This document shows, piece after piece, positions 1 to 64,000 of a stretch of 64,000 bases of DNA. The translations under genes were made by a program, and so were the position numbers. The notes below the pieces were generated by a model, which did not search any database, was not told where the DNA came from, and saw nothing but the letters and a program-made list of their open reading frames with translations. How positions within the stretch are numbered: position 1 is the first letter of the stretch; every line of letters begins with the position of its first letter. Source of the DNA: Mucilaginibacter straminoryzae (lineage in GTDB: Bacteria; Bacteroidota; Bacteroidia; Sphingobacteriales; Sphingobacteriaceae); contig NZ_JALJEJ010000002.1 of NCBI RefSeq assembly GCF_022953055.1, positions 744,001 through 808,000 on the forward strand, in the 5' to 3' direction.

Positions 1-147
1 AAAAACATCAAAACCCTGCTGCTGCGCCAGGTAAGCTGCGCCAACGCCGCTTTCGCCTGCACCCAGGATAACAAGACGCAACCTCTCCCCAACCCTTTCC
101 AGAGGAGCGGGAGCTTTTTCAGGTTCGATATTTTTGTTTTCGTTCAT
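1..147 (-). CDS. murD: UDP-N-acetylmuramoylalanine--D-glutamate ligase, N-terminal fragment
   Basis: Only the first 49 codons are inside the window; the gene runs off the left edge. MurD adds D-glutamate to UDP-MurNAc-L-Ala in the cytoplasm. The fragment has the nucleotide-binding start typical of MurD (LVILGAGESGVGAA, about residues 25-38). It is preceded by some 22 extra residues, part of which (APAPLERVGERL) is the translation of a CCTC palindrome at 82-111 that is otherwise intergenic here. The only ATG is at 147; a TTG just before the conserved block (at 81) is an alternative start that would exclude the repeat. Position after mraY in the division cluster supports the call. Confidence 0.85.
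   Translation of the reverse strand, partial: MNENKNIEPEKAPAPLERVGERLRLVILGAGESGVGAAYLAQQQGFDVF
82..111. repeat. CCTC palindromic element inside murD reading frame
   Basis: A copy of the CTCTCCCCAACCC...GAGGAGCGGG palindrome found in many gaps of this window. It lies in frame within the 5' end of murD and would encode residues about 12-24. Confidence 0.7.
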
Positions 148-163
148 TTCTCTTTTCTATTTA

Positions 164-192
164 AGCCTCCCCTTGGGGGAGGTTGGTGGGGC
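164..192. repeat. CCTC palindromic element between mraY and murD
   Basis: CCTCCCCTTGGGGGAGG palindrome with a GTTGGTGGGG tail, in the 48-bp gap between the mraY stop and the murD start. It could form a hairpin in the mRNA between the two genes. Confidence 0.7.
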
Positions 193-195
193 TGA

Positions 196-1437
196 TTATC
201 TCAATTTCAACGTAATCACCGTTACTATCGCCAGGATGATGCAGATGATCCAGAACCGCGTAACAATCTTCGCCTCGTGAAATCCCTTCTTCTGATAATG
301 GTGATGCAATGGCGCCATCAGGAATACACGACGACCTTCCCCGTATTTCTTTTTGGTGAACTTAAACCAGCCCACCTGAATAATAACCGACAGGTTTTCT
401 ACAACGAAGATTCCGCACAACAAAGGCAACAGCAGCTCTTTACGGATCATGATCGCAAACACGGCAATGATCCCGCCGATTGCCAAACTGCCGGTATCCC
501 CCATGAATACCTGCGCAGGGTATGAATTGTACCACAAAAAGCCTACACAAGCCCCCACAAAAGCACCGGCAAAAATTACCAGCTCGGCCGAGTTGGGGAT
601 GTACATGATGTTGAGGTAATCTGCAATCAATGTATTACCCGACACATAAGCCAGTATGGCAAGTGTAAGCCCGATAATTGCCGACGTCCCCGTCGCCAGA
701 CCGTCTATACCATCTGTGATGTTCGCCCCGTTGGATATAAACGTGATAATGAAAATCACGAAGGCCAGGAATACCACCAGGGTATAATGCTCGTAACCTT
801 TTCCCAGAAACTTCAGCACCTTGCCGTAATCGAACTCGTTGTTCTTGTAGAACGGCATCGTGGTTTTGGTCGACTTAATATCCTGGGTGTAAACCGGTGT
901 ATTTCCCTTCATGTGGAAGCCAACCGGCACATCATACTTCACAGGCAGTTTTACTTCCTGGCGAATGATGATGTTGCTGTTGAAATACATGGTATAACCA
1001 ACAATCAACGCCAAACCAACCTGCCCGGTGATCTTGAACTTACCCGCCAGACCTTCTTTGTTCTTCTTGAATACTTTGATATAATCGTCCAGAAAACCGA
1101 TTGCGCCCAGCCAAACAGTGGTGATCAGCATCAGGATCACATAGATATTATCCAGCTTTGCAAAAAGCAGCGTGGGGATAAGGATACCCAGCAGAATAAT
1201 GATACCACCCATTGTAGGGGTGCCTTGTTTCTGCATCTGCCCTTCCAGACCCAAATTTCTGATAGTTTCGCCTACCTGTTTAAACCGGATATAGTCGATC
1301 AGCCTGCGGCCCCATACCGTAGTCACAATAAGCGAAGTAATAACCGCCATTGCCATACGGAAGGTGATATACTGAAATACCCCGGCCCCCGGGATATTAT
1401 AGTTTCGATCTAAATAGTTGAAAAGGTAGTATAACAT
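196..1437 (-). CDS. mraY: Phospho-N-acetylmuramoyl-pentapeptide transferase
   Basis: Makes lipid I at the inner membrane by moving phospho-MurNAc-pentapeptide from UDP to undecaprenyl phosphate. The 413-residue polytopic protein has the MraY landmarks: DDYIK (about 117-121), [10 protein letters not shown] (about 239-248) and a late HHHYQKKG block. Many MraY proteins are near 360 residues; the extra length is mainly a hydrophilic segment at about 157-215, between membrane helices, which I associate with Bacteroidetes MraY. ATG at 1437. It follows murE across a 151-bp gap that holds an inverted pair of repeats, and precedes murD. Confidence 0.97.
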
Positions 1438-1460
1438 ATAGGTCCTATTTAGGATTTTTG

Positions 1461-1573
1461 CCCTTCGACAAGCTCAGGGTGACAATCCGTTTGTTTATCA
1501 TTCTTTTATATCATTAACCTTTATATACCTGTTACTAAATCTCCTTTGTGTCATGCTGAGCTTGTCGAAGCAT
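1461..1573. repeat. Inverted pair of TGTCAT-type elements between murE and mraY
   Basis: 1461-1484 reads CCCTTCGACAAGCTCAGGG then TGACA, and 1549-1573 reads TGTCATGCTGAGCTTGTCG then AAGCA. They are near-perfect inverted copies about 65 bp apart and fill most of the murE-mraY gap. The unit recurs at 49639, 50474 and 50817. Confidence 0.8.
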
Positions 1574-1588
1574 AACCATCTACCTCTC

Positions 1589-3043
1589 CTAAGCGCCAAA
1601 AGCCTTTGTCAACTCCTCTTTATCGTCGAAGTGGTTCTTCACTCCTTTTATGTCCTGGTATTTCTCGTGCCCTTTACCAGCCAGCAGAATAATATCGCCC
1701 GGCTTTGCCAGGTGTACGGCTGTTTTAATTGCCTCTCTGCGGTCTACAATACTGATGGTTTTGCGGGCGTTTGAAGCGTCAACTCCTGCTTCCATATCTT
1801 TAATGATCTGCGCAGGATCTTCCGAACGTGGATTATCTGATGTCAGGATCACCTTATCGCTCCAGTCGCAGGCTACCTTTGCCATTACGGGGCGCTTGGT
1901 TTTATCCCTGTCGCCACCGCAACCGATCACGGTGATCACCTGCTCATTTCCTTTGCGAATATCTTTAATGGTGCTCAGCACATTTTGAACCGCATCTGGC
2001 GTGTGGGCATAATCGACAATACCGATGATCTTATCCGGACCAACCACATAATCAAAGCGACCTTCAGCACCAGTCAATTTACTCAGGCTGGTTAAGGTTT
2101 TGGCCTTATCCTGATCGAGCAGCATCGCCGTAGCATAAACTGCTAACAGGTTATAAGCATTAAAGCTGCCTACCAGCTTAAACCATACCTCCTCACCGTC
2201 GATGTTCAATTGCAAACCATCAAACTGGTTTTCAATCATCTTCACCTTATAGTCGGCCATGCTTTTTAAACCGTAGGTCTTTTTATAAGCCTTGGTGTTT
2301 TGAAGCATTACCAGACCATTGCGGTCATCATTATTAGTCAGCGCGAAAGCATTTTTTGGCAAGCCATCAAAAAAGGCTTTTTTAGCTTTCAGGTAATTAT
2401 CAAAAGTACCGTGGTAATCCAGGTGATCATGGGTGATGTTGGTGAATATCGCACCAGAAAACTGCAAACCTGCGATACGTTGCTGGGCAACCGCATGTGA
2501 GCTTACCTCCATAAAGCAATAATCGCAGCCACGTACCACCATCTCGTCCAGCAAGGCGTTTAAAGCCACCGGATCCGGCGTGGTATGCGTAGAAGGAATT
2601 ACCTTTCCGTTGATCTTATTTTCTACTGTTGACAGCAAGCCTACTTTATAGCCTAAATCAATAAACAGCTTATATAATAAGGTAGCAACTGTTGTTTTAC
2701 CGTTTGTGCCGGTTACGCCAACGAGTTTTAATTTACCTGATGGCTTATCGTAAAAATTAGAGGCCAGTTGACCGAGTGCACGGGCAGAATCTGCCACCAT
2801 CAGAAAATCCGCTTCTGCCGCGGTATGGCCCGGCAGTTCTTCACAAACTACAGCTACAGCGCCTTGCTTTATTGCCTGCTCGATATAATCGTGCCCATCT
2901 ACCTGTGTGCCTCTTACGGCAACAAATAACGTCCCCGGAACTACCTTACGCGAATCTGCCGTAATCAGCGAGATCTCTACATCTGCCGCACCCTGCAATT
3001 CGGTAAAGGCTACCCCCTCAATAATTTCGCTCAAGTTTCTCAT
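1589..3043 (-). CDS. murE: UDP-MurNAc-L-Ala-D-Glu--2,6-diaminopimelate ligase
   Basis: Adds the third amino acid of the peptidoglycan stem peptide. The 484-residue protein has the Mur ligase order: N-terminal UDP-binding domain, central ATPase domain with TGTNGKTT (111-118), and C-terminal domain. The motif DNPR at about 403-406 is the signature that predicts meso-diaminopimelate rather than lysine as substrate. ATG at 3043 overlaps the ftsI stop by 4 bp, so the two are translationally coupled. Confidence 0.97.
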   Translation of the reverse strand: MRNLSEIIEGVAFTELQGAADVEISLITADSRKVVPGTLFVAVRGTQVDGHDYIEQAIKQGAVAVVCEELPGHTAAEADFLMVADSARALGQLASNFYDKPSGKLKLVGVTGTNGKTTVATLLYKLFIDLGYKVGLLSTVENKINGKVIPSTHTTPDPVALNALLDEMVVRGCDYCFMEVSSHAVAQQRIAGLQFSGAIFTNITHDHLDYHGTFDNYLKAKKAFFDGLPKNAFALTNNDDRNGLVMLQNTKAYKKTYGLKSMADYKVKMIENQFDGLQLNIDGEEVWFKLVGSFNAYNLLAVYATAMLLDQDKAKTLTSLSKLTGAEGRFDYVVGPDKIIGIVDYAHTPDAVQNVLSTIKDIRKGNEQVITVIGCGGDRDKTKRPVMAKVACDWSDKVILTSDNPRSEDPAQIIKDMEAGVDASNARKTISIVDRREAIKTAVHLAKPGDIILLAGKGHEKYQDIKGVKNHFDDKEELTKAFGA

Positions 3044-5133
3044 TCCAGTTCAATTGTTATTTTAGAACCTTTAGGTATAATACTGCCACCTGTTACAGAC
3101 TGCCTTTTAACCAGGCCACTTCCTCTTACCGCCACTTTATATCCTGCGTTACCCAATACAAACAGGGCATCGCTTAAACCCATGCCGGTTACAGATGGCA
3201 CCAGCTCTGTTTTACGTTTTGCCAGCGTACCTCTTTTTTCGGTAGTATCGTTATCCTCGCCAACAGTGCTATCACTTGCCTGTACACCCCGTACACCCAA
3301 TTTATTCATCACCTGGTGAAGCGCTTTTCCATTGCCCGATTTCGCAGCCGGTTGTAAAATACCAGCAAAGCGTACGGGCGACTGGTGATTGATCTCCAGG
3401 TCGTTAGAATAAACTTTATCTGCAATCTCCCTGAACACCGGCCCAGCCACTTCTGCTGCATAGTAACCATGTTTAGGATCATTAATCACTACAATCAGCG
3501 AATACTTCGGTTTATCTGCCGGGAAGTACCCGCAGAAAGATGCCTGGTATTGCCGTTTGGCTTTATAACCGTTTCTGCCATCTGCTACCTGCGCGGTACC
3601 TGTTTTACCGGCAACTTTATAAAGCGGGTTATAAATAATCCCCTTACCGGTACCTTCACTTACCACGCCTTCCAGCATTTCGTGCATCTTCTTCAGCGTT
3701 TCATCCGAACAGATCTTATCATTGATCACTTTGGCATGGAACTGTTCTATGGTATTACCAAGGCGTTTGATCTCGCGAACAAAGATTGGTGCAACGTACC
3801 TGCCATTATTTGCAATCGCATTATAGAACGACAGCATTTTCAGCGGCGTTAGCTGCATTTCATAACCGTAAGCCATTTGCGGCAAGGTCATGTTCTTATT
3901 CCAGCTGCGGTTCTTCGGGTTTTTCACCACCGGCTGCGCTTCGCCTGGGATTTGAAGACCCAATTTCTCGTTCAGCTTCCAGTCATATAAATGGTCTGTA
4001 AACTGCGATTGGTTTTCGTGATAAGCATTATTCACCAGGTAAGCTACCGCTGCGTTAGAAGAAGTTTCGAAGGCACGCTTTACCGATACCACACCAATAC
4101 TTCCGTGCGAATCAACGATGGTTTTACCCGGAATATGGTAACTGCCGGTGTTTACGCGGGTGCTGGTATCTACCTTATGATCTTCCAGCAGGGCCATGTA
4201 TGAAGCTACTTTAAAGGTTGAACCAGGATCCTGATTACCGGCGATGGCATAATTGAACTGCTCTTTATACTCTCCAGGTGCGACTTTCGTATAATTAGCA
4301 ACCGCTCTTACCTCGCCGGTAGCGACTTCCATCAGGATCACGCAACCATGATCGGCTTCACTTTTTATCAATTGTTTTTCAAGTGCGTTCTGCGCCACAT
4401 CCTGAAAATTAACATCTATCGTAGAAATAATATCTGCACCGTCTTTAGGTGAAATTTCTTCTTCTGTATTTACCGGCATCCACACACCGCCTGCGATGCG
4501 CTGCATCAGGCGTTGACCATTCTCGCCGTTGATATATTCTGCATAAGCCCCTTCCAGGCCTACCGGGTTTTTAATATTCTCGTTCTTGTAACCGATGGTA
4601 CGGGCGGCCAACGCACGGAAAGGCAGAATGCGCTTGTTCTTCTGCACAATGATCAACCCGCCTTTGTACTTACCCATGTTAAAAATCGGGAACTGGCGGA
4701 TCTTCTTTAGCTCCTGGTAAGTTACCTTCCGGCGGATCAATTGATAACGGTCTTTATCCCGGCGGGCATCGCGCAGTATGCGCGCATACTCCCTTTCAGA
4801 CTTATCGCCAAAAAAAGCAGATAGCTTCATCGCCAGCGAATCCACCTTCGAGTAGAAGATCTTGTCATCAGCAATACCACCAGCCAGCATATCCATATGC
4901 AGTTCGTACTCGGGTACAGAGGTGGCCAACAAGCTACCATCTACAGAAAAAATATTGCCGCGGGCAGCCTCTACATTCATGTACCGTGTAGAAAGCGCTT
5001 TAGCCATAGAACGCCATTTTTGCCCCTGCGCAAACTGCACCCGGAACAACTGCACCACTACAAGCCCGGCAAACAGGATAATTAACCCGAAAGCCAGGTA
5101 CACCCTTAACAATATGTTGGTCCTGATACTCAT
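3040..5133 (-). CDS. ftsI: Division-specific transpeptidase (penicillin-binding protein 2/3 family) with C-terminal PASTA domain
   Basis: Septal peptidoglycan cross-linking enzyme. The 697-residue protein has one N-terminal membrane helix (about 10-30), a dimerisation domain, then the transpeptidase domain with STFK (serine near 305), SSN and KTGTAQ. A single PASTA domain forms the last 65 residues or so and begins near VPSVTGMGL. Presence of a PASTA domain is common in FtsI-like proteins of Bacteroidetes and Gram-positives but not in E. coli. ATG at 5133 overlaps the ftsL-like stop by 4 bp. The function is firm from the domains and the mraZ-to-murD order. Confidence 0.96.
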   Translation of the reverse strand: MSIRTNILLRVYLAFGLIILFAGLVVVQLFRVQFAQGQKWRSMAKALSTRYMNVEAARGNIFSVDGSLLATSVPEYELHMDMLAGGIADDKIFYSKVDSLAMKLSAFFGDKSEREYARILRDARRDKDRYQLIRRKVTYQELKKIRQFPIFNMGKYKGGLIIVQKNKRILPFRALAARTIGYKNENIKNPVGLEGAYAEYINGENGQRLMQRIAGGVWMPVNTEEEISPKDGADIISTIDVNFQDVAQNALEKQLIKSEADHGCVILMEVATGEVRAVANYTKVAPGEYKEQFNYAIAGNQDPGSTFKVASYMALLEDHKVDTSTRVNTGSYHIPGKTIVDSHGSIGVVSVKRAFETSSNAAVAYLVNNAYHENQSQFTDHLYDWKLNEKLGLQIPGEAQPVVKNPKNRSWNKNMTLPQMAYGYEMQLTPLKMLSFYNAIANNGRYVAPIFVREIKRLGNTIEQFHAKVINDKICSDETLKKMHEMLEGVVSEGTGKGIIYNPLYKVAGKTGTAQVADGRNGYKAKRQYQASFCGYFPADKPKYSLIVVINDPKHGYYAAEVAGPVFREIADKVYSNDLEINHQSPVRFAGILQPAAKSGNGKALHQVMNKLGVRGVQASDSTVGEDNDTTEKRGTLAKRKTELVPSVTGMGLSDALFVLGNAGYKVAVRGSGLVKRQSVTGGSIIPKGSKITIELE

Positions 5134-5534
5134 GGCTGCTCCTCCGCTTTTACCACAATTTTTTGTGGCGGTTCAACAGAAACATGTACGCCCAGGGTAT
5201 CTGCACGTTTAGCCACTTCGGTCAACGTGCTTTTGAAAGCCAGTTCGGCCTTGGTGCTCTTGTAATCCCAGCCCAGCTCTTTTACCTCTTTGCTGATCTT
5301 ATCGATATCGCGTAGGTTACGCTCTGCAAGGTGGCGGTTAGCAATATAGATCATGCCCAAAAAGGACAGGAATAAAATAAACGGCAACGCACGGGTAACA
5401 TCGTCTGTGCTGACGAAACCCTTGCTTAAAAATGAAGTCAGGAAATTCTCAGGATCCCGTTTGCGCGGTTTTTCAACCACCTCAGGCTCCTGCACCAATT
5501 CCTCTTCCTCAATCTCTGTGATCAACCGGTTCAT
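5130..5534 (-). CDS. FtsL-like division protein
   Basis: A 134-residue single-pass protein: acidic cytoplasmic N-terminus, a basic patch (KPRKRDP), one membrane helix at about 50-66 (ALPFILFLSFLGMIYI) and a short coiled-coil-prone extracytoplasmic part. This is the size, topology and position (between rsmH and ftsI) of FtsL, which acts with FtsB and FtsQ in the divisome. Sequence identity to model FtsL proteins is always low, so the call rests on topology and synteny. ATG at 5534; overlaps the rsmH stop and the ftsI start by 4 bp each. Confidence 0.85.
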   Translation of the reverse strand: MNRLITEIEEEELVQEPEVVEKPRKRDPENFLTSFLSKGFVSTDDVTRALPFILFLSFLGMIYIANRHLAERNLRDIDKISKEVKELGWDYKSTKAELAFKSTLTEVAKRADTLGVHVSVEPPQKIVVKAEEQP

Positions 5535-6436
5535 TTCTTAACTGCTATTCTTAGTTTGGCACTACGTGCCCTGTTATTCTCTTTAATTTCCTCTTCAGAC
5601 GCAGTGATGGCCCCACGGCTAACTGCTTCTAATGGGCGGTTATCGTTACCATAAATATCTTTTTCTATCTCGCCGCTAAATTTTCCTTTAGCTATGAAGT
5701 TCTTCACCAGCCTATCCTCCAGCGAGTGGTACGACATCACCACCAACCTGCCGCCCGGCGCCAGCACTTCAGCTGCCTGGGTAAGGAAATCCTTCAGGGC
5801 TTCCAATTCCTGATTTACCTCTATCCGCAAAGCCTGAAAAACCTGCGCCAGGTATTTATTTTCTTTACCGCGGGGAATTAACCCCGAGATGGCATTTTTT
5901 AAATCTGCAACCGTATTTATCGGCGTGTTTAACCGTGCAGTTGCAACAGTACGGGCGAGCGATTTTGCATTTTGTATCTCGCCGTAAATACCGAAGATGC
6001 GATGCAGATCTGCTTCTTCGTAGTTGTTTACCACTTCTTTAGCCGTCAGGCTATCGGCCTGGTTCATCCGCATATCCAGCTCTGCATCAAAGCGGATAGA
6101 AAAACCGCGGTCGGGCTGATCGAACTGGTAAGACGAAACCCCCAGGTCTGCCAGGATACCATCTACCGGAACAGCGCCATGTAGACGGCAGAAGTTTTTG
6201 AGGTAACGAAAGTTCTGATCTACAAAAACAAAGCGCTCATCCTCAATGATATTCCGCTGCGCGTCTGCATCCTGGTCAAAAGCCAGCAACCTGCCTTTAG
6301 CGCCCAAATACTTCATAATCTCGCGCGAATGACCGCCGCCGCCAAAGGTTACATCTACATAAGTACCATCAGGGCGAATATTCAACCCCTCGATGCACTC
6401 CCGCAGCATTACCGGAACGTGATAGTTAGTCATCAT
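5531..6436 (-). CDS. rsmH: 16S rRNA (cytosine(1402)-N(4))-methyltransferase
   Basis: S-adenosylmethionine-dependent methylation of C1402 of 16S rRNA (MraW). The 301-residue protein shows VPVMLRECIEGL at the N-terminus, the SAM loop TFGGGGHS (about 29-36), LGVSSYQFD and the C-terminal RARSAKLRIA typical of the family. Two adjacent ATGs (6436 and 6433) are possible starts. The start overlaps mraZ by 11 bp, the usual mraZ-rsmH coupling. Confidence 0.97.
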   Translation of the reverse strand: MMTNYHVPVMLRECIEGLNIRPDGTYVDVTFGGGGHSREIMKYLGAKGRLLAFDQDADAQRNIIEDERFVFVDQNFRYLKNFCRLHGAVPVDGILADLGVSSYQFDQPDRGFSIRFDAELDMRMNQADSLTAKEVVNNYEEADLHRIFGIYGEIQNAKSLARTVATARLNTPINTVADLKNAISGLIPRGKENKYLAQVFQALRIEVNQELEALKDFLTQAAEVLAPGGRLVVMSYHSLEDRLVKNFIAKGKFSGEIEKDIYGNDNRPLEAVSRGAITASEEEIKENNRARSAKLRIAVKK

Positions 6437-6890
6437 TCCTCCTTCCTAAACCACCCATTACCTCTTCGGCCAGGTTGGCAAAGTTTTCCGGCTCGGCATC
6501 CATCTGCTCGTCATAAGCTTTCTGATCCCACACCTCTATCTTATTAAACTGGCAAGCCAGTACCACTTCACTACCAATGCCCGCATATTCCAGCAAGGCC
6601 TTCGGCAACAGGATGCGGCTGTTGCTATCCAACGTCAGCTCTGTAGCACCACGGGTAAAGTAGCGGATAAACTCACGCGTACGTTTCTCGTACTGGTTTA
6701 GCTTGCTTAGATCGTCTATGATTGCGTTCCACTCTTTGCGGGTATAGATCACTAAATGCTTTTCAAAGCCACGATTGATCACAAGGCCCTCACGCTCAGC
6801 TTCTGGAAGCTGTTTCTTGAGGCCCGAAGGGATCATCATCCGCCCTTTGGCATCCAGTTTACACTCAAATTCTCCTAAAAAGTGGGACAT
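6426..6890 (-). CDS. mraZ: Transcriptional regulator MraZ
   Basis: First gene of the division and cell-wall cluster. The 154-residue protein contains two tandem SpoVT-AbrB/MraZ domains; the conserved block LDAKGRMMIP is at about 12-21 and a second copy around LDSNSRILLP at about 92-101. MraZ rings bind repeated boxes upstream of their own gene and regulate the cluster. Three 10-bp direct repeats lie just upstream (6931-6960). The C-terminus is somewhat longer than in E. coli MraZ. ATG at 6890. Confidence 0.97.
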   Translation of the reverse strand: MSHFLGEFECKLDAKGRMMIPSGLKKQLPEAEREGLVINRGFEKHLVIYTRKEWNAIIDDLSKLNQYEKRTREFIRYFTRGATELTLDSNSRILLPKALLEYAGIGSEVVLACQFNKIEVWDQKAYDEQMDAEPENFANLAEEVMGGLGRRNDD

Positions 6891-6930
6891 CTATAGTCTT
6901 TCGGCAAAATTCCTATGTAAAAGTAAAACA

Positions 6931-6960
6931 CATTTTCCACTTTGTACCACTTTTTCCCAC
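6931..6960 (-). promoter_or_regulatory. MraZ operator: three 10-bp direct repeats
   Basis: On the minus strand three consecutive decamers read GTGGGAAAAA, GTGGTACAAA and GTGGAAAATG, starting 70 bp upstream of the mraZ ATG. E. coli MraZ is known to bind TGGGN boxes spaced at 10 bp, so spacing and sequence both fit autoregulation. Confidence 0.8.
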
Positions 6961-6989
6961 CAAAAAGTTTTCAACAATTTTAACTAAAC

Positions 6990-7022
6990 AGAAAAGCCCC
7001 ACCGTTTCCCACAGTGAGGCTT
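6990..7022 (-). terminator. Intrinsic terminator of the TonB receptor gene
   Basis: AAGCCTCAC and GTGGGGCTT arms (minus strand) followed by TTTTC, 25 bp after the receptor stop codon. It insulates mraZ from read-through. Confidence 0.7.
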
Positions 7023-7046
7023 GTACTTAGGTTTATTCAATACTTT

Positions 7047-9515
7047 TTAAAAAGGCAAAACGGCCTTTAAGCATATATTACGGCCCATATTATAAATTCC
7101 GGTGCGTCCGTTTGGCGACTGACTATAGTATTCGAAATACTTAAGGCGGTTTAAATGAGATTGGTACGGTGTATCAAAAATGTTATTGACCTGCAACATC
7201 AGCTGTAGGCAATGTTGCCTGGTATAACGTATTTCTGCACCGGCTGATAAATCGATCAGCGTATAACCTGCCGTGGCTGTCTCGGTATTATTTAAAGCCA
7301 AAAAACGGTTTTGAGCGCCGTTAAAATCAGCTTCTGCTTTAAACTTAAAAGAATTAACCCACCCCTGTTTTAGCTTAAACTCCTGCTGAATACTACTAAG
7401 CAAACGAAAAGGGGGAATAAGTGGGAGAAACTCGCCCTGTATACCTGCCCCTTTATAACGCACGCTTCTGTTGAACCCATAATTGATAGTAAAAGCATTA
7501 TCAAAGGAAAAGCCTGCCATTCCCTCGGGAATGATACTTAGCGTAGCTTCCAGGCCATATAATTGTGCCCGAGATTGCTGGTATTGGTAGGTTTTGTTAC
7601 CCTGCGCATCGGTGATGGAGTTACCAGAGGCATCTGTAAGCTGGGTAAGATAGATGTAATTAGTTATGTTATTATTGAATACACTTAAAGAAGCCGATAC
7701 GTATTGGTTGGAGAACTCGCCCCCCAGGTCTTCCTGCAAAGAAAACTCGGGCTCGAAGCTGCGGTTACCCAGGTAGACAATGTGCGCACCGGGGTCTAAT
7801 CCGTTTGACGCATATTCCGTAATACTTGGCGCACGGTAACCACGGGCGATATTAGCCTTCAGGCTCAGTTGCTCGCTTACTTTATAGGTAGTACCCAGGC
7901 TTAAAGAAACGCCGTTGAATTGCTGATCGATCGTAGGGAATTGCAGGTAAGCATTATTTATATTTCCAGCCACACGGCGACTAAAACCCGTTACAGGATC
8001 GGTGGCTGTATAAAAATCTTTACCGCGTAAAAAGCGTTGATCGTATCTCAGGCCTCCGCCTACCGTCCATCGCTCATAGCTCCATTTTAAAAAGGCATAC
8101 GCCCCGGCATCGAACAAACGGTAATCCGGGATCGGGAAGTCGGTTGCATCTTTGCTTTTATTATCCTGGTACATCCCATTGATTCCCGTCGAAAGCATGG
8201 TATTGTTAAAGAGCGGGACGTTATAATTAAAGGCATAATTGACGGTGTTCAGCCTCACATACATGCCGGCCTGATCTGGTTGCGTTGGGTGATTATACTC
8301 GCGGCGGATATTCTGCTGAAAGGCCACTGAGAAATCGATATCCCCTGCCCCTATCGAATATTGGTTTTTAGTATAAACACGGTAATGTTGAATATGCTGA
8401 TGCAGCGGACTCAGCTGATAACTGTTCAGGATATTTTCCGGGACGATTGGCCGTTTCGTCACATCATCTGCTGCGCCTTCTGCTACCTGGTAGGTAAACC
8501 GGCGGGCAAGTGAATCACGGCTGCCATCGGGTATGCCCTGAAGGTTATTATATAAGGTAAGGTTGAGAGAGGAATAACCTTTTGCGGAGCTATACTTAAC
8601 AGTACCCAACGCATTCATCTCCCTGAAGCCGGTATTATAAACCCGCCCGTCGATCTGGTTAGTATAATTTCTTGCTATGCGGTAAGAAGCAGCCGCAACG
8701 TAGCTCCACCTTCCCGAACGGTAAGTTAAACGCATCCCGTTACCGATAAGCCCGTTGTTGCTCTGGTATTCGCCAAAATATTTGCCGCGCAAACCACTAT
8801 CGGCAACGCCAGCGGGAATTAAACCCACCACCCCTGCCAGCGCATCAGAACCATAGATCAAACTTGATGGCCCTTTAACCACTTCTGCCCGGACAATGTG
8901 ATAGGCATCTACTTCTATCCCATGCTCGTCTCCCCACTGCTGCCCTTCCTGCCGTATACCGTCATATAAGGTAAGCACCCTGTTATACCCCAAGCCGCGG
9001 ATAAATGGTTTGGAGATATTCGGCCCGGTTTTAACGGCATTCAAGCCCGGAACGCTTTTTACCAATACATCTACGATGTTACTTTCAGCAGCCTGTTCTA
9101 TCTTTTTAGTGGATACCCCTACCACCGGGATGGGGTTTTCTCTTGCCAGCGTTGCCCGCGATACGCCGGTAACCACCACTTCATTAAGATGGCTTTTTAC
9201 AGGTTCAAGTTTAAGGGTATAGAATTTCTTTTCGCGCATGAGCTTTAATGTATCTGAACGATAACCAATACAAGACGCTATTAGCACAGAGTTAAAAGCC
9301 TGCTCCGTCAACTTTAAGCTAAACCTTCCCTTACTTTCGGTTGTGGTTCCGTGCGGATGCCCTTTTACCGCGACGGTACCAAAAGCAATGGGCTGGTTAG
9401 TTTGCTTATCCAGGATAACTCCGGCAATTTCTAAGTACTGAGCCCATAAAACGTTACTATTAGCAAAAAGAAACAAAACAAGCAACACCAAACGTAAATG
9501 AATAACCATAAACAT
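7047..9515 (-). CDS. TonB-dependent outer-membrane receptor, probably metal-related
   Basis: 822 residues: signal peptide ending near ANSNVLWAQ, a carboxypeptidase-regulatory-like domain (about 28-110), a TonB plug domain (about 120-230, with GVSTKKIEQAAESN and SSLIYGSDALAGVVG) and a C-terminal 22-stranded beta barrel ending in F. These proteins import siderophores, cobalamin, metals or other ligands with energy from TonB. The neighbour is a divergent DtxR-family metalloregulator and a perfect palindrome lies in the shared promoter, so a manganese, iron or related metal chelate is the likely ligand (inference). A nearby ATG (9509) is an alternative start that gives a more usual signal peptide. 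Confidence 0.92.
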   Translation of the reverse strand: MFMVIHLRLVLLVLFLFANSNVLWAQYLEIAGVILDKQTNQPIAFGTVAVKGHPHGTTTESKGRFSLKLTEQAFNSVLIASCIGYRSDTLKLMREKKFYTLKLEPVKSHLNEVVVTGVSRATLARENPIPVVGVSTKKIEQAAESNIVDVLVKSVPGLNAVKTGPNISKPFIRGLGYNRVLTLYDGIRQEGQQWGDEHGIEVDAYHIVRAEVVKGPSSLIYGSDALAGVVGLIPAGVADSGLRGKYFGEYQSNNGLIGNGMRLTYRSGRWSYVAAASYRIARNYTNQIDGRVYNTGFREMNALGTVKYSSAKGYSSLNLTLYNNLQGIPDGSRDSLARRFTYQVAEGAADDVTKRPIVPENILNSYQLSPLHQHIQHYRVYTKNQYSIGAGDIDFSVAFQQNIRREYNHPTQPDQAGMYVRLNTVNYAFNYNVPLFNNTMLSTGINGMYQDNKSKDATDFPIPDYRLFDAGAYAFLKWSYERWTVGGGLRYDQRFLRGKDFYTATDPVTGFSRRVAGNINNAYLQFPTIDQQFNGVSLSLGTTYKVSEQLSLKANIARGYRAPSITEYASNGLDPGAHIVYLGNRSFEPEFSLQEDLGGEFSNQYVSASLSVFNNNITNYIYLTQLTDASGNSITDAQGNKTYQYQQSRAQLYGLEATLSIIPEGMAGFSFDNAFTINYGFNRSVRYKGAGIQGEFLPLIPPFRLLSSIQQEFKLKQGWVNSFKFKAEADFNGAQNRFLALNNTETATAGYTLIDLSAGAEIRYTRQHCLQLMLQVNNIFDTPYQSHLNRLKYFEYYSQSPNGRTGIYNMGRNICLKAVLPF

Positions 9516-9535
9516 TTTTTAAGATTAACAATATT

Positions 9536-9563
9536 AATAAAATTAGGTATACCTAATTTTATT
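9536..9563. promoter_or_regulatory. 28-bp perfect palindrome, probable DtxR-family operator
   Basis: The core TTAGGTATACCTAA is extended by matching A/T arms to a perfect 28-bp dyad between the receptor (start 9515) and the regulator (start 9610). The half-site TTAGGT and its mirror ACCTAA match the known DtxR/IdeR half-site pattern. It lies 21 bp upstream of the receptor ATG, where binding would block that promoter. Confidence 0.85.
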
Positions 9564-9592
9564 CTACAAAGTAAACAATGTTTATGTTTGTA

Positions 9593-9600
9593 AGGAATTA
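9593..9600 (+). promoter_or_regulatory. Candidate -7 box of the dtxR-family gene
   Basis: TATGTTTG is an exact match to the Bacteroidetes -7 consensus TAnnTTTG, nine bases before the ATG. No TTG was found 17-23 bp upstream, so only half the promoter is recognised; a very short leader would result. Confidence 0.4.
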
Positions 9601-9609
9601 AAATTTCGA

Positions 9610-10266
9610 ATGCAGACTTTATCTGAAGAGAACTACCTGAAGGCGATTTACCGGCTATCGCAACAAGGCGATAAAAAGATTACCCCGACAGCCGTCGCCG
9701 AACAGTTGAATAATAATCCGGCGTCGGTAATTGACATGATCAAGAAGCTGACCGATAAACAGCTGATCAGTTATGATAAGCGTAAGGGTATCAACCTAAC
9801 TAAGAAAGGCGCTGATGTGGCAACTTTGGTTGTCCGCAAGCACCGGCTTTGGGAAGTTTTCCTGCTGGATAAACTAGGTTATCGCTGGGACGAAATCCAT
9901 GACATCGCTGAAGAACTGGAACATATCAGCGATGATACCCTGGCAGACCGGTTGGATAAGTTTCTGGGGTTCCCGGAGTATGACCCTCACGGCGACCCTA
10001 TCCCTAAAGCGAATGGTAAAATGCCGGAAAGCTATACCCTAACGCTATCAGCTGCACCGGTCGGCACGGTTTGCCGTGTGGCCGCAGTTAGGGACACCAG
10101 TGCAGAGTTTCTCCGATACCTTCATAAACTGAACATTAGTATCGGCACTGTTCTGGAAGTGAAAGAGAAGATTTCTTTTGATGATTCTATTATACTAGGT
10201 ATTAATAACGAAAACGAGACTGCTGTTTCCAGTAAATTCGGTGAAAATATTCTGATCAGGATTTAA
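9610..10266 (+). CDS. DtxR/MntR-family metal-dependent transcriptional regulator
   Basis: 218 residues with the family's three parts: an N-terminal winged helix (about 1-62), a metal-binding and dimerisation domain (about 63-140, with the RKHRLWEVFL helix and EELEHIS) and a C-terminal FeoA/SH3-like domain (about 148-218). Metal-bound members repress uptake genes for iron or manganese. It is divergent from a TonB receptor with a perfect palindrome between them, so it probably represses that receptor and perhaps itself. Iron versus manganese cannot be decided by eye. ATG at 9610. Confidence 0.94.
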   Translation: MQTLSEENYLKAIYRLSQQGDKKITPTAVAEQLNNNPASVIDMIKKLTDKQLISYDKRKGINLTKKGADVATLVVRKHRLWEVFLLDKLGYRWDEIHDIAEELEHISDDTLADRLDKFLGFPEYDPHGDPIPKANGKMPESYTLTLSAAPVGTVCRVAAVRDTSAEFLRYLHKLNISIGTVLEVKEKISFDDSIILGINNENETAVSSKFGENILIRI

Positions 10267-10287
10267 TGCAATCCGAAATATGGTGTT

Positions 10288-10707
10288 TCATTTGGTGAAT
10301 TGAACCTCGGCAGGGCCGGATAATTTTTCAATATGGCAACGGCACCCTCCGGCGATTTTAAAAGTGGTTGAAAGCGTTTGGCCTGAAGCCGGATTTTTTG
10401 CCGTTACGATGACTACGTCGCCATCCTGGGCGATATCTTTCAGGTTAGAATCATTCGCTACGGTATAATATCCTACATATCCTTGATTAGCCCCTGAGTA
10501 AGGTACCTTCGTTTTGGTACGCGCATTTACCGATGTAAAATCAGTTACAGCTGTGGCGTTCCCGTCCTTATCTAAGAATTTTACCGTTACACTCGCAAAG
10601 TTGAGGGTACAGGCCATCGGCTCGCAAGCGACTACCGGCTTAGTTTCGTTTTTATGGCAACCGGCAAATAATACTATAGCGATAAGTAGAAAGAAATAGG
10701 TTTTCAT
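10288..10707 (-). CDS. Small hypothetical lipoprotein
   Basis: 139 residues with a type II signal peptide and lipobox (LFAGC, cysteine near 17), followed by a small probably all-beta domain with a cysteine pair (CEPMAC) and a late CRC. I do not recognise a family. It is convergent with the DtxR-type gene, 21 bp apart, and no partner gene is evident. ATG at 10707. Confidence 0.75.
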   Translation of the reverse strand: MKTYFFLLIAIVLFAGCHKNETKPVVACEPMACTLNFASVTVKFLDKDGNATAVTDFTSVNARTKTKVPYSGANQGYVGYYTVANDSNLKDIAQDGDVVIVTAKNPASGQTLSTTFKIAGGCRCHIEKLSGPAEVQFTK

Positions 10708-10787
10708 CTTTAAGGTTTATTATTCATACGCGGGTTTTACAAAAAGCGCTACAAGCATTTGTAAGTATTTAATATCTTCATCCCCAC

Positions 10788-11615
10788 ATGATTATTATTA
10801 TTCAATGCAAAGACCAGGTGGGCCTTGTTGCGGGCATTACTAATGTAATGGCCAGGTTTGCGCTTAATATTGTTTCCCTGGGCGAGCATGTGGATAAAAG
10901 CAACAACCGCTTTTTCATCCGCCTGAATGTAGAACCCACCGCCGATGCCAATGCATTAAAACAGGAGCTTCAGCACGTCTTGCCTGACGATGCAGAAATT
11001 GCCATTAACCCACTTCCGGAAAAGAAAATCGTTGTCCTGGTGACCAAAGAATACCATTGCCTGGCCGATATCCTGATCAGGAATTACTTCAGTACACTTG
11101 GCGCACAGGTACAGGCGGTGATCGGCAATTACGACGTACTGGCCGACGTTTGCCGACGCTTTGACGTCCCCTTCTACCACATCAGCCATGAAGGGAAGGA
11201 AAAACCAGTATTTGAAGAAGAAATTAAACAGGCCATCGACAACTACCAGCCAGATTACCTGGTACTGGCCAAATTTATGCGGATACTTTCACCTGATTTT
11301 GTTGCCAGCTATCCTTTACAGATCATCAACATCCATCACTCGTTCCTTCCTGCCTTTATCGGAGCCAACCCTTATCGCCAAGCCTATGAACGCGGCGTAA
11401 AACTGATCGGTGCGACGGCACATTTCGTGACCAATCAACTGGACGAAGGGCCGATCATCACCCAGCAGATCATCCCTATCAACCATGCGCTGAATGTAAC
11501 CGACCTGACTAAAGCGGGAAAGGAAATAGAAACTGCTGTACTGGCAAGGGCATTACAACTGGTGTTTGACGACCGTGTACTGGTATTCCAGAACAAAACG
11601 GTAGTTTTTGACTGA
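10788..11615 (+). CDS. purU: Formyltetrahydrofolate deformylase
   Basis: Hydrolyses 10-formyl-THF to formate and THF, supplying formate and balancing one-carbon units. The 275-residue protein has an N-terminal ACT domain (about 1-78, starting CKDQVGLVAGITN) and a C-terminal formyltransferase-like domain with NIHHSFLPAF and LDEGPII, which carry the catalytic His and Asp. Length is normal for PurU. It stands alone between a lipoprotein gene and a YceH-like gene. ATG at 10788. Confidence 0.95.
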   Translation: MIIIIQCKDQVGLVAGITNVMARFALNIVSLGEHVDKSNNRFFIRLNVEPTADANALKQELQHVLPDDAEIAINPLPEKKIVVLVTKEYHCLADILIRNYFSTLGAQVQAVIGNYDVLADVCRRFDVPFYHISHEGKEKPVFEEEIKQAIDNYQPDYLVLAKFMRILSPDFVASYPLQIINIHHSFLPAFIGANPYRQAYERGVKLIGATAHFVTNQLDEGPIITQQIIPINHALNVTDLTKAGKEIETAVLARALQLVFDDRVLVFQNKTVVFD

Positions 11616-11670
11616 TGATGATTGATCATCTGTATTTGCAGATTAACCTATATTTGAATGCGAAGCCTCG

Positions 11671-12351
11671 TTGCTTCAGGAATTATTAAGATTTAAGAAA
11701 TTGGAAGAAATACCTGCTTTACCTAAATTAAATAGCGAAGAAATACGTGTACTGGGTGCGCTGATGGAAAAAAGCCGTACCACACCCGATTATTACCCCA
11801 TGACGTTGAACGCACTGGTAGCCGCGTGCAACCAGAAGTCCGCACGGAAACCGGTGGTAGATTATGATGAGGATACCGTAATTAAAACACTGGACACCCT
11901 AAAACGCAAAGGACTGATCTCGACAGCAACAGGCGGGTCGAGCCGGGCGACTAAGTACAAGCACAATTTTGCGATCGTATACCCGCTAATCCCTTCAGAA
12001 CTGGCAATTATTTGCCTGCTGCTACTCCGCGGGCCGCAAACCCCTGGCGAGTTAAATACAAACTCTGGTAGGCTATATGAATTTGAAACGCTGGAAGACC
12101 TGCAACAAACGCTGAACAAATTAAGCAGCGAAGAGCAACCTTATATTCTTCAATTACCGAAACGACCGGGGCAGAAAGAGGCGCGCTATATGCACCTTTT
12201 AGGCGAAAGCCTTGAAATACCTGAGGACGATGAACCGGTAGAAAGACCAGGAAACAACTCTGGCTTGGAAACGCGCGTAGTCCAGTTAGAAACAGAAGTA
12301 GCGCTACTGCGCGAGCAAATGGATAAGCTGTTGAAGGAGTTGTTAGGATAA
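11671..12351 (+). CDS. YceH/DUF480-family protein
   Basis: 226 residues. The block IRVLGALMEKSRTTPDYYP with ALVAACNQKS (about 24-60) is the YceH (UPF0502) signature; the family has two winged-helix domains and unknown function. A C-terminal heptad stretch (LETEVALLREQMDKLL) looks like a coiled coil. No in-frame ATG precedes the conserved region, so the start must be a TTG: 11671 is used here, 11701 is equally possible. The stop lies 3 bp before the next gene, suggesting co-transcription. Confidence 0.88.
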   Translation: MLQELLRFKKLEEIPALPKLNSEEIRVLGALMEKSRTTPDYYPMTLNALVAACNQKSARKPVVDYDEDTVIKTLDTLKRKGLISTATGGSSRATKYKHNFAIVYPLIPSELAIICLLLLRGPQTPGELNTNSGRLYEFETLEDLQQTLNKLSSEEQPYILQLPKRPGQKEARYMHLLGESLEIPEDDEPVERPGNNSGLETRVVQLETEVALLREQMDKLLKELLG

Positions 12352-12354
12352 GCA

Positions 12355-12801
12355 ATGGCAGAAAATATTGAAATTACCATTGCGACCATCGCCGATCTCG
12401 CAGATTTAGAGGTGATCTTCTCGCTCTATAGAAGTTTTTACGGAATGCCTCATGACAAAGAGGCTGCGATTGATTTTCTAAAGGAGCGCATACAGCAACA
12501 GGAGTCGATCATATTTTTAGCCAGAAAAAACAGCGCAATTGTTGGGTTCACCCAGCTTTTCCCAACTTTTTCTTCTGCTTCGTTGAAAAAGGTTTTTATC
12601 CTGAACGACCTGTATGTACTGGAAGAGGAAAGAAACCAGGGAATTGCCCGGCTTCTAATCAATAGATCTATAGAGGAAGCGAAATATGCAGGTTGTGTAA
12701 GAATATCGCTAAGCACAGCGAAAGATAACCCGGCGCAGTTGCTTTACGAAAAGATAGGCTTTAAAGAAAGCGGCTTTAAATTCTATAATTATACGATATA
12801 A
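12355..12801 (+). CDS. GNAT-family N-acetyltransferase
   Basis: 148 residues with the GNAT fold: beta-strand SLKKVFILNDLYVLEEERNQGIARLL (written as separate strands: LNDLYV then the acetyl-CoA loop RNQGIA) and a late YEKIGFKESGF. The acceptor substrate cannot be told from sequence. The start is 3 bp after the YceH-like stop, so the two are probably one transcript. Confidence 0.88.
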   Translation: MAENIEITIATIADLADLEVIFSLYRSFYGMPHDKEAAIDFLKERIQQQESIIFLARKNSAIVGFTQLFPTFSSASLKKVFILNDLYVLEEERNQGIARLLINRSIEEAKYAGCVRISLSTAKDNPAQLLYEKIGFKESGFKFYNYTI

Positions 12802-13116
12802 AAGGATAGGGTTGAGACAGCCGTAATACTTATAACTTGCTAAATCGGCCATTAGCTACTTTCTTTAAGCCGTTAAAATAACGCAACTAAATTAAGCTCG
12901 TCGCTGGCAACGTAGTTTAACCCCTCCTAAATCCTCCCCGATAGGGAGGACTTTTTTTCCCTCTCCGTTGGAGAGGGTTAGGGAGAGGTCCTCCCCAGAA
13001 TACAACAATTTGGAACGCTCACGTTTGTTCGTTGCTATAGTTTTCTTTTTCTAACGTCGGCTTGATTTTTGAACACTTTGTCTTAAGATAAAAGCGACTA
13101 TATCAACCTTTCCGCT
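12802..13116. other. 315-bp gap between convergent acetyltransferase genes
   Basis: No open frame of note. It holds a double CCTC palindrome (12921-12998); the rest is unremarkable AT-rich sequence without a clear terminator. Confidence 0.6.
12921..12998. repeat. Double CCTC palindromic element
   Basis: Two palindromes back to back: CCTCCCCGATAGGGAGG, then CCCTCTCCGTTGGAGAGGG with a TTAGGGAGAGG tail. Both belong to the dispersed family seen at 35001, 42233 and elsewhere. Confidence 0.8.
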
Positions 13117-13551
13117 TTACTGTATCTTCACATACATTACGTAATGCGGGCCGATGCCCGGTATATCAAATTCGTCGGAGATAATTTCGAATCCAAGGTT
13201 AAGGTAAAAGGTGGCTGCTTTTTTACGCGCATTACACCAGATGTAATTTGCCTTTTGGCCACGCAGATAAGTGATGGCGAAATTTACAAGTTGATTGCCG
13301 ATTCCTTTTCCGCGATGGCTTTCTATGGTAGCCATTCCGCGCAATTGGTAACCCAGGCCTTCGAAGTTCCCATAACCTTTAATGTAAAAGGAAGCAATGC
13401 AAGCCAACTGCTCGCCGGCAAAGTAACCCAGGTGAAAAGAACCTTCGTCCGTATCGCCTGCCCACCGGCACTCATCAAGCATAAGTTTCCCTTCGCGTAA
13501 CACTTCGTTACGAACAGGTAATACGTCGTCGGCGGTTATAAATTTTATCAT
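13117..13551 (-). CDS. GNAT-family N-acetyltransferase
   Basis: 144 residues with GNAT features: LRGMATIESHRGKGIGNQL, where RGKGIG is the acetyl-CoA binding loop (about 80-88), and FYLNLGFEIISDEF near the C-terminus. Substrate unknown. Its ATG (13551) overlaps the gap stop codon by 4 bp, so it is translated from the GAPDH transcript. Confidence 0.88.
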   Translation of the reverse strand: MIKFITADDVLPVRNEVLREGKLMLDECRWAGDTDEGSFHLGYFAGEQLACIASFYIKGYGNFEGLGYQLRGMATIESHRGKGIGNQLVNFAITYLRGQKANYIWCNARKKAATFYLNLGFEIISDEFDIPGIGPHYVMYVKIQ

Positions 13552-14558
13552 GCTTCTTGCCTATCTATTCTTGAATCCCTTATCCGTTCAACCAAATCTG
13601 CCAGCCTGCTCGAATAGCCCCACTCGTTATCATACCAGCCCACAACCTTGGTTAGTCCGCCTACTACCGAGGTAAGTTGTGCATCAAAAATACAGCTATG
13701 CGGGTTATCAAGAATATCGGTCGACACAATGGGGTCTTCCGTGTATTCGAGTACCGTTTTCATTTCATTTTCAGCAGCAGCCTTAAACGCCGCGTTAATT
13801 TCTTCAACAGTGGCGTCTTTTTTCAACCGGCAGGTAAAATCTGTAAGTGAACCATTTAAAACGGGGACGCGAATCCCGGCGCCGCCAAGTTTGCCTTCCA
13901 AATGCGGGAATATCGTGGTAATGGCTTTAGCTGCACCCGTAGTGGTAGGAATAATAGATGCCGAAGCCGCACGGGCACGGCGTAAATCTTTATGCGGCGC
14001 ATCGTGCAGGTTCTGGTCGCCTGTCATAGAATGGACGGTGGTAATGTAGCCTTCCATCACGCCCCAATGGTCGTCCAATATATTTACCATTGCAGCTACG
14101 TTGTTGGTGGTGCAGGATGCGTTGGAAAGAACCGGCGCAGCAAGATCTATCTCCTGATCGTTAACCCCTAATACCACGGTAGGTACCTCTTTTCCGCCCG
14201 GCGCAGAAAGGATCACCTGCTTGGCACCGGCCTGCAAATGCAATTGCCCTCCTGCTAAAGAGGCATACTTTCCGGTCGATTCAATCACCAGGTCTATCGC
14301 TAATTCTTTCCATGGCAGGTTAGATGGCTCGCGCTCATTCAGCACCTGTATCTGCTCGCCGTTGATGAACAGATTTTGTTCATCATGGGTAACGGTACCC
14401 TTAAAACCACGGTGTACGCTATCATATTTAAACAGATGCGCCAGTGTGGCGGTATCTGTAATATCATTAATGGCAACAACCGTAATACCGGGCTTTGCCA
14501 GGATGTTTCGAAGGAAGATACGGCCGATACGACCGAACCCGTTAATAGCTATCCTCAT
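13548..14558 (-). CDS. gap: Glyceraldehyde-3-phosphate dehydrogenase, type I
   Basis: Glycolytic oxidation of glyceraldehyde-3-phosphate. 336 residues starting at the ATG at 14558 with NGFGRIGR (6-13); Asp32 after the second beta strand predicts NAD rather than NADP; the catalytic cysteine is Cys149 in SNASCTTN. The open frame continues upstream to 14753 but that extension has no GAPDH similarity and overlaps the divergent gene's promoter. A TAnnTTTG box lies 19-26 bp upstream of the start. Confidence 0.97.
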   Translation of the reverse strand: MRIAINGFGRIGRIFLRNILAKPGITVVAINDITDTATLAHLFKYDSVHRGFKGTVTHDEQNLFINGEQIQVLNEREPSNLPWKELAIDLVIESTGKYASLAGGQLHLQAGAKQVILSAPGGKEVPTVVLGVNDQEIDLAAPVLSNASCTTNNVAAMVNILDDHWGVMEGYITTVHSMTGDQNLHDAPHKDLRRARAASASIIPTTTGAAKAITTIFPHLEGKLGGAGIRVPVLNGSLTDFTCRLKKDATVEEINAAFKAAAENEMKTVLEYTEDPIVSTDILDNPHSCIFDAQLTSVVGGLTKVVGWYDNEWGYSSRLADLVERIRDSRIDRQEA

Positions 14559-14576
14559 GGCAATAAAATAAGGCTG

Positions 14577-14584
14577 CAAAGCTA
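14577..14584 (-). promoter_or_regulatory. Candidate -7 box for gap
   Basis: Minus-strand TAGCTTTG matches TAnnTTTG exactly, 19 bp before the gap ATG. The -33 element is not clear. Confidence 0.4.
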
Positions 14585-14644
14585 AGTAAAAAGCATAAAC
14601 TTGACGGGGGCGGTATGTCATCCGCGCTCCATCAATAATTATTT

Positions 14645-14652
14645 TAATTTTG
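14645..14652 (+). promoter_or_regulatory. Candidate -7 box for the GT-C-like gene
   Basis: TAATTTTG matches TAnnTTTG exactly, 21 bp before the ATG at 14674. No TTG at 17-23 bp upstream. Confidence 0.35.
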
Positions 14653-14673
14653 CAACCATCTAACCCCGGATGA

Positions 14674-16248
14674 ATGACACTGACTGAAAAACAACTTCCG
14701 CGTATTGTACTTACCCTGCTGATCTTACTTACGCTGATCGCAGGCATTGTCACTTACCTGCGACCGATGGCCATTTTCCCCGACCCAAGTTGGGGCTTCC
14801 AGGTAATGAAAGCCATGGAACACGGGCACGGTTTTAATATGAAGGTGGTACCAGACCAGCAGGATATCAACGAAAATTACGCCGAATTCCTCAGCTGGTG
14901 GTCGCCGGGGCAATACCTGGTACCTTACGTTTTCCGTACCTTATTTCATTTAAATATCGGCCAGGCCAGTGCGGTTACCATTTTGGTATGTGAAATTTTG
15001 GGCCTGCTTGGGTTTTATAGTTTCTTCAGAAAAGCAGGCTTTTCCCGCAATATTTCTGCAATCAGCATTGCTTTTATTGCCTCGCAGCTTTTTTATGTGT
15101 CGCCCTATGTATTCTACAATGGCGGCGAAGTACTGTTGTTTGGCTTTATGGGCTGGTTCCTGTACGGCTGTCTCAGCTTTAGCAAGGCGAACGACTGGCG
15201 GCTGCTGCTCTTTATTTTACTAAGCGGGCTAATGGGCTTCTGCTGTAAATCGTCTTTCATGTGGATGTTTGGCGCGGCCCTATGTTTTCTGTGGATAAAC
15301 ATTTCTTTACCAGAAAAGAAGCCGGTTAAATGGATCGTAAACGGCATTTGGCTGGGCATACCGGCAGTAGCTGCGGTTGCCGTAATTTACCTGGGCTACC
15401 TTTCGCGCGGGTTGACGCCTGCTTCCGGCAATAACCCGTTAAAGCTGCTTTGGGAAACGTTTGGTTATCCGCTGGCTTCGCCGCTATTATCCGGATTTTC
15501 TATTGACGAACTTACGTTAGGTTTGCTCTATCACCCGGATGGGCCGATGTTCAGCTACGCTGTTTCGGTATTGATCATTGTACTGCTGGCCGCGCTTAGC
15601 GTTGCGATCTTCATCGCCATATTAAAGAAAGTACCGTATCAATCTTACAAAACACTGCTTACGGTATTCTACGTGGCGGCGGTATTGTTCTTTGGCTATT
15701 CGTATTTAAAGCAACTGGCTATCTCTTATGAAGGCCGGCACTTCCGCATCATCGGCCTGATCTTTATTCCTGGTGTGATCTACCTGGTGAGCCGCTTAAA
15801 GATTGGCTATCGCGTTTTGTTCGGCTTGTTATGGGCTGGCTTATTAATAGCCAGCCTGAAATATGTGTCGACGGGATACCGCGTGAACAGGGATGAAAAT
15901 TCGCACGGAGTAAGTGGGATTACCCAACAATTCCTGGATCAGAAATCGCTGAACACACTGATCAACTTAGACCGTACACATACCAACGCGATATTTGTAT
16001 TCACCAGCCCTGATCTGGGCCTTGAAGTGGAGCACAACAGGTATATCACGATTGATCCTGTACCTGTCGACCTGAAGTATAGCCTGATGGATAACCTGCA
16101 TTGCGGACACGGCGGACCGTTGTATATTTTCCTACCTGCAGATTGTGAAGGTAAACGAGCTGAAACTATCCTGAAGTGTTTTGAGGACTATCACAACTTC
16201 AAGGAAACGAAAATCACCGGCGATTACATCATGTATTCCGCCGATTAA
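14674..16248 (+). CDS. Polytopic membrane protein, GT-C glycosyltransferase-like
   Basis: 524 residues with about ten to twelve membrane helices, the first at about 10-30, a hydrophilic loop after it carrying an acidic motif (FPDPSWGFQ), and a C-terminal soluble tail. This architecture resembles GT-C enzymes that use polyprenyl-linked sugars at the outer face of the inner membrane, but I see no diagnostic family motif, so the activity is a guess. The stop codon shares the TTAA at 16245-16248 with the convergent obg stop, leaving no room for a terminator. Confidence 0.7.
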
Positions 16249-17249
16249 ACAGCTCGGTTAATTTCTTTCCAAAGCAGGTCTTTTAATTCTAAAATACCTT
16301 TTTGCGCAATTGAAGAGATAAACACCGACGGGATATGCGCAGGGATCTCGGCTTTCATTTCCTGCTGTAATTCGTCGTCCAGCAGATCTGTTTTGGTAAT
16401 GGCCAGTACACGTGGCTTGTGCATCAGTTCCGGGTTATACTCCTCCAGTTCGTTCAGCAGGATCTCGTATTCCTGTTTAATAGTGCGGTTGGTATCGGCG
16501 GGTATCATAAACAACAATACTGAGTTACGCTCGATATGGCGAAGGAAACGGAAACCTAATCCCTTACCCTTTGAAGCGCCTTCGATAATACCAGGGATAT
16601 CTGCCATCACGAATGATTTATTGTCGCGATAAGAAACTATACCCAAGTTGGGAACAATGGTTGTAAAAGCGTAATCGGCAATTTCGGGTTTCGCGGCAGA
16701 CACTACAGAAAGCAAAGTAGATTTACCCGCGTTTGGAAATCCTACCAGACCTACATCGGCCAGCAACTTCAGTTCCAGGATATTCCATTCTTCTTTACCA
16801 GATTCGCCCGGTTGGGCAAAGCGCGGTGTTTGCTGCGTAGACGATTTAAAGTGCCAGTTGCCTAAGCCGCCACGACCGCCATCTGTAAGAATTTTGGTTT
16901 CGCCATCCTGCGTAATTTCGAAAATCACCTCGTTTGTTTCGGCATTTTTGGCGATGGTACCCAACGGTACTTCCAGTATCTCGTCGCGGCCGGTCTTGCC
17001 GGTTTTTAAGGCGCTGCCGCCAGACTCTCCGTCCCCTGCGATCACGTGCTTTCGGTATTTCAAATGCAGCAGTGTCCATAACTGCGCGTTTCCTTTAACA
17101 ATCACATGTCCGCCGCGACCGCCGTCGCCGCCATCCGGGCCGCCTTTTGCTGTATGCTTATCGCGGTGTAAATGCGCAGAACCTGCCCCGCCTTTACCAG
17201 AACGGCAGCAGATTTTTACATAATCAACAAAATTTGAACCCTGAGACAT
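16245..17249 (-). CDS. obgE: GTPase Obg
   Basis: Essential large-subunit ribosome assembly and stress GTPase. 334 residues: glycine-rich Obg domain (about 5-160, with GGKGGAGS-like turns and [10 protein letters not shown]), then the G domain with GFPNAGKST (G1), [10 protein letters not shown] (G3) and ITKTD (G4). There is no long C-terminal OCT domain, which is variable in the family. ATG at 17249. It lies downstream of adk in the same direction but a terminator and heptad repeats separate them. Confidence 0.97.
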
Positions 17250-17259
17250 ATCTTTTTAA

Positions 17260-17336
17260 TTTCGGATTTCGAATCTTCAATTTCGGATTTACCCTGATCT
17301 CTGACACGAATCAACTTTTTAATTTCGGATTTCGAA
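17260..17336. repeat. Heptad array (TTTCGGA type) between adk and obg
   Basis: Eleven consecutive 7-bp units in exact phase; TTTCGGA occurs at 17260, 17281 and 17323 (offsets of 21 and 63) and TTTCGAA at 17267 and 17330. Intervening units are degenerate. One of nine such arrays in the window. Confidence 0.75.
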
Positions 17337-17370
17337 GCCTGTCTTTGTTAAACAAACTCCTTTATTAAAC

Positions 17371-17399
17371 TAAAAACCCCTAAACATAGTTTTAGAGGT
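17371..17399 (-). terminator. Intrinsic terminator of adk
   Basis: Minus-strand ACCTCTAAAAC / GTTTAGGGGT hairpin followed by TTTTTAG, about 50 bp after the adk stop. A second small hairpin (GCCGTTATAAGCGGC, 17407-17421) precedes it. Confidence 0.7.
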
Positions 17400-17447
17400 C
17401 TTATTTGCCGTTATAAGCGGCATCGTATTTTTAAAACTTAACAGCTG

Positions 17448-18017
17448 TTATTTCTCAATAACCTTGCAGATGCTATCAAAAATTTCTTCGATAGAACCAA
17501 TGCCGTTAATGCTGGTAAATTTATGCTGCGCTTTATAGAAGTCTGCCACCGGAGCGGTTTTCTCATTGTATTCGCGGATGCGTTTGCGGATCACATCCGG
17601 GTTTGCATCGTCCGGACGGCCAGAGCTTTGACCGCGTAATAAAAGGCGATGCTCCAGTTCCTCGTCATTCACCTCCAGGGCGATCATGCACGAAATTTTA
17701 GAACCTTTGCTTTCTAATAAAGTATCAAGCGCTTCTGCTTGTGCTACGGTACGCGGGAAACCATCGAAAATAAAACCTTTGGCGTCTTTGTTGCTGTCCA
17801 GCTTATTGCTGATCATCCCGATTACCACTTCATCCGGAACAAGCAGGCCCTGATCCATCAGTTTCTTAGCCTCCAGGCCAAGCGCTGTACCGTTTGCAAT
17901 TTCGCTACGGAGAAGATCACCGGTTGAGAGGTGTATCAGACCGAACTTTTCGATGATGTTTTGCGATTGTGTTCCCTTGCCGGCTCCGGGAGGGCCAAAC
18001 AATACCAAGTTTAGCAT
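17448..18017 (-). CDS. adk: Adenylate kinase
   Basis: Converts ATP and AMP to two ADP. 189 residues with the P-loop GPPGAGKGTQ (about 8-17), the AMP-site block HLSTGDLLR and FDGFPRTVAQAE, and a short LID without the zinc cysteines, i.e. the short form. ATG at 18017. Transcribed toward obg with its own terminator between. Confidence 0.97.
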   Translation of the reverse strand: MLNLVLFGPPGAGKGTQSQNIIEKFGLIHLSTGDLLRSEIANGTALGLEAKKLMDQGLLVPDEVVIGMISNKLDSNKDAKGFIFDGFPRTVAQAEALDTLLESKGSKISCMIALEVNDEELEHRLLLRGQSSGRPDDANPDVIRKRIREYNEKTAPVADFYKAQHKFTSINGIGSIEEIFDSICKVIEK

Positions 18018-18032
18018 GCGTTGATCTAAAAG

Positions 18033-18067
18033 TTAAAAAGCCTTTCTGCACATAGACGGAAAGGCTT
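18033..18067 (-). terminator. Intrinsic terminator of tRNA-Arg
   Basis: Perfect 9-bp stem AAGCCTTTC / GAAAGGCTT followed on the minus strand by TTTTTAAC, between the tRNA 3' end and adk. Confidence 0.75.
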
Positions 18068-18078
18068 AATTTTTAATG

Positions 18079-18152
18079 TGGACTTGAAGGGAGTCGAACC
18101 CCTAACCTTCTGATCCGTAGTCAGATGCTCTATCCAATTAAGCTACAAGTCC
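18079..18152 (-). tRNA. tRNA-Arg(ACG)
   Basis: 74 nt, cloverleaf intact: acceptor GGACTTG pairs with CAAGTCC, discriminator A, T-arm GGGTTCGACTCCC, anticodon stem TCTGA/TCAGA around loop CTACGGA, giving anticodon ACG. The 3' CCA is not encoded. ACG is expected to be edited to ICG and read CGU/CGC/CGA. No integrase or att-like repeat is adjacent. Confidence 0.95.
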
Positions 18153-18301
18153 GGACCTTAAATCTTTCAGTTGTTCTGCCGTGGCGTCGCTTCCGAAAGG
18201 GAATGCAAAAGTAGTAATTTATTTGAAAGTTGCGAAACAACTCCAAAAAAAATTTAATGTTTTTTCTGAAAAAGATATTTAACATCCTTTAAATCTGCAT
18301 A

Positions 18302-19903
18302 CTAATTTGCGCGGCTTTCTGCCAATTTCAATGCCTGATACGCGTTTACAATACCGCCGGTACGGCAAAGATCAGCAAAAGCGATGTGCTTTATTTTACC
18401 CTTCCGTTCGATATCCACGTTGTGATTCACCTTTACAACAGAAGCTATGATAATCTCTTTTACCTGTACGGCAGTTAGTTTCGGATAATACGAGCGGATA
18501 AGCGCCGCTAACCCGGCCACTACAGGCGAAGCCATGCTGGTTCCCCCATATTCTACATAAGCAGAACCCGGAACGGTAGAATTGATCTTTATCCCCGGTG
18601 CAAAAACATCCACGGTTTGCTTGCCATAATTGGAAAAGTCGGCCTTTAAGGTTTGATCATCCCTGAATCCGGATGCACCTACCGTTAACCAAGCATCCGC
18701 ATGGCCCCCATCGTTGTAAAACGGGGTAGGATAATTTGCTTTCTTATCCAGGTCTTCATTGTCGTTACCCGCTGCATGCACCAGTAACACATCTTTGCTC
18801 ATGGCGTATTTAATGGCTTCATCTACCACTGCCTTATCTGTGCAATAAGGCCTGCCGAAACTCATGTTAATCACTTTGGCGCCATTATCCACCGCATACC
18901 TGATGGCGTTGGCAATGTCTTTATCTCGTTCGTCGCCGTTGGGTACACAATTGACAGACATGATCTGTACGTTGTTTGCCACACCCTTAACACCGATGCC
19001 GTTATCGCGGCTCGCGCCGATAATCCCGGCCACATGCGTCCCGTGCGTGGTAGTCGGCCCGTTTACGGTAGGGTTGCCATAGTAATGTTCGTTGCTGTTG
19101 TTATAATCATCGCCAACAATATCGCGCGAATCATAATCCAGGTTAAGGTGGTAATTAATTTCCTCATTACAGAATTTAATGGGGTCTATAATAGATTGCG
19201 CATAGAATTCCTTAAAGTTCTTTGCCTTGGGCAATTCGCGCATGGTCACCATCTTAACCTGCGCTTCCATGGGGTTGTCGGGAATAAAATCGGCAAAGTC
19301 TTCTAAAGTCGGTTCCTGCTTGCCTATTTTTTTAAAGACACGCTCATATACTGTTTTTACCTTCGTATAAAGATCGAGGTTCTTACGGGCATCTTCCAGC
19401 TTATCGTTCAGCTCGCGCGAAAGCTTTTGCTGCTGGTGATACTTAGCTAGCTCGTCTTTGCTAAGTTTAGTCGTATCAGCGTAGGCATACTTATACCAGT
19501 CTTTTTTCAGGATGCGGGTAATCTCCAGGTTATCAAACTCTACATTCCCCTTTTTCGACCCTAAGAAATTCCATCCGTTCACGTCGTCGGCATAACCATT
19601 ATGGTCATCATCTATGCCATTCCCCGCTATTTCTTTTGTGTTAACCCAAATCACGTTTTTCAGGTCTTCATGATTAATATCAACACCACCATCCAGCACG
19701 GCCACAATCACCGGTACCGGCTTTTTATCTTTCAGTAATTCGTTATAAGCCTTTTCTGTGCTGATGCCAAACATGCCATCGGCCTGCAAGTCCAGGTTTT
19801 GCCAGTTGGCTTTTGGTCGGACGGGCTGGGCGATAGCAGAAATGGAAAACAGCAGCGGCAGGCAGAGGCCAATGACTTTTTTTAGCGAAGGAGTAATATT
19901 CAA
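18302..19903 (-). CDS. S8-family subtilisin-like serine protease, secreted
   Basis: About 533 residues. Catalytic triad motifs are all present: VAVLDGGVD (Asp), THGTHVAGII (His) and GGTSMASP (Ser). An insertion of about 150 residues with many charged residues separates the Asp and His motifs. The signal peptide (KKVIGLCLPLLFSISAIAQ) is best framed by a TTG at 19903; a longer TTG start at 19948 would put 15 residues before it. No ATG is available. The C-terminus ends soon after the Ser domain with no sorting domain, so it may be periplasmic or membrane-associated. Confidence 0.92.
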   Translation of the reverse strand: MNITPSLKKVIGLCLPLLFSISAIAQPVRPKANWQNLDLQADGMFGISTEKAYNELLKDKKPVPVIVAVLDGGVDINHEDLKNVIWVNTKEIAGNGIDDDHNGYADDVNGWNFLGSKKGNVEFDNLEITRILKKDWYKYAYADTTKLSKDELAKYHQQQKLSRELNDKLEDARKNLDLYTKVKTVYERVFKKIGKQEPTLEDFADFIPDNPMEAQVKMVTMRELPKAKNFKEFYAQSIIDPIKFCNEEINYHLNLDYDSRDIVGDDYNNSNEHYYGNPTVNGPTTTHGTHVAGIIGASRDNGIGVKGVANNVQIMSVNCVPNGDERDKDIANAIRYAVDNGAKVINMSFGRPYCTDKAVVDEAIKYAMSKDVLLVHAAGNDNEDLDKKANYPTPFYNDGGHADAWLTVGASGFRDDQTLKADFSNYGKQTVDVFAPGIKINSTVPGSAYVEYGGTSMASPVVAGLAALIRSYYPKLTAVQVKEIIIASVVKVNHNVDIERKGKIKHIAFADLCRTGGIVNAYQALKLAESRAN

Positions 19904-19975
19904 AACTTTTGCGGTTAACGAAATTAAGCAGGTATGGTAAAGTATCAAGTATACAGCATGCCTTTGAAATACAAA

Positions 19976-20011
19976 AGCACCTGTAATCTGCTAAAGATTA
20001 AAACAGGTGCT
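19976..20011 (-). terminator. Terminator of the peroxiredoxin gene
   Basis: AGCACCTGT / ACAGGTGCT perfect 9-bp stem with T-runs on both sides, 20 bp after the peroxiredoxin stop on the minus strand. Confidence 0.7.
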
Positions 20012-20030
20012 TTTTCAAATTTTATGTTGT

Positions 20031-20492
20031 TTATTTTACAATTTCGGCAATTGCTTCGAAGTTTGGCAGGTCGCCTGCTGATTCCAGTACTTCGGCGTAG
20101 ATCACGTTCTGCTCTTCGTCAATTACAAAAGCAGCACGTTTAGAAACGCCTTTCAGCCCGAACACAAACTCGTTATAAATGGCACCGTATGCGGTAGAAA
20201 CTTCTTTATTAAAGTCTGACAGCAGCGGGAATTGGTAGTTATTCTCTTCTTTAAACTTGGCCAGGGTAAAAGGCGAATCGACAGAGATCCCTAAAATTTG
20301 AGCATTCAGCCCGTCGTAATAACCAAAGCTATCGCGCATGGTGCATAGCTGTGTGGTGCATACACCGGTAAACGCCATCGGAAAAAAGTGGATAACTACT
20401 TTCTTGCCCTTAAAGTCTGCCAAGGAAACTTCTTTCAGTTCTGATGATACCAGGGTAAATTGCGGTGCTGGTTGTCCTGTTTGTAATGCCAT
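20031..20492 (-). CDS. Peroxiredoxin (AhpC/TSA family, Bcp/AhpE-like)
   Basis: Reduces peroxides with thiol electrons. 153 residues from the ATG at 20492: thioredoxin fold with FFPMAFTGVCTTQLC, where Cys45 is the peroxidatic cysteine and Cys50 a possible resolving cysteine in the same helix. The open frame extends upstream to 21047 across the divergent VOC gene, but that stretch has no family similarity. Co-regulated partners are not evident. Confidence 0.93.
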   Translation of the reverse strand: MALQTGQPAPQFTLVSSELKEVSLADFKGKKVVIHFFPMAFTGVCTTQLCTMRDSFGYYDGLNAQILGISVDSPFTLAKFKEENNYQFPLLSDFNKEVSTAYGAIYNEFVFGLKGVSKRAAFVIDEEQNVIYAEVLESAGDLPNFEAIAEIVK

Positions 20493-20567
20493 GGATTGAA
20501 TTAGTAATTTTAAATACTTAACGTTTATAAGATCGGTTACGATATAAAGCGTCGAAAGATAGATAAA

Positions 20568-20960
20568 ATGAACAGAAGAATAAACCTCATCAGCCTGGTG
20601 GTGCACGATTATGACGAAGCCATTAACTTTTACACCTCCAGGCTGGGATTTAAACTGGTAGAAGATACGCCGCTTACGGAAAACAAGCGATGGGTGCGTA
20701 TAGCCCCCACCCCGGATGCAAACTTCTGCCTGTTGCTGGCAAAGGCGGCGGACGACCAACAGCAAAGCCGTGTGGGTAACCAAACCGGAGGCAGAGTTTT
20801 TTTGTTCCTGGAAACAGATAATTTCCAAAGAGATTATCAACTGTATAAAAATAATGGAATCAAATTCGTGCGGGAGCCGAAACAGGAACCTTACGGCGTA
20901 GTAGCTGTTTTTGAAGACCTGTATGGCAACCTTTGGGATTTGATCCAACCAAATGAATAA
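20568..20960 (+). CDS. VOC-superfamily (glyoxalase/bleomycin-resistance-like) protein
   Basis: 130 residues with paired beta-alpha-beta-beta-beta modules: LVVHDYDEAINFYTSRLGFKL at the N-terminus (the VOC entry motif, DYDEAINFY) and FEDLYGNLWDL at the C-terminus (DPxGN-like). Substrate unknown. It ends 3 bp before the quinone reductase gene, so the two are probably co-transcribed. Confidence 0.9.
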   Translation: MNRRINLISLVVHDYDEAINFYTSRLGFKLVEDTPLTENKRWVRIAPTPDANFCLLLAKAADDQQQSRVGNQTGGRVFLFLETDNFQRDYQLYKNNGIKFVREPKQEPYGVVAVFEDLYGNLWDLIQPNE

Positions 20961-20963
20961 CGA

Positions 20964-21944
20964 ATGAAAGCAGTAATTATAACGCAACCCGGCGGACCGG
21001 AAGTTTTGCAATTGCAGGAACGCCCCAAACCTCTCCCTGCAGAACATGAGGTGCTGATTAAAGTAGCCGCCGCTGCCATCAATCGCCCGGACGTAGCCCA
21101 GCGCAAAGGCAACTACCCTCCCCCTGCTGGCGCCCCTGTTGACATACCAGGGTTAGACATTGCCGGTACCGTTGCAGTAGTGGGCAGCAAAGTAACCCGT
21201 TGGAAGGTTGGCGACCAAGTTTGCGCCCTGGTAAGCGGCGGCGGTTATGCAGAGTATTGTACCGCGCCGGAAGGGCAGTGTTTACCCGTCCCCACCAACC
21301 TGACGATGATTGAAGCAGCTTCGCTCCCCGAAACATTCTTTACCGTGTGGAGCAACGTGTTCGACCGCGGCCAACTGCAGCCCGGGGAAAGCCTGCTGGT
21401 ACATGGCGGCAGCAGCGGTATTGGGGTAACGGCGATACAACTGGCCAAAGCGTTGGGAAGTACCGTCTACACCACGGCGGGCAGCGATGAGAAATGCACC
21501 TTTTGTGAGCATATCGGCGCAAATAAAGCGGTCAACTATAACACCCAAAACTTTAAGGAGGTATTAACTGAAGCTACGGCGAACAAAGGTGTAAACGTGA
21601 TACTGGACATGATCGGCGGTAATTACACGGCCGACAACCTGCAACTGCTTGCTGAAGACGGAAGGTTGGTTTTGATCAATACCATGAAAGGCAAAGATGT
21701 ACAGGTAGATCTGTCTTTAGTAATGCGGAAGCGACTAACCATCACTGGCTCGACACTCCGTAACCGCGATGTGGATTTCAAAGCAGCCATTGCCCGCAAC
21801 CTGGAAGAAAAGGTATGGCCGCTGCTGGCCTCGAACGCGATCCGCCCGGTAGTTTATGAAACCTTCCCTGCCGCGCAAGCCGCAGAAGCCCATGCCCTGA
21901 TGGAAAGCAGCAAGCATATCGGGAAGATCGTGCTGACGTTTTAA
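20964..21944 (+). CDS. NAD(P)H quinone oxidoreductase, zinc-independent MDR family
   Basis: 326 residues. The medium-chain dehydrogenase/reductase layout is clear: GroES-like domain (INRPDVAQRKGNYPPP, about 37-52) and Rossmann domain with VHGGSSGIGVTAIQLAK. It matches the quinone reductase / TP53I3 (PIG3) type, reducing quinones with NADPH; the zinc-binding cysteines of alcohol dehydrogenases are absent. ATG at 20964. Confidence 0.92.
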   Translation: MKAVIITQPGGPEVLQLQERPKPLPAEHEVLIKVAAAAINRPDVAQRKGNYPPPAGAPVDIPGLDIAGTVAVVGSKVTRWKVGDQVCALVSGGGYAEYCTAPEGQCLPVPTNLTMIEAASLPETFFTVWSNVFDRGQLQPGESLLVHGGSSGIGVTAIQLAKALGSTVYTTAGSDEKCTFCEHIGANKAVNYNTQNFKEVLTEATANKGVNVILDMIGGNYTADNLQLLAEDGRLVLINTMKGKDVQVDLSLVMRKRLTITGSTLRNRDVDFKAAIARNLEEKVWPLLASNAIRPVVYETFPAAQAAEAHALMESSKHIGKIVLTF

Positions 21945-21950
21945 TATCTA

Positions 21951-22015
21951 GTCATTTGTCATTATTTCATTGGTCATTCATCATTGAGTCATTTGTCTTT
22001 GGTTATTCGTCTTTA
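21951..22015. repeat. Heptad array (GTCATTT type) after the quinone reductase gene
   Basis: Nine heptamers such as GTCATTT, GTCATTA, GGTCATT and GTCTTTG, with a single 2-bp slip at about 21986. It fills most of the gap before the GDSL gene terminator. Confidence 0.75.
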
Positions 22016-22043
22016 ATATTCTTGCTTACTATATAACTCAAAA

Positions 22044-22068
22044 CGAAAAAAACCACCCGAAGGTGGCT
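22044..22068 (-). terminator. Terminator of the GDSL-type lipoprotein gene
   Basis: Minus-strand AGCCACC TTCG GGTGGTT hairpin with an 8-base T-run. It lies 80 bp past the stop codon. Confidence 0.6.
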
Positions 22069-22149
22069 CTGCTATATTTTAGTAAGCTTCTTAGTCTGCA
22101 GTCAATCACCGGTGCCCCAATGAAATAATGACTAAGAACAATGACAAAC

Positions 22150-23481
22150 TTAATTCGGGAATTTTACGCTGCGGTATTGTGCAACGTTTGCCAGCGGAAC
22201 GGTTGCATTGTACTGAGCATTTAATGCCTTGATGAATTGGTTCGCCACAATGGCATACCCCCTTGGCGTAAGGTGGACACCGTCAAGAGAGAACAAGCCA
22301 CCACTGATGAACTTTGCATTCAAATTGACACCATCTACCACCAGGCCATTTTTAGCAATATCATTAAAGAAGGTATACATGTCTGCCACGGCAATACCTT
22401 TTGATGCCGCTACCGATTTAATGGTGTTATTGTAATACGTTACGTAATCTTTCACTATAGCTACCTCATTGGCATCCAGCACGTATTGGTTATCAATCGG
22501 GGTAAGTGGCGTTAAGCCATAAGGCAGGTTACCTGCAGAGGCAACCGGCTGACCGATCTTTGACGTTGGGAAGGTAAGCGTGATCAAGTCGTTTGCAGTA
22601 GCCGGGCGCGCTGCATAAGCCGTACCTGTTGGATCTGCGTTACTTTTCGCGTTGATATAAATGGCCTGGGCAGCGGGGTTAGCTTTCTGCACGTTCGCCA
22701 GTATTAAAGCCGGAGTTACGGTGTTAAAGTAAGGGATAGAGGTAACATCCGGAATGGTTGCACAAACACCTTTAGCGCCGTTAGCCGTCATGCGGGTAAG
22801 CAATAAGGTGTATAATTGTGCAAATGTGGCTTTATCAGTCAGCACATCACCTGCACCGCCAGATGTAGCATAGCCTAAAGCGTCGTTATTACCTAACCAG
22901 TTCGTAAAGAATGTAAAAGGCTTGGCAGTTACGAAATCGAGGTAACTGGTGGTATTGGTTCCCGCATTGCCCGGAAGCAAGCGTTCGAAATAGCCGTTAA
23001 GGTTACCGTAAGTATTCAGCGTAATGTGCAATAACTTAATGCCGGGAACGCCGTAGTTATTGATATCGCCGGTGTATTTGGTATAGGTAGTTACATTGCC
23101 AAAACTCGGAATATTCACCACGCCTCTTATGGCCAGGTTACTAGTTACCGGTGCTGTAACAGGCGAGCCGTTTTGGTCGAACCCGGTGAGGGTTATATAG
23201 CCAGAGCCATTAGCCTGGTCTGCACTGAACAACGGCTGGGTAAAAGTCCCGCCGCCCGCACCCTGCATTTGTTTGGCAATGATGGAAGGGTAAGAGTTCT
23301 GCTGCCCATCCAGGTATAAACCACCGTCGGCATAACCAGCGGTAAGTGAGTTACCAACGGCAACGTAGCGGCTAAAATCAGCAGAGCCATGGGTAGGCTC
23401 AGTGGTTTTAACTTCAGTTTTACAAGCAGCAAAAGCCGAAACGGCAGCAGCTGCAAGAAATATATTTTTAATCTTATTCAT
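22150..23481 (-). CDS. SGNH/GDSL-type lipoprotein
   Basis: 443 residues. Lipoprotein signal with cysteine near 20 (SAFAAC). SGNH blocks are visible: GNSLTAGY (block I, with Asn in place of the usual Asp of GDSL), GNND (block III) and DGVHLTPRGY (block V, Asp-x-x-His). These enzymes are esterases or lipases, often acting on acyl or acetyl groups at the cell surface. The gene follows a FadL-type porin gene by 22 bp, so hydrolysis of a lipid ester outside and uptake of the acid is a reasonable pairing (inference). Confidence 0.88.
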   Translation of the reverse strand: MNKIKNIFLAAAAVSAFAACKTEVKTTEPTHGSADFSRYVAVGNSLTAGYADGGLYLDGQQNSYPSIIAKQMQGAGGGTFTQPLFSADQANGSGYITLTGFDQNGSPVTAPVTSNLAIRGVVNIPSFGNVTTYTKYTGDINNYGVPGIKLLHITLNTYGNLNGYFERLLPGNAGTNTTSYLDFVTAKPFTFFTNWLGNNDALGYATSGGAGDVLTDKATFAQLYTLLLTRMTANGAKGVCATIPDVTSIPYFNTVTPALILANVQKANPAAQAIYINAKSNADPTGTAYAARPATANDLITLTFPTSKIGQPVASAGNLPYGLTPLTPIDNQYVLDANEVAIVKDYVTYYNNTIKSVAASKGIAVADMYTFFNDIAKNGLVVDGVNLNAKFISGGLFSLDGVHLTPRGYAIVANQFIKALNAQYNATVPLANVAQYRSVKFPN

Positions 23482-23503
23482 GATGATTTTCGATCTTTAA
23501 GTA

Positions 23504-24727
23504 CTACCAGTGGTAAGAAAGTGAAACGCCGGGGATGTAAACGTTTGATCTGAAAGTGCCCGAAAGCTGGCTTTCAATATTGGTTTGCTTACGTGCGAAC
23601 AAATGTTCAAACTCGAACGACAGATCCAGGTCTAACCTGTTTGCCAAAGTATAACCAAGACCGCCTGTCAGGTAGTAGCGCTTGGCATCCGGCACTTCAG
23701 GAGTTACATAACCGTTGCGTGCAGCAGCAGAAGCTACACCGCCCCCCGCACGGATGGCCCATTTATTTACCGGGCGGTATTCCGTACCGGCTCTAAGGCT
23801 AAACGCATCACGATATTGCCTGGGTGAATAAGTATCCTGTAGTGCCGAAGTGTTTTTCGCATAATCAAACTCCAGCGCTTTGTAAACATGCCACGAAACC
23901 AGGTTGGCATCAAAGGCAACAGTCCATTTCTTTGACGGATAAAAGCCTAAACCCAATGTGGTTGTTGCTGGCAGTGGTAAGCTTGCCGAAAAGGTGTTTG
24001 GCTGAGGGAAACTGGCTTGCAGTGAACCCGGAACGGTAAAAAAGGCATCACCATTGTTGATAGTAGTTTTCACCTTAGAACGGTACGAAAGCCCTACGGT
24101 AACGCCTGATTCGGTTTTTACATAAACACCTGCATTCCATCCGTAACCTTTGCCAGAGCCTTTCAGTTCTGCCTGGCCATCTTGTCCGCTGGCATTGGCA
24201 AGCGGGATGGCGCGGCTCAGATCAACTTCGCCGTGGTTATACACAAAACCACCACCGATACTGATAAAATCAGCCAGTTTAATACTGATGGTTGGCTGGA
24301 AGTAAATAGCCTTCAGATTAAGGCTTTCCACCACGTATTTACCTTCCCAGTTATTACCCCAGTTGGTGAGGCCGCCGAATGGCGTATAAACACCCAGGCC
24401 AACTTTCCAGAAAGAAGCTTTTGGTCCCCAAACCGCGTATGCAGAAAACGGGGTGCCTACTTCGTTTGAGGTACGATAAATATCGTTTGTTCCGGCAGGG
24501 TTGAATGCCGATTTAAATAACAGCGGACTGATACCCGCCTGGATAGAGTTTTGCGACAGCATGGCTACCGCACCGGGGTTAAAAAATACCGAAGCACCAT
24601 CTTGCGCCAGGCCGGTACCGGTATGCCCCATGCCTATTTGCTTTTGCCCCGCAAGGTTCACCTGGAAACCCTGGGCAAATGTCGCTACAGGCAGAAAAGT
24701 CACTAAAAAAAGTAGAATTCTTCTCAT
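23504..24727 (-). CDS. FadL/OmpP1/TodX-type outer-membrane transporter
   Basis: 407 residues: signal peptide ending TFAQG, then the FadL-type N-terminal hatch with ASVFFNPGAVAML (NPG variant of the NPA motif) and a beta barrel ending SLSYHW with terminal Trp. Members move long-chain fatty acids or hydrophobic compounds across the outer membrane. Upstream of and probably co-transcribed with the GDSL-type lipoprotein gene. Confidence 0.92.
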   Translation of the reverse strand: MRRILLFLVTFLPVATFAQGFQVNLAGQKQIGMGHTGTGLAQDGASVFFNPGAVAMLSQNSIQAGISPLLFKSAFNPAGTNDIYRTSNEVGTPFSAYAVWGPKASFWKVGLGVYTPFGGLTNWGNNWEGKYVVESLNLKAIYFQPTISIKLADFISIGGGFVYNHGEVDLSRAIPLANASGQDGQAELKGSGKGYGWNAGVYVKTESGVTVGLSYRSKVKTTINNGDAFFTVPGSLQASFPQPNTFSASLPLPATTTLGLGFYPSKKWTVAFDANLVSWHVYKALEFDYAKNTSALQDTYSPRQYRDAFSLRAGTEYRPVNKWAIRAGGGVASAAARNGYVTPEVPDAKRYYLTGGLGYTLANRLDLDLSFEFEHLFARKQTNIESQLSGTFRSNVYIPGVSLSYHW

Positions 24728-24865
24728 ACATTGATAATTAGGGGGAGTTGTTTAAAAATTGGGTGACAAACCTAACCAATTAGTGTTAATATTTCTTAAC
24801 AATTTGTAAAAAAATTTAACTCAAAAATCTTTGGATTAGGTATTTAAAAAATCCGTTACAAAAGT

Positions 24866-24873
24866 TAACTTTG
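24866..24873 (+). promoter_or_regulatory. Candidate -7 box for atpD
   Basis: TAACTTTG matches TAnnTTTG exactly, 76 bp before the atpD ATG, implying a leader of about 70 nt. The nearest TTG upstream is 32 bp away, too far for the usual spacing. Confidence 0.4.
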
Positions 24874-24925
24874 CGCTCTAAATTTATACTGCGCAAGTAG
24901 CGCACTGTAAGTGAGTTAGTTTTAA

Positions 24926-26455
<1,530 letters not shown>

Positions 26456-26465
26456 TTAATAGAAA

Positions 26466-26493
26466 CAAGAGTCAAGAATCAAGAGCCAGGACA
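26466..26493. repeat. Heptad array (CAAGAGT type), left arm, after atpD
   Basis: Four heptamers (CAAGAGT, CAAGAAT, CAAGAGC, CAGGACA). It is the inverted partner of the array at 26573-26607, and together they could form a long stem between atpD and atpC. Confidence 0.8.
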
Positions 26494-26572
26494 TAAGTCA
26501 CGCTTTTATTCCGGACTTTAAAACATAAGTTTAAATAGAGCAAAGAATCAAAGATCAAAGTAACTGAAAAGT

Positions 26573-26607
26573 GCTCTTGATTCTTGATTCTTGGCTCTTG
26601 ACTCTCA
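26573..26607. repeat. Heptad array (GCTCTTG/ATTCTTG type), right arm, before atpC
   Basis: Five units in exact 7-bp phase: GCTCTTG at 26573 and 26594, ATTCTTG at 26580 and 26587, then ACTCTCA. Reverse complement of the left arm, ending 6 bp before the atpC ATG. Confidence 0.8.
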
Positions 26608-26612
26608 AACAA

Positions 26613-26861
26613 ATGCTATTAGAAATCTTAACTCCCGATAATAAAGTGTACGAAGGCGAAGTAACCTCGGTTACCGTACCCGGCACTATGGGTTCGTTTG
26701 AAATATTAAACAACCACGCACCGATCATCTCTACGCTCGAAGACGGTAAACTTACTGTTCGCGCTGCAGGTAAACACGATGTATTTTTAATTAAGGGTGG
26801 TGTGGTTGAAGTGCTTAACAACAAAGTGATGGTACTTGCCGAAGGCATTACCCACCGTTAA
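26613..26861 (+). CDS. atpC: F0F1 ATP synthase subunit epsilon
   Basis: 82 residues from the ATG at 26613 (MLLEILTPDNKVYEGE). Only the N-terminal beta-sandwich is present; the C-terminal alpha-helical hairpin that inhibits the enzyme in E. coli is missing, as is usual for short epsilon subunits of this phylum. An in-frame upstream extension exists but is translated heptad repeat. The 157-bp gap to atpD is unusually long and consists mostly of heptad arrays. Confidence 0.95.
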   Translation: MLLEILTPDNKVYEGEVTSVTVPGTMGSFEILNNHAPIISTLEDGKLTVRAAGKHDVFLIKGGVVEVLNNKVMVLAEGITHR

Positions 26862-26885
26862 GCCATAGAAATATTTTCTGTAAGA

Positions 26886-26917
26886 AAGCCTTTCTGGTAC
26901 GCCAGGAAGGCTTTTCT
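26886..26917 (+). terminator. Terminator of atpDC
   Basis: AAGCCTTTCTGG / CCAGGAAGGCTT hairpin followed by TTCTTGTTT, 25 bp after atpC. Confidence 0.8.
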
Positions 26918-27082
26918 TGTTTAAAGCGGGGATGAGTCCTTCATGATACTATATTGAGTTTAAACGCGAATAACGAGCGCGACAAGCTTCTTTGTGTATT
27001 TTAAACACCTTTTTCATTTATCCGTTTCCAATTACAGATTTATTTACCAGATTTGGGGCGATTTACTTTACCAACACATAAA

Positions 27083-28273
27083 ATGAAAACAATAGATCAA
27101 GTAAATTTTTCGGGCAAAAAAGCGCTGATCCGCGTAGACTTCAATGTGCCCCTTGATGCAGACTTTAATATTACCGACGATAACCGTATGACTGCGGCTT
27201 TGCCAACTATTCAAAAGATTTTGAAAGAAGGCGGTGCAGTGATCCTGATGTCGCACCTGGGCAGACCAAAAGACGGCCCGACAGATAAATATTCACTGAA
27301 ACACGTGGTAAAGCACCTGTCAGACCTATTAGGCCAGCAGGTAGAGTTCGCTAATGACTGCATCGGTCAGGAAGCGATCGATAAGGCTAAGAACTTACAC
27401 CCGGGCGAAGTGCTGCTGCTGGAAAACCTTCGTTTCTATAAAGAGGAAGAAAAAGGCGATACAGCTTTCGCAGAAAAACTGGCTCAATTGGGCGATGTTT
27501 ATGTGAACGATGCTTTCGGTACCGCACACCGCGCACATGCCTCTACCGCCATTATCGCACAGTTTTTCCCGAACGCCAAATACTTTGGCTACCTGATGGC
27601 CGGCGAATTAGCCAATGCCGAAAAAGTACTGAACGGCGCAGCAAAACCTTTTACTGCCATTATGGGCGGTGCGAAGGTATCAGACAAGATTGAACTGATC
27701 GAGCGTTTGCTGGAGAAGGTAGATAACCTGATCATTGGTGGCGGTATGGCTTATACCTTCGCTAAAGCACAAGGTGGTACCATTGGTAAATCATTATTGG
27801 AGGCTGATAAGCAAGACCTGGCGTTGAACTTATTAGAAAAAGCTAAAGCAAAAGGCGTGAACCTGTTGCTGCCAACTGATACTATTATTGCAGACGACTT
27901 TAACAACGACGCGAAAACAGGCGTAGCGCCGACTGATAATATCCCTGACGACTGGCAAGGCCTGGACATCGGCCCGGAAACCCGCGCTGCTTTTGCTAAA
28001 GTGATCGAAGAATCTAAAACCGTTTTATGGAACGGCCCGATGGGGGTATTCGAGATGGAAAGCTTTGACAAGGGTACTAAAGCGGTAGCTGATGCAGTAG
28101 TTAAAGCAACACAGAATGGCGCCTTTACGCTGATCGGTGGTGGCGACTCTGCTGCTGCAGTAGCTAAATTCGGCCTTACTAACGATGTAAGCTACGTGTC
28201 TACCGGTGGTGGTGCGTTGTTAGAATACATGGAAGGTAAAGAACTGCCAGGCGTTAAAGCCATCAACGAATAA
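27083..28273 (+). CDS. pgk: Phosphoglycerate kinase
   Basis: Glycolytic ATP production from 1,3-bisphosphoglycerate. 396 residues from the ATG at 27083 with RVDFNVPL (about 17-24), MSHLGRPK and the C-terminal [16 protein letters not shown]-site loop. A start 30 bp upstream is possible in frame but adds non-conserved residues. Confidence 0.98.
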
Positions 28274-28299
28274 TTTAAATTTTACTTTTAATACGTTTG

Positions 28300-28333
28300 A
28301 AAGGCTCTTCTGATTTCTCAGAAGAGCCTTTCT
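28300..28333 (+). terminator. Terminator of pgk
   Basis: Perfect 13-bp stem AAAGGCTCTTCTG / CAGAAGAGCCTTT followed by a short T-rich tail. Confidence 0.85.
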
Positions 28334-28713
28334 ATTTCATGCATATCTCGCTAAACATGGTGACTGGCTGGCAAAAGCCAGTCGGCCATGCCTGCCACGT
28401 TCGCCACATTTACCGGCCTGCCATAGGTTTTCTAACTTTTAGGTCAGTATTACCGCCATAAAAATGGCAGTAACCTGAACTCGCATTCGGCGTAGGACCT
28501 CTGCACTCGCACGCATTACAAAGACGGAGGGACGTTAAATTCGCTCTCCTTTTGAAGAGGATTAGGGAGAGGTCCACCGACAAGTTTTCCTTTCCTACTT
28601 CTTTTGCACTCGCACGCATTACAAATGCGCGCGATGGTGTAGTTAAACCTTATGACTATATAACTCCCCTCTCTTTGGGGTAACTATATATAAGTTGGGA
28701 CAAGGATGGTGAT
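28334..28713. other. 380-bp gap between pgk and the dinD-like gene
   Basis: No credible gene. It holds two hairpins (GACTGGCT/AGCCAGTC at 28362-28383; TTACCGCCAT/ATGGCAGTAA at 28450-28473), a 20-bp direct repeat at 28503 and 28606, and CCTC-type palindromes at 28544-28575 and 28663-28683. Confidence 0.65.
28503..28625. repeat. 20-bp direct repeats flanking a CCTC palindrome
   Basis: GCACTCGCACGCATTACAAA occurs at 28503-28522 and, identically, at 28606-28625. Between them lies a CCTC palindrome (28544-28575). A degenerate relative (GGCACTCGCAACTCATTACA) is at about 36216. Confidence 0.8.
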
Positions 28714-28741
28714 AAAAAAAGCCTCTAATGAGGCTTTTTTA
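28714..28741 (-). terminator. Terminator overlapping the dinD-like stop codon
   Basis: AAAAAAGCCTC / GAGGCTTTTTT hairpin whose T-run follows on the minus strand. The TAA stop lies within the upstream A-stretch of the structure. Confidence 0.8.
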
Positions 28742-29557
28742 TTTCTTCTTATTGTTTAGCTGCTTGTTAGCCCGCTTTAATTCTTTAGTGACATCGCCAA
28801 GTCGCCTCTCAACTGGTAAATCTTCAGGGTTTAACCCGGTATTCTCTTTTACCATTTTTCTTATATCAGATCCAACTTTGTTATGTACTTGAATAGCATG
28901 GTTTTCATTGAAGATGTTAAGTTGTTTTAGCTTCTCTTCTGTTAGTGCTATTCTAAACAGATTTGCGGACAACTCAGTTTTGCCCATATAATCGTAAAGA
29001 TTTTCTGTTGGCTTAATGCCTTTTTTAGCCGTAAGCTTTTTGATGCCTGTGTTATACAGTCCCCTATATCCAGCATCCATAAAAAAGGCGTAATTTACAA
29101 CTCCGGATGCTTTCGCTGTAGAAGTTAAAGACTTGTTGCCGTCCTTAATCTCTTCACGTGTAAGTAAACGCTCTACATCATTAGCGCCGGAAAGCATTAA
29201 GTTTATTTGTTCTGCCTGTTTTGCAAAATATACTTGCGCTGCCGCTACCTCCGGCTTTTTTGTATCGCCGTTCATTGCTATCATATAGCATGCGAAGCGA
29301 GTAAGCTTATAGTCTGTAATATGATTGCCATCTACTATCCTTTCGGCTTTTATAAAATTGTCGTGGCAATCAATATTTATTGACAGGCAAGCGGTCATAG
29401 CCCTGTTAATAGGCTTTGTAAATGCTTGTAAAGTAGGATATCCCATCATCTTCATAAAATCACTAGCCCACCAATAAGTTATTCCATTTTGGTGGCTAAA
29501 ATCTTCAAAAGAGAGAGATTGGCTTGTTTCCTGTGGGTGATCCTTGCTATCTGTCAT
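28739..29557 (-). CDS. DinD-like DNA-damage-inducible protein (BRO-N-type domain)
   Basis: 272 residues from ATG 29557. The N-terminal half matches the DinD/BRO layout: FSHQNGITYWWASDFMKMMGYPTLQAF, then YKLTRFACYMIAMNGDTKKPEVA with AQVYFAKQ (about 95-125); the C-terminal half has GYRGLYNTGIKKL and a lysine-rich tail. E. coli DinD is SOS-induced and inhibits RecA activity; the function of this homologue is unproven. The gene is isolated, flanked by repeat-rich gaps, and seems more AT-rich than its neighbours, consistent with lateral gain. I did not find a clear LexA box. Confidence 0.85.
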   Translation of the reverse strand: MTDSKDHPQETSQSLSFEDFSHQNGITYWWASDFMKMMGYPTLQAFTKPINRAMTACLSINIDCHDNFIKAERIVDGNHITDYKLTRFACYMIAMNGDTKKPEVAAAQVYFAKQAEQINLMLSGANDVERLLTREEIKDGNKSLTSTAKASGVVNYAFFMDAGYRGLYNTGIKKLTAKKGIKPTENLYDYMGKTELSANLFRIALTEEKLKQLNIFNENHAIQVHNKVGSDIRKMVKENTGLNPEDLPVERRLGDVTKELKRANKQLNNKKK

Positions 29558-29744
29558 TACTTTAAATATACGCAAAAATAACCATAATCTTAGCAACTAT
29601 TTTGCTTTTTTTTGATCTGTTTTTGTTTCCACAGCCATTTTTATAATTTGTGTAAAGTCCCGTCGAACTTTACCTTTCCCTCATACTTTTCAGCGCGTGG
29701 CTTTGGTTCTGCTTTTTTCTTATATTCGACTTAAAACTTTCCCT

Positions 29745-31607
29745 ATGCGTAAACTCCTCTCCGTTTTATTCTTATTAATTTCTGCCTTCGCCTTTGCACA
29801 ACCCGGTTCTGCCGATGCCCAGTATGTGAAGGATAACTACGAAAAGTTTGAGTACCAGATACCCATGCGGGATGGTAAGAAGCTATTTACCTCGGTGTAT
29901 GTACCCAAAGACCATAGCAAGCAGTACCCCATCATGATGGATCGCACCTGTTATAGTGTGGCACCTTATGGCACCGATAAATACAAGACTTCATTAGGTC
30001 CTTCTCCCCTGTTCCTGCACGATGGCTACATCTTTGTTTACCAGGATGTACGCGGCCGCTGGATGAGTGAGGGTATCTACGAGGAAATGACGCCGGAGAA
30101 AGAAACGCACGCTACCAACAAAGATGTGGACGAAGGCACGGACACCTATGACACCATCGACTGGTTGATCAAGAACATTCCGAATAACAATGGCAAGGTA
30201 GGTGTTTGGGGAATATCTTATCCGGGTTTCTACACCACAACGGCATTACTGAGCCGTCACCCTGCGCTCGCAGCCGCTTCGCCACAGGCACCCATTGCAG
30301 ACCTTTGGCGAGATGACGGCTGGCATAATGGCGCTTTCTTCCTGGTAGCCAACTTTGGCTTCTATCCGGGCTTTACCAACCGCCAGGATGATAAACCAAC
30401 CCAACGCAGGGGTAAAGTGTTTGATCCGGGAACAGAAGACGGCTACGACTTTTTTATGAAGATGGGGCCGATGAAAAATACCAACGATAAGTATTATAAG
30501 GATACCATCAGGCTTTGGAACGAAATGCTGGAACACCCGGACTATGACCAGCATTGGAAAGACCGCAACGTGTTGTATCATTTGCATGATATTAAAACGC
30601 CAACCCTGGTAACCGGCGGCTGGTACGATGCCGAAGATTTGTATGGCGCAATCAATACTTACAAAACCTTAGTTAAAAACAACCCCAATACGCCCGTTTA
30701 TTTTGCAATGGGCCCATGGGTACATGGGGGTTGGTCGCGCGGTAACGGTGATCACCTCGGCGATGTAGATTTTGAGCAGAATACTGCGCCATATTACAGG
30801 GAGAAGATCGAATTCGCTTTCTTCCAACATTATCTTAAAGGTTCGCCCTTAGATCTGCCTAAAGTTTCGGTTTTTCAAACCGGTGTGAATCAATGGAAAA
30901 CTTATAATACCTGGCCCGCGCCTGAAGCAAAGGAAAAGAACCTGTACCTGCTACCTGGTGGCAAATTAGGCTTTGCAGCACCTTCAACTGATAAAAACGC
31001 TGTTAAAGAATTTGTGTCCGATCCGTCGAATCCTGTTCCTTTCCTGAACCGGAAAAGCATGGATATGGACCGCGATTACATGACGGCCGATCAACGTTTT
31101 GTCACCTCACGTCCTGACGTGCTGAGCTGGCAAAGCGATGTGCTGAAAGAAGACATGACCATTGCCGGTAATATCTGGGCGAATTTAAAGGTATCGACTA
31201 CAGGTACCGATGCTGACTGGATTGTAAAGGTAATAGATGTTTACCCGGACACCGCTAAAAATAACCGTTGGTCGGCCAAGGAAGTAAATATGGCCGGTTA
31301 TCAGCAAATGGTTCGTAGCGAAGCCATGCGTGGGAAGTACCGGAATAACATTTCAAAACCCGAACCTTTTGTACCCGGAAAGGTAACACCAGTAAATTTC
31401 GAACTTCAGGATATCCTGCACACCTTTAAAAAGGGCCATCGGATAATGGTGCAGGTACAAAGCACCTGGTTCCCACTGGTAGACCGCAACCCGCAGAAGT
31501 TTACCAATATTATGAAAGCCGGTGAGCAGGATTTTCAAAAGGAAACACATAAGATATACACCTCTAAGCAATACCCCAGCTTTTTAAAAGTAAGGGTGAT
31601 ACAATAG
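29745..31607 (+). CDS. CocE/NonD-family hydrolase (X-Pro dipeptidyl-peptidase S15 fold), secreted
   Basis: 620 residues from ATG 29745 with a clear signal peptide (AFAFAQ, 14-19). Alpha/beta hydrolase domain with nucleophile Ser158 in GISYPG, an acid at VTGGWYDAEDLYG and a His in GPWVHGGW; then a C-terminal jelly-roll domain. Members are acyl-peptide or ester hydrolases such as alpha-amino acid ester hydrolase and glutaryl-7-ACA acylase; the substrate here is unknown. Probably periplasmic. Confidence 0.93.
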   Translation: MRKLLSVLFLLISAFAFAQPGSADAQYVKDNYEKFEYQIPMRDGKKLFTSVYVPKDHSKQYPIMMDRTCYSVAPYGTDKYKTSLGPSPLFLHDGYIFVYQDVRGRWMSEGIYEEMTPEKETHATNKDVDEGTDTYDTIDWLIKNIPNNNGKVGVWGISYPGFYTTTALLSRHPALAAASPQAPIADLWRDDGWHNGAFFLVANFGFYPGFTNRQDDKPTQRRGKVFDPGTEDGYDFFMKMGPMKNTNDKYYKDTIRLWNEMLEHPDYDQHWKDRNVLYHLHDIKTPTLVTGGWYDAEDLYGAINTYKTLVKNNPNTPVYFAMGPWVHGGWSRGNGDHLGDVDFEQNTAPYYREKIEFAFFQHYLKGSPLDLPKVSVFQTGVNQWKTYNTWPAPEAKEKNLYLLPGGKLGFAAPSTDKNAVKEFVSDPSNPVPFLNRKSMDMDRDYMTADQRFVTSRPDVLSWQSDVLKEDMTIAGNIWANLKVSTTGTDADWIVKVIDVYPDTAKNNRWSAKEVNMAGYQQMVRSEAMRGKYRNNISKPEPFVPGKVTPVNFELQDILHTFKKGHRIMVQVQSTWFPLVDRNPQKFTNIMKAGEQDFQKETHKIYTSKQYPSFLKVRVIQ

Positions 31608-31611
31608 CAAT

Positions 31612-31650
31612 AAAAAGCCGCTTCTCAGAATACTTGGAAGCGGCTTTTTC
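31612..31650. terminator. Bidirectional terminator between the CocE-type gene and ilvA
   Basis: AAAAAGCCGCTTC / GAAGCGGCTTTTT perfect stem with T-runs on both strands, shared by the two convergent genes. Confidence 0.88.
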
Positions 31651-31684
31651 AATAGTCAGCTATTTTCTGCTCAATATCCTCTGG

Positions 31685-32935
31685 CTATACCAGGTACTCA
31701 AACAGTGTCTGGTCGCGGTTAATTTCTATCACATCAAAACGATGCTCTTCCATGCGCTTCAGTAAGGCTGGATAGTCTTCTGCATCTTTTAGTTCGATAC
31801 CTACTAAAGCCGGGCCGCTTTCGCGCTCAGTTTTCTTGATAAACTCGAAACGGGTAATGTCATCACCGGGGCCAAGCACACTGCTTACAAATAACTTTAA
31901 TGCTCCGGGCCGTTGAGGGAATCGGACGATGAAATAATGCTTCAGGCCTTCGTACAGCAACGATTGCTCTTTAATGTCCTGCATACGGTCAATATCATTG
32001 TTACCACCGCTTACCACACAAACTACCTTTTTGCCTTTGATCTTGTCTTTTACAAAATCCAGTGCCGCTACAGATAACGCTCCGGCTGGCTCTACCACAA
32101 TAGCATCCTCGTTATACAGCTTTAATATGGCCGAGCATACCTTCCCTTCCGGGATCAGCAGCATGTCGTCCAGAATATCGCGGGATAGTTCGAAAGTGAG
32201 GTGGCCGATCCGCTTTACAGCCGCGCCATCAACAAAACGATTGATCTTTGGCAACGTAACCGGTTCGCCCGCTTCCAAAGCTTTAAACATAGAAGGCGCG
32301 CCTTCCGGCTCTACGCCGATAACTGAGATGTGATGGTTATGTTGTTTCAGGTAGTTACCCACTCCCGCAGCCAGTCCGCCACCACCGATGGGTACTATTA
32401 CCACATCCAGGTCTGGCAGGTCTTCCAGTATCTCTACCCCTACGGTACCCTGCCCTTCGATGATCCGTTCGTTATCAAAAGGCGGAATAAACGTCATTTG
32501 GTGAGCTTCTGTGTAAGCCAGCGCTTCGCGCAAACAATCGTCGAAAGTATCGCCAACCAGCACAATTTCGATATTGCCGTTGCCGAACATCTCGGTCTGT
32601 TTCACCTTTTGTTTCGGTGTGATCTCGGGCATGAAAATTACCCCTTTTGTCCCCAGCCTTTTGCAAGAGAATGCAACACCCTGGGCATGGTTACCCGCAC
32701 TGGCACAAACCACGCCCCTGCTTAACTCTTCCTGGTTAAGCTGGCTGATCATGTTGTAGGCACCTCTTAACTTATAAGAACGTACCACCTGCAGGTCTTC
32801 GCGCTTCAGGTAAATTTCACACCCGTAACGTTCTGATAAACGCGCGTTATATTCTAAAGGCGTACGGCGCACAACATCTTTCAGTCGCGCGGCAGCCGAA
32901 GTAAAATCAAGTATATGTTTGGTAGCTGTTTCCAT
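31685..32935 (-). CDS. ilvA: Threonine ammonia-lyase (threonine dehydratase), isoleucine pathway
   Basis: Makes 2-oxobutanoate from threonine, the first committed step to isoleucine. 416 residues: PLP lysine in SYKLRG (Lys55), the GGGGLAAG phosphate loop, and one ACT-like regulatory domain at about 335-416. Two such domains are present in E. coli IlvA, one here. The start overlaps the leuA stop by one base (TAATG). Last gene of the branched-chain locus. Confidence 0.95.
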   Translation of the reverse strand: METATKHILDFTSAAARLKDVVRRTPLEYNARLSERYGCEIYLKREDLQVVRSYKLRGAYNMISQLNQEELSRGVVCASAGNHAQGVAFSCKRLGTKGVIFMPEITPKQKVKQTEMFGNGNIEIVLVGDTFDDCLREALAYTEAHQMTFIPPFDNERIIEGQGTVGVEILEDLPDLDVVIVPIGGGGLAAGVGNYLKQHNHHISVIGVEPEGAPSMFKALEAGEPVTLPKINRFVDGAAVKRIGHLTFELSRDILDDMLLIPEGKVCSAILKLYNEDAIVVEPAGALSVAALDFVKDKIKGKKVVCVVSGGNNDIDRMQDIKEQSLLYEGLKHYFIVRFPQRPGALKLFVSSVLGPGDDITRFEFIKKTERESGPALVGIELKDAEDYPALLKRMEEHRFDVIEINRDQTLFEYLV

Positions 32936-34104
32936 TATTGCACCTTAGCCAACTGACCGACCATTAAGCCTTTCAAATCTTCATCATCAATATTCAATTT
33001 ACTATCGGCAAGGGTCAGGAAGCGGGCGTAAGCATCGGCCAGTTCTTCTTTATTTAAAGTGTAGCCTAATCTTTCTAAATGGAACTTCAAAGCGTGGCGG
33101 CCGCTGCGGGCAGTCAGTACGATACTCGCACTTGGGAAACCTACGTCTTCGGGGCGAATGATCTCGTAATTCTCGCGGTTCTTCAGGAAGCCATCCTGGT
33201 GGATACCAGAACTATGGGCGAAAGCATTGGCGCCAACGATCGCCTTATTAGGCTGCACCGGCATACGCATCTGCGTGCTCACCATACGGCTTAATTCATA
33301 GAACTGTTTTGTATTGATATTGGTATGCAGGCCCAAATCGTGATGCGTTTTCAGGATCATCACCACTTCTTCGATAGAAGTATTTCCCGCACGTTCACCG
33401 ATACCGTTAATGGTACCTTCTATCTGGCGGGCACCGTTCTGTAAACCGGCGACAGAGTTGGCCGTAGCCAAACCTAAATCGTTATGGCAATGAACAGAAA
33501 TGATCGCCTTGTCAATATTTTTTACGTTTTCTTTCAGGAAACGAATCTTGCTGCCGTACTGGTCTGGTAAACAATAACCGTTAGTATCCGGAATGTTGAC
33601 GACAGTTGCACCAGCCGCGATGACGGACTCTACCATCAAAGCCAGATAATGAATATCGGCACGACCAGCATCCTCGGCGTAAAACTCAATATCTTCTACA
33701 AACTTCTTGGCGTATTTCACCGCAGCTACAGCACGTTCCAGAATTTCTTCGCGGGTGCTGTTGAACTTGGTGCGGATGTGCATATCCGAAGAGCCAATAC
33801 CCGTGTGGATACGCGGATGCTTGGCATACTTCAGCGCCTCGGCGGCAGCGTCAATATCTTTTTGATGGGCGCGGGTAAGCGCACAAACGGTAGGGTTGGT
33901 AACAGCTTTAGCTATTTCTACCACACTTTGAAAATCCCCGGGGCTGGATGCCGGGAAGCCTGCTTCAATAATGTCTATGCCCAGCGACTCCAGTTCGCGG
34001 GCAATTTCTATCTTTTCAGGGGTAGTTAACTGGCAGCCTGGTACCTGCTCACCATCACGCAAGGTGGTGTCAAATACATAAACGCGGTTTGGATCGTGTA
34101 ACAT
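32935..34104 (-). CDS. leuA: 2-isopropylmalate synthase, short form
   Basis: Condenses acetyl-CoA with 2-oxoisovalerate, committing carbon to leucine. 389 residues with the HMGL-like barrel: [12 protein letters not shown] (about 11-22), [13 protein letters not shown] and NGIGERAGN. The family usually has about 510 residues, the last 120 forming the leucine-sensing LeuA dimer domain; here that domain is absent, so feedback control may be lost or exerted elsewhere. Neighbouring leuBCD support isopropylmalate rather than homocitrate synthase. Confidence 0.9.
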
Positions 34105-34108
34105 ATGT

Positions 34109-34143
34109 TTTAGATTTTAGATGTGAGATACGAGATTTGAGAC
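34109..34143. repeat. Heptad array (TTTAGAT/GAGAT type), left arm
   Basis: Five exact heptamers: TTTAGAT twice, then GTGAGAT, ACGAGAT and TTGAGAC. It begins 5 bp upstream of leuA and is inverted relative to 34211-34245. Confidence 0.85.
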
Positions 34144-34210
34144 GTTTTCGTCACCTACCTCAACTCACCATATTTATTATTTTCTATATTTTAACTTATC
34201 ATTAGATATG

Positions 34211-34245
34211 GTCTCAAATCTCATATCTAACATCTCATATCTCTT
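34211..34245. repeat. Heptad array (ATCTCAT type), right arm
   Basis: Five exact heptamers: GTCTCAA, ATCTCAT, ATCTAAC, ATCTCAT, ATCTCTT. Inverted partner of 34109-34143. It overlaps the last codons and stop of the methyltransferase gene, so the array supplies the TGA. Confidence 0.85.
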
Positions 34246-34993
34246 TAACTGCTATAAATCTTAATCTCTTATAATCGGCGTACCACTGGCCGTTTTCTTC
34301 GTAATCAGGACGAAGAATTTCGGTGATCTCTGCCAGCATCTGTTGTTTATCCTGCCCAGGCACGCCTTCAAAATAAATGGCGCCGAACATTTCTATCCAT
34401 TTGGACACACCCTGATCGCCATCCTGTAAAGGTGTCTTACGATCAAAGTGCGAAGCGAAAACCACCCGGAAGCCGTGAGACTCTAACCAGCTGGCATATT
34501 CGCCTGTTGAAGGGAAATACCACTGGTTGATCTCTGCCTTTTCGTGGTAACCGTATTTCTTTAATGTATCCTTCGTCGCCTTGATCAATTTCTGCACATT
34601 TCCTTTGCCACCCATTTCGGCCACAAAGCGGCCGCCAGGTTTCAGACTGTTGAATACAGACTGCATCATGCCATCCTGGTTTTTCACCCAGTGCAGGGCA
34701 GCATTAGAAAAAACAGCGTCAAACTCACCTTCTAATTGAAAGTCACCCGCATCTGCCACTTCAAACTGTACATCCGGATAGTTTTTCCTGGCTTGTGCAA
34801 TCATCTCTGGCGAGTAATCAGTACCGACAACTTCGGCACCTTGATTCTTGATCTGTTGCGTAAGGTAACCTGTACCGCAACCCACATCGTGAATGCGCTC
34901 ACCGGGTTTTACATCCAGCAATTCGAGCACATTTTCGCCAAATTGAAAGACGAATGCGTGTTTCTGATCATATAAATCTGCGTTCCAGTTCAT
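34235..34993 (-). CDS. Class I SAM-dependent methyltransferase
   Basis: 252 residues with motif I VGCGTGYLTQQI (about 39-50), motif II around VVGTDYSPEMI, and FDAVFSNAALHWV, a layout like trans-aconitate 2-methyltransferase and related small-molecule enzymes. It lies inside the leucine genes (between leuB and leuA) on the same strand, so a substrate from that pathway is possible but unproven. Its stop codon lies in a heptad array. ATG at 34993. Confidence 0.85.
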   Translation of the reverse strand: MNWNADLYDQKHAFVFQFGENVLELLDVKPGERIHDVGCGTGYLTQQIKNQGAEVVGTDYSPEMIAQARKNYPDVQFEVADAGDFQLEGEFDAVFSNAALHWVKNQDGMMQSVFNSLKPGGRFVAEMGGKGNVQKLIKATKDTLKKYGYHEKAEINQWYFPSTGEYASWLESHGFRVVFASHFDRKTPLQDGDQGVSKWIEMFGAIYFEGVPGQDKQQMLAEITEILRPDYEENGQWYADYKRLRFIAVKEI

Positions 34994-35000
34994 GTGGCGA

Positions 35001-35030
35001 CCTCTCCCTAACCCTCTCCAGAGGAGAGGG
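35001..35030. repeat. CCTC palindromic element upstream of the methyltransferase gene
   Basis: CCTCTCCCTAACCCTCTCC followed by AGAGGAGAGGG; a canonical copy of the dispersed palindrome. Confidence 0.85.
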
Positions 35031-35063
35031 AATTTTTGTCATTTTATCAAGTTAAACCTACTT

Positions 35064-35093
35064 CTCTCCCTCCCTTAGGGAGGGTTGGGTGGG
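35064..35093. repeat. CCTC palindromic element after leuB
   Basis: CTCTCCCTCCCTTAGGGAGG with a GTTGGGTGGG tail, abutting the leuB stop codon. Confidence 0.8.
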
Positions 35094-36167
35094 CTATTTT
35101 AAATATTCCAGCACCTTCTGCCCCATAGCAGTGGTACCCAATATTTTTGCCTTATCTGTATGCGCGTCGGCAATATCACCTGTGCGGTAACCTGCTTTCA
35201 ATGCTTTGTCAATGGCATCAGTAATCTTTTTGGCTTCTTCTTTCAGCCCAAAGCTGATCTCGAGCATTAAAGCCACAGAAAGAATGGAAGCCAGCGGATT
35301 AGCCTTATCCTGCCCGGCAATGTCATGTGCAGAACCATGGATAGGCTCAAAGAAACCGGTACCATCACCTACTGAAGCAGATGCGAGCATACCCATAGAG
35401 CCCGCAATTTGCGAAGCTTCATCCGTTAAGATATCACCGAACAAATTAGCCGTAAGCACCACGTCGAATTTCTTAGGGTTCTTCACCAGTTGCATCGCGG
35501 CGTTATCGATGAACATATGCTCGGTCTCTACATCCGGGTATTGTTTTGCCAGTTCCTGTACCACTTCGCGCCAAAGGCGTGAAGCTTCCAAAACATTGGC
35601 TTTATCAACAGAACACAGGCGCTTGCTGCGTGCGCGTGCCGCTTCAAAAGCTTTATGGGCAATACGCTCTACTTCATAACGGTGATAGATCATTAAATCC
35701 GAAGCGCTGTTTCTGTCTTCGCTACGTTTCTTTTCACCAAAGTATACATCTCCGGTTAACTCACGGAAAAACAGGATATCCGTACCACGTAATACTTCCG
35801 GCTTAAGGCTCGATGCGTCCAGCAGTTCATCGAACAGCATGATCGGACGCAGGTTAGCATATAAGCCCAGTTCTTTACGAATCTTTAACAATCCCTGCTC
35901 CGGGCGAACCTTTGCAGATGGATCATTATCATATTTAATGTGCCCGATGGCACCGAATAAAATAGCATCGCTTGCCTTAGCTTTCTCCAGTGTTTCGTCC
36001 GGCAGCGGATTACCTGTAGCTTCGATCGCCGCGTGGCCCATCAAGGCCTCGTCAAACGTAAACTCGTGACCGCCTTGTTTGCCAATTTCTTCTAAAACAG
36101 CCTTGCCCCAAGTTGTCACCTCGGGCCCAATGCCATCACCAGGGATAACTAATATGTGTTTCTTCAT
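35094..36167 (-). CDS. leuB: 3-isopropylmalate dehydrogenase
   Basis: NAD-dependent oxidative decarboxylation in leucine synthesis. 357 residues from ATG 36167 (MKKHILVIPGDGIGPEV). Family motifs include the substrate loop LGLYANLRPI and the metal/NAD signature NLFGDILTDEASQIAGSMGM (shown in part: LFGDILTDEA). An upstream in-frame extension (to 36215) is translated heptad array and is rejected. Confidence 0.96.
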   Translation of the reverse strand: MKKHILVIPGDGIGPEVTTWGKAVLEEIGKQGGHEFTFDEALMGHAAIEATGNPLPDETLEKAKASDAILFGAIGHIKYDNDPSAKVRPEQGLLKIRKELGLYANLRPIMLFDELLDASSLKPEVLRGTDILFFRELTGDVYFGEKKRSEDRNSASDLMIYHRYEVERIAHKAFEAARARSKRLCSVDKANVLEASRLWREVVQELAKQYPDVETEHMFIDNAAMQLVKNPKKFDVVLTANLFGDILTDEASQIAGSMGMLASASVGDGTGFFEPIHGSAHDIAGQDKANPLASILSVALMLEISFGLKEEAKKITDAIDKALKAGYRTGDIADAHTDKAKILGTTAMGQKVLEYLK

Positions 36168-36172
36168 TATTT

Positions 36173-36200
36173 CAGTTGTCAGTTTTAAGTTGCCAGTTGC
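36173..36200. repeat. Heptad array (CAGTTGT type) between leuD and leuB
   Basis: Four exact heptamers: CAGTTGT, CAGTTTT, AAGTTGC, CAGTTGC, ending near a GGCACTCGCAACTCATTACA motif resembling the 28503 repeat. Confidence 0.75.
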
Positions 36201-36246
36201 GTGTTTTTGCCACATGGCACTCGCAACTCATTACACGCACCTCACT

Positions 36247-36837
36247 TTATCTCCTTGCTTCAAATTCTTCTACCTTCGCTTTATTGCTCAGGATATAGTC
36301 GATATCGTCATACCCGTTAATCAGGCAAGCCTTTTTGTACGGGTTGATCTCAAAGCTTTCCTGCTCACCTGTACTTACAATTTTAATGAACTGCTCTTCC
36401 AGGTTAATCTCTATCTGCGCATGATGATCGCGGTAGATCTCATCAAAAAGCTTCGCCAGAAATTCGTCGCTTACCTGTACCGGCAGTAAACCATTGTTAA
36501 GGGCGTTACCTTTAAAAATATCGGCAAAGAAGCTGCTTACTACGGCCTCGAAACCATAATCTGAAATAGCCCAGGCGGCATGCTCGCGGCTACTACCGCA
36601 ACCAAAGTTTTTTCCTGCTACTAGAACTTTACCAGCGTAGGTAGGATTATTCAGTACAAAATCCTGCTTCGGCTGATCTTCACTATCAAAGCGCCAGTCG
36701 CGGAACAGGTTGTTACCAAAACCTTCGCGGGTAGTGGCTTTTAAAAACCTCGCCGGGATGATCTGGTCGGTATCGATATTTTCAATCGGCAGCGGTACTG
36801 CCGGTGAAATAATGTGTTTGAATATTTTAGTACTCAT
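36247..36837 (-). CDS. leuD: 3-isopropylmalate dehydratase small subunit
   Basis: Swivelling domain of isopropylmalate isomerase, partner of LeuC. 196 residues from ATG 36837, with [25 protein letters not shown] and normal length. A GTG/ATG start 15 bp upstream is possible. The gap to leuC contains a nested repeat. Confidence 0.95.
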
Positions 36838-36858
36838 GTTGTTTACTCTCATTTAGTC

Positions 36859-36984
36859 GTCATTGCGAGGAACGAAGTAATTTGTGCCTCACCCCAACCC
36901 TCTCCTCCGGAGAAGGAGTTAAAGTCTCCCCTTTGGGGAGATTTAGAGGGGCTTACAGATTGCCGCGCTTCGCTCGCAATGACA
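36859..36984. repeat. Nested palindromic element between leuC and leuD
   Basis: Outer arms GTCATTGCGAGGAACGAAG and CTTCGCTCGCAATGAC; between them a double CCTC palindrome (about 36887-36953). The same nested design occurs three times at 50301-51130. Confidence 0.85.
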
Positions 36985-36987
36985 TCA

Positions 36988-38460
36988 TCAGCCTACTAAT
37001 TCCTCTTCTGGCAACAACTCCCTTACGTCTACAATACGGCCTGTTACAGCGGCAGCAGCAGCGGTAAGCGGACTGGCCAGAATGGTGCGTGAATTTGGTC
37101 CCTGGCGGCCTTCGAAGTTTCTGTTTGATGTAGAAACACAATATTTACCAGCTGGGATTTTATCTTCATTCATTCCCAGGCAAGCGCTGCAACCCGGTTC
37201 TCTTAACGGAATACCTGCTGCTGCAAATACCTGATCCAGTCCTTCGCGGATGGCTTGCTCCTGCACTTGTTTAGAGCCGGGTACAATCCATACCTCTACG
37301 CCTTCGGCTTTTTTCTTTCCTTTCAGGAATTGGGCTACCTGGCGCAAATCTTCAATCCGCGAGTTAGTACAGCTGCCGATAAATACATAATCGATCGCCT
37401 TGCCTAACAAAGTATCATTATCATGCAAGCCCATGTAATTTAAGGCTTTTGCATAAGAGGTTTGCTCGGTAGGATCAACATCAACCGTATTTGGCACGTG
37501 CTGCGTAACACCAATGCCCATACCGGGATTAGTACCGTAGGTCACCATTGGCTCAATATCTTCAGCTTTAAAGCTTAAAACGCTGTCAAAAACAGCATCT
37601 TCGTCTGAATATAAAGTTTGCCAGTAAGCAACCGCTTTATCCCACTCCTCGCCTTTCGGTGCAAACTCGCGACCTTTTACGTAGTTGATGGTCGTTTCGT
37701 CAGGAGCGATCAAGCCGCCGCGTGCACCCATCTCGATACTCATGTTACAGATGGTCATGCGACCTTCCATGCTTAAAGACCGAATGGTATCGCCGGCATA
37801 TTCTACAAAATAACCTGTACCACCAGCAGCAGAAATCTGCGAAATGATGTACAGGATAATATCTTTAGCGCCCACGCCTTTCTGTAGCTTGCCGTTCACC
37901 TCAATCTTCATCCTTTTAGGGCGAGATTGCAGTAAACATTGCGTAGCCATTACCTGCTCTACCTGCGAGGTACCTATACCGAATGCAATTGCACCGAAGG
38001 CACCGTGTGTAGAAGTATGACTATCGCCGCAAACATACGTGCAGCCGGGACGGGTAATTCCAAGTTCTGGACCAATCACGTGCACAATACCCTGATAAGG
38101 GTGGCCTAAGCCATAAAGTTCGATGCCGAACTCTGCGCAGTTTCTGGTAAGCATATCTACCTGGTAACGGGAAAGCTCTTCCTTAATAGGCAGGTGCTGG
38201 TCCCAGGTAGGTACGTTATGATCGGCCGTGGCAACCGTTTGCTTTGGCCTGAAAACAGGCAAACCCCGCTTACGCAAGCCATCAAAAGCCTGCGGGCTGG
38301 TTACCTCGTGAATAAAATGGGTATCGATGTATAAAATATCCGGAAACCCTTCCTTGCTGCTCACCACGTGAGCATCCCAAATTTTATCGAAAAGGGTAGC
38401 CCCACCCCGACCCTCCCCTGTAGGGAGGGAGACCTTATTTTCTACAATATTTTCTGCCAT
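36988..38460 (-). CDS. leuC: 3-isopropylmalate dehydratase large subunit, with repeat-encoded N-terminal insert
   Basis: [4Fe-4S] isomerase of leucine synthesis. 490 residues from ATG 38460. Cluster-ligand cysteines appear in IGSCTNSR and in GCSACLGMN. The conserved start [12 protein letters not shown] of the family begins only at about residue 22; before it comes MAENIVENK and then [12 protein letters not shown], which is the direct translation of a CCTC palindrome (38398-38434). No ATG, GTG or TTG lies between the palindrome and the conserved block, so the repeat must be translated if the gene is functional. A second possible ATG is at 38472. Confidence 0.95.
38398..38434. repeat. CCTC palindromic element inside leuC
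   Basis: AGCCCCACCCCGACCCTCCC then CTGTAGGGAGGG: the family sequence, in frame in leuC codons about 10-21. Confidence 0.85.
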
Positions 38461-38490
38461 CTCTAAAATCAATTATAATAACCAACTAAA

Positions 38491-38526
38491 AGTCCTCCCC
38501 TTCTGGGGAGGATTTAGGAGGGGCTT
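38491..38526. repeat. CCTC palindromic element between ilvC and leuC
   Basis: AGTCCTCCCCTTCTGGGGAGG with a tail GGAGGGGCTT, occupying most of the 69-bp gap. Confidence 0.8.
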
Positions 38527-38529
38527 CTT

Positions 38530-39594
38530 TTAGCTAATGCTTTCTACCGCCTGGTTTTCAGGGCGAAGGCTGCGTACGGTTTTACCTGCTTGCCATAATT
38601 CACTTTCGCGAAGTTCTTTCAGTTCTTCGTTCAGTTTTTCGCGGTAATCAGGCTGGCTGTTAGAGTCGATAGAACGTTGTGATTCTTTACCAGTGGCTAC
38701 ACTTTCGTACAATTCTTCGAAAACAGGTTTAGTAGCATCACGGAATTTTTTCCACCAGTCTAACGCACCACGCTGTGCAGTGGTAGAACAGTTAGCATAC
38801 ATCCAATCCATACCGTTTTCTGCAACTAACGGCATTAAAGATTGGGTTAATTCTTCTACAGTTTCGTTAAACGCTTCTGATGGCGAGTGGCCTTTGCTGC
38901 GTAATACATCATACTGTGCAGCGAAGATACCCTGGATACAACCCATCAGTGTGCCGCGCTCGCCGGTTAAGTCGCTGAATACTTCTTTCTTGAAATCTGT
39001 TTCGAACAGGTAACCAGAACCTACTGCGATACCTAATGCTACTACACGATCCCATGCTTTACCGGTTGCATCCTGATAGATAGCGAAGCTTGAATTTAAG
39101 CCGCGACCTTGCAGGAACATACGGCGAAGTGAAGTACCTGAACCTTTAGGCGCTACCAGGAATACGTCAACATCTGCCGGAGGAACGATACCGGTTTGCT
39201 CGTTAAAAGTGATACCGAAACCGTGAGAGAAGTATAATGCTTTACCTGCAGTTAAATGCTTTTGAACAGTTGGCCATAATTCAATCTGCGCAGCGTCACT
39301 AAGCAGGTAGCAAATGATGGTTCCTTTTTCAAGTGCTTCTTCAATTTCGAACAGGGTTTCGCCAGGTACAAAGCCGTCTGCTACAGCTTTATCCCAGGTT
39401 TTAGAGTTTTTACGTTGACCAACAATTACGTTAATGCCATTGTCTTTTTGGTTAAGCGCCTGGCCCGGGCCTTGCACACCGTAACCAATAACGGCTACTG
39501 TTTCGTTACGTAATACTTCCTGTGCCTTTGAAAGCGGAAATTCATCGCGGGTTACTACATTTTCTTCAGTACCGCCGAAATTTAATTTTGCCAT
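38530..39594 (-). CDS. ilvC: Ketol-acid reductoisomerase
   Basis: Isomerises and reduces acetolactate in valine and isoleucine synthesis. 354 residues with the Rossmann motif AVIGYGVQGPGQ (about 34-45), VGQRKNSKTW after beta-2 (residues that usually set NADPH use), VAPKGSG and the knotted C-terminal domain with ERGTLMGCIQG. This is the single-knot class I type with a Bacteroidetes-like sequence. ATG at 39594. Confidence 0.97.
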   Translation of the reverse strand: MAKLNFGGTEENVVTRDEFPLSKAQEVLRNETVAVIGYGVQGPGQALNQKDNGINVIVGQRKNSKTWDKAVADGFVPGETLFEIEEALEKGTIICYLLSDAAQIELWPTVQKHLTAGKALYFSHGFGITFNEQTGIVPPADVDVFLVAPKGSGTSLRRMFLQGRGLNSSFAIYQDATGKAWDRVVALGIAVGSGYLFETDFKKEVFSDLTGERGTLMGCIQGIFAAQYDVLRSKGHSPSEAFNETVEELTQSLMPLVAENGMDWMYANCSTTAQRGALDWWKKFRDATKPVFEELYESVATGKESQRSIDSNSQPDYREKLNEELKELRESELWQAGKTVRSLRPENQAVESIS

Positions 39595-39611
39595 TGTTTT
39601 TTATTGTTAAT

Positions 39612-39663
39612 GATTACACCGGTTTATCATCCTGAACTTATCAAAGGATTGATTACACCGGTT
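39612..39663. repeat. Short TCATCCTGA-type element flanked by 13-bp direct repeats
   Basis: GATTACACCGGTT occurs at 39612-39624 and again at 39651-39663. Between them is a 26-bp degenerate copy of the TGTCATCCTGAGCTTGTCG element (39625-39650), as if inserted with target duplication. Confidence 0.85.
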
Positions 39664-39692
39664 AAAGTTGATTACTTGTTTATTTTATGTTG

Positions 39693-39728
39693 CCTCACCC
39701 CATTCCCCTCTCCCGAGGGAGAGGGGCT
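39693..39728. repeat. CCTC palindromic element in the ilvN-ilvC gap
   Basis: CCTCACCCCATTCCCCTC followed by TCCCGAGGGAGAGGGG. Confidence 0.75.
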
Positions 39729-39757
39729 TTTAAGGCTACTTTATAATATTTTAACTA

Positions 39758-39782
39758 TTCCCCCTTTAGGGGGTTAGGGGGC
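39758..39782. repeat. CCTC-type palindrome abutting the ilvN stop
   Basis: TTCCCCCTTTAGGGGG with a TTAGGGGG tail; one base before the ilvN stop codon. Confidence 0.7.
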
Positions 39783-40433
39783 TTACATCGTAAACACCTT
39801 TTGCCCCTGGTTCAGGTATTCATTCTCGATGACGTCTTCACCAGGCTCGCGGCGCTCGAATTCGCGTAATTTAGAGTTGAACCCTTCGCTGTCTTTAATA
39901 ATCGCCACACGTGCGCTACGTACAAACTCGATGAGGCCGAAAGGCTGCAATACTTTGATCAGGTTGTCGGTTTCTTCGCGGTGACCGGTGGTTTCAAACA
40001 CGATATAATCTTTACGGATCACTACCGCACGGGCGCCATTTTCGCGCAGCAGACGTTCCACCTGCACCTTTTCTGCAATTACATCTGCCGGTACTTTGTA
40101 AAGCGCCATTTCCTGCCAGATTACATCTGCATTGGTATGATAGTACACTTTCAATACCTCTACCTGCTTTTCAATCTGGCGGCAAAGTTTGCGAACCACA
40201 TCTTCAGTCTCGGTGATCACAATATTAAAACGGTGGATGCTATCGATCTCTGAAGGTGAAGTGTTAAGGCTGTCGATATTAATTTTACGACGGGTAAAGA
40301 TGATGGCGATGCGATTAAGCAAGCCAATCTGGTTTTCTGTATATACGGTGATATTAAATTCCTGCTTAACGGCCCCTCCCTGGCCCTCCCCCAAGGGGAG
40401 GGAAGTTGAAGCTTGTGTCTTTTGAATTTCCAT
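39783..40433 (-). CDS. ilvN: Acetolactate synthase small subunit, with repeat-encoded N-terminal insert
   Basis: Regulatory subunit that confers valine feedback on IlvB. 216 residues with an ACT domain (FNITVYTENQIGLLNRIA, shown in part: TVYTENQIGLLNRIA, about 28-42) and the C-terminal small-subunit domain (YIVFETTGHREETDNL). Usual length is 160-190. Residues about 9-22 (STSLPLGEGQGGAV) are the translation of a CCTC palindrome at 40371-40408. The only alternative start downstream of the ATG at 40433 is a TTG inside the palindrome. Confidence 0.94.
   Translation of the reverse strand: MEIQKTQASTSLPLGEGQGGAVKQEFNITVYTENQIGLLNRIAIIFTRRKINIDSLNTSPSEIDSIHRFNIVITETEDVVRKLCRQIEKQVEVLKVYYHTNADVIWQEMALYKVPADVIAEKVQVERLLRENGARAVVIRKDYIVFETTGHREETDNLIKVLQPFGLIEFVRSARVAIIKDSEGFNSKLREFERREPGEDVIENEYLNQGQKVFTM
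40371..40408. repeat. CCTC palindromic element inside ilvN
   Basis: GGCCCCTCCCTGGCCCTCCC then CCAAGGGGAGGG; in frame near the ilvN start. Confidence 0.85.
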
Positions 40434-40447
40434 TTCTTCTATATTTT

Positions 40448-40476
40448 AGCCCTCCCTTTGGGAGGGTGGGGTGGGC
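40448..40476. repeat. CCTC palindromic element between ilvB and ilvN
   Basis: AGCCCTCCCTTTGGGAGGG with a TGGGGTGGGC tail, filling the 44-bp gap. Confidence 0.8.
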
Positions 40477-40477
40477 A

Positions 40478-42226
40478 CTATTTTAATCTGATTTCGCTTA
40501 CACTACAACCTTGAGGTACCATCGGGAACACGTTGTTCTCTTTAGTCACCATTACTTCCAGCAGGAAAGATCCTTTGTGGTTTAGCATGGCTTCCAGCGC
40601 GCCTTTTAAATCGGCACGGTCTGAAATGCTTTTACCTGCAATACCGTAACCTTCTGCTACCTTAACAAAATCAGGGCTTTGTATATCTACGAATGAGTAG
40701 CGACGCTCGTTAAACAGTTCTTGCCACTGGCGAACCATGCCTAAGAACTGGTTATTCAGAATCAGGATTTTTACATCTACACCACTTTGCATAATGGTGC
40801 CCAATTCCTGTATAGTCATCTGGAAACCGCCATCACCAATTACCGCTACCACGGTACGATCCGGCGTACCAAATTTTGCACCAATTGCAGCCGGAAGGGC
40901 AAAGCCCATGGTTCCTAAACCACCACTGGTTACGTTGCTACGGGTTTTGTTCAGTTTGGCATAGCGGCAGGCCACCATCTGGTGCTGGCCCACGTCGGTC
41001 ACAATAACCGCCTCGCCGTTGGTTAAAGTATTCAGCGTATCAATTACTTCGCCCATGGTCATTTCACCAGTCTGCGGATGAAGTTCTTTATCAATAACCG
41101 CTTCGTTTTCCTGGCGGGTAAATTCGTTAAAGCGTGCCAACCATTCTGTATGCTGCTTCTGCTCCACCGCAGCAGTTAACAACGGCAACGTTTCTTTACA
41201 ATCGCCCCAAACAGGTACGGTTGTTTTCACGTTCTTATCGATTTCTGCGGGGTCGATATCCAGGTGGATAATTTTAGCCTGCTTTGCATATTTGTCTAAG
41301 CGACCGGTTACACGGTCGTCAAAACGCATGCCGATAGCAATCAATACATCACACTCGTTCGTCAGCACGTTCGGGCCATAGTTACCATGCATACCCAGCA
41401 TACCTACGTTCAGCGGGTGGTCTGACGGAATAGCGCCTGCTCCTAAAATGGTCCATGCAGATGGAATGCCTGATTTTTCTACAAAAGCTTTAAACTCCTG
41501 CTCTGCACTTCCCAGCAAAACACCTTGGCCCCAAAGTATAAATGGCTTCTCTGCTTTGTTAATCAGCTCTGCCGCTTCCTTGATGTATTTCTCGCGAACG
41601 ATCGGTTTCGGACGATAGCTGCGGATATGGTTACAAGGGGTATATCCTTTAAATTGGAATTTCTGGATCTGCGCATTCTTGGTAATGTCGATCAGCACCG
41701 GACCAGGGCGACCGGTACGTGCGATATAAAACGCCTTAGCAATAGCTTCCGGAATTTCGTTTGCATCGGTAACCTGGTAGTTCCATTTGGTAACCGGGGT
41801 AGTAATGTTGATCACGTCAGTCTCCTGGAAGGCATCGGTACCTAACAAGTGCGCAAACACCTGGCCGGTGATACAAACTAAAGGAGTACTATCTATCTGT
41901 GCGTCTGCTAAACCGGTTACCAGGTTAGTTGCGCCCGGACCGCTAGTAGCAAACACCACACCTACTTTACCAGAGGTGCGCGCATAACCCTGCCCGGCGT
42001 GGATACCGCCCTGCTCGTGGCGGACCAAAATATGATTCAGCTTATCATTGTAATCATACAGTGCATCGTAGACCGGCATAATAGCGCCGCCCGGATATCC
42101 GAAGACGACGTCGACGCCCTCTGCAATAAGCGCCTCTAATAAGGCTGCCGATCCCGTAAGCTCTACTGCTGCCTGCTGTTCAGGCGCAGCTTCTAACTCC
42201 TGCTGTGCAATTGCTGTCTCGTTCAT
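40478..42226 (-). CDS. ilvB: Acetolactate synthase large subunit
   Basis: Thiamin-diphosphate enzyme that makes acetolactate or acetohydroxybutyrate. 582 residues: N-terminal Pyr domain with GYPGGAIMPVYD and the catalytic Glu in LVRHEQGG, central FAD-binding domain, and C-terminal PP domain with GDGGFQMTIQEL and the metal site ending LNNQ. ATG at 42226. Pairs with IlvN just downstream. Confidence 0.97.
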   Translation of the reverse strand: MNETAIAQQELEAAPEQQAAVELTGSAALLEALIAEGVDVVFGYPGGAIMPVYDALYDYNDKLNHILVRHEQGGIHAGQGYARTSGKVGVVFATSGPGATNLVTGLADAQIDSTPLVCITGQVFAHLLGTDAFQETDVINITTPVTKWNYQVTDANEIPEAIAKAFYIARTGRPGPVLIDITKNAQIQKFQFKGYTPCNHIRSYRPKPIVREKYIKEAAELINKAEKPFILWGQGVLLGSAEQEFKAFVEKSGIPSAWTILGAGAIPSDHPLNVGMLGMHGNYGPNVLTNECDVLIAIGMRFDDRVTGRLDKYAKQAKIIHLDIDPAEIDKNVKTTVPVWGDCKETLPLLTAAVEQKQHTEWLARFNEFTRQENEAVIDKELHPQTGEMTMGEVIDTLNTLTNGEAVIVTDVGQHQMVACRYAKLNKTRSNVTSGGLGTMGFALPAAIGAKFGTPDRTVVAVIGDGGFQMTIQELGTIMQSGVDVKILILNNQFLGMVRQWQELFNERRYSFVDIQSPDFVKVAEGYGIAGKSISDRADLKGALEAMLNHKGSFLLEVMVTKENNVFPMVPQGCSVSEIRLK

Positions 42227-42232
42227 AAATTT

Positions 42233-42266
42233 GGCCTCTCCCTAACCCTCTCCTGGAGGAGAGGGA
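42233..42266. repeat. CCTC palindromic element upstream of ilvB
   Basis: GGCCTCTCCCTAACCCTC then TCCTGGAGGAGAGGG, 6 bp upstream of the ilvB ATG. It is immediately followed by a heptad-like array. Confidence 0.85.
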
Positions 42267-42289
42267 ATTTTATTTGTTGATTTTATTTC

Positions 42290-42333
42290 TTTCGGACTTA
42301 CTAACTTTCGGACTTGCCGACTTATTACTTATT
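42290..42333. repeat. Heptad-like array (TTTCGGA/ACTTATT type) after ilvD
   Basis: TTTCGGA at 42290 and 42306, ACTTATT at 42320 and 42327; phase is 7 bp with a 2-bp slip. It overlaps the ilvD stop. Confidence 0.6.
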
Positions 42334-44035
42334 CTCCGTCTGTTATGCAGCCTTCTGCTGCTGTGCTTACACTTTTAGCGTATTTATATAGAACACCTTT
42401 TTTCGCTTTCAATTCTGGCTGAACCCAGGCTGCTTTTCTTGCCGCCAGTTCTTCGTCGCTGATCATTACGTTAATGGTGTTATTAATCGCGTCGATCTCA
42501 ATGCGATCATCATCCTTAACAATGGCAATGTTTCCTCCGTCATAAGCTTCCGGGGTGATGTGGCCTACCACGAAACCGTGCGTTCCGCCACTGAAACGGC
42601 CATCAGTAATTAACGCTACAGAGCTACCTAAGCCTGCGCCGAAGATAGCAGAGGTTGGTTTCAGCATTTCCGGCATACCCGGAGCACCTTTCGGCCCCAC
42701 ATTGCGGATTACTACCACATCACCGGCTCTCACACGGCCACTTTGGATACCGTGGATCAGTTCAAATTCTCCGTCGAATACTCTTGCCGGGCCTTCGAAA
42801 CGTTCGCCCTCTTTACCGGTGATCTTCGCTACAGAACCGCCTGTTGCCAGGTTTCCGTACAGGATCTGCAAGTGCCCGGTAGCTTTTATCGGCTGCTCAA
42901 CCGGGAAAATGATTTTCTGGGTATCGAAATCAAGGTCTGGTGCGTCGGCTAAGTTTTCTGCCAGTGTTTTACCGGTTACGGTCAAACACTCGCCATGTAA
43001 CCAGCCTAACTTTAACAGATATTTCATTACCGCCGGTACACCGCCAATTTTGTGCAGGTCTTCCATCATGTACTTACCGCTTGGCTTCATATCGGCTAAC
43101 AGCGGGGTACGGTTAGAAAGCTCCTGGAAATCATCTTGTGTCAACGGAACGTTAACGCTCTTGGCTATTGCCAACAGGTGTAATACCGCGTTGGTGGAAC
43201 CGCCCATTACCATAATGGTGATAATAGCATTCTCGAATGCCTCGCGGGTCATGATATCTGAAGGTTTGATGTCCTTCTCTAATAAATGGTAGATCGCTTT
43301 ACCCGCTTCTACACATTCTTGTTTCTTTTCTTCGCTGGTAGCAGGGTTTGAAGATGAGTAAGGTAAACTCATGCCCAATGCTTCGATAGCCGCAGCCATG
43401 GTGTTAGCGGTATAGATACCACCGCAGGCACCTGCACCGGGGCAAGCATTTTTCACCACGCCCATAAAGTCTACATCATCAATAGTACCGGCGATTTTTT
43501 TACCTAAAGCCTCAAATGCCGATACTATGTTCAGGTCTTCGCCTTTCCAGTGGCCTGGCTTAATAGTACCGCCATATACCATAATAGACGGACGGTTTAA
43601 ACGCCCCATCGCAATTAACGAACCCGGCATGTTCTTATCACAACCAGGTACGGTGATCAGGCCGTCGTAATACTGGGCGCCGCAAACGGCTTCAATAGAA
43701 TCGGCAATAATATCCCGGCTTACTAATGAATAACGCATCCCTTCGGTTCCATTACTCATACCGTCGCTCACACCAATGGTATTAAAGATCAGGCCCACCT
43801 GGTTATTTTGCCATGTACTTTCTTTGATGATCTTGGCCAGATCATTCAGGTGCATGTTACAGGTGTTACCATCATACCCCATACTGGCAATGCCTACCTG
43901 GGGCTTTTTCATATCATCGTCTGTTAAACCAATACCGTAAAGCATTGCCTGGGCAGCCGGTTGGGTGGGGTCTGCAGTCAGCGTTTTGCTATAGCGGTTT
44001 AACTCGGTAGTAACAGTATCGGTAGTGGTATTCAT
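42329..44035 (-). CDS. ilvD: Dihydroxy-acid dehydratase
   Basis: Iron-sulfur dehydratase, last common step before the transaminase in valine and isoleucine synthesis. 568 residues with [14 protein letters not shown] (cluster Cys), CPGAGACGG and the C-terminal [19 protein letters not shown] at 44035. First gene of the branched-chain locus; its 307-bp upstream region has three dyads and probably holds the main control signals. Confidence 0.97.
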
Positions 44036-44342
44036 AACTTAAATAATAGCGATTTGTATAAGTTTAAATCGGTATTTGTAAGTTAGAGAGATACTAAAGT
44101 GGAAGCAATAGCACGAAGAAAAAAAATAAAATTAGAATTTTATTCTGAAATTTTTATTAAAAATGATATTTATTCTGATTTATATATAAAAAACAAAATA
44201 AAATAACTGAAGCTGTATACCAAATATGAAATTGGTATACGGTATATAAGCTATGCATGCATAGTATGAAGTGGAAATTCCGACGTAAAAATGCCGATGC
44301 ATCAGATTTTTGTCATTATTTTCATGACAAAGCTCCCTACTT
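44036..44342 (-). promoter_or_regulatory. ilvD upstream region with three dyads
   Basis: 307 bp, AT-rich and free of a convincing gene. Dyads: CTATGCATGCATAG (perfect 14-bp palindrome, 44251-44264); GTATACCAA / TTGGTATAC (perfect 9-bp inverted repeat, 44215-44240); TTTGTCAT / ATGACAAA (44309-44331). Overlapping the last dyad is a tiny minus-strand reading frame MKIMTKI with two Ile and a Thr codon, a possible but weak leader peptide. The first two dyads look like repressor sites. No T-box or known riboswitch is recognised. Confidence 0.5.
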
Positions 44343-45341
44343 TTAATAAACCAAATAACGGGTAAGCTGGATATTCAGTTTCTTACCAACGGGATATTTA
44401 TCCAACTCAAAATTCAACATTTTTAAAGTAACGTCGCCCTGGGTTAAAAACACTTCTTCAAACGCACCTTTAAATAAGGTATCGGTTACTTCCCACTTTT
44501 TTGGCGTAAAGCTATTAACCACTTTTATCCATTGCGGATAGATCACCACCTTACTGTAGTTGGTCCGGATGTTTAGCAGTTTAGCCTGTTCGCTGCTCAC
44601 CACATTACAATTAGCCAGCAAACCTGCGGTATAGAAATTCTTGGGTTGATTATATACTTCTACCGGGTGCCCGGTTTCTACCAACTCGCCATTTCGGAGT
44701 ACCACTAATTCGTCGGCCATAGAAAGTACCTCTGTAGGGTCATGCGAAACAATCACTACCGTCAGCCCTTCCTCTTTCACTACCCGGCGGATATCCTCCT
44801 GCAACCCTTCGCGAAAGCTGGTATCTACCTGGTTAAACGGTTCATCCAAAAACAAAACCTCCGGCTTTTTTACCAGGGCCCGGGCAATAGCCACGCGCTG
44901 CTTCTCGCCGCCGCTTAACAGGGTTACATTTTTTTCTGAAAGGTGCATCAGGTTCATTTGCTTCACGGCCTGCGCGGTCAGCTTTTGCTTCGCTACCAGA
45001 TCTGTATTCGGCAGCAGAGAGGCAATGTTATCCCAGATACTGGCATGCGGATTCAAGTCGTTGGTATCCTGCGTTACCATTTTCATCTTATCATGGCCGG
45101 GGATCAGCTTTTCTTCCGGCCCGATGATCCTCTCGCCTTTGAAGGTTACCTCGCCTTCCTGCGGCGATAATAACCCGTAAAGGATCCGCAGCAGCGTACT
45201 TTTGCCGCTACCGCTTTCGCCAATAATAGCGGTGATCTGCTTCGGCTTAATTTCCAGATCTACATAGCGTACGCCGGTGCCGTGTTTTCCCTGGAAGATT
45301 TTAGTAACCCCTGAAGCTTTTAAAAAAGGTGCTGCTGACAT
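44343..45341 (-). CDS. ABC transporter ATP-binding protein, orphan
   Basis: 332 residues with GESGSGKST (Walker A, about 41-49), LLSGGEKQR (signature), VLFLDEP (Walker B) and the H-loop in VSHDP. The C-terminal 90 residues resemble a divergent TOBE-like domain, as in PotA/FbpC/CysA importers for polyamines, iron or anions. No permease or binding protein gene is next to it, so the partner is elsewhere and the substrate is unknown. ATG at 45341. Confidence 0.9.
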   Translation of the reverse strand: MSAAPFLKASGVTKIFQGKHGTGVRYVDLEIKPKQITAIIGESGSGKSTLLRILYGLLSPQEGEVTFKGERIIGPEEKLIPGHDKMKMVTQDTNDLNPHASIWDNIASLLPNTDLVAKQKLTAQAVKQMNLMHLSEKNVTLLSGGEKQRVAIARALVKKPEVLFLDEPFNQVDTSFREGLQEDIRRVVKEEGLTVVIVSHDPTEVLSMADELVVLRNGELVETGHPVEVYNQPKNFYTAGLLANCNVVSSEQAKLLNIRTNYSKVVIYPQWIKVVNSFTPKKWEVTDTLFKGAFEEVFLTQGDVTLKMLNFELDKYPVGKKLNIQLTRYLVY

Positions 45342-45357
45342 TCAGGCAAAGATACAT

Positions 45358-45384
45358 AAAAACAAAGGCCGCAAAATGCGGCCT
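45358..45384 (-). terminator. Terminator of the outer-membrane barrel gene
   Basis: AGGCCGCA / TGCGGCCT perfect stem followed on the minus strand by TTGTTTTT, 29 bp after the stop. Confidence 0.8.
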
Positions 45385-45412
45385 AAGCGATATGAATAGA
45401 TTAAGAAAAATC

Positions 45413-46237
45413 TTAGAAACCAAACATAAACCCGAATGAAAAGTTTTTAAGGCCTTTTTGTGCCGGGCTGTTTTCAAACATATCGTTGAAGTAATATTTA
45501 GCGAACAAACCTGCACCACCGTACCCGATGCGGGCAAAAGCGCCATAGCGAAGTTTGGTAAAGTGGTAATCATCATTGAACTTTTGCTTACCATTTTCTT
45601 CGCTGATCTGTTTAACGCGACCATTCAACAACAGACCAATATCCGGACCGGCTACGAAGTGGAAGCGTTTGCCCCTGCTATCTTCTTTAGAACGGAAATC
45701 GAACGAAAGCGGGATGCGCAGGTAGCTGGATGAGAAACGGTTCTTTTCGTAATCGATATTATCCTGGCGGTATGTCAGCACCGGCTCATTAGGTAGTATG
45801 GTGATGTTATCACGAAGGCGGATATGTGTCCAGTCGAAACCACCTGAAAGGTAGATCTTGAATCCACTGGTGAAACGGTAACCAAATTGAAACACATCAA
45901 AACCTACGTTACTGGTTTTCCAGCTTCTGTAGCGCAGGAACTGGTTATTCGGCGATAAGGTAAAGCTGCCATTATCAACCAGTGTTGCCAAACCAATATC
46001 AAACCGGGCAAAAGTAAGGCCGAATGAGAAGCCGGGTGCTTTGCTATGCTGATGAATGGTGGTATCCCTGTGGCGATTAATGCTAAACTCTTTACGATCT
46101 TCATTATGGCCGAAGGAAATCTTAAACCCCTTTTTTTGGGTACTATCTGAAGTAGTTTTGGTTGAATCGGCTTTGCTTTGGGCAAAGGCGCCACTGGCTG
46201 CCGCACATACCAGCGCAGTGAATAATATACGTTTCAT
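45413..46237 (-). CDS. Outer-membrane beta-barrel protein
   Basis: 274 residues: signal peptide (AASGAFAQ), a polar Ser/Thr/Lys-rich spacer, then repeated amphipathic strands and a terminal SFGFMFGF, the usual ending of a small outer-membrane barrel (PorT/OmpX-like). Function unknown. It is downstream of the sigma factor and the TM protein gene with short gaps, so it may belong to that regulon. Confidence 0.82.
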   Translation of the reverse strand: MKRILFTALVCAAASGAFAQSKADSTKTTSDSTQKKGFKISFGHNEDRKEFSINRHRDTTIHQHSKAPGFSFGLTFARFDIGLATLVDNGSFTLSPNNQFLRYRSWKTSNVGFDVFQFGYRFTSGFKIYLSGGFDWTHIRLRDNITILPNEPVLTYRQDNIDYEKNRFSSSYLRIPLSFDFRSKEDSRGKRFHFVAGPDIGLLLNGRVKQISEENGKQKFNDDYHFTKLRYGAFARIGYGGAGLFAKYYFNDMFENSPAQKGLKNFSFGFMFGF

Positions 46238-46264
46238 AATTGTGTTGTATTTATGTTGGAGGAA

Positions 46265-47110
46265 TTATTTCTCTTTTTTTACTTTCACCAACCCCAGGTT
46301 CACACCTGTGATCGTTGCTTCATCGTCGTCTGTATTGGTAAATTCTATCAGTTTATCCTGTCGTTTATCTACTTTGGCAACTACCACGTTAATCAGGTCG
46401 CCAAAGCTGCGTATGCCATGCCTTTTAGTTTGCTTAGCCGTTTTTGTTTCATTCACCTGCGCAACCTGTACATTTTTCTTGCTGGTCGCAAAATCATCTG
46501 CTGTATTTACTTCAGGTTTCGCCGGGGCAAGTGGTTCATCAGGCACCACTGCTGTAGCTTGCTTTACCGGCTCGGCTGGTTGCGTTACAGCCGCCAGTTG
46601 CTGGTCCGATTGATCAGGTGTATCGTCGCGCTGTTGATCGACAGTTGTTTTCGGTTGCTGAACCTTCACTTTCGTTTCCTTAATAGCATGAGTCAGGCTT
46701 TTTGTTTTAACCGGAACGCTGTAAGCAATAGAAGCGCTCTTTGAATCTTCTGCTGCCTTGGCAACAGTTGTTTCCTGAGTTTGAATTTCCGGAGCTACCT
46801 GTTCTGTTGGCTGAGGCAACACATTTTTCAGCCCGTTTTCTTCATCCGTTTTAACACCACGATGAACATTCGTATGATTTGCTGCCTGGTACTGATCCTG
46901 TTTATTGTCTTTCACCAGGAAGTATAGCCCGAATGCGCTTACCAGCACAACCGCTGCTGCGATACGGATAACAGGCATCAATGTCCTTTTTGATTTGGCG
47001 CCACCTATTTCAACGGTAATGCCTTTCCATACCCGCTCTGATGGCTCTACCTCGAAATCGGCAAGCTTCGAACGGAATAACTGGTCTATATCTTTATCCT
47101 GCATATTCAT
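46265..47110 (-). CDS. Single-pass membrane protein, candidate anti-sigma factor
   Basis: 281 residues: N-terminal cytoplasmic part (about 1-45) with DIDQLFRSKLADFEVEPSE, one membrane helix (about 47-65, IRIAAAVVLVSAFGLYFLV) and a long low-complexity extracytoplasmic tail rich in Thr, Gln, Pro and Lys. It starts inside the end of the ECF sigma gene (17-bp overlap). Overlap, topology and position fit an anti-sigma factor, but no ASD/zinc motif is visible, so this is an inference. Confidence 0.7.
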   Translation of the reverse strand: MNMQDKDIDQLFRSKLADFEVEPSERVWKGITVEIGGAKSKRTLMPVIRIAAAVVLVSAFGLYFLVKDNKQDQYQAANHTNVHRGVKTDEENGLKNVLPQPTEQVAPEIQTQETTVAKAAEDSKSASIAYSVPVKTKSLTHAIKETKVKVQQPKTTVDQQRDDTPDQSDQQLAAVTQPAEPVKQATAVVPDEPLAPAKPEVNTADDFATSKKNVQVAQVNETKTAKQTKRHGIRSFGDLINVVVAKVDKRQDKLIEFTNTDDDEATITGVNLGLVKVKKEK

Positions 47111-47663
47111 ATTTTCTTCCTTCCATCTTAATAACCTGTTCTTTTAAAATTGCCCGCGCTCGCGAAAGCTGCGATTTTGAGGCTCCTTCTGTAATACCCA
47201 TTATGTCTGCGATTTCTTTATGCGAATAGCCTTCAATCGCATAAAGGTTAAACACCATCCGGTAGCCGGGCGAAAGTTTTTGTATCAGCGCCATCAGATC
47301 CCTGGCATCCAGGTTGGCTGTTGCACTGGCATTTACAGCTTGTTCGGGTAACTCGTCCTGCTCTACCACCTGCATCATTTTGTGGTGCTTGCGGTAATAC
47401 TCTATCGAGCTATGTACCATAATACGCCTTACCCACCCTTCGAAAGATCCCTCGCCGCGATAGTCGTTTATTTTCTGAAACACCCGCACAAAGCCATTCT
47501 GCAACATATCTTCAGCCTCCATTTTATCTACGGCGTAACGCATGCAAACACCCAGCATCTTACCCGCAAACTGCTTATAAAGCATTTCTTGTCCTTTCCG
47601 GCTTCCTGCCTTACAGTCCCTTATCAGGTCTTCGGTTGTAGGTTTATGTTTTAAAAACATCAT
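47094..47663 (-). CDS. ECF-family RNA polymerase sigma factor
   Basis: 189 residues with sigma region 2 (MRYAVDKMEAEDMLQNGFVRVFQ, in part AEDMLQNGFVRVFQ) and region 4 (YRMVFNLYAIEGYSHKEIAD, in part EGYSHKEIADIMG). It is followed by the TM protein and the barrel. Divergent from the amidohydrolase gene over a 112-bp gap. ATG at 47663. Confidence 0.93.
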   Translation of the reverse strand: MMFLKHKPTTEDLIRDCKAGSRKGQEMLYKQFAGKMLGVCMRYAVDKMEAEDMLQNGFVRVFQKINDYRGEGSFEGWVRRIMVHSSIEYYRKHHKMMQVVEQDELPEQAVNASATANLDARDLMALIQKLSPGYRMVFNLYAIEGYSHKEIADIMGITEGASKSQLSRARAILKEQVIKMEGRKYEYAG

Positions 47664-47775
47664 TTGTAAGTAAGATGAAGGCCGGCCGAAAATGGTTGCA
47701 AGGATATTTAACTTTTTTTAACTTTTTCTAAAGATAGCGCGAACTATACTTTTTACGGGGTTATATTTACGCTTG

Positions 47776-49062
47776 ATGAAAAAAATCCTGGTTATTCTTT
47801 TGAGCTTATTTGCGGCTTTTCAAGTACGAGCACAAGACAAAATTTACCTGCTGAAACCAGACCGCGTTTTCGATGGTGAGCAGATGCACCCAAATTGGGT
47901 GGTTCTGGTAAAAAGTAACCGCATTGAAGCTGCTGGTGAAGAAAGCAAAATTGCTGTACCAGCCGGTGCCGAGAAAATTGCCTTACAGGGTACCACCCTG
48001 ATGCCAGGAATGATAGAAGGCCACTCGCACTTATTCCTTCATCCTTACAATGAAGTAAGTTGGAACGACCAGGTACTGACCGAGAGCCGTGCCGAGCGTA
48101 CCGCAAGGGCCACTGCTCATGCCGCAGCGACACTGATGGCAGGCTTTACCACCGCCCGCGACTTAGGTACCGAAGGCGCCTCTTATGATGATGTGGGTTT
48201 GAAAGCTGCTATTGAAAAAGGTGTAGTCCCCGGCCCGCGTTTGTTGGTAGCCACCAAAGCGATAGTAGCTACAGGTAGCTACCAGCCAAAAAGTACGGTA
48301 ACCGAAGCCATCATCCCTAAAGGTGCAGAAGAGGCCGACGGCGTAGAGGGAGTAACACACGCTGTTAGATCGCAGATTGGTTATGGCGCAGACGTCATTA
48401 AACTTTACGCCGATTACCGTTGGGGACTAAACAAACACCCGGAACCGACCTTTAGCATTGAAGAGTTAAAAGCGGCGGTAGAAACGGCCCATAACAGCTG
48501 ACGTGAAGTGGTGGTACACTCTGCCACGACAGAAGGGATGCGACGGGCAATTATGGCCGGCGTAAATACCATAGAACACGGCGACGGCGGCACACCGGAA
48601 CTATTTAAGCTGATGAAAGAAAAAAGCATTGCCTTATGCCCCACCCTCGCTGCAACGGAATCTATACTAACCTATAAAGGCTGGAACAAGGGCTCAGGTG
48701 CTGAACCTGACGAGGTTAAACACAAGCATTATATTTTCCAGGAAGCGCTAAAAGCCGGGGTTACTATCTTAATGGGTGGGGATGTAGGCGTGTTCGCCCA
48801 CGGGGAAAACGCTAAAGAAATGCTACTGATGGTAGAATACGGCATGAAACCGATAGATGTGCTCCGCTCGGCTACGGCTGTAAATGCCAAAGTATTTGGC
48901 CTGAACGAACTGGGCCAGGTAAAGCCGGGCTTTTTAGCCGACCTGGTAGCGGTAACGGGTGACCCTTCTCAGGATATTAAAGCAGTTAAAAACGTAGAGT
49001 TAGTGATGAAAGATGGCGTATTGGTAAAGATCGATGGTATTTTAAACAGAATGGTGAAGTAA
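47776..49062 (+). pseudogene. Secreted amidohydrolase interrupted by an in-frame TGA
   Basis: Amidohydrolase superfamily, imidazolonepropionase/prolidase-like. The ATG at 47776 gives a signal peptide (LSLFAAFQVRAQ). Metal motifs: EGHSH, then the probable carboxylated Lys in DVIKLYADY. At 48499-48501 a TGA stops translation after ETAHNS; downstream in the same frame come REVVVHSATTEG (His), NTIEHGDGG (His) and GGDVGVFAHG (Asp). Homologues usually have a Gly at the TGA, so a single GGA-to-TGA change explains it. As read, the metal site is split and the product should be inactive. Sequencing error is the main alternative. Confidence 0.85.
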
Positions 49063-49080
49063 GCATTATCAGATTAAGCT

Positions 49081-49602
49081 ATGAATATTAACCTTAACCC
49101 TTTTCCGGAATTAACAACAAAACGCCTGCTGTTGCGAAAGCTGGCACCACAAGATGCAGCTGAAATTTTCAGGCTGCGTTCTAACGAACAGGTGAACGCT
49201 TACCTCGATAGAGCCAGAGCCCAAACGATTGAGGATGCCCAAAACTTCATCCAAAAGATCGAGGCAATGCTTCGTCAGCAACACGGTGTCTATTGGGCAA
49301 TCACGCTAAAGGATAACCCCTCATTAATCGGCACGATCTGTTTCTTTGGATTTGATCAGAATAATGATAGGGCAGAAATCGGTTATGAATTGCTCCCTGA
49401 ATATAATGGGAAAGGAATGATGCAGGAGGCTTTGATTGGGGTAGTTACTTATGGTTTTAATGTAATGGAGCTAAAAGCGATTGTTGCTGAAACAAAAATT
49501 GACAATGCAAGTTCGATCAAACTTTTAGAACGAAGTGGGTTTGAGGTGGATGCTTCGTTCGAAGAAAGTGACTATAGGAAATATATCTTAAAGAATAGGT
49601 GA
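49081..49602 (+). CDS. GNAT-family N-acetyltransferase (RimJ/RimL type)
   Basis: 173 residues with TKRLLLRKLAPQDAAEIFRL at the start (in part LLLRKLAPQDAAE), EIGYELLPEYNGKGMMQEAL (acetyl-CoA loop NGKGMM) and a late ASSIKLLERSGF. This is the RimJ/RimL subclass, which modifies ribosomal protein N-termini or small molecules. ATG at 49081, 18 bp after the broken amidohydrolase. Confidence 0.92.
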   Translation: MNINLNPFPELTTKRLLLRKLAPQDAAEIFRLRSNEQVNAYLDRARAQTIEDAQNFIQKIEAMLRQQHGVYWAITLKDNPSLIGTICFFGFDQNNDRAEIGYELLPEYNGKGMMQEALIGVVTYGFNVMELKAIVAETKIDNASSIKLLERSGFEVDASFEESDYRKYILKNR

Positions 49603-49603
49603 A

Positions 49604-49630
49604 ACAAAAAAGACGCGAAGTATCGCGTCT
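49604..49630 (-). terminator. Terminator-like hairpin, second copy after hemJ
   Basis: AGACGCGA / TCGCGTCT stem (49611-49630) with a T-run on the minus strand; near-identical to 49689-49708. Confidence 0.65.
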
Positions 49631-49638
49631 CTACTCAA

Positions 49639-49667
49639 ATGTCATCCTGAGCTTGTCGAAGGATCTG
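49639..49667. repeat. TGTCATCCTGAG element
   Basis: ATGTCATCCTGAGCTTGTCG then AAGGAT; same unit as 50474 and 50817. It lies between the two terminator hairpins. Confidence 0.85.
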
Positions 49668-49680
49668 TATACTATTCCTT

Positions 49681-49708
49681 AAAAAAAAAGACGCGAGGTT
49701 TCGCGTCT
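49681..49708 (-). terminator. Terminator of hemJ
   Basis: AGACGCGA GGTT TCGCGTCT hairpin followed on the minus strand by nine T residues, 32 bp after the hemJ stop. Confidence 0.85.
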
Positions 49709-49740
49709 CTACAATTCACTGGTCTCTGTTTCTAAGCCAG

Positions 49741-50286
49741 CTATTTTTTCCCTTTCAACCGGTAATACTTATAGATCTTCACCGCCGACATCAGGATCAT
49801 TGAAAAAGCAACAATGCCCAACACACCGAAGATCCAGTTAATGGCGCTTTTGAGTACCACCAGGAAAACAATAGCAAAAAGGAAAATAGTAGCTACTTCG
49901 TTCCAGATACGCAGCTGGGTGGAAGTCCACTTATAAACGCCGTTACGCATTTGCTTCATGATACGCTGACAGATGTAATGGTACACCACCAGTCCGAGCA
50001 CGAAAGTTAATTTAACGTGCATCCAGCCTTGTTTTAGCCAGGCGGGCATCAGAAAAAGCATCCAGATACCGAAGATCAGCGTCAAAAACATTGCAGGCGT
50101 AGAGATAATGTTCATCAGCTTGCGCTCCATGATCTCAAACTGATCCGACAGTACCTTTCGCTCCGTTTCCGGACGCTCCTGCGCTTCTACATGGTACACA
50201 AAAAGGCGCACAATATAGAACAGCCCCGCCATCCAACTAACGACGAAGATGATATGTAGTGCCTTTATGTAATTGTAGTATTCCAT
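49741..50286 (-). CDS. hemJ: Protoporphyrinogen oxidase HemJ-like membrane protein
   Basis: 181 residues from ATG 50286 with four or five membrane helices. It starts YNYIKALHIIFVVSWMAGLF (in part: KALHIIFVVSWMAGLFY), the HemJ pattern with conserved His in helix 1, and has WMHVKLTFVLGLVVYHY with further His. HemJ oxidises protoporphyrinogen IX using quinones and is thought to bind heme b. Last gene of the heme locus. The open frame runs upstream into a CCTC palindrome; that part is not counted. Confidence 0.9.
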   Translation of the reverse strand: MEYYNYIKALHIIFVVSWMAGLFYIVRLFVYHVEAQERPETERKVLSDQFEIMERKLMNIISTPAMFLTLIFGIWMLFLMPAWLKQGWMHVKLTFVLGLVVYHYICQRIMKQMRNGVYKWTSTQLRIWNEVATIFLFAIVFLVVLKSAINWIFGVLGIVAFSMILMSAVKIYKYYRLKGKK

Positions 50287-50300
50287 ATATTCTTTAATAG

Positions 50301-50430
50301 CATAGCGAGGAGCGTAACGAAGCAATCTTGACCTCTCCCCAGCCCTCTCCAAAGGAGAGGGAGTTTACAGCCTCCCCTTTGGGAGATTTAGAGGGGTTGA
50401 GATTGCCACGACACTTCGTGCCTCGCAATT
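50301..50430. repeat. Nested TCATTGCGAGG element, copy 1
   Basis: Outer arms GCGAGGAGCG...GAAGCAATCTTG and GAGATTGCC...CCTCGCAATT; centre holds a double CCTC palindrome. Its outer ends are slightly eroded. Confidence 0.8.
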
Positions 50431-50473
50431 AACATATTACTTATTTTGATGACCGTTTTAAGCTACGCCGAAA

Positions 50474-50502
50474 ATGTCATCCTGAGCTTGTCGAAGGATT
50501 GT
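50474..50502. repeat. TGTCATCCTGAG element in unit 1
   Basis: Identical core to 49639; followed at a fixed distance by the TGTCATTTCGAG element. Confidence 0.85.
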
Positions 50503-50547
50503 TTAATATCCCAATAATCCCTTTAACAAAAATCAATATTTTAAAGC

Positions 50548-50637
50548 TGTCATTTCGAGACGCCAACGGCGGAGAGAAATCTTCTTCACCCGACAAAGCC
50601 TAAAGAAGAAGATCTCTCACGTTCGTTCGAGATGACA
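50548..50637. repeat. TGTCATTTCGAG element, copy 1
   Basis: 90-bp imperfect palindrome with ends TGTCATTTCGAGACG and CGTTCGAGATGACA and inner arms GAAATCTTCTTC / GAAGAAGATCTC. Confidence 0.85.
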
Positions 50638-50648
50638 TAAAAACTGAA

Positions 50649-50776
50649 TGTCATTGCGAGGAGTGTAACGACGAAGCAATCTTGGCCTCTCCCCAGCCCT
50701 CTACAGAGGGGCGGGAGTTCTAAGCCCCATTGGTAGGGACTTAGATTGCCACGGCACTTTGTGTCTCGCAATGACA
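50649..50776. repeat. Nested TCATTGCGAGG element, copy 2
   Basis: Perfect outer ends TGTCATTGCGAGGAG and CTCGCAATGACA around a CCTC palindrome. Copy 3 starts 357 bp later. Confidence 0.85.
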
Positions 50777-50816
50777 ATATTACTTATTTTAATGACCGCT
50801 TTAAGCTATGCCGAAA

Positions 50817-50845
50817 ATGTCGTCCTGAGCTTGTCGAAGGATTGT
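50817..50845. repeat. TGTCATCCTGAG element in unit 2
   Basis: As in unit 1 with one change (TGTCGTCC). Confidence 0.85.
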
Positions 50846-50904
50846 TCAGTATGTTAATAATCCTTTTAACAAGATCAGGGTGCTAATAATCAATATTTCA
50901 AAAC

Positions 50905-50994
50905 TGTCATTTCGAGACGCCAACGGCGGAGAGAAATCTTCTTCATTTGACAAAGCACCGGGAAGAAGATCTCTCACGTTCGTTCGAGATGACA
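50905..50994. repeat. TGTCATTTCGAG element, copy 2
   Basis: 90 bp, ends identical to copy 1 (50548), centre diverged. Confidence 0.85.
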
Positions 50995-51005
50995 TAAAAA
51001 CTGAG

Positions 51006-51130
51006 TGTCATTGCGAGGAGTGTACCGACGAAGCAATCTTCTTACCTCCCTCCCCGCTCCAGAGGAGGGAGTTTAAAGTCCCATTTGTAGGGGCTAAGAT
51101 TGCCACAACACTTCGTGTCTCGCAATGACC
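51006..51130. repeat. Nested TCATTGCGAGG element, copy 3
   Basis: Same design as copy 2; third, partial tandem unit. Confidence 0.85.
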
Positions 51131-51139
51131 ATCCTATTG

Positions 51140-51163
51140 TTCCCCCTTCAGGGGGTTAGGGGT
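51140..51163. repeat. CCTC-type palindrome abutting the hemE stop
   Basis: TCCCCCTTCAGGGGG with a TTAGGGG tail; overlaps the first base of the hemE stop codon. Confidence 0.7.
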
Positions 51164-52188
51164 TAGTACCTGTATTCTTTTATCACCTCTACGGCGTACT
51201 TCACGTTATCAAACGGGATATCCGGCATAATACCGTGGCCAAGGTTAAAGATATAACCACTCTGGCCGCGCATGCTGTCAAACAAGCGATGGATACGCTC
51301 TTTGATCACCTTTTTATCTGCATACAAAATGTGCGGATCCAGGTTACCCTGTACCGCTATACCTTGCGGTAAACGTTTCTTCATATCGGCAAGATCAACG
51401 TTCCAGTCGATCGAAATTACATCCGGTTTAGCTTCGGCCATCAATGGCGCAAATACCGAACTTCCTTTACAGAAAGAAATCACCGGGATATCTGTACGAT
51501 TCAAATTGCTGATAATTTCAGCTATATAACGGTGCGAAAACTCTTTATAATCGTCCCACGCCAAAGCCTGCGCCCAGCTATCAAAAATCTGGACAGCATT
51601 CACGCCGGCTTCAATCTGCAGATTAAGGTATCCTGCGGTTACCTTTGCAATTTTAGCCAGTAATTGATGCGCTAGCTCTGGTTCGTTATGCAGCATTAAT
51701 TTGGTCAGCTTAAAATCGCGGGATGAACCACCTTCAACCAAATAGCTCATTACGGTAAATGGAGCACCTGCAAAACCGATTAGCGGGATTTTTCCATTTA
51801 AACGTTGTTGTATCACCTTTATCGCATCGGCAACATATTGCAATTTGTGAACCACGTCAGTATCTAAAGCATCCACATCTGCCTGGGTACGCACCGGATT
51901 GGCAAATTTAGGACCAACGCCCTGGGTAAAACTTAACTGACCGCCCATTGCTTCGCCTGTTACCAAGATGTCTGAGAACAAAATAGCTGCATCGATATCC
52001 AATAAGTCCACAGGCAGCATCGTCACATCAGCGGCAATTTCAGGGGTTTTGCACATTTCCAGAAAGGAATACTTATTCTTAATATCCCAATACTCTTTCA
52101 TAAAACGCCCCGCCTGGCGCATCATCCATACCGGCGGACGCTCTGTCTGTTCTGAAAATGCGGCTTTAGTAAATAATGAATCTTTCAT
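51163..52188 (-). CDS. hemE: Uroporphyrinogen decarboxylase
   Basis: Converts uroporphyrinogen III to coproporphyrinogen III. 341 residues with RPPVWMMRQAGR (about 17-28), FAGAPFTVMSYLVEG and NLGHGIMPDIP near the C-terminus. ATG at 52188. The 26-bp gap to the TPR gene holds a 5-bp hairpin (GGCTG/CAGCC) whose A/T-run touches the start codon; it is a weak possible attenuator. Confidence 0.97.
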   Translation of the reverse strand: MKDSLFTKAAFSEQTERPPVWMMRQAGRFMKEYWDIKNKYSFLEMCKTPEIAADVTMLPVDLLDIDAAILFSDILVTGEAMGGQLSFTQGVGPKFANPVRTQADVDALDTDVVHKLQYVADAIKVIQQRLNGKIPLIGFAGAPFTVMSYLVEGGSSRDFKLTKLMLHNEPELAHQLLAKIAKVTAGYLNLQIEAGVNAVQIFDSWAQALAWDDYKEFSHRYIAEIISNLNRTDIPVISFCKGSSVFAPLMAEAKPDVISIDWNVDLADMKKRLPQGIAVQGNLDPHILYADKKVIKERIHRLFDSMRGQSGYIFNLGHGIMPDIPFDNVKYAVEVIKEYRY

Positions 52189-52214
52189 AAAAAATGGCTG
52201 TTTTAATGCAGCCT

Positions 52215-52745
52215 TTATTTGGTTTGGTGATTTTTAAGTTCTTTATCCAGACGTTCCAATACGCTTTTCATCTTGGCAGTAGTTTTATCATAATGCTTAT
52301 GAGCAAGCACCAGGTACACCCCGGCCTTCTCATAATTATGCTGCCTGATGCTGATATTCGCTACATGGGCCAGCGCCGCTACGTGATCATTTACAGAACG
52401 TAACGGATATTGTGCCGCTACCTCGTAATGCCTTTCAGCAGCATCATAATCCTGCCGCTGCAGGTTGATACCCCCCATCATAAATTCATAAAACCCTCGG
52501 CGCTTCTTACTCAGCAAATCCGGCTTGTTGATGGTCTTTAACAATTGTTCTGCCTTGTCGTAATTCTTGTCATGAAAATGTTTAGCGGCAATCACAATCG
52601 GGCCTTCTTTAAAGTAACCCCAGATCAACAACGCCGAAAACATTAACGCGACACCCGCCAACTGATAAACCTGCTCGTACACAAAAAATGCGAGCATCAA
52701 CACAAAAATCCCTGCTATGATCAGCCTGGCCTGGTTAGTTAACAT
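52215..52745 (-). CDS. TPR-repeat membrane protein of unknown function
   Basis: 176 residues: two N-terminal membrane helices (about 8-24 and 28-44), then two or three degenerate TPR-like helix pairs (HFHDKNYDKAEQLLK, INLQRQDYDAAERHYEVA, ISIRQHNYEKAGVYL). Its start overlaps the response-regulator stop by one base, so it is translationally coupled to the two-component genes inside the heme locus. I know no assigned role. Confidence 0.85.
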   Translation of the reverse strand: MLTNQARLIIAGIFVLMLAFFVYEQVYQLAGVALMFSALLIWGYFKEGPIVIAAKHFHDKNYDKAEQLLKTINKPDLLSKKRRGFYEFMMGGINLQRQDYDAAERHYEVAAQYPLRSVNDHVAALAHVANISIRQHNYEKAGVYLVLAHKHYDKTTAKMKSVLERLDKELKNHQTK

Positions 52746-53452
52746 TAATGATGGTTAGTGTCCGTAAACTTATAACCCACACCGCGGATAGAATGGAAAT
52801 ATACCGGGTTTTTAGGATCTGGTTCGAAATACTTGCGGAACGTAAGAATAAAGTTATCTATCGTACGTGTCGACGGGTAAACGTCATAGTTCCATACGGT
52901 TTCCAGGATCTGCTCACGCGAAACAGCTTCATTACGGCGCTCGATCAGCAGCTTCAGCAGCATGGTTTCTTTTTTAGTCAGCGGGGTGATAGAACCATCT
53001 TCATTGATCAGTTCAAACGAGTTGAAATGAATAGTTTTATCGCCAATCTTATAGCTGTTAAACTCTTTCAGTTCGTCGCCTTTCAGGCTGCGCTTTACCA
53101 GGTTATTTACCCGCAAGATCAGTTCTTCCAGGTTGAAAGGTTTGGTCAGGTAGTCATCTGCACCTTTCTTTAAACCGGCAATTTTATCTTCATTGGTGTT
53201 TTTAGCCGTCAGGAACATGATCGGCACGTCAGAATTCTCTAACCGGATAGTTTCTGCTACTACAAAACCGTCAACTTCCGGCATCATCACGTCCAGGATA
53301 ATCAGGTTGAAACGCTCTTCTTTAAAAATCTGAAGCGCTTTTTTACCATTATTGGCGGTAGTTACTTTATAGCCCTCTAATTCGAGGTTTAATTTGATGG
53401 CCTCGAGCAAATGCTCTTCATCTTCGGCCAGTAAGATTCTCTTTTTTGACAT
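52745..53452 (-). CDS. OmpR/PhoB-family response regulator
   Basis: 235 residues: receiver domain with Asp54 (IILDVMMP), acidic pair at 10-12 and Lys near 104 (YLTKPF); C-terminal winged-helix DNA-binding domain (LTKKETMLLKLL and RTIDNFILTFRKYF). Encoded 15 bp after its histidine kinase. The target promoters are unknown; the hem genes around it are candidates. Confidence 0.95.
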   Translation of the reverse strand: MSKKRILLAEDEEHLLEAIKLNLELEGYKVTTANNGKKALQIFKEERFNLIILDVMMPEVDGFVVAETIRLENSDVPIMFLTAKNTNEDKIAGLKKGADDYLTKPFNLEELILRVNNLVKRSLKGDELKEFNSYKIGDKTIHFNSFELINEDGSITPLTKKETMLLKLLIERRNEAVSREQILETVWNYDVYPSTRTIDNFILTFRKYFEPDPKNPVYFHSIRGVGYKFTDTNHH

Positions 53453-53467
53453 ATGAACTTTTTTAGG

Positions 53468-54337
53468 TTATCCGAAAACAACTTCGAAAACGCTACCTGC
53501 AGGCCTGTTATCTTTTACCTGTATGCTGGCGTTGTGTTTATCCAAAACCTGTTTTACTATGTATAAACCTAATCCTGTCCCTTTTGTGTTTCGGGTATCC
53601 TCACTACCTACACGGTAAAACCGGTCGAAAATACGGTCTTTTTCCTGATCAGGTATCCCGATACCGTGATCGGCCACCATCAGGTAAACCTGACCGTCTT
53701 TTGTAAATAAGCGCACGTTAACCTCTGAGCATGGCTTGGAGTATTTAACGGCATTTTCGATCAAGTTAGTAACAACAGACGTTAATGCAAACTTATCCCC
53801 GGTTATTTCAATCTTCGGTTCAATCTCTGCATTGATCAGTTGTTGTGTAAAATCGCATTTATTGATCTGCAAACGGTTAACTACCCCGTCTACCAGTACG
53901 GAAAGATTAAAGCGTTCCTTAGGAAACGTGTATGACTGATTTTCAATTTTAGCAGCCATCAGCATATTTTCCACCATATCATTCAGCCGGTCAACATCCA
54001 GCAAACACTTACCCGTAAAATCAATGATCTGATCGTGGCTAAGCTTCCGCTTCTGGATCGTCTCCATATATAATTTAATGGAAGCCAGCGGCGATTTTAA
54101 TTCGTGCGTTACAGACAACAGGAAATTACGCTTCTGCTCCTGTAAGCGACGCTCTTTATTGATAGACTTATGCAGGCTGATAGCGCCTACAACAAGCACC
54201 AGGATAAAAACAGAGCCTTCTCCAAGAATCATCCCAAACCGCTGTGGTTGCAGCCTGCTTAGCATATATCCCCACCAGAAAAGTTCTGCCAGGGCATAGA
54301 TCATCAGGGCGTAGAAAATTACAAAAGGCTTTTTCAT
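53468..54337 (-). CDS. Sensor histidine kinase with very short periplasmic loop
   Basis: 289 residues: two membrane helices (about 7-27 and 40-57) joined by about 12 residues, then the dimerisation domain with His78 (VTHELKSPL) and the ATPase domain with NLIENAVKYS, DHGIGIP and GTGLGLYIV. No separate sensor domain, so it probably senses within the membrane or through a partner, perhaps the TPR protein. The start is 1 bp after the hemL stop. Confidence 0.95.
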   Translation of the reverse strand: MKKPFVIFYALMIYALAELFWWGYMLSRLQPQRFGMILGEGSVFILVLVVGAISLHKSINKERRLQEQKRNFLLSVTHELKSPLASIKLYMETIQKRKLSHDQIIDFTGKCLLDVDRLNDMVENMLMAAKIENQSYTFPKERFNLSVLVDGVVNRLQINKCDFTQQLINAEIEPKIEITGDKFALTSVVTNLIENAVKYSKPCSEVNVRLFTKDGQVYLMVADHGIGIPDQEKDRIFDRFYRVGSEDTRNTKGTGLGLYIVKQVLDKHNASIQVKDNRPAGSVFEVVFG

Positions 54338-54338
54338 T

Positions 54339-55712
54339 TTATCGGTCTTTAAACACCAGATCTAAACTTTCAAAAATAGCACGTTTGGCCTTTTCAAGGT
54401 CTATCTTATTATGGGCAGCAGAAATAAAGCCTACCTCGTAGCCTGATGGCCCCAGGTAAATGCCGCGGTTAAGCAATTCGCGGTGCATTTTCTTGAATTT
54501 CTCCATGCTTGCCGGGTCTATTTCTTCTGCCGTGCGGACTGCCGCTTTATCTGTAAAAGCGAACCAGAAGATAGAACCAATAGAAAATACTTTAAATTTA
54601 TAACTGCGAGCGGCAGCAAAACGGCGGATCGATTCTACAAACTCTTCTGTCTTGTTGTTCAGGTCGCGGTAGAAACCCATGCGCAATAATTCGCTTAACT
54701 GTGCAATACCTGCAGCCATTGCCACCGGGTTACCAGACAACGTACCCGCCTGGTAAACACTGCCCACCGGCGATATATGGTCCATAATTTCGGCAGAAGC
54801 GCCATAAGCGCCTACAGGCAAGCCACCACCGATAATTTTACCGTAGGTGATAATATCAGGTTTGATCTGGTAATAACCGGCCGCGCCTTCAAAACCCAAA
54901 CGGAAGCCAGAGATCACCTCGTCAAAAATCAACAGCGTTCCGTTCTGTGTACAAATATCACGAAGGAACTGCAGGTATTCTTTTTCCTGAAGCAACAAAC
55001 CGTTATTTGCCGGAACAGGTTCGATGATTACCGCTGCTATCTGATCTTTAAACTCTTCGAAAGCAGTTTTCAATGCTTCACGATCATTCAAAGAAACTAC
55101 AATGGTTTCTTCTGCAAATGCTTTCGGGATACCTGCCGATGAAGTTTCGCCGAAAGTTACCAGTCCCGAACCTGCCTTAACCAATAGCGAATCGGAGTGA
55201 CCGTGGTAGCAACCTTCAAACTTTAAAACTTTATCACGTTTGGTAACGCCACGCGCTAACCTGATTGCAGACATTACCGCCTCTGTGCCCGAGCTTACAA
55301 AACGGATCTTTTCAATAAACTTGTTATTCTTCAGGATCAGTTCGGCCAGTTCATTTTCCAATGCGGTTGGCGCACCGAAAGACATGCCGTGCTGGATGGT
55401 TTCAATCACCTTATCTTTAATCCGGGCGTTATTATGGCCCAGGATCAGTGGCCCCCATGAGCAGCAGAAGTCTATAAACTCGTTACCGTCCGCATCCCAT
55501 AAATGGCTGCCGTCGCCTTTTTCAATAAAAAGCGGTGTTCCGTATACCGACTTAAATGCCCGTACCGGCGAATTTACCCCACCCGGAAAATAAGATTTAG
55601 CTTTCTCATACAAAGAAGCAGACTTTTCCCGGCTGATATCCGGCTTACCGGATGTATTTACCGGCATATCGCCTTCATTCCCTGCAAATATTTTTTTTAT
55701 TGAATCGAACAT
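54339..55712 (-). CDS. hemL: Glutamate-1-semialdehyde 2,1-aminomutase
   Basis: Makes 5-aminolevulinate from glutamate-1-semialdehyde. 457 residues; the conserved enzyme (FPGGVNSPVRAFK onward) follows about 40 extra residues. PLP lysine lies in ITYGKIIGGGLP. The N-terminal extension is polar and not repeat-derived; an internal ATG (at about 55667) could be the real start. Followed by the kinase gene. Confidence 0.96.
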   Translation of the reverse strand: MFDSIKKIFAGNEGDMPVNTSGKPDISREKSASLYEKAKSYFPGGVNSPVRAFKSVYGTPLFIEKGDGSHLWDADGNEFIDFCCSWGPLILGHNNARIKDKVIETIQHGMSFGAPTALENELAELILKNNKFIEKIRFVSSGTEAVMSAIRLARGVTKRDKVLKFEGCYHGHSDSLLVKAGSGLVTFGETSSAGIPKAFAEETIVVSLNDREALKTAFEEFKDQIAAVIIEPVPANNGLLLQEKEYLQFLRDICTQNGTLLIFDEVISGFRLGFEGAAGYYQIKPDIITYGKIIGGGLPVGAYGASAEIMDHISPVGSVYQAGTLSGNPVAMAAGIAQLSELLRMGFYRDLNNKTEEFVESIRRFAAARSYKFKVFSIGSIFWFAFTDKAAVRTAEEIDPASMEKFKKMHRELLNRGIYLGPSGYEVGFISAAHNKIDLEKAKRAIFESLDLVFKDR

Positions 55713-55730
55713 GTTTTTGTGTTTCGAGTA

Positions 55731-55758
55731 ATCAGTTACCAGTTTCCAGTATCAACTG
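55731..55758. repeat. Heptad array (CCAGTT type) between hemB and hemL
   Basis: Four exact heptamers: ATCAGTT, ACCAGTT, TCCAGTA, TCAACTG, 18 bp upstream of hemL. Confidence 0.75.
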
Positions 55759-55831
55759 CCCGGTAAGATCATTATTTTTTATCGTCTACTCCTAAGTACC
55801 CGCACCTCGTCACTGGCGCCTCGCACCTACC

Positions 55832-56803
55832 TTATAGCCACTTATTCAGTAATACTTCTTTAGCGTGGTAAGTTAAAATTGCTGTAGCACCCGCTCTACG
55901 AAGGCTGGTAAGCACTTCGGTTACGGCGCGTTGTTCATTTAACCAACCGTTGCGCACTGCGGCTTTTACCATGGCATATTCGCCGCTTACGTTGTAAGCT
56001 GCAATAGGCAGCTCGGTATTTTCTTTCAGCAAACGGATCACATCCAGGTATGGCAAGCCGGGCTTCACCATCAGGAAGTCTGCACCTTCTTCTTCGTCCA
56101 ACCGTGCCTCTATCAATGCCTCCTGGATATTGGCCGGGTTCATCTGGTAGGTTTTCTTATCGCCAAACTTCGGCGCAGAATTCAACGCATCCCGAAACGG
56201 TCCGTAAAACGCACTGGCATATTTAGCCGTATATGACATAATTGAAACGTGAGCAAAGCCGTTTTCATCCAGTACATTGCGGATGTAGCCCACCCTGCCG
56301 TCCATCATATCCGAAGGGGCGATAATATCGGCACCCGCCTGCGCGTGTGCCAGCGCCATCTTCCCTAATACCTCTAAGGTTTCGTCGTTCAGGATAATGC
56401 CGTTATCTACAATACCATCATGACCATCGCTACTGTAGGGATCCATCGCTACGTCTGTAATAACGCAAGCTTCCGGGAAGTGCTTTTTCACTTCAGCGAT
56501 AGCGCGCAAATAAAGGCTGCCTTCGCGATGACTTTCTGTTGCCAAGCGGTCTTTCAGTTGCTCTTCGATATTCGGGAACAGATCGAAAGATTTTAAACCC
56601 AGTTCCATGCAACTTTCCACCTCGCGAAGCAGGTTATCTATAGAATACCGGAAAATTCCCGGCATAGATGAAACTTCTGTTTTCTGATTACTGCCTTCTA
56701 CAATAAACAACGGGAAGATGAGGTTAGCCGCACTTACATGCGTCTCTTGCACCATCTGCCTGATTACTTCGCTTTTTCTGTTTCTTCTGGGTCTTTGTAA
56801 CAT
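55832..56803 (-). CDS. hemB: Delta-aminolevulinic acid dehydratase
   Basis: Condenses two aminolevulinate to porphobilinogen. 323 residues with both Schiff-base lysines in context (SYTAKYASAFYGPFRDA and LMVKPGLPYLD) and APSDMMDGRVG. The cysteine-rich zinc site of the animal-type enzyme is absent (DVAMDPYSSDGHDG), so the magnesium-type metal site is likely. ATG at 56803. Confidence 0.97.
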   Translation of the reverse strand: MLQRPRRNRKSEVIRQMVQETHVSAANLIFPLFIVEGSNQKTEVSSMPGIFRYSIDNLLREVESCMELGLKSFDLFPNIEEQLKDRLATESHREGSLYLRAIAEVKKHFPEACVITDVAMDPYSSDGHDGIVDNGIILNDETLEVLGKMALAHAQAGADIIAPSDMMDGRVGYIRNVLDENGFAHVSIMSYTAKYASAFYGPFRDALNSAPKFGDKKTYQMNPANIQEALIEARLDEEEGADFLMVKPGLPYLDVIRLLKENTELPIAAYNVSGEYAMVKAAVRNGWLNEQRAVTEVLTSLRRAGATAILTYHAKEVLLNKWL

Positions 56804-56808
56804 TTTTA

Positions 56809-56840
56809 GCTAATAGACCATAGTCAATAGACAATGGTAG
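56809..56840. repeat. Heptad array (AGACCAT type), left arm
   Basis: AGCTAAT, AGACCAT, AGTCAAT and AGACAAT in 7-bp phase, 6 bp upstream of hemB; inverted relative to the right arm. Confidence 0.8.
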
Positions 56841-56848
56841 TTTAAAAT

Positions 56849-56882
56849 AGCAATGGTCTATCGACCATCAGCTATGGACTTT
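56849..56882. repeat. Heptad array (ATGGTCT type), right arm
   Basis: Reads, as reverse complement, AGTCCAT, AGCTGAT, GGTCGAT, AGACCAT. With the left arm it forms a near-continuous hairpin between hemCD and hemB. Confidence 0.8.
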
Positions 56883-58459
56883 TACAAACCGAATACCGCT
56901 TCGGCTAAACCCACCTCGTCTGGTGAGAACGGCAGCGTATACGGTATATTATAATCTTCGAGGCGGCGGCCGGTAGATTTGCCTATGGCAATCACTTTTT
57001 GACCTACGTCTAACAAATTCTTTTCAAAATAACTCTCGGCGTTAGAAGGGCTGGTAAATACCAACACATCTGCCGAAGAGCCGTCTGCATCTTCATCTAT
57101 TACGGTTTCATACACCGGCAGGTCTATCACTTTTGTATCTGCAGACATACCCTGCTGTATACTGCGTAGTGAGGCCTCTGCACCCGGGAACAATACTTTA
57201 GTACCATTGGCTACACGGGCAAACTCGCGCGCTACCTCTGCAGTATCGCCGCTCTGGCCCACGTACTCTGCAAAGTAACCCTGGCGGCGAAGCATCTCCT
57301 CTGAACCGGTGCCCATAACGCCGAACTTAACCGGCTGCGGGAATTGTGGTTCTAGTTTAAAAAAGTACTCCACGGCATTTTTGCTAGTGAAAAATACCCA
57401 ATCAACATCTTTGAGGATATAGGAATCGAAACGGTTGATAACCGGGACGGTGCGGATAAGCGAACGTGCTTCTACTTCGATACCATGCCGCTCCAACGCC
57501 CGGCGGAAATAACTTTGCGCACTCAGTTCGCGCGAGATAAAAACACGGCTTACCAGTTTGCGGTCTTTGTTAAAGCTTTCTACTACCTGCTGTGCCAGTC
57601 CTTCTGCACTTGTGGCTTGCAGGAATAGCCTGTCCGGGAACTGCTCGCCCTCGTCCGCTTTTGCAGTGAATACCTGGTACACGCCTTCGTGCTTGCGGCA
57701 GTAACAGCCCAAAGGCAGGTGGCAGCCCCCACCGAACAACTTTAACACACTGCGCTCTACCGACAGCTGTTCGGCAACATCAGGGTTATGCAAATGCTGA
57801 TGCAGCGTTTCAAATAAAGCAATATCACTTTCCCTGATCTGGATAGCCAGCACGCCTTGTGCCGGTGCAGGTATCAGTTCGGTTGGTGTTAATTCTTCTA
57901 CGTGAAATTCGCTCAGATCCAAACCCAGACGTGCAACACCGGCTTTTGCCAGCATAATGGCGTCATAGTTTTCATCGCGAAGTTTCTGGATACGGGTATT
58001 TACGTTGCCGCGAAGATCGTCTATCTCCAGATCGGGCCTGTAGGCCAGTAACTGGGCTTTACGACGGTTGGATGAGGTGCCTACCAATCCGCCAAACTTA
58101 ACAGACAGCTTCTGGTGAACATCTACACAGTCCTTCAGAATCAACAACAGTTCAGAGGGATCTTCCCGGTCTGAAACTGCTGCGATAATGAGTCCCGGCG
58201 GATTCTCTGTCGGCAGGTCTTTGTGCGAGTGCACTGCCAGATCTATTTTGCCTGCCAGTAATTCTTCTTCTATTTCTTTGGTGAAAAACCCTTTACCTTC
58301 CAGCTTATCAAAGCTCAGGTTCAGGATGCGGTCACCCTGTGTTTTAATGATTTTGAGTTCAGCAGTAACGCCTATCTCGGCCAGCCTGTCTTTAACATGA
58401 TTAGCTTGCCATAATGCCAGCTCGCTGCCGCGCGTACCTATAATTAACTTTCTGTCCAA
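56882..58459 (-). CDS. hemC-hemD: Fused hydroxymethylbilane synthase / uroporphyrinogen-III synthase
   Basis: 525 residues doing two steps: HemC (about 1-305) makes hydroxymethylbilane, and HemD (about 306-525) closes it to uroporphyrinogen III. HemC marks: catalytic Asp81 in HSHKDLPT and dipyrromethane Cys246 in GGGCHLPLGC. HemD part: VFISRELS, FFTSKNAV and VFTSPSNAESY. Both halves look complete. The start is TTG (58459). A promoter with TAAATTTG and a TTG at 21 bp lies just upstream, although hemA is only 140 bp away. Confidence 0.95.
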   Translation of the reverse strand: MDRKLIIGTRGSELALWQANHVKDRLAEIGVTAELKIIKTQGDRILNLSFDKLEGKGFFTKEIEEELLAGKIDLAVHSHKDLPTENPPGLIIAAVSDREDPSELLLILKDCVDVHQKLSVKFGGLVGTSSNRRKAQLLAYRPDLEIDDLRGNVNTRIQKLRDENYDAIMLAKAGVARLGLDLSEFHVEELTPTELIPAPAQGVLAIQIRESDIALFETLHQHLHNPDVAEQLSVERSVLKLFGGGCHLPLGCYCRKHEGVYQVFTAKADEGEQFPDRLFLQATSAEGLAQQVVESFNKDRKLVSRVFISRELSAQSYFRRALERHGIEVEARSLIRTVPVINRFDSYILKDVDWVFFTSKNAVEYFFKLEPQFPQPVKFGVMGTGSEEMLRRQGYFAEYVGQSGDTAEVAREFARVANGTKVLFPGAEASLRSIQQGMSADTKVIDLPVYETVIDEDADGSSADVLVFTSPSNAESYFEKNLLDVGQKVIAIGKSTGRRLEDYNIPYTLPFSPDEVGLAEAVFGL

Positions 58460-58477
58460 GGAGTAAAATTTTCAGTA

Positions 58478-58509
58478 CAAATTTAATTTTTAAACCCATG
58501 TACCGCCAA
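58478..58509 (-). promoter_or_regulatory. Candidate promoter of hemCD
   Basis: Minus-strand TTG, 21-bp spacer, then TAAATTTG (exact TAnnTTTG), 19 bp before the hemCD start. Spacing fits the Flavobacterium-type 17-23 bp rule. Confidence 0.5.
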
Positions 58510-58599
58510 TTTTTATTGTATTGTGAAGATTTACTGACCAATACAATTTCCCAAACATCCGGATGCCGAAAAGTAGCTATAAAGCGGGCGCATGAAATT

Positions 58600-59826
58600 T
58601 TAGTTATTGTTGATCATGATCTCCTTGGCCATCACCATAGGAACGCTGATATACTTCTTTTCCATGTAGCTGATCACCTTCTCCAGGATATCGCGAGAAT
58701 GCGGATCAAGGTTCTGCACTTCGTCTGCAAAAACAGAATTAAGGGCAGTCTGGCGGATCTCTTTGATCTTCTCCGGCACCTGGCGCATGGCCACTTCTAT
58801 GCGGCGCTGTTTCAGTTGCGGGATAAACTCTGCAATGTTCTGCTCGATGATCTTTTCTGCATCGGCCAGTTCATGATAGCGTTCCTGAAGGTTTTTCTTG
58901 GCAATCTCGTTCAGCGAATGTACCTCGATAAAGTTTACAGGGTATAGCGCCAGCACAGCAGGGTCTGTATCATTAGGGATCGCTAAATCAACAATGGTCT
59001 TCTTGTCTGTTTCACCATTCAGCAATGAAGCGTAAACTTCAGGCGTGATCAATGGCTCTACAGAAGAGGTACAGGTGATGATAATATCAAAACCCTTTTT
59101 ATAGGTTTTCAGCGCTTCCAGGTCATACGCTTCGCCTTTCAGGTCGGCGGCTAATTCCTGCGCTTTTGATAACGTACGGTTAAATACTGCAAAATTGCTG
59201 TACTTGTGTTTCTGAAGGTATTTAGAAATATTACGGTTGGTTTCGCCTGCACCAATAATCAGCACACGGGCATTGATGTATTGTTTCAGTTCTTTAAGCT
59301 TACGGTAAGCCAGCGAAACTACCGAAATGGGGTTTTTAGAGATATTGGTATGGGTATACACCTCTTTGGCAGCCTTTACAACGCAGTTCATCACCATACG
59401 CAGATAGTCGCCGGTGAGGCCTGCCGCACGGCAGCATTCGTAAGCTTTACGCACCTGGGCTAAAATTTCTTTCTCGCCCACCACCAGGCTTTCCAGCGAA
59501 CAAGAGGTGCGCAGTAAGTGGTTTAAAGCATCCTGATCTTCATAAACAGAAGCGGCATTCAGAAAAACTTCGGTATAGCCAGGGCATAAGCCCATGTTCA
59601 ATGCGTGGAAAAACTTACGGATAAAATCGCGGTCGACAGCTTGCGGTGTGGCCATTACAAACGCTACCCTGTTACAGGTGGCCAGGTAAAATATCTCGGG
59701 GATATCAAACTGCTGCTTTACATATTGAAGTTTATCGGTCAGATTCTCCTGGCAAATCACCAGCTTTCCCAGCTCCTTCAATTCAATCTGTTTGTGCGTA
59801 AATGCGATGACCTTAAGATACTTCAA
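58600..59826 (-). CDS. hemA: Glutamyl-tRNA reductase
   Basis: Entry and control step of C5 tetrapyrrole synthesis: reduces glutamyl-tRNA to glutamate-1-semialdehyde with NADPH. 408 residues: catalytic Cys51 in LATCNRVAF, SLVVGEKEILAQVRKA, the Rossmann loop IIGAGETNRNI and a C-terminal dimerisation helix. Start is TTG at 59826; an in-frame TAA lies four codons upstream and there is no ATG option. First gene of the heme locus. Confidence 0.96.
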   Translation of the reverse strand: MKYLKVIAFTHKQIELKELGKLVICQENLTDKLQYVKQQFDIPEIFYLATCNRVAFVMATPQAVDRDFIRKFFHALNMGLCPGYTEVFLNAASVYEDQDALNHLLRTSCSLESLVVGEKEILAQVRKAYECCRAAGLTGDYLRMVMNCVVKAAKEVYTHTNISKNPISVVSLAYRKLKELKQYINARVLIIGAGETNRNISKYLQKHKYSNFAVFNRTLSKAQELAADLKGEAYDLEALKTYKKGFDIIITCTSSVEPLITPEVYASLLNGETDKKTIVDLAIPNDTDPAVLALYPVNFIEVHSLNEIAKKNLQERYHELADAEKIIEQNIAEFIPQLKQRRIEVAMRQVPEKIKEIRQTALNSVFADEVQNLDPHSRDILEKVISYMEKKYISVPMVMAKEIMINNN

Positions 59827-59848
59827 GACTGTTTTTTATTTAACCCAA

Positions 59849-59882
59849 CAAAATTACGTTCTCAACTTGCTTCGTATGTCAA
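59849..59882 (-). promoter_or_regulatory. Candidate promoter of hemA
   Basis: Minus-strand TTGACA, with TTG 23 bp before TAATTTTG (exact TAnnTTTG); the box is 22 bp upstream of the hemA TTG start. Confidence 0.5.
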
Positions 59883-60070
59883 TACTTTGTCAAACCAAGT
59901 AATTTAGAACGGCTTTAAATAACGTTATATTCTTTGTCTAAAACCTGTAGTTTATAGCTACCTTGTTTTTAAACTGCTGCAAATATGCAAATCGGAAAAA
60001 AGATTTCGTTAGCATAAGTGTCATTTTTAGAAGTGACTAAGATCACTTTTTGAATAACTGCCGATTAACC

Positions 60071-60457
60071 ATGAAAATCACCCGTTTAAAACTCTTCAGC
60101 CTATGTTTTATGTTTATTTTTTACCTGCTGGCTGGGCTTAATCACTTTATACACCCGGACGCATATCTCCAGATCATTCCCCGTTATATACCATTACGGC
60201 CAATTGCCAACGAGGTTGCCGGGGCAGCAGAAATTATTTTTGCCGTAATGTTATTATTCCGTTCTACCAGACGGCTTGGCGGAATTTTAATTATGCTGAT
60301 GCTGGTCGCCTTTTTGCCGGTACATATCCAAATGCTGTTGGAAGCACCAATAAAACTGGCCTCATTTGTGGTAACGCCACTCATTGCCTGGGTAAGACTG
60401 TTATTTCAGCCGGTTTTGATCCTGTGGGCCTGGTGGGCTACAAAAAGCAGCGATTAA
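60071..60457 (+). CDS. DoxX-like small membrane protein
   Basis: 128 residues from ATG 60071 with four membrane helices; starts with FIFYLLAGLNHFIHPDAYL (in part: AGLNHFIHPDAY), the DoxX-like pattern of a Gly-x-x-His after helix 1. Members resemble the membrane part of quinol-linked enzymes but most have no assigned function. Divergent from hemA. Confidence 0.85.
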   Translation: MKITRLKLFSLCFMFIFYLLAGLNHFIHPDAYLQIIPRYIPLRPIANEVAGAAEIIFAVMLLFRSTRRLGGILIMLMLVAFLPVHIQMLLEAPIKLASFVVTPLIAWVRLLFQPVLILWAWWATKSSD

Positions 60458-60502
60458 CTTTTTCGCAACATTAATTTCAACCAAGCGTTAACTTCTGATA
60501 AT

Positions 60503-61351
60503 ATGATCAAGAACGAATCTTTTTCTATTACAGGCGCTAACGGCAGGTTGATGGCGGCCGATATTACCTACCATGAGGAGAGGCCCGGTGCACCGCTGAT
60601 TATTTTCGTCCATGGTTTCAAAGGCTTTAAAGATTGGGGTACCCACGCGCTTGTAGCTCGTTTCTTTGCCGAGAATGGCTACCGGTTCCTGAAGTTTAAT
60701 TTCTCGCACAACGGGGTTACAGAAAACCAACCAACGGAAATAACAGACCTGATTGCGTTTGGCGAAAACACACCAACCATAGAACTCGAAGATCTCCAAC
60801 AAGTGATCAGCTTTGTAAAAAGCGGGGCGGCAATCCAAACCCCTTCACAAATCATCCTGTTAGGGCATAGTCTCGGTGGTGGTATCAGCATTATTACCGC
60901 TGCAGAAGATGCGCGCATTTCAGGCCTGATCACCATGGCTTCAGTATCTTCATTCAGAAATTTATGGCCCAAAGAAGCGGAAAAAGACTGGCACACCCGC
61001 GGCTTTATTTATATGACTGATAGCCGCACCGGCAATCAACTGCCGTTAAAAAGCACCCTGCTGGACGATCTGGATAAAAATTCGGCGCGTTTGAACATCC
61101 TGGCTAAAGCCGCATCTGTTAACCAACCCTGGTTAATTATACATGGCACTGCCGACCAAACTGTACCCATAAGTAACGCGCAGGACCTAAAGCGCATGCA
61201 GCCCAATGCCGAGTTAATAATTATGCCCAATACCGGGCACACCTTTGGCGCTGTGCACCCCTACCCCGGCATGGAACTACCTTTACAATTGTTGGACCTT
61301 TGTAAAAAAGGACTCAGATTTTTAAAGGACAATCTTTCTGTCCATATTTGA
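60503..61351 (+). CDS. Alpha/beta hydrolase
   Basis: 282 residues with oxyanion FVHGFKGFKDWG, nucleophile elbow GHSLGG (Ser near 127), an acidic residue in HGTADQTVP and a terminal His in NTGHTFGA: a full triad. Cytoplasmic (no signal peptide). Substrate unknown; dienelactone hydrolase- or acylaminoacyl-esterase-like. Ends 4 bp before the metallo-hydrolase gene, so co-transcribed. Confidence 0.92.
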   Translation: MIKNESFSITGANGRLMAADITYHEERPGAPLIIFVHGFKGFKDWGTHALVARFFAENGYRFLKFNFSHNGVTENQPTEITDLIAFGENTPTIELEDLQQVISFVKSGAAIQTPSQIILLGHSLGGGISIITAAEDARISGLITMASVSSFRNLWPKEAEKDWHTRGFIYMTDSRTGNQLPLKSTLLDDLDKNSARLNILAKAASVNQPWLIIHGTADQTVPISNAQDLKRMQPNAELIIMPNTGHTFGAVHPYPGMELPLQLLDLCKKGLRFLKDNLSVHI

Positions 61352-61355
61352 GGCA

Positions 61356-62369
61356 ATGAGTTATAATGGCTTGAATGGCTCCCGAAAAGAACGAGCTAAA
61401 TATCTGAATACCGTCCCAACGGACGAGGCCATGGGAAAGCTGTTCCCGATCCTGATCGAATCGATCACCAACAAAGCGGAGAATACGCCTAAAAAGCAAC
61501 TGGGCCCTTTCAGAACAGATCCTAAAGTTTACCAGAATACACCGGCTTCGGGTTTGAGAATTACCTGGATGGGCCATTCCGGGATATTGATCGAAATTGA
61601 CGGTAAGCGTATCCTTACAGACCCGGTATGGAGCGCGAGGGCATCTTTTACGCAAATGATCGGGCCGAAAAGGTTTTTCCCTGCTCCGCTCCCATTAGCT
61701 GAACTGCCCGAATTAGATGCGGTGCTGATTTCGCATGACCATTATGACCATTTAGATACCGCAACCATCCGTTTCTTTGCGGATAAACAAACGCCTTTCT
61801 TCTGCTCGCTCGGGGTAGGTTTTTATCTCGAAAAATGGGGAATAGCCAAAAGCCGCATTAGTGAGATGGATTGGGGCGATAAAGCCAGCATAGGCGATGT
61901 GCAACTTACGTCCTGCCCAACAAGGCATTTTTCTGGCAGGGGAATTACACACCGGAACGAGACCCTTTGGGCTGCCTTTGCCATCCGCGGGCCGAAACAT
62001 AATATTTACTACGGGGCAGATTCCGGCTGGTTCAACGGCTTTGAAGAAATCGGTAATGCCTACGGCCCGTTTGATTTAACCATGCTGGAAATTGGCGCTT
62101 ACGGAAAATACTGGCCTGATATTCACATGGGCCCTTTAAGCGCGGTTAATGCACATAAGGCCTTAAAAGGCAAAGTAATGATGCCGATACACTGGGGAAC
62201 GTTTAACCTGGCACCCCACGCATGGTACGAACCTATTGAAAAACTACTCCCTCTTGCTGAGCGACAAAACCTTACCCTTTTTGTTCCGGAACCGGGCGCG
62301 CCTACAGAGGTTGACGGAGCGGCTTTTAATTCGGGATGGTGGCGAAAGTTTATGAGTGAGACAAAATAA
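61356..62369 (+). CDS. MBL-fold metallo-hydrolase (UlaG/NAPE-PLD-like)
   Basis: 337 residues. WMGHSGILIEIDGKRILTDPV (in part: MGHSGILIE) and ISHDHYDHLD are the metal-binding core; later HFSGRG, GADSGWF and PIHWGTFNL give further His and Asp ligands. This layout matches the group that includes N-acyl-phosphatidylethanolamine phospholipase D and UlaG lactonase; substrate uncertain. ATG at 61356. Confidence 0.93.
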   Translation: MSYNGLNGSRKERAKYLNTVPTDEAMGKLFPILIESITNKAENTPKKQLGPFRTDPKVYQNTPASGLRITWMGHSGILIEIDGKRILTDPVWSARASFTQMIGPKRFFPAPLPLAELPELDAVLISHDHYDHLDTATIRFFADKQTPFFCSLGVGFYLEKWGIAKSRISEMDWGDKASIGDVQLTSCPTRHFSGRGITHRNETLWAAFAIRGPKHNIYYGADSGWFNGFEEIGNAYGPFDLTMLEIGAYGKYWPDIHMGPLSAVNAHKALKGKVMMPIHWGTFNLAPHAWYEPIEKLLPLAERQNLTLFVPEPGAPTEVDGAAFNSGWWRKFMSETK

Positions 62370-62496
62370 TTCAATTACTATTTAAATAAATCTATCTTTT
62401 TACCGCGCATTACAAATTTTTCTCTAACAGCAGTTGCTCGGCTGTTGCCGAGTGACGATTATTCAAGTAACTGTGGTGTGTCGTTCACAGTATTAA

Positions 62497-62520
62497 AGAG
62501 ACACGAGGTGTCGTGCCTCT
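62497..62520. repeat. AGACACGA/TCGTGCCTCT hairpin, relative of the 49611/49689 hairpins
   Basis: AGAGACACGA GGTG TCGTGCCTCT followed by ACAG; same architecture and shared CTCTACA flank as the two terminator hairpins after hemJ. Confidence 0.7.
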
Positions 62521-62561
62521 ACAGAAACAGTAGAATATGTTCGAAGACAACCCTATAAAAC

Positions 62562-62583
62562 GAAAAGGCCCCTTGCGGGGCCC
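62562..62583 (-). terminator. Terminator of the TldD/PmbA-family gene
   Basis: GGCCCC TTGC GGGGCC stem followed by TTTTCG on the minus strand, about 30 bp past the stop. Confidence 0.75.
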
Positions 62584-62611
62584 TTGTCTTGTCTCTTGAT
62601 TCTTGTTTCTG
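62584..62611. repeat. Heptad array (TTGTCTT type) after the TldD/PmbA-family gene
   Basis: Four exact heptamers: TTGTCTT, GTCTCTT, GATTCTT, GTTTCTG, ending one base before the stop codon. Confidence 0.75.
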
Positions 62612-62612
62612 A

Positions 62613-63953
62613 CTACACTGCGTCTGAAAGCGAGCTGAAAGTAAAGTCGCGGATTTTCATTGGCGGGATTAACGCACTTTGGAAAGATTCACCGCTTACT
62701 GTACGCTCGGGTTTGCCCAAAGCTTCCAGGTTATTCAGCATTATGACCGGGCTCTCGTTAAAACGGAAGTTTTTCACCGGGAACTTGATCTGGCCGTTTT
62801 CAATGTAGAAAGTGCCATCGCGGGTAAGGCCTGTATACAACAGCGTTTGCGGATCCACAGGGCGGATATACCATAAACGGGTAACCAGGATCCCCTTCTC
62901 TGTACTTTTGATCAGATCTTCGAGCGATGCATCGCCACCTTCCATAATCACACCGCTTGGACCAGGGACAGGCTTTACCCCTTTTTTCTGCGCCCAATAA
63001 CGCGAATAGAAAAGATTTTTAATTACTCCTTTTTCAATCCAACTGATCTTCTCCTGCGGAAGCCCCTCGCCGCTCCATGTGCTGGTAGGCATTCGCGGAT
63101 CCTGCGGGTCTGAATAAATGTTCACCCTCTCATCCAGCAATTTCTCACCCAACTTAGTACCGCCGCCTTTTTTACTTAAAAAGCTACGGCCTTCGTCTGC
63201 ACTGCGCGCATCCAAACCACCGTAGAGATTTTCGAGTAATACCACGCCTGCAGCCGGTTCCAGTATCACGGTATATTTGCCAGGCTCTAATGCTTTGGCA
63301 CCTGCCGAACCTGACGCCTTTTTACCGGCAATCTGGCTTAGCTTCAAGGTATCCATATCATTAAAATCTTCAAAATCGCGGCTGGCGTAACCAGAACCGG
63401 CACCATCCGTAGTGCGCATGGTGATAGAGAAGTTAATGTCTGACGATTTGTTGTAGGCAAACAACCCTTTCGAGTTCATCATTGCCGAGAACGCACCCTG
63501 ATTTTGCAAAAAGCCTGCAGCGGTAAGTTTACCGTCTTTTGCTACCTGCAAACTTTGCGCAACCATATCTGTGCGCTGTTTGGGTGTCATGTCGCCGGTT
63601 TTCTGGTCGTACAGCCTGGGGCTTGGCGCTGCAAAGTTCTGCGGACCGAGCATCGGCATATATTCCGGGTTCTCCGGTGCCAGTTGCGCCAGCTCTTCCG
63701 AACGGCGTACGGCAGATTCTATTGATTTATCATCATATTCATTGAGCGTAACAACGCCTAATTTCTTACCAAAGGCAGACGAAATAACCATGCTGGTTTG
63801 GCTTACCGAACCGCTGGTAGAAACTGAATTGCGGGCATAGCGGATATTACCGCCTACTGAACCGTTGAAATTTATTTCGCATTCATCGGCCTTAGAAAAA
63901 CTCAGGGCTTTTTTCATCAGCGCCTGTGCTTCTTCCTGACTAAATATTGCCAT
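62613..63953 (-). CDS. TldD/PmbA-family metallopeptidase-like protein
   Basis: 446 residues. The N-terminal domain carries IRYARNSVSTSGSVSQTS (in part: RYARNSVSTSG), and the C-terminal half GAKALEPGKYTVILEP and GDASLEDLIKS typical of PmbA/TldE. TldD-TldE complexes degrade peptides and mature some modified peptides. TldE lacks the metal ligands held by TldD; the usual HExxxH is absent here, so this is the TldE-like partner, and a TldD gene is expected just upstream, beyond the right edge. Confidence 0.9.
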   Translation of the reverse strand: MAIFSQEEAQALMKKALSFSKADECEINFNGSVGGNIRYARNSVSTSGSVSQTSMVISSAFGKKLGVVTLNEYDDKSIESAVRRSEELAQLAPENPEYMPMLGPQNFAAPSPRLYDQKTGDMTPKQRTDMVAQSLQVAKDGKLTAAGFLQNQGAFSAMMNSKGLFAYNKSSDINFSITMRTTDGAGSGYASRDFEDFNDMDTLKLSQIAGKKASGSAGAKALEPGKYTVILEPAAGVVLLENLYGGLDARSADEGRSFLSKKGGGTKLGEKLLDERVNIYSDPQDPRMPTSTWSGEGLPQEKISWIEKGVIKNLFYSRYWAQKKGVKPVPGPSGVIMEGGDASLEDLIKSTEKGILVTRLWYIRPVDPQTLLYTGLTRDGTFYIENGQIKFPVKNFRFNESPVIMLNNLEALGKPERTVSGESFQSALIPPMKIRDFTFSSLSDAV

Positions 63954-64000
63954 AACGATTTAGATTTTTCTTGCTGTGTTGATAATATTAACTCCATTAA

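Follow-up and report, generated by a model that had tools for sequence, protein, structure and literature searches.

TGTC-tagged hairpin repeats in the hemE–hemJ gap of Mucilaginibacter straminoryzae and a probable GIY-YIG nuclease partner

The closest described relatives of the repeats considered here are the CGTC-tagged REPs, which are short intergenic hairpins with an unpaired CGTC (often TGTC) tag and a stem starting with AT, arranged as inverted dimers (Di Nocera et al. 2013, PMC3733652). That superfamily is described from Bacteroidetes among other phyla and includes Neisseria dRS3 and Rickettsia RPE-4 and RPE-6, and the account reports no association with transposase genes and no dedicated transposase (PMC3733652). 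The elements in the hemE–hemJ gap of M. straminoryzae resemble these REPs in their unpaired TGTC tag (one is TGTCGT), where CGTC REPs allow CGTC, TGTC, and CCTC, and in a stem that opens with complementary AT, the word ATNNY pairing with a partner that ends in AT (PMC3733652). In our data, CGTCAT variants adjoin GIY-YIG genes in other phyla. The four published families, CGTC-1 to CGTC-4, are given stems of 8–9 bp, loops of 4–5 nt, and mostly CCA-like tails (PMC3733652). The TGTC elements instead have covarying stems of ~5 bp that are often followed by CT, and loops of at least ~11 nt, and by stem, loop, and tail they fall outside all four families. They also differ from CGTC REPs as published in having a GIY-YIG gene as partner, and repeats that are known from several bacterial phyla, and that the published account leaves without a dedicated enzyme, are thereby offered a candidate for one (PMC3733652).

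The REP-RAYT systems (REPtrons) are similar in that a nuclease gene is flanked by cognate repeats and the repeat type is specific to the enzyme subclass, but they differ in fold (HUH-Y1, as opposed to GIY-YIG here) and in tag (GT[AG]G, as opposed to TGTC) (PMC6006769). By analogy, the present system would be a nuclease–repeat pairing akin to REP-RAYT in which the enzyme is of the GIY-YIG type. A 2025 report reportedly describes site-specific single-stranded GIY-YIG nucleases (Ssn) with NTS repeats in Neisseria, and is said to include a small GIY-YIG protein, hundreds of copies of its cognate repeat, and thousands of homologues with varied specificities. The likeness lies in the small GIY-YIG protein and the repeated cognate sequence near its gene; the report probably covers the same kind of system, to which our data may add the placement of the gene between arms, a match of word and clade inside a single genus, the exchange of palindromes at orthologous gaps, and tandem composites of mixed make-up. 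Among the papers listed in the literature searches, none linked GIY-YIG genes to these repeats.

The hemE–hemJ array and its hairpins

The window, by which we mean the whole 64,000-nucleotide stretch analysed, comes from a soil bacterium with a genome of 4.76 Mb (G000), and its array consists of two full units in the order B (TGTCATCCTGAG), C (TGTCATTTCGAG), A (TGTCATTGCGAG), with a decayed A copy in front (Table 1). Units are ~345–360 bp long with a direct-repeat spacing of 343–357 bp across 50317–51132, and units 1 and 2 are identical at 299 of 361 alignment columns (83%), with 18 gap positions, although Tandem Repeats Finder at its default score called no array at this gap. The original prediction of a tandem composite of about 355 bp built from three families is borne out by the direct repeats and the two units, but the order of elements is B-C-A. 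A palindrome nested inside another element had been predicted as well and was found, A enclosing a CCTCTCCCC palindrome; in unit 1 the A spacer is this second palindrome, CCTCTCCCC...GGGGCGGGAG. Ends of the form TGTCAT...ATGACA, proposed for all three families, hold for A and C but not for B, which is present as single arms that lack the ATGACA end, and further exceptions are the tag of the second B element, the tagless first A copy, and the end of the last A. The gap had also been said to interrupt the heme locus, but hemE and hemJ are both whole, co-directional neighbours.

Table 1. Repeat elements and neighbouring genes in the window
Feature	Position	Strand	Evidence
Decayed A element (TGCGAG family), no TGTC tag left, CCTCTCC-type palindrome nested	50303..50429	.	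Sequence and direct repeats
B element, unit 1, one arm TGTCATCCTGAGCTTGTCGAAGGAT	50475..50499	+	Sequence
C element, unit 1, inverted dimer TGTCATTTCGAG...TTCGAGATGACA	50548..50637	.	Repeats; fold -35.8 kcal/mol
A element, unit 1, inverted dimer TGTCATTGCGAG...CTCGCAATGACA, spacer with nested CCTCTCCCC palindrome	50649..50776	.	Repeats; fold -53.6 kcal/mol
B element, unit 2, one arm, variant tag TGTCGT	50818..50842	+	Sequence
C element, unit 2, inverted dimer	50905..50994	.	Repeats; fold -36.8 kcal/mol
A element, unit 2, inverted dimer, final tag ATGACC	51006..51130	.	Repeats; fold -51.5 kcal/mol
hemE, uroporphyrinogen decarboxylase, upstream of array	51166..52188	-	PF01208, E 5.5e-124
hemJ (UPF0093), downstream of array	49744..50286	-	PF03653, E 6.8e-48
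Further B element, past hemJ	49640..49666	+	
Further A element TGTCATTGCGAGCGAAGCGCGGCAATCT	36957..36984	-	
B-type element, altered stem word, TGTCATGCTGAG...CGAAGCAT, compensating change	1549..1573	+	

The gap is 879 bp long here, which we regard as an expansion because the median across 50 genus genomes (the 30 best hemE matches and 20 chosen large genomes) is 102.5 bp. The palindromes that occupy this short gap are unrelated from one species to another: in overlapping counts, 17 of the 50 gaps have TGTC elements, 20 have CCCCTAAGGGG-type palindromes, four have CACGAATT palindromes, and 11 have no searched motif. The B-C-A composite itself was not found in the other comparison DNA, which covers part of its own genome, the longest match being 48 bp.

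The repeat words exceed chance frequency in the genome, with 33 occurrences of TGTCATNNCGAG against two of the reversed pattern and 20 of TGTCATTGCGAG against none. Within the window the stem word is exchanged between GCT...AGC at 1549 and CCT...AGG at 49640. A second and different tandem composite lies at ~355 kb of C12 (L007 1329–1981) of the same genome, in the gap between two genes that we named aroA and aroC by eye from their translations; its spacing is 293–294 bp, its copies are 94% identical, and it mixes A, C, B-like, and GAGAGGGG elements. Separately, A dimers form a tandem array with 131 bp spacing at ~161.2–161.4 kb of C20 (L019–L023) in this genome.

A common design, the tag TGTC followed by a stem ATNNY and a covarying partner, runs through 473 distinct elements taken from the window and the genus and family DNA compared with it. 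For the seven commonest words, the exact reverse complement of an element's own 5' stem word is present in nt 15–46 in 74% of elements with TGC, 76% each with GCT and CCT, 84% with TTC, 88% each with TCT and ACT, and 48% with GGT, whereas the partner of a different stem word is found there in mostly 0–10%. In the B arm this takes the form TGTC-ATCCT-GAGC...AGGAT, which in the window is ATCCT, 11 nt, and AGGAT followed by TG or CT, and A and C arms pair as inverted dimers with predicted folds of -52 to -54 and -36 to -37 kcal/mol respectively. At the level of sequence the three families are one hairpin superfamily, and the idea that they have a single recognition signal is supported by the common tag, stem position, and covarying partner of the different words.

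Small GIY-YIG genes beside the repeats

A 105-codon frame in the genus genome G072 encodes a GIY-YIG nuclease and lies between an A dimer, one arm of which is decayed, and a further A arm; at the orthologous place in G072, G090, and G148 the GIY-YIG gene is likewise situated between a TGTCATTGCGAG dimer and another arm. The gene is found between facing arms with the same word at L278, L293, and L294 and with related words at L297, and, judged by eye, between facing arms at L264 of the M. straminoryzae genome. Among the 85 genus GIY-YIG loci that we used, which are the better-scoring matches listed, 69 carry TGTC elements no more than 500 bp away, 48 of them on both sides, and 16 have no repeat by pattern. 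Part of these loci are the next listed matches in order, minus four close to the end of a contig and two that repeat an adjacent match, and L316, L344, L346, and L355 were dropped for a cut flank. In two sets of listed loci the element is present within 500 bp at 23 of 29 and 46 of 56, compared with one of 29 and none of 56 for the reversed pattern, and the TGTC matches fall from 169 to 36 to eight in successive 250-bp bins outward from the gene. The nearest detected arms face the gene from either side at 29 of the 48 two-sided genus loci and at 34 of 59 two-sided others. As controls, neither of two longer GIY-YIG frames of the M. straminoryzae genome (468 aa, and 616 aa, the latter taken to be UvrC) has a TGTC element, and 9 of 30 hemE loci have one nearby, hemE adjoining a repeat-prone gap.

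In the DNA compared, the repeats cluster around GIY-YIG genes and without a link to RAYTs. The original prediction had allowed for some other small transposase, and the gene associated with the repeats is indeed small, although a transposase role for this nuclease is only putative. PF13366 genes (GxxExxY / PDDEXK_3) were tried as a partner in the same way and rejected, with a TGTC element at one of 30 loci. We observed that PF13366 loci (L439–L468, and G090 C1:93546–93809) have apparent AACCACAGAG...CTCTGTGGTT inverted-repeat flanks of their own, and that the 8-mer TAACCACA, picked post hoc, occurs close by at eight of 27 of these loci and farther away at none of 27; PF13366 genes and AACCACAGAG...CTCTGTGGTT repeats are perhaps another nuclease–hairpin pair.

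The word in the stem agrees with the clade of the nuclease. On a tree of 82 GIY-YIG proteins (86 were taken from 97 loci, each locus being labelled with its commonest word, and L325, with one TGTGAG and one TGCGAG, as NNTGAG) the word classes need 10 changes, compared with a mean of 43.4 for shuffled labels and with none of 200 shuffles as low. Clade A is matched with TGCGAG, clade B with GG/GC/CC/AC-TGAG, clade C with TTCGAR/CTCGAA, and clade D with TCTGAA/GCTGAA and related words, and the words of the window are those of clades A, B, and C. The M. straminoryzae genome has repeat-associated proteins of clade B (L260), A-like (L263), and clade D (L264 and L265), with three of its eight small GIY-YIG loci scoring by pattern against two of eight for the reversed pattern, and L264 added by eye. 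Its clade-A nuclease (L263) is accompanied by the words TTGCGAG and CGCGAA, which are not exactly those of the window, and the genome holds C elements while clade C is absent among the seven small proteins read from 10 PF01541 matches. A branch of 15 GIY-YIG proteins, including the MFTVYVLYSP type, has no TGTC element by pattern. Loci of this type without such elements are L275, L290, L304, L328, L336, L342, L346, and L358, the upstream reading frames are alike in several of them, and the clade may occupy one conserved place.

The number of A copies in a genus genome follows the clade-A nuclease, with a median of 47 in the 50 genomes that have it and 6.5 in the 70 that do not, and at least 10 copies are present in 48 of 50 and 33 of 70 respectively; seven genomes whose clade-A matches are all weak (E 1e-25 to 1e-29) are scored among the latter. 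In a rank regression on A copies, uncorrected for ancestry and with RAYT counts that take in weak and partial matches, the nuclease has a t value of 6.97, RAYT matches one of 1.93, and genome size one of 4.57. The suggested check of co-occurrence comes out for the nuclease, which A copies track better than they do RAYTs, with exceptions: eight of the 70 genomes without the clade-A nuclease have at least 60 A elements (337 in G076 and 330 in G115), and G051 has 44. High copy number without this nuclease needs loss, divergence, or another enzyme.

A scan of GTDB contigs with the clade A–D alignment extends the association to other phyla. The best 80 loci of a longer list include, by record title, Bacteroidota, Chloroflexi, Cyanobacteria, Clostridia, Acidobacteria, Alphaproteobacteria, Patescibacteria, Planctomycetota, and others, and within 600 bp a repeated 11-mer starts with TGTCAT at 43 of these 80, with CGTCAT at 18, and with either at 58, compared with 1.3 on average and eight at most for 60 permuted single tags; 22 of the 80 have no repeat by these patterns. 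The words of this wider set lean to TGCGA because the set was chosen by likeness to clade A.

Competing explanations

That the elements are REPs mobilised by a RAYT, a Y1 tyrosine transposase, was the mover put forward in the original prediction, and it has in its favour two RAYTs above the curated cut-off in the M. straminoryzae genome and a weak correlation between RAYT count and A copies (Spearman 0.31), the latter effect dropping to the regression value given above once nuclease and genome size are included. The two RAYTs (L031 and L032), however, are each surrounded by other repeats (CTTAGTCGTCACGCGATGCAATCGCGCG... and AGTCACTCGCGAGACGCGAGCGACT...), which differ by eye from the TGTCAT elements. 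A TGTC element is found within 500 bp at only one of 54 RAYT-model loci from family and genus, and at none on both sides, compared with four of 54 for the reversed pattern; these 54, from which four of 58 were left out (3300 bp or shorter) and some of which score below the curated cut-off, give one of 28 when the genus is taken alone. Presence across the genus says little by itself, with RAYT-model matches in 112 of 120 genomes (91 above cut-off) and TGTCATTGCGAG in 108. G121 lacks any RAYT match at E 1e-3 yet carries 25 A elements, and the window elements have TGTC and no GT[AG]G tag at the foot of the hairpin. We have rejected the RAYT partnership on the repeats at the two own RAYTs, the single locus of 54, and the RAYT-free G121, and consider RAYT mobilisation very unlikely.

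Were the elements classical MITEs, TGTCAT...ATGACA would mark the terminal inverted repeats of an element of DDE type, which duplicates its target site, and A and C elements do look like this in being inverted repeats with TGTCAT/ATGACA ends. But B elements exist as single arms, every arm has its own covarying hairpin, the gene between arms is GIY-YIG and not DDE, and no target duplication was seen, though the gaps compared include no clean empty site; we consider this explanation very unlikely. The hairpins could instead be host RNA signals for transcription or mRNA stability between co-directional genes, where GIY-YIG genes settle incidentally, and both the strength of the predicted hairpins and the several unrelated palindromes of the hemE–hemJ gap in 50 genomes would agree with this. 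It leaves unexplained, however, why TGTC flanks are found at GIY-YIG genes but not at RAYT or PF13366 genes of the same genus, and why the word matches the nuclease clade, so that we think it improbable as the primary account; a role in host RNA may be additional, as a later use.

A proposed nuclease–repeat model and turnover at gaps

We favor the model in which the three families are TGTC-tagged REP-like hairpins, and think it quite probable that each serves its own clade of small (~100 aa) GIY-YIG nucleases as cognate substrate. The enzyme partner that the repeats had lacked is probably this nuclease and not a REP transposase. The family assignment is based on PF01541 (E 9e-18) and on the conserved residues: the characteristic GIY-YIG set is Tyr, Tyr, Arg, His, and Glu, and across 26 homologues Y9, Y20, H34, and E67 are invariant and R30 nearly so. 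The predicted fold has a mean pLDDT of 94 and is nearest to 1zg2 (UPF0213; E 6e-4), with weaker matches to Slx1 chains (E 0.02–0.24, probability 0.96–1.00). This resemblance to UPF0213 and, more weakly, to the branched-DNA nuclease Slx1 would suit recognition of a hairpin or junction, although Slx1 is longer and works with Slx4.

The full unit is a pair of inverted arms, usually with only a short spacer between them; where the nuclease is carried, its gene is enclosed by two arms that face each other, or by a dimer on one side and another arm or dimer on the other. We infer that it is the nuclease that moves the repeats: it would read the tag and stem when the DNA is single-stranded or forms a cruciform and cut there, and repair or gene conversion would then bring a copy of the repeat, or of the nuclease cassette, into a different gap. 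Composites could arise by repeated landing in one gap followed by local tandem duplication, the hemE–hemJ array being such a landing spot where elements of three systems gathered before they were duplicated in tandem. In a transcript, the array elements would fold as strong hairpins between hemE and hemJ. A broader and more tentative proposal, to which we would give slightly less than even weight, is that GIY-YIG nucleases mobilise the whole TGTC/CGTC-tagged REP superfamily across bacteria, as selfish or domesticated nuclease–REP systems in which a few stem bases are a code read by the matching clade, and which spread by cutting hairpins in other intergenic gaps and by repair copying, one palindrome taking the place of another at a given gap. 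The link to small GIY-YIG genes and the visible code of clade and word open the origin and upkeep of the repeats to tests that use a 100-residue protein and short oligonucleotides. A further suggestion is that hairpin repeats belonging to several nuclease folds (HUH, GIY-YIG, and perhaps PD-(D/E)XK), each fold with its own, are rivals for the same intergenic gaps.

Turnover of the repeats is seen in the alignments of orthologous gaps. In the close trio G072, G090, and G148 (96–97% alike), one palindrome gives way to another at sharply defined edges: opposite TGTC dimers of G072, G090 has a CCTCTCC palindrome at one gap and a PF13366 gene at another, and opposite a TGTC dimer of G090, G072 has a gene with RAYT-like motifs. 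The last of these (L217 9175–9708, minus strand) encodes a 177-aa protein with HIHL and YIHNNP motifs, which we take to be RAYT-like, and which had no match in a Pfam search. Between G072 and G090, 11 of 19 elements anchored on both sides are kept at equal size and eight are replaced, resized, or missing, although two of the 11, with the words ATAATGAA and GTGATGAA, probably match by chance. A clean empty site was found neither among G161, G171, and G081, with hemE regions 89–91% alike, nor among G072, G090, and G148, where there were replacements and length changes only and no simple insertion. Read from the aligned gaps, the pattern in the latter trio looks like replacement more than plain insertion, which would fit repair after cutting. 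In a separate comparison, a TTCGAA dimer at ~119.7 kb of G161 C6 and its counterpart at ~133.5 kb of G171 C15 have their arm types swapped, as if the interior had been inverted.
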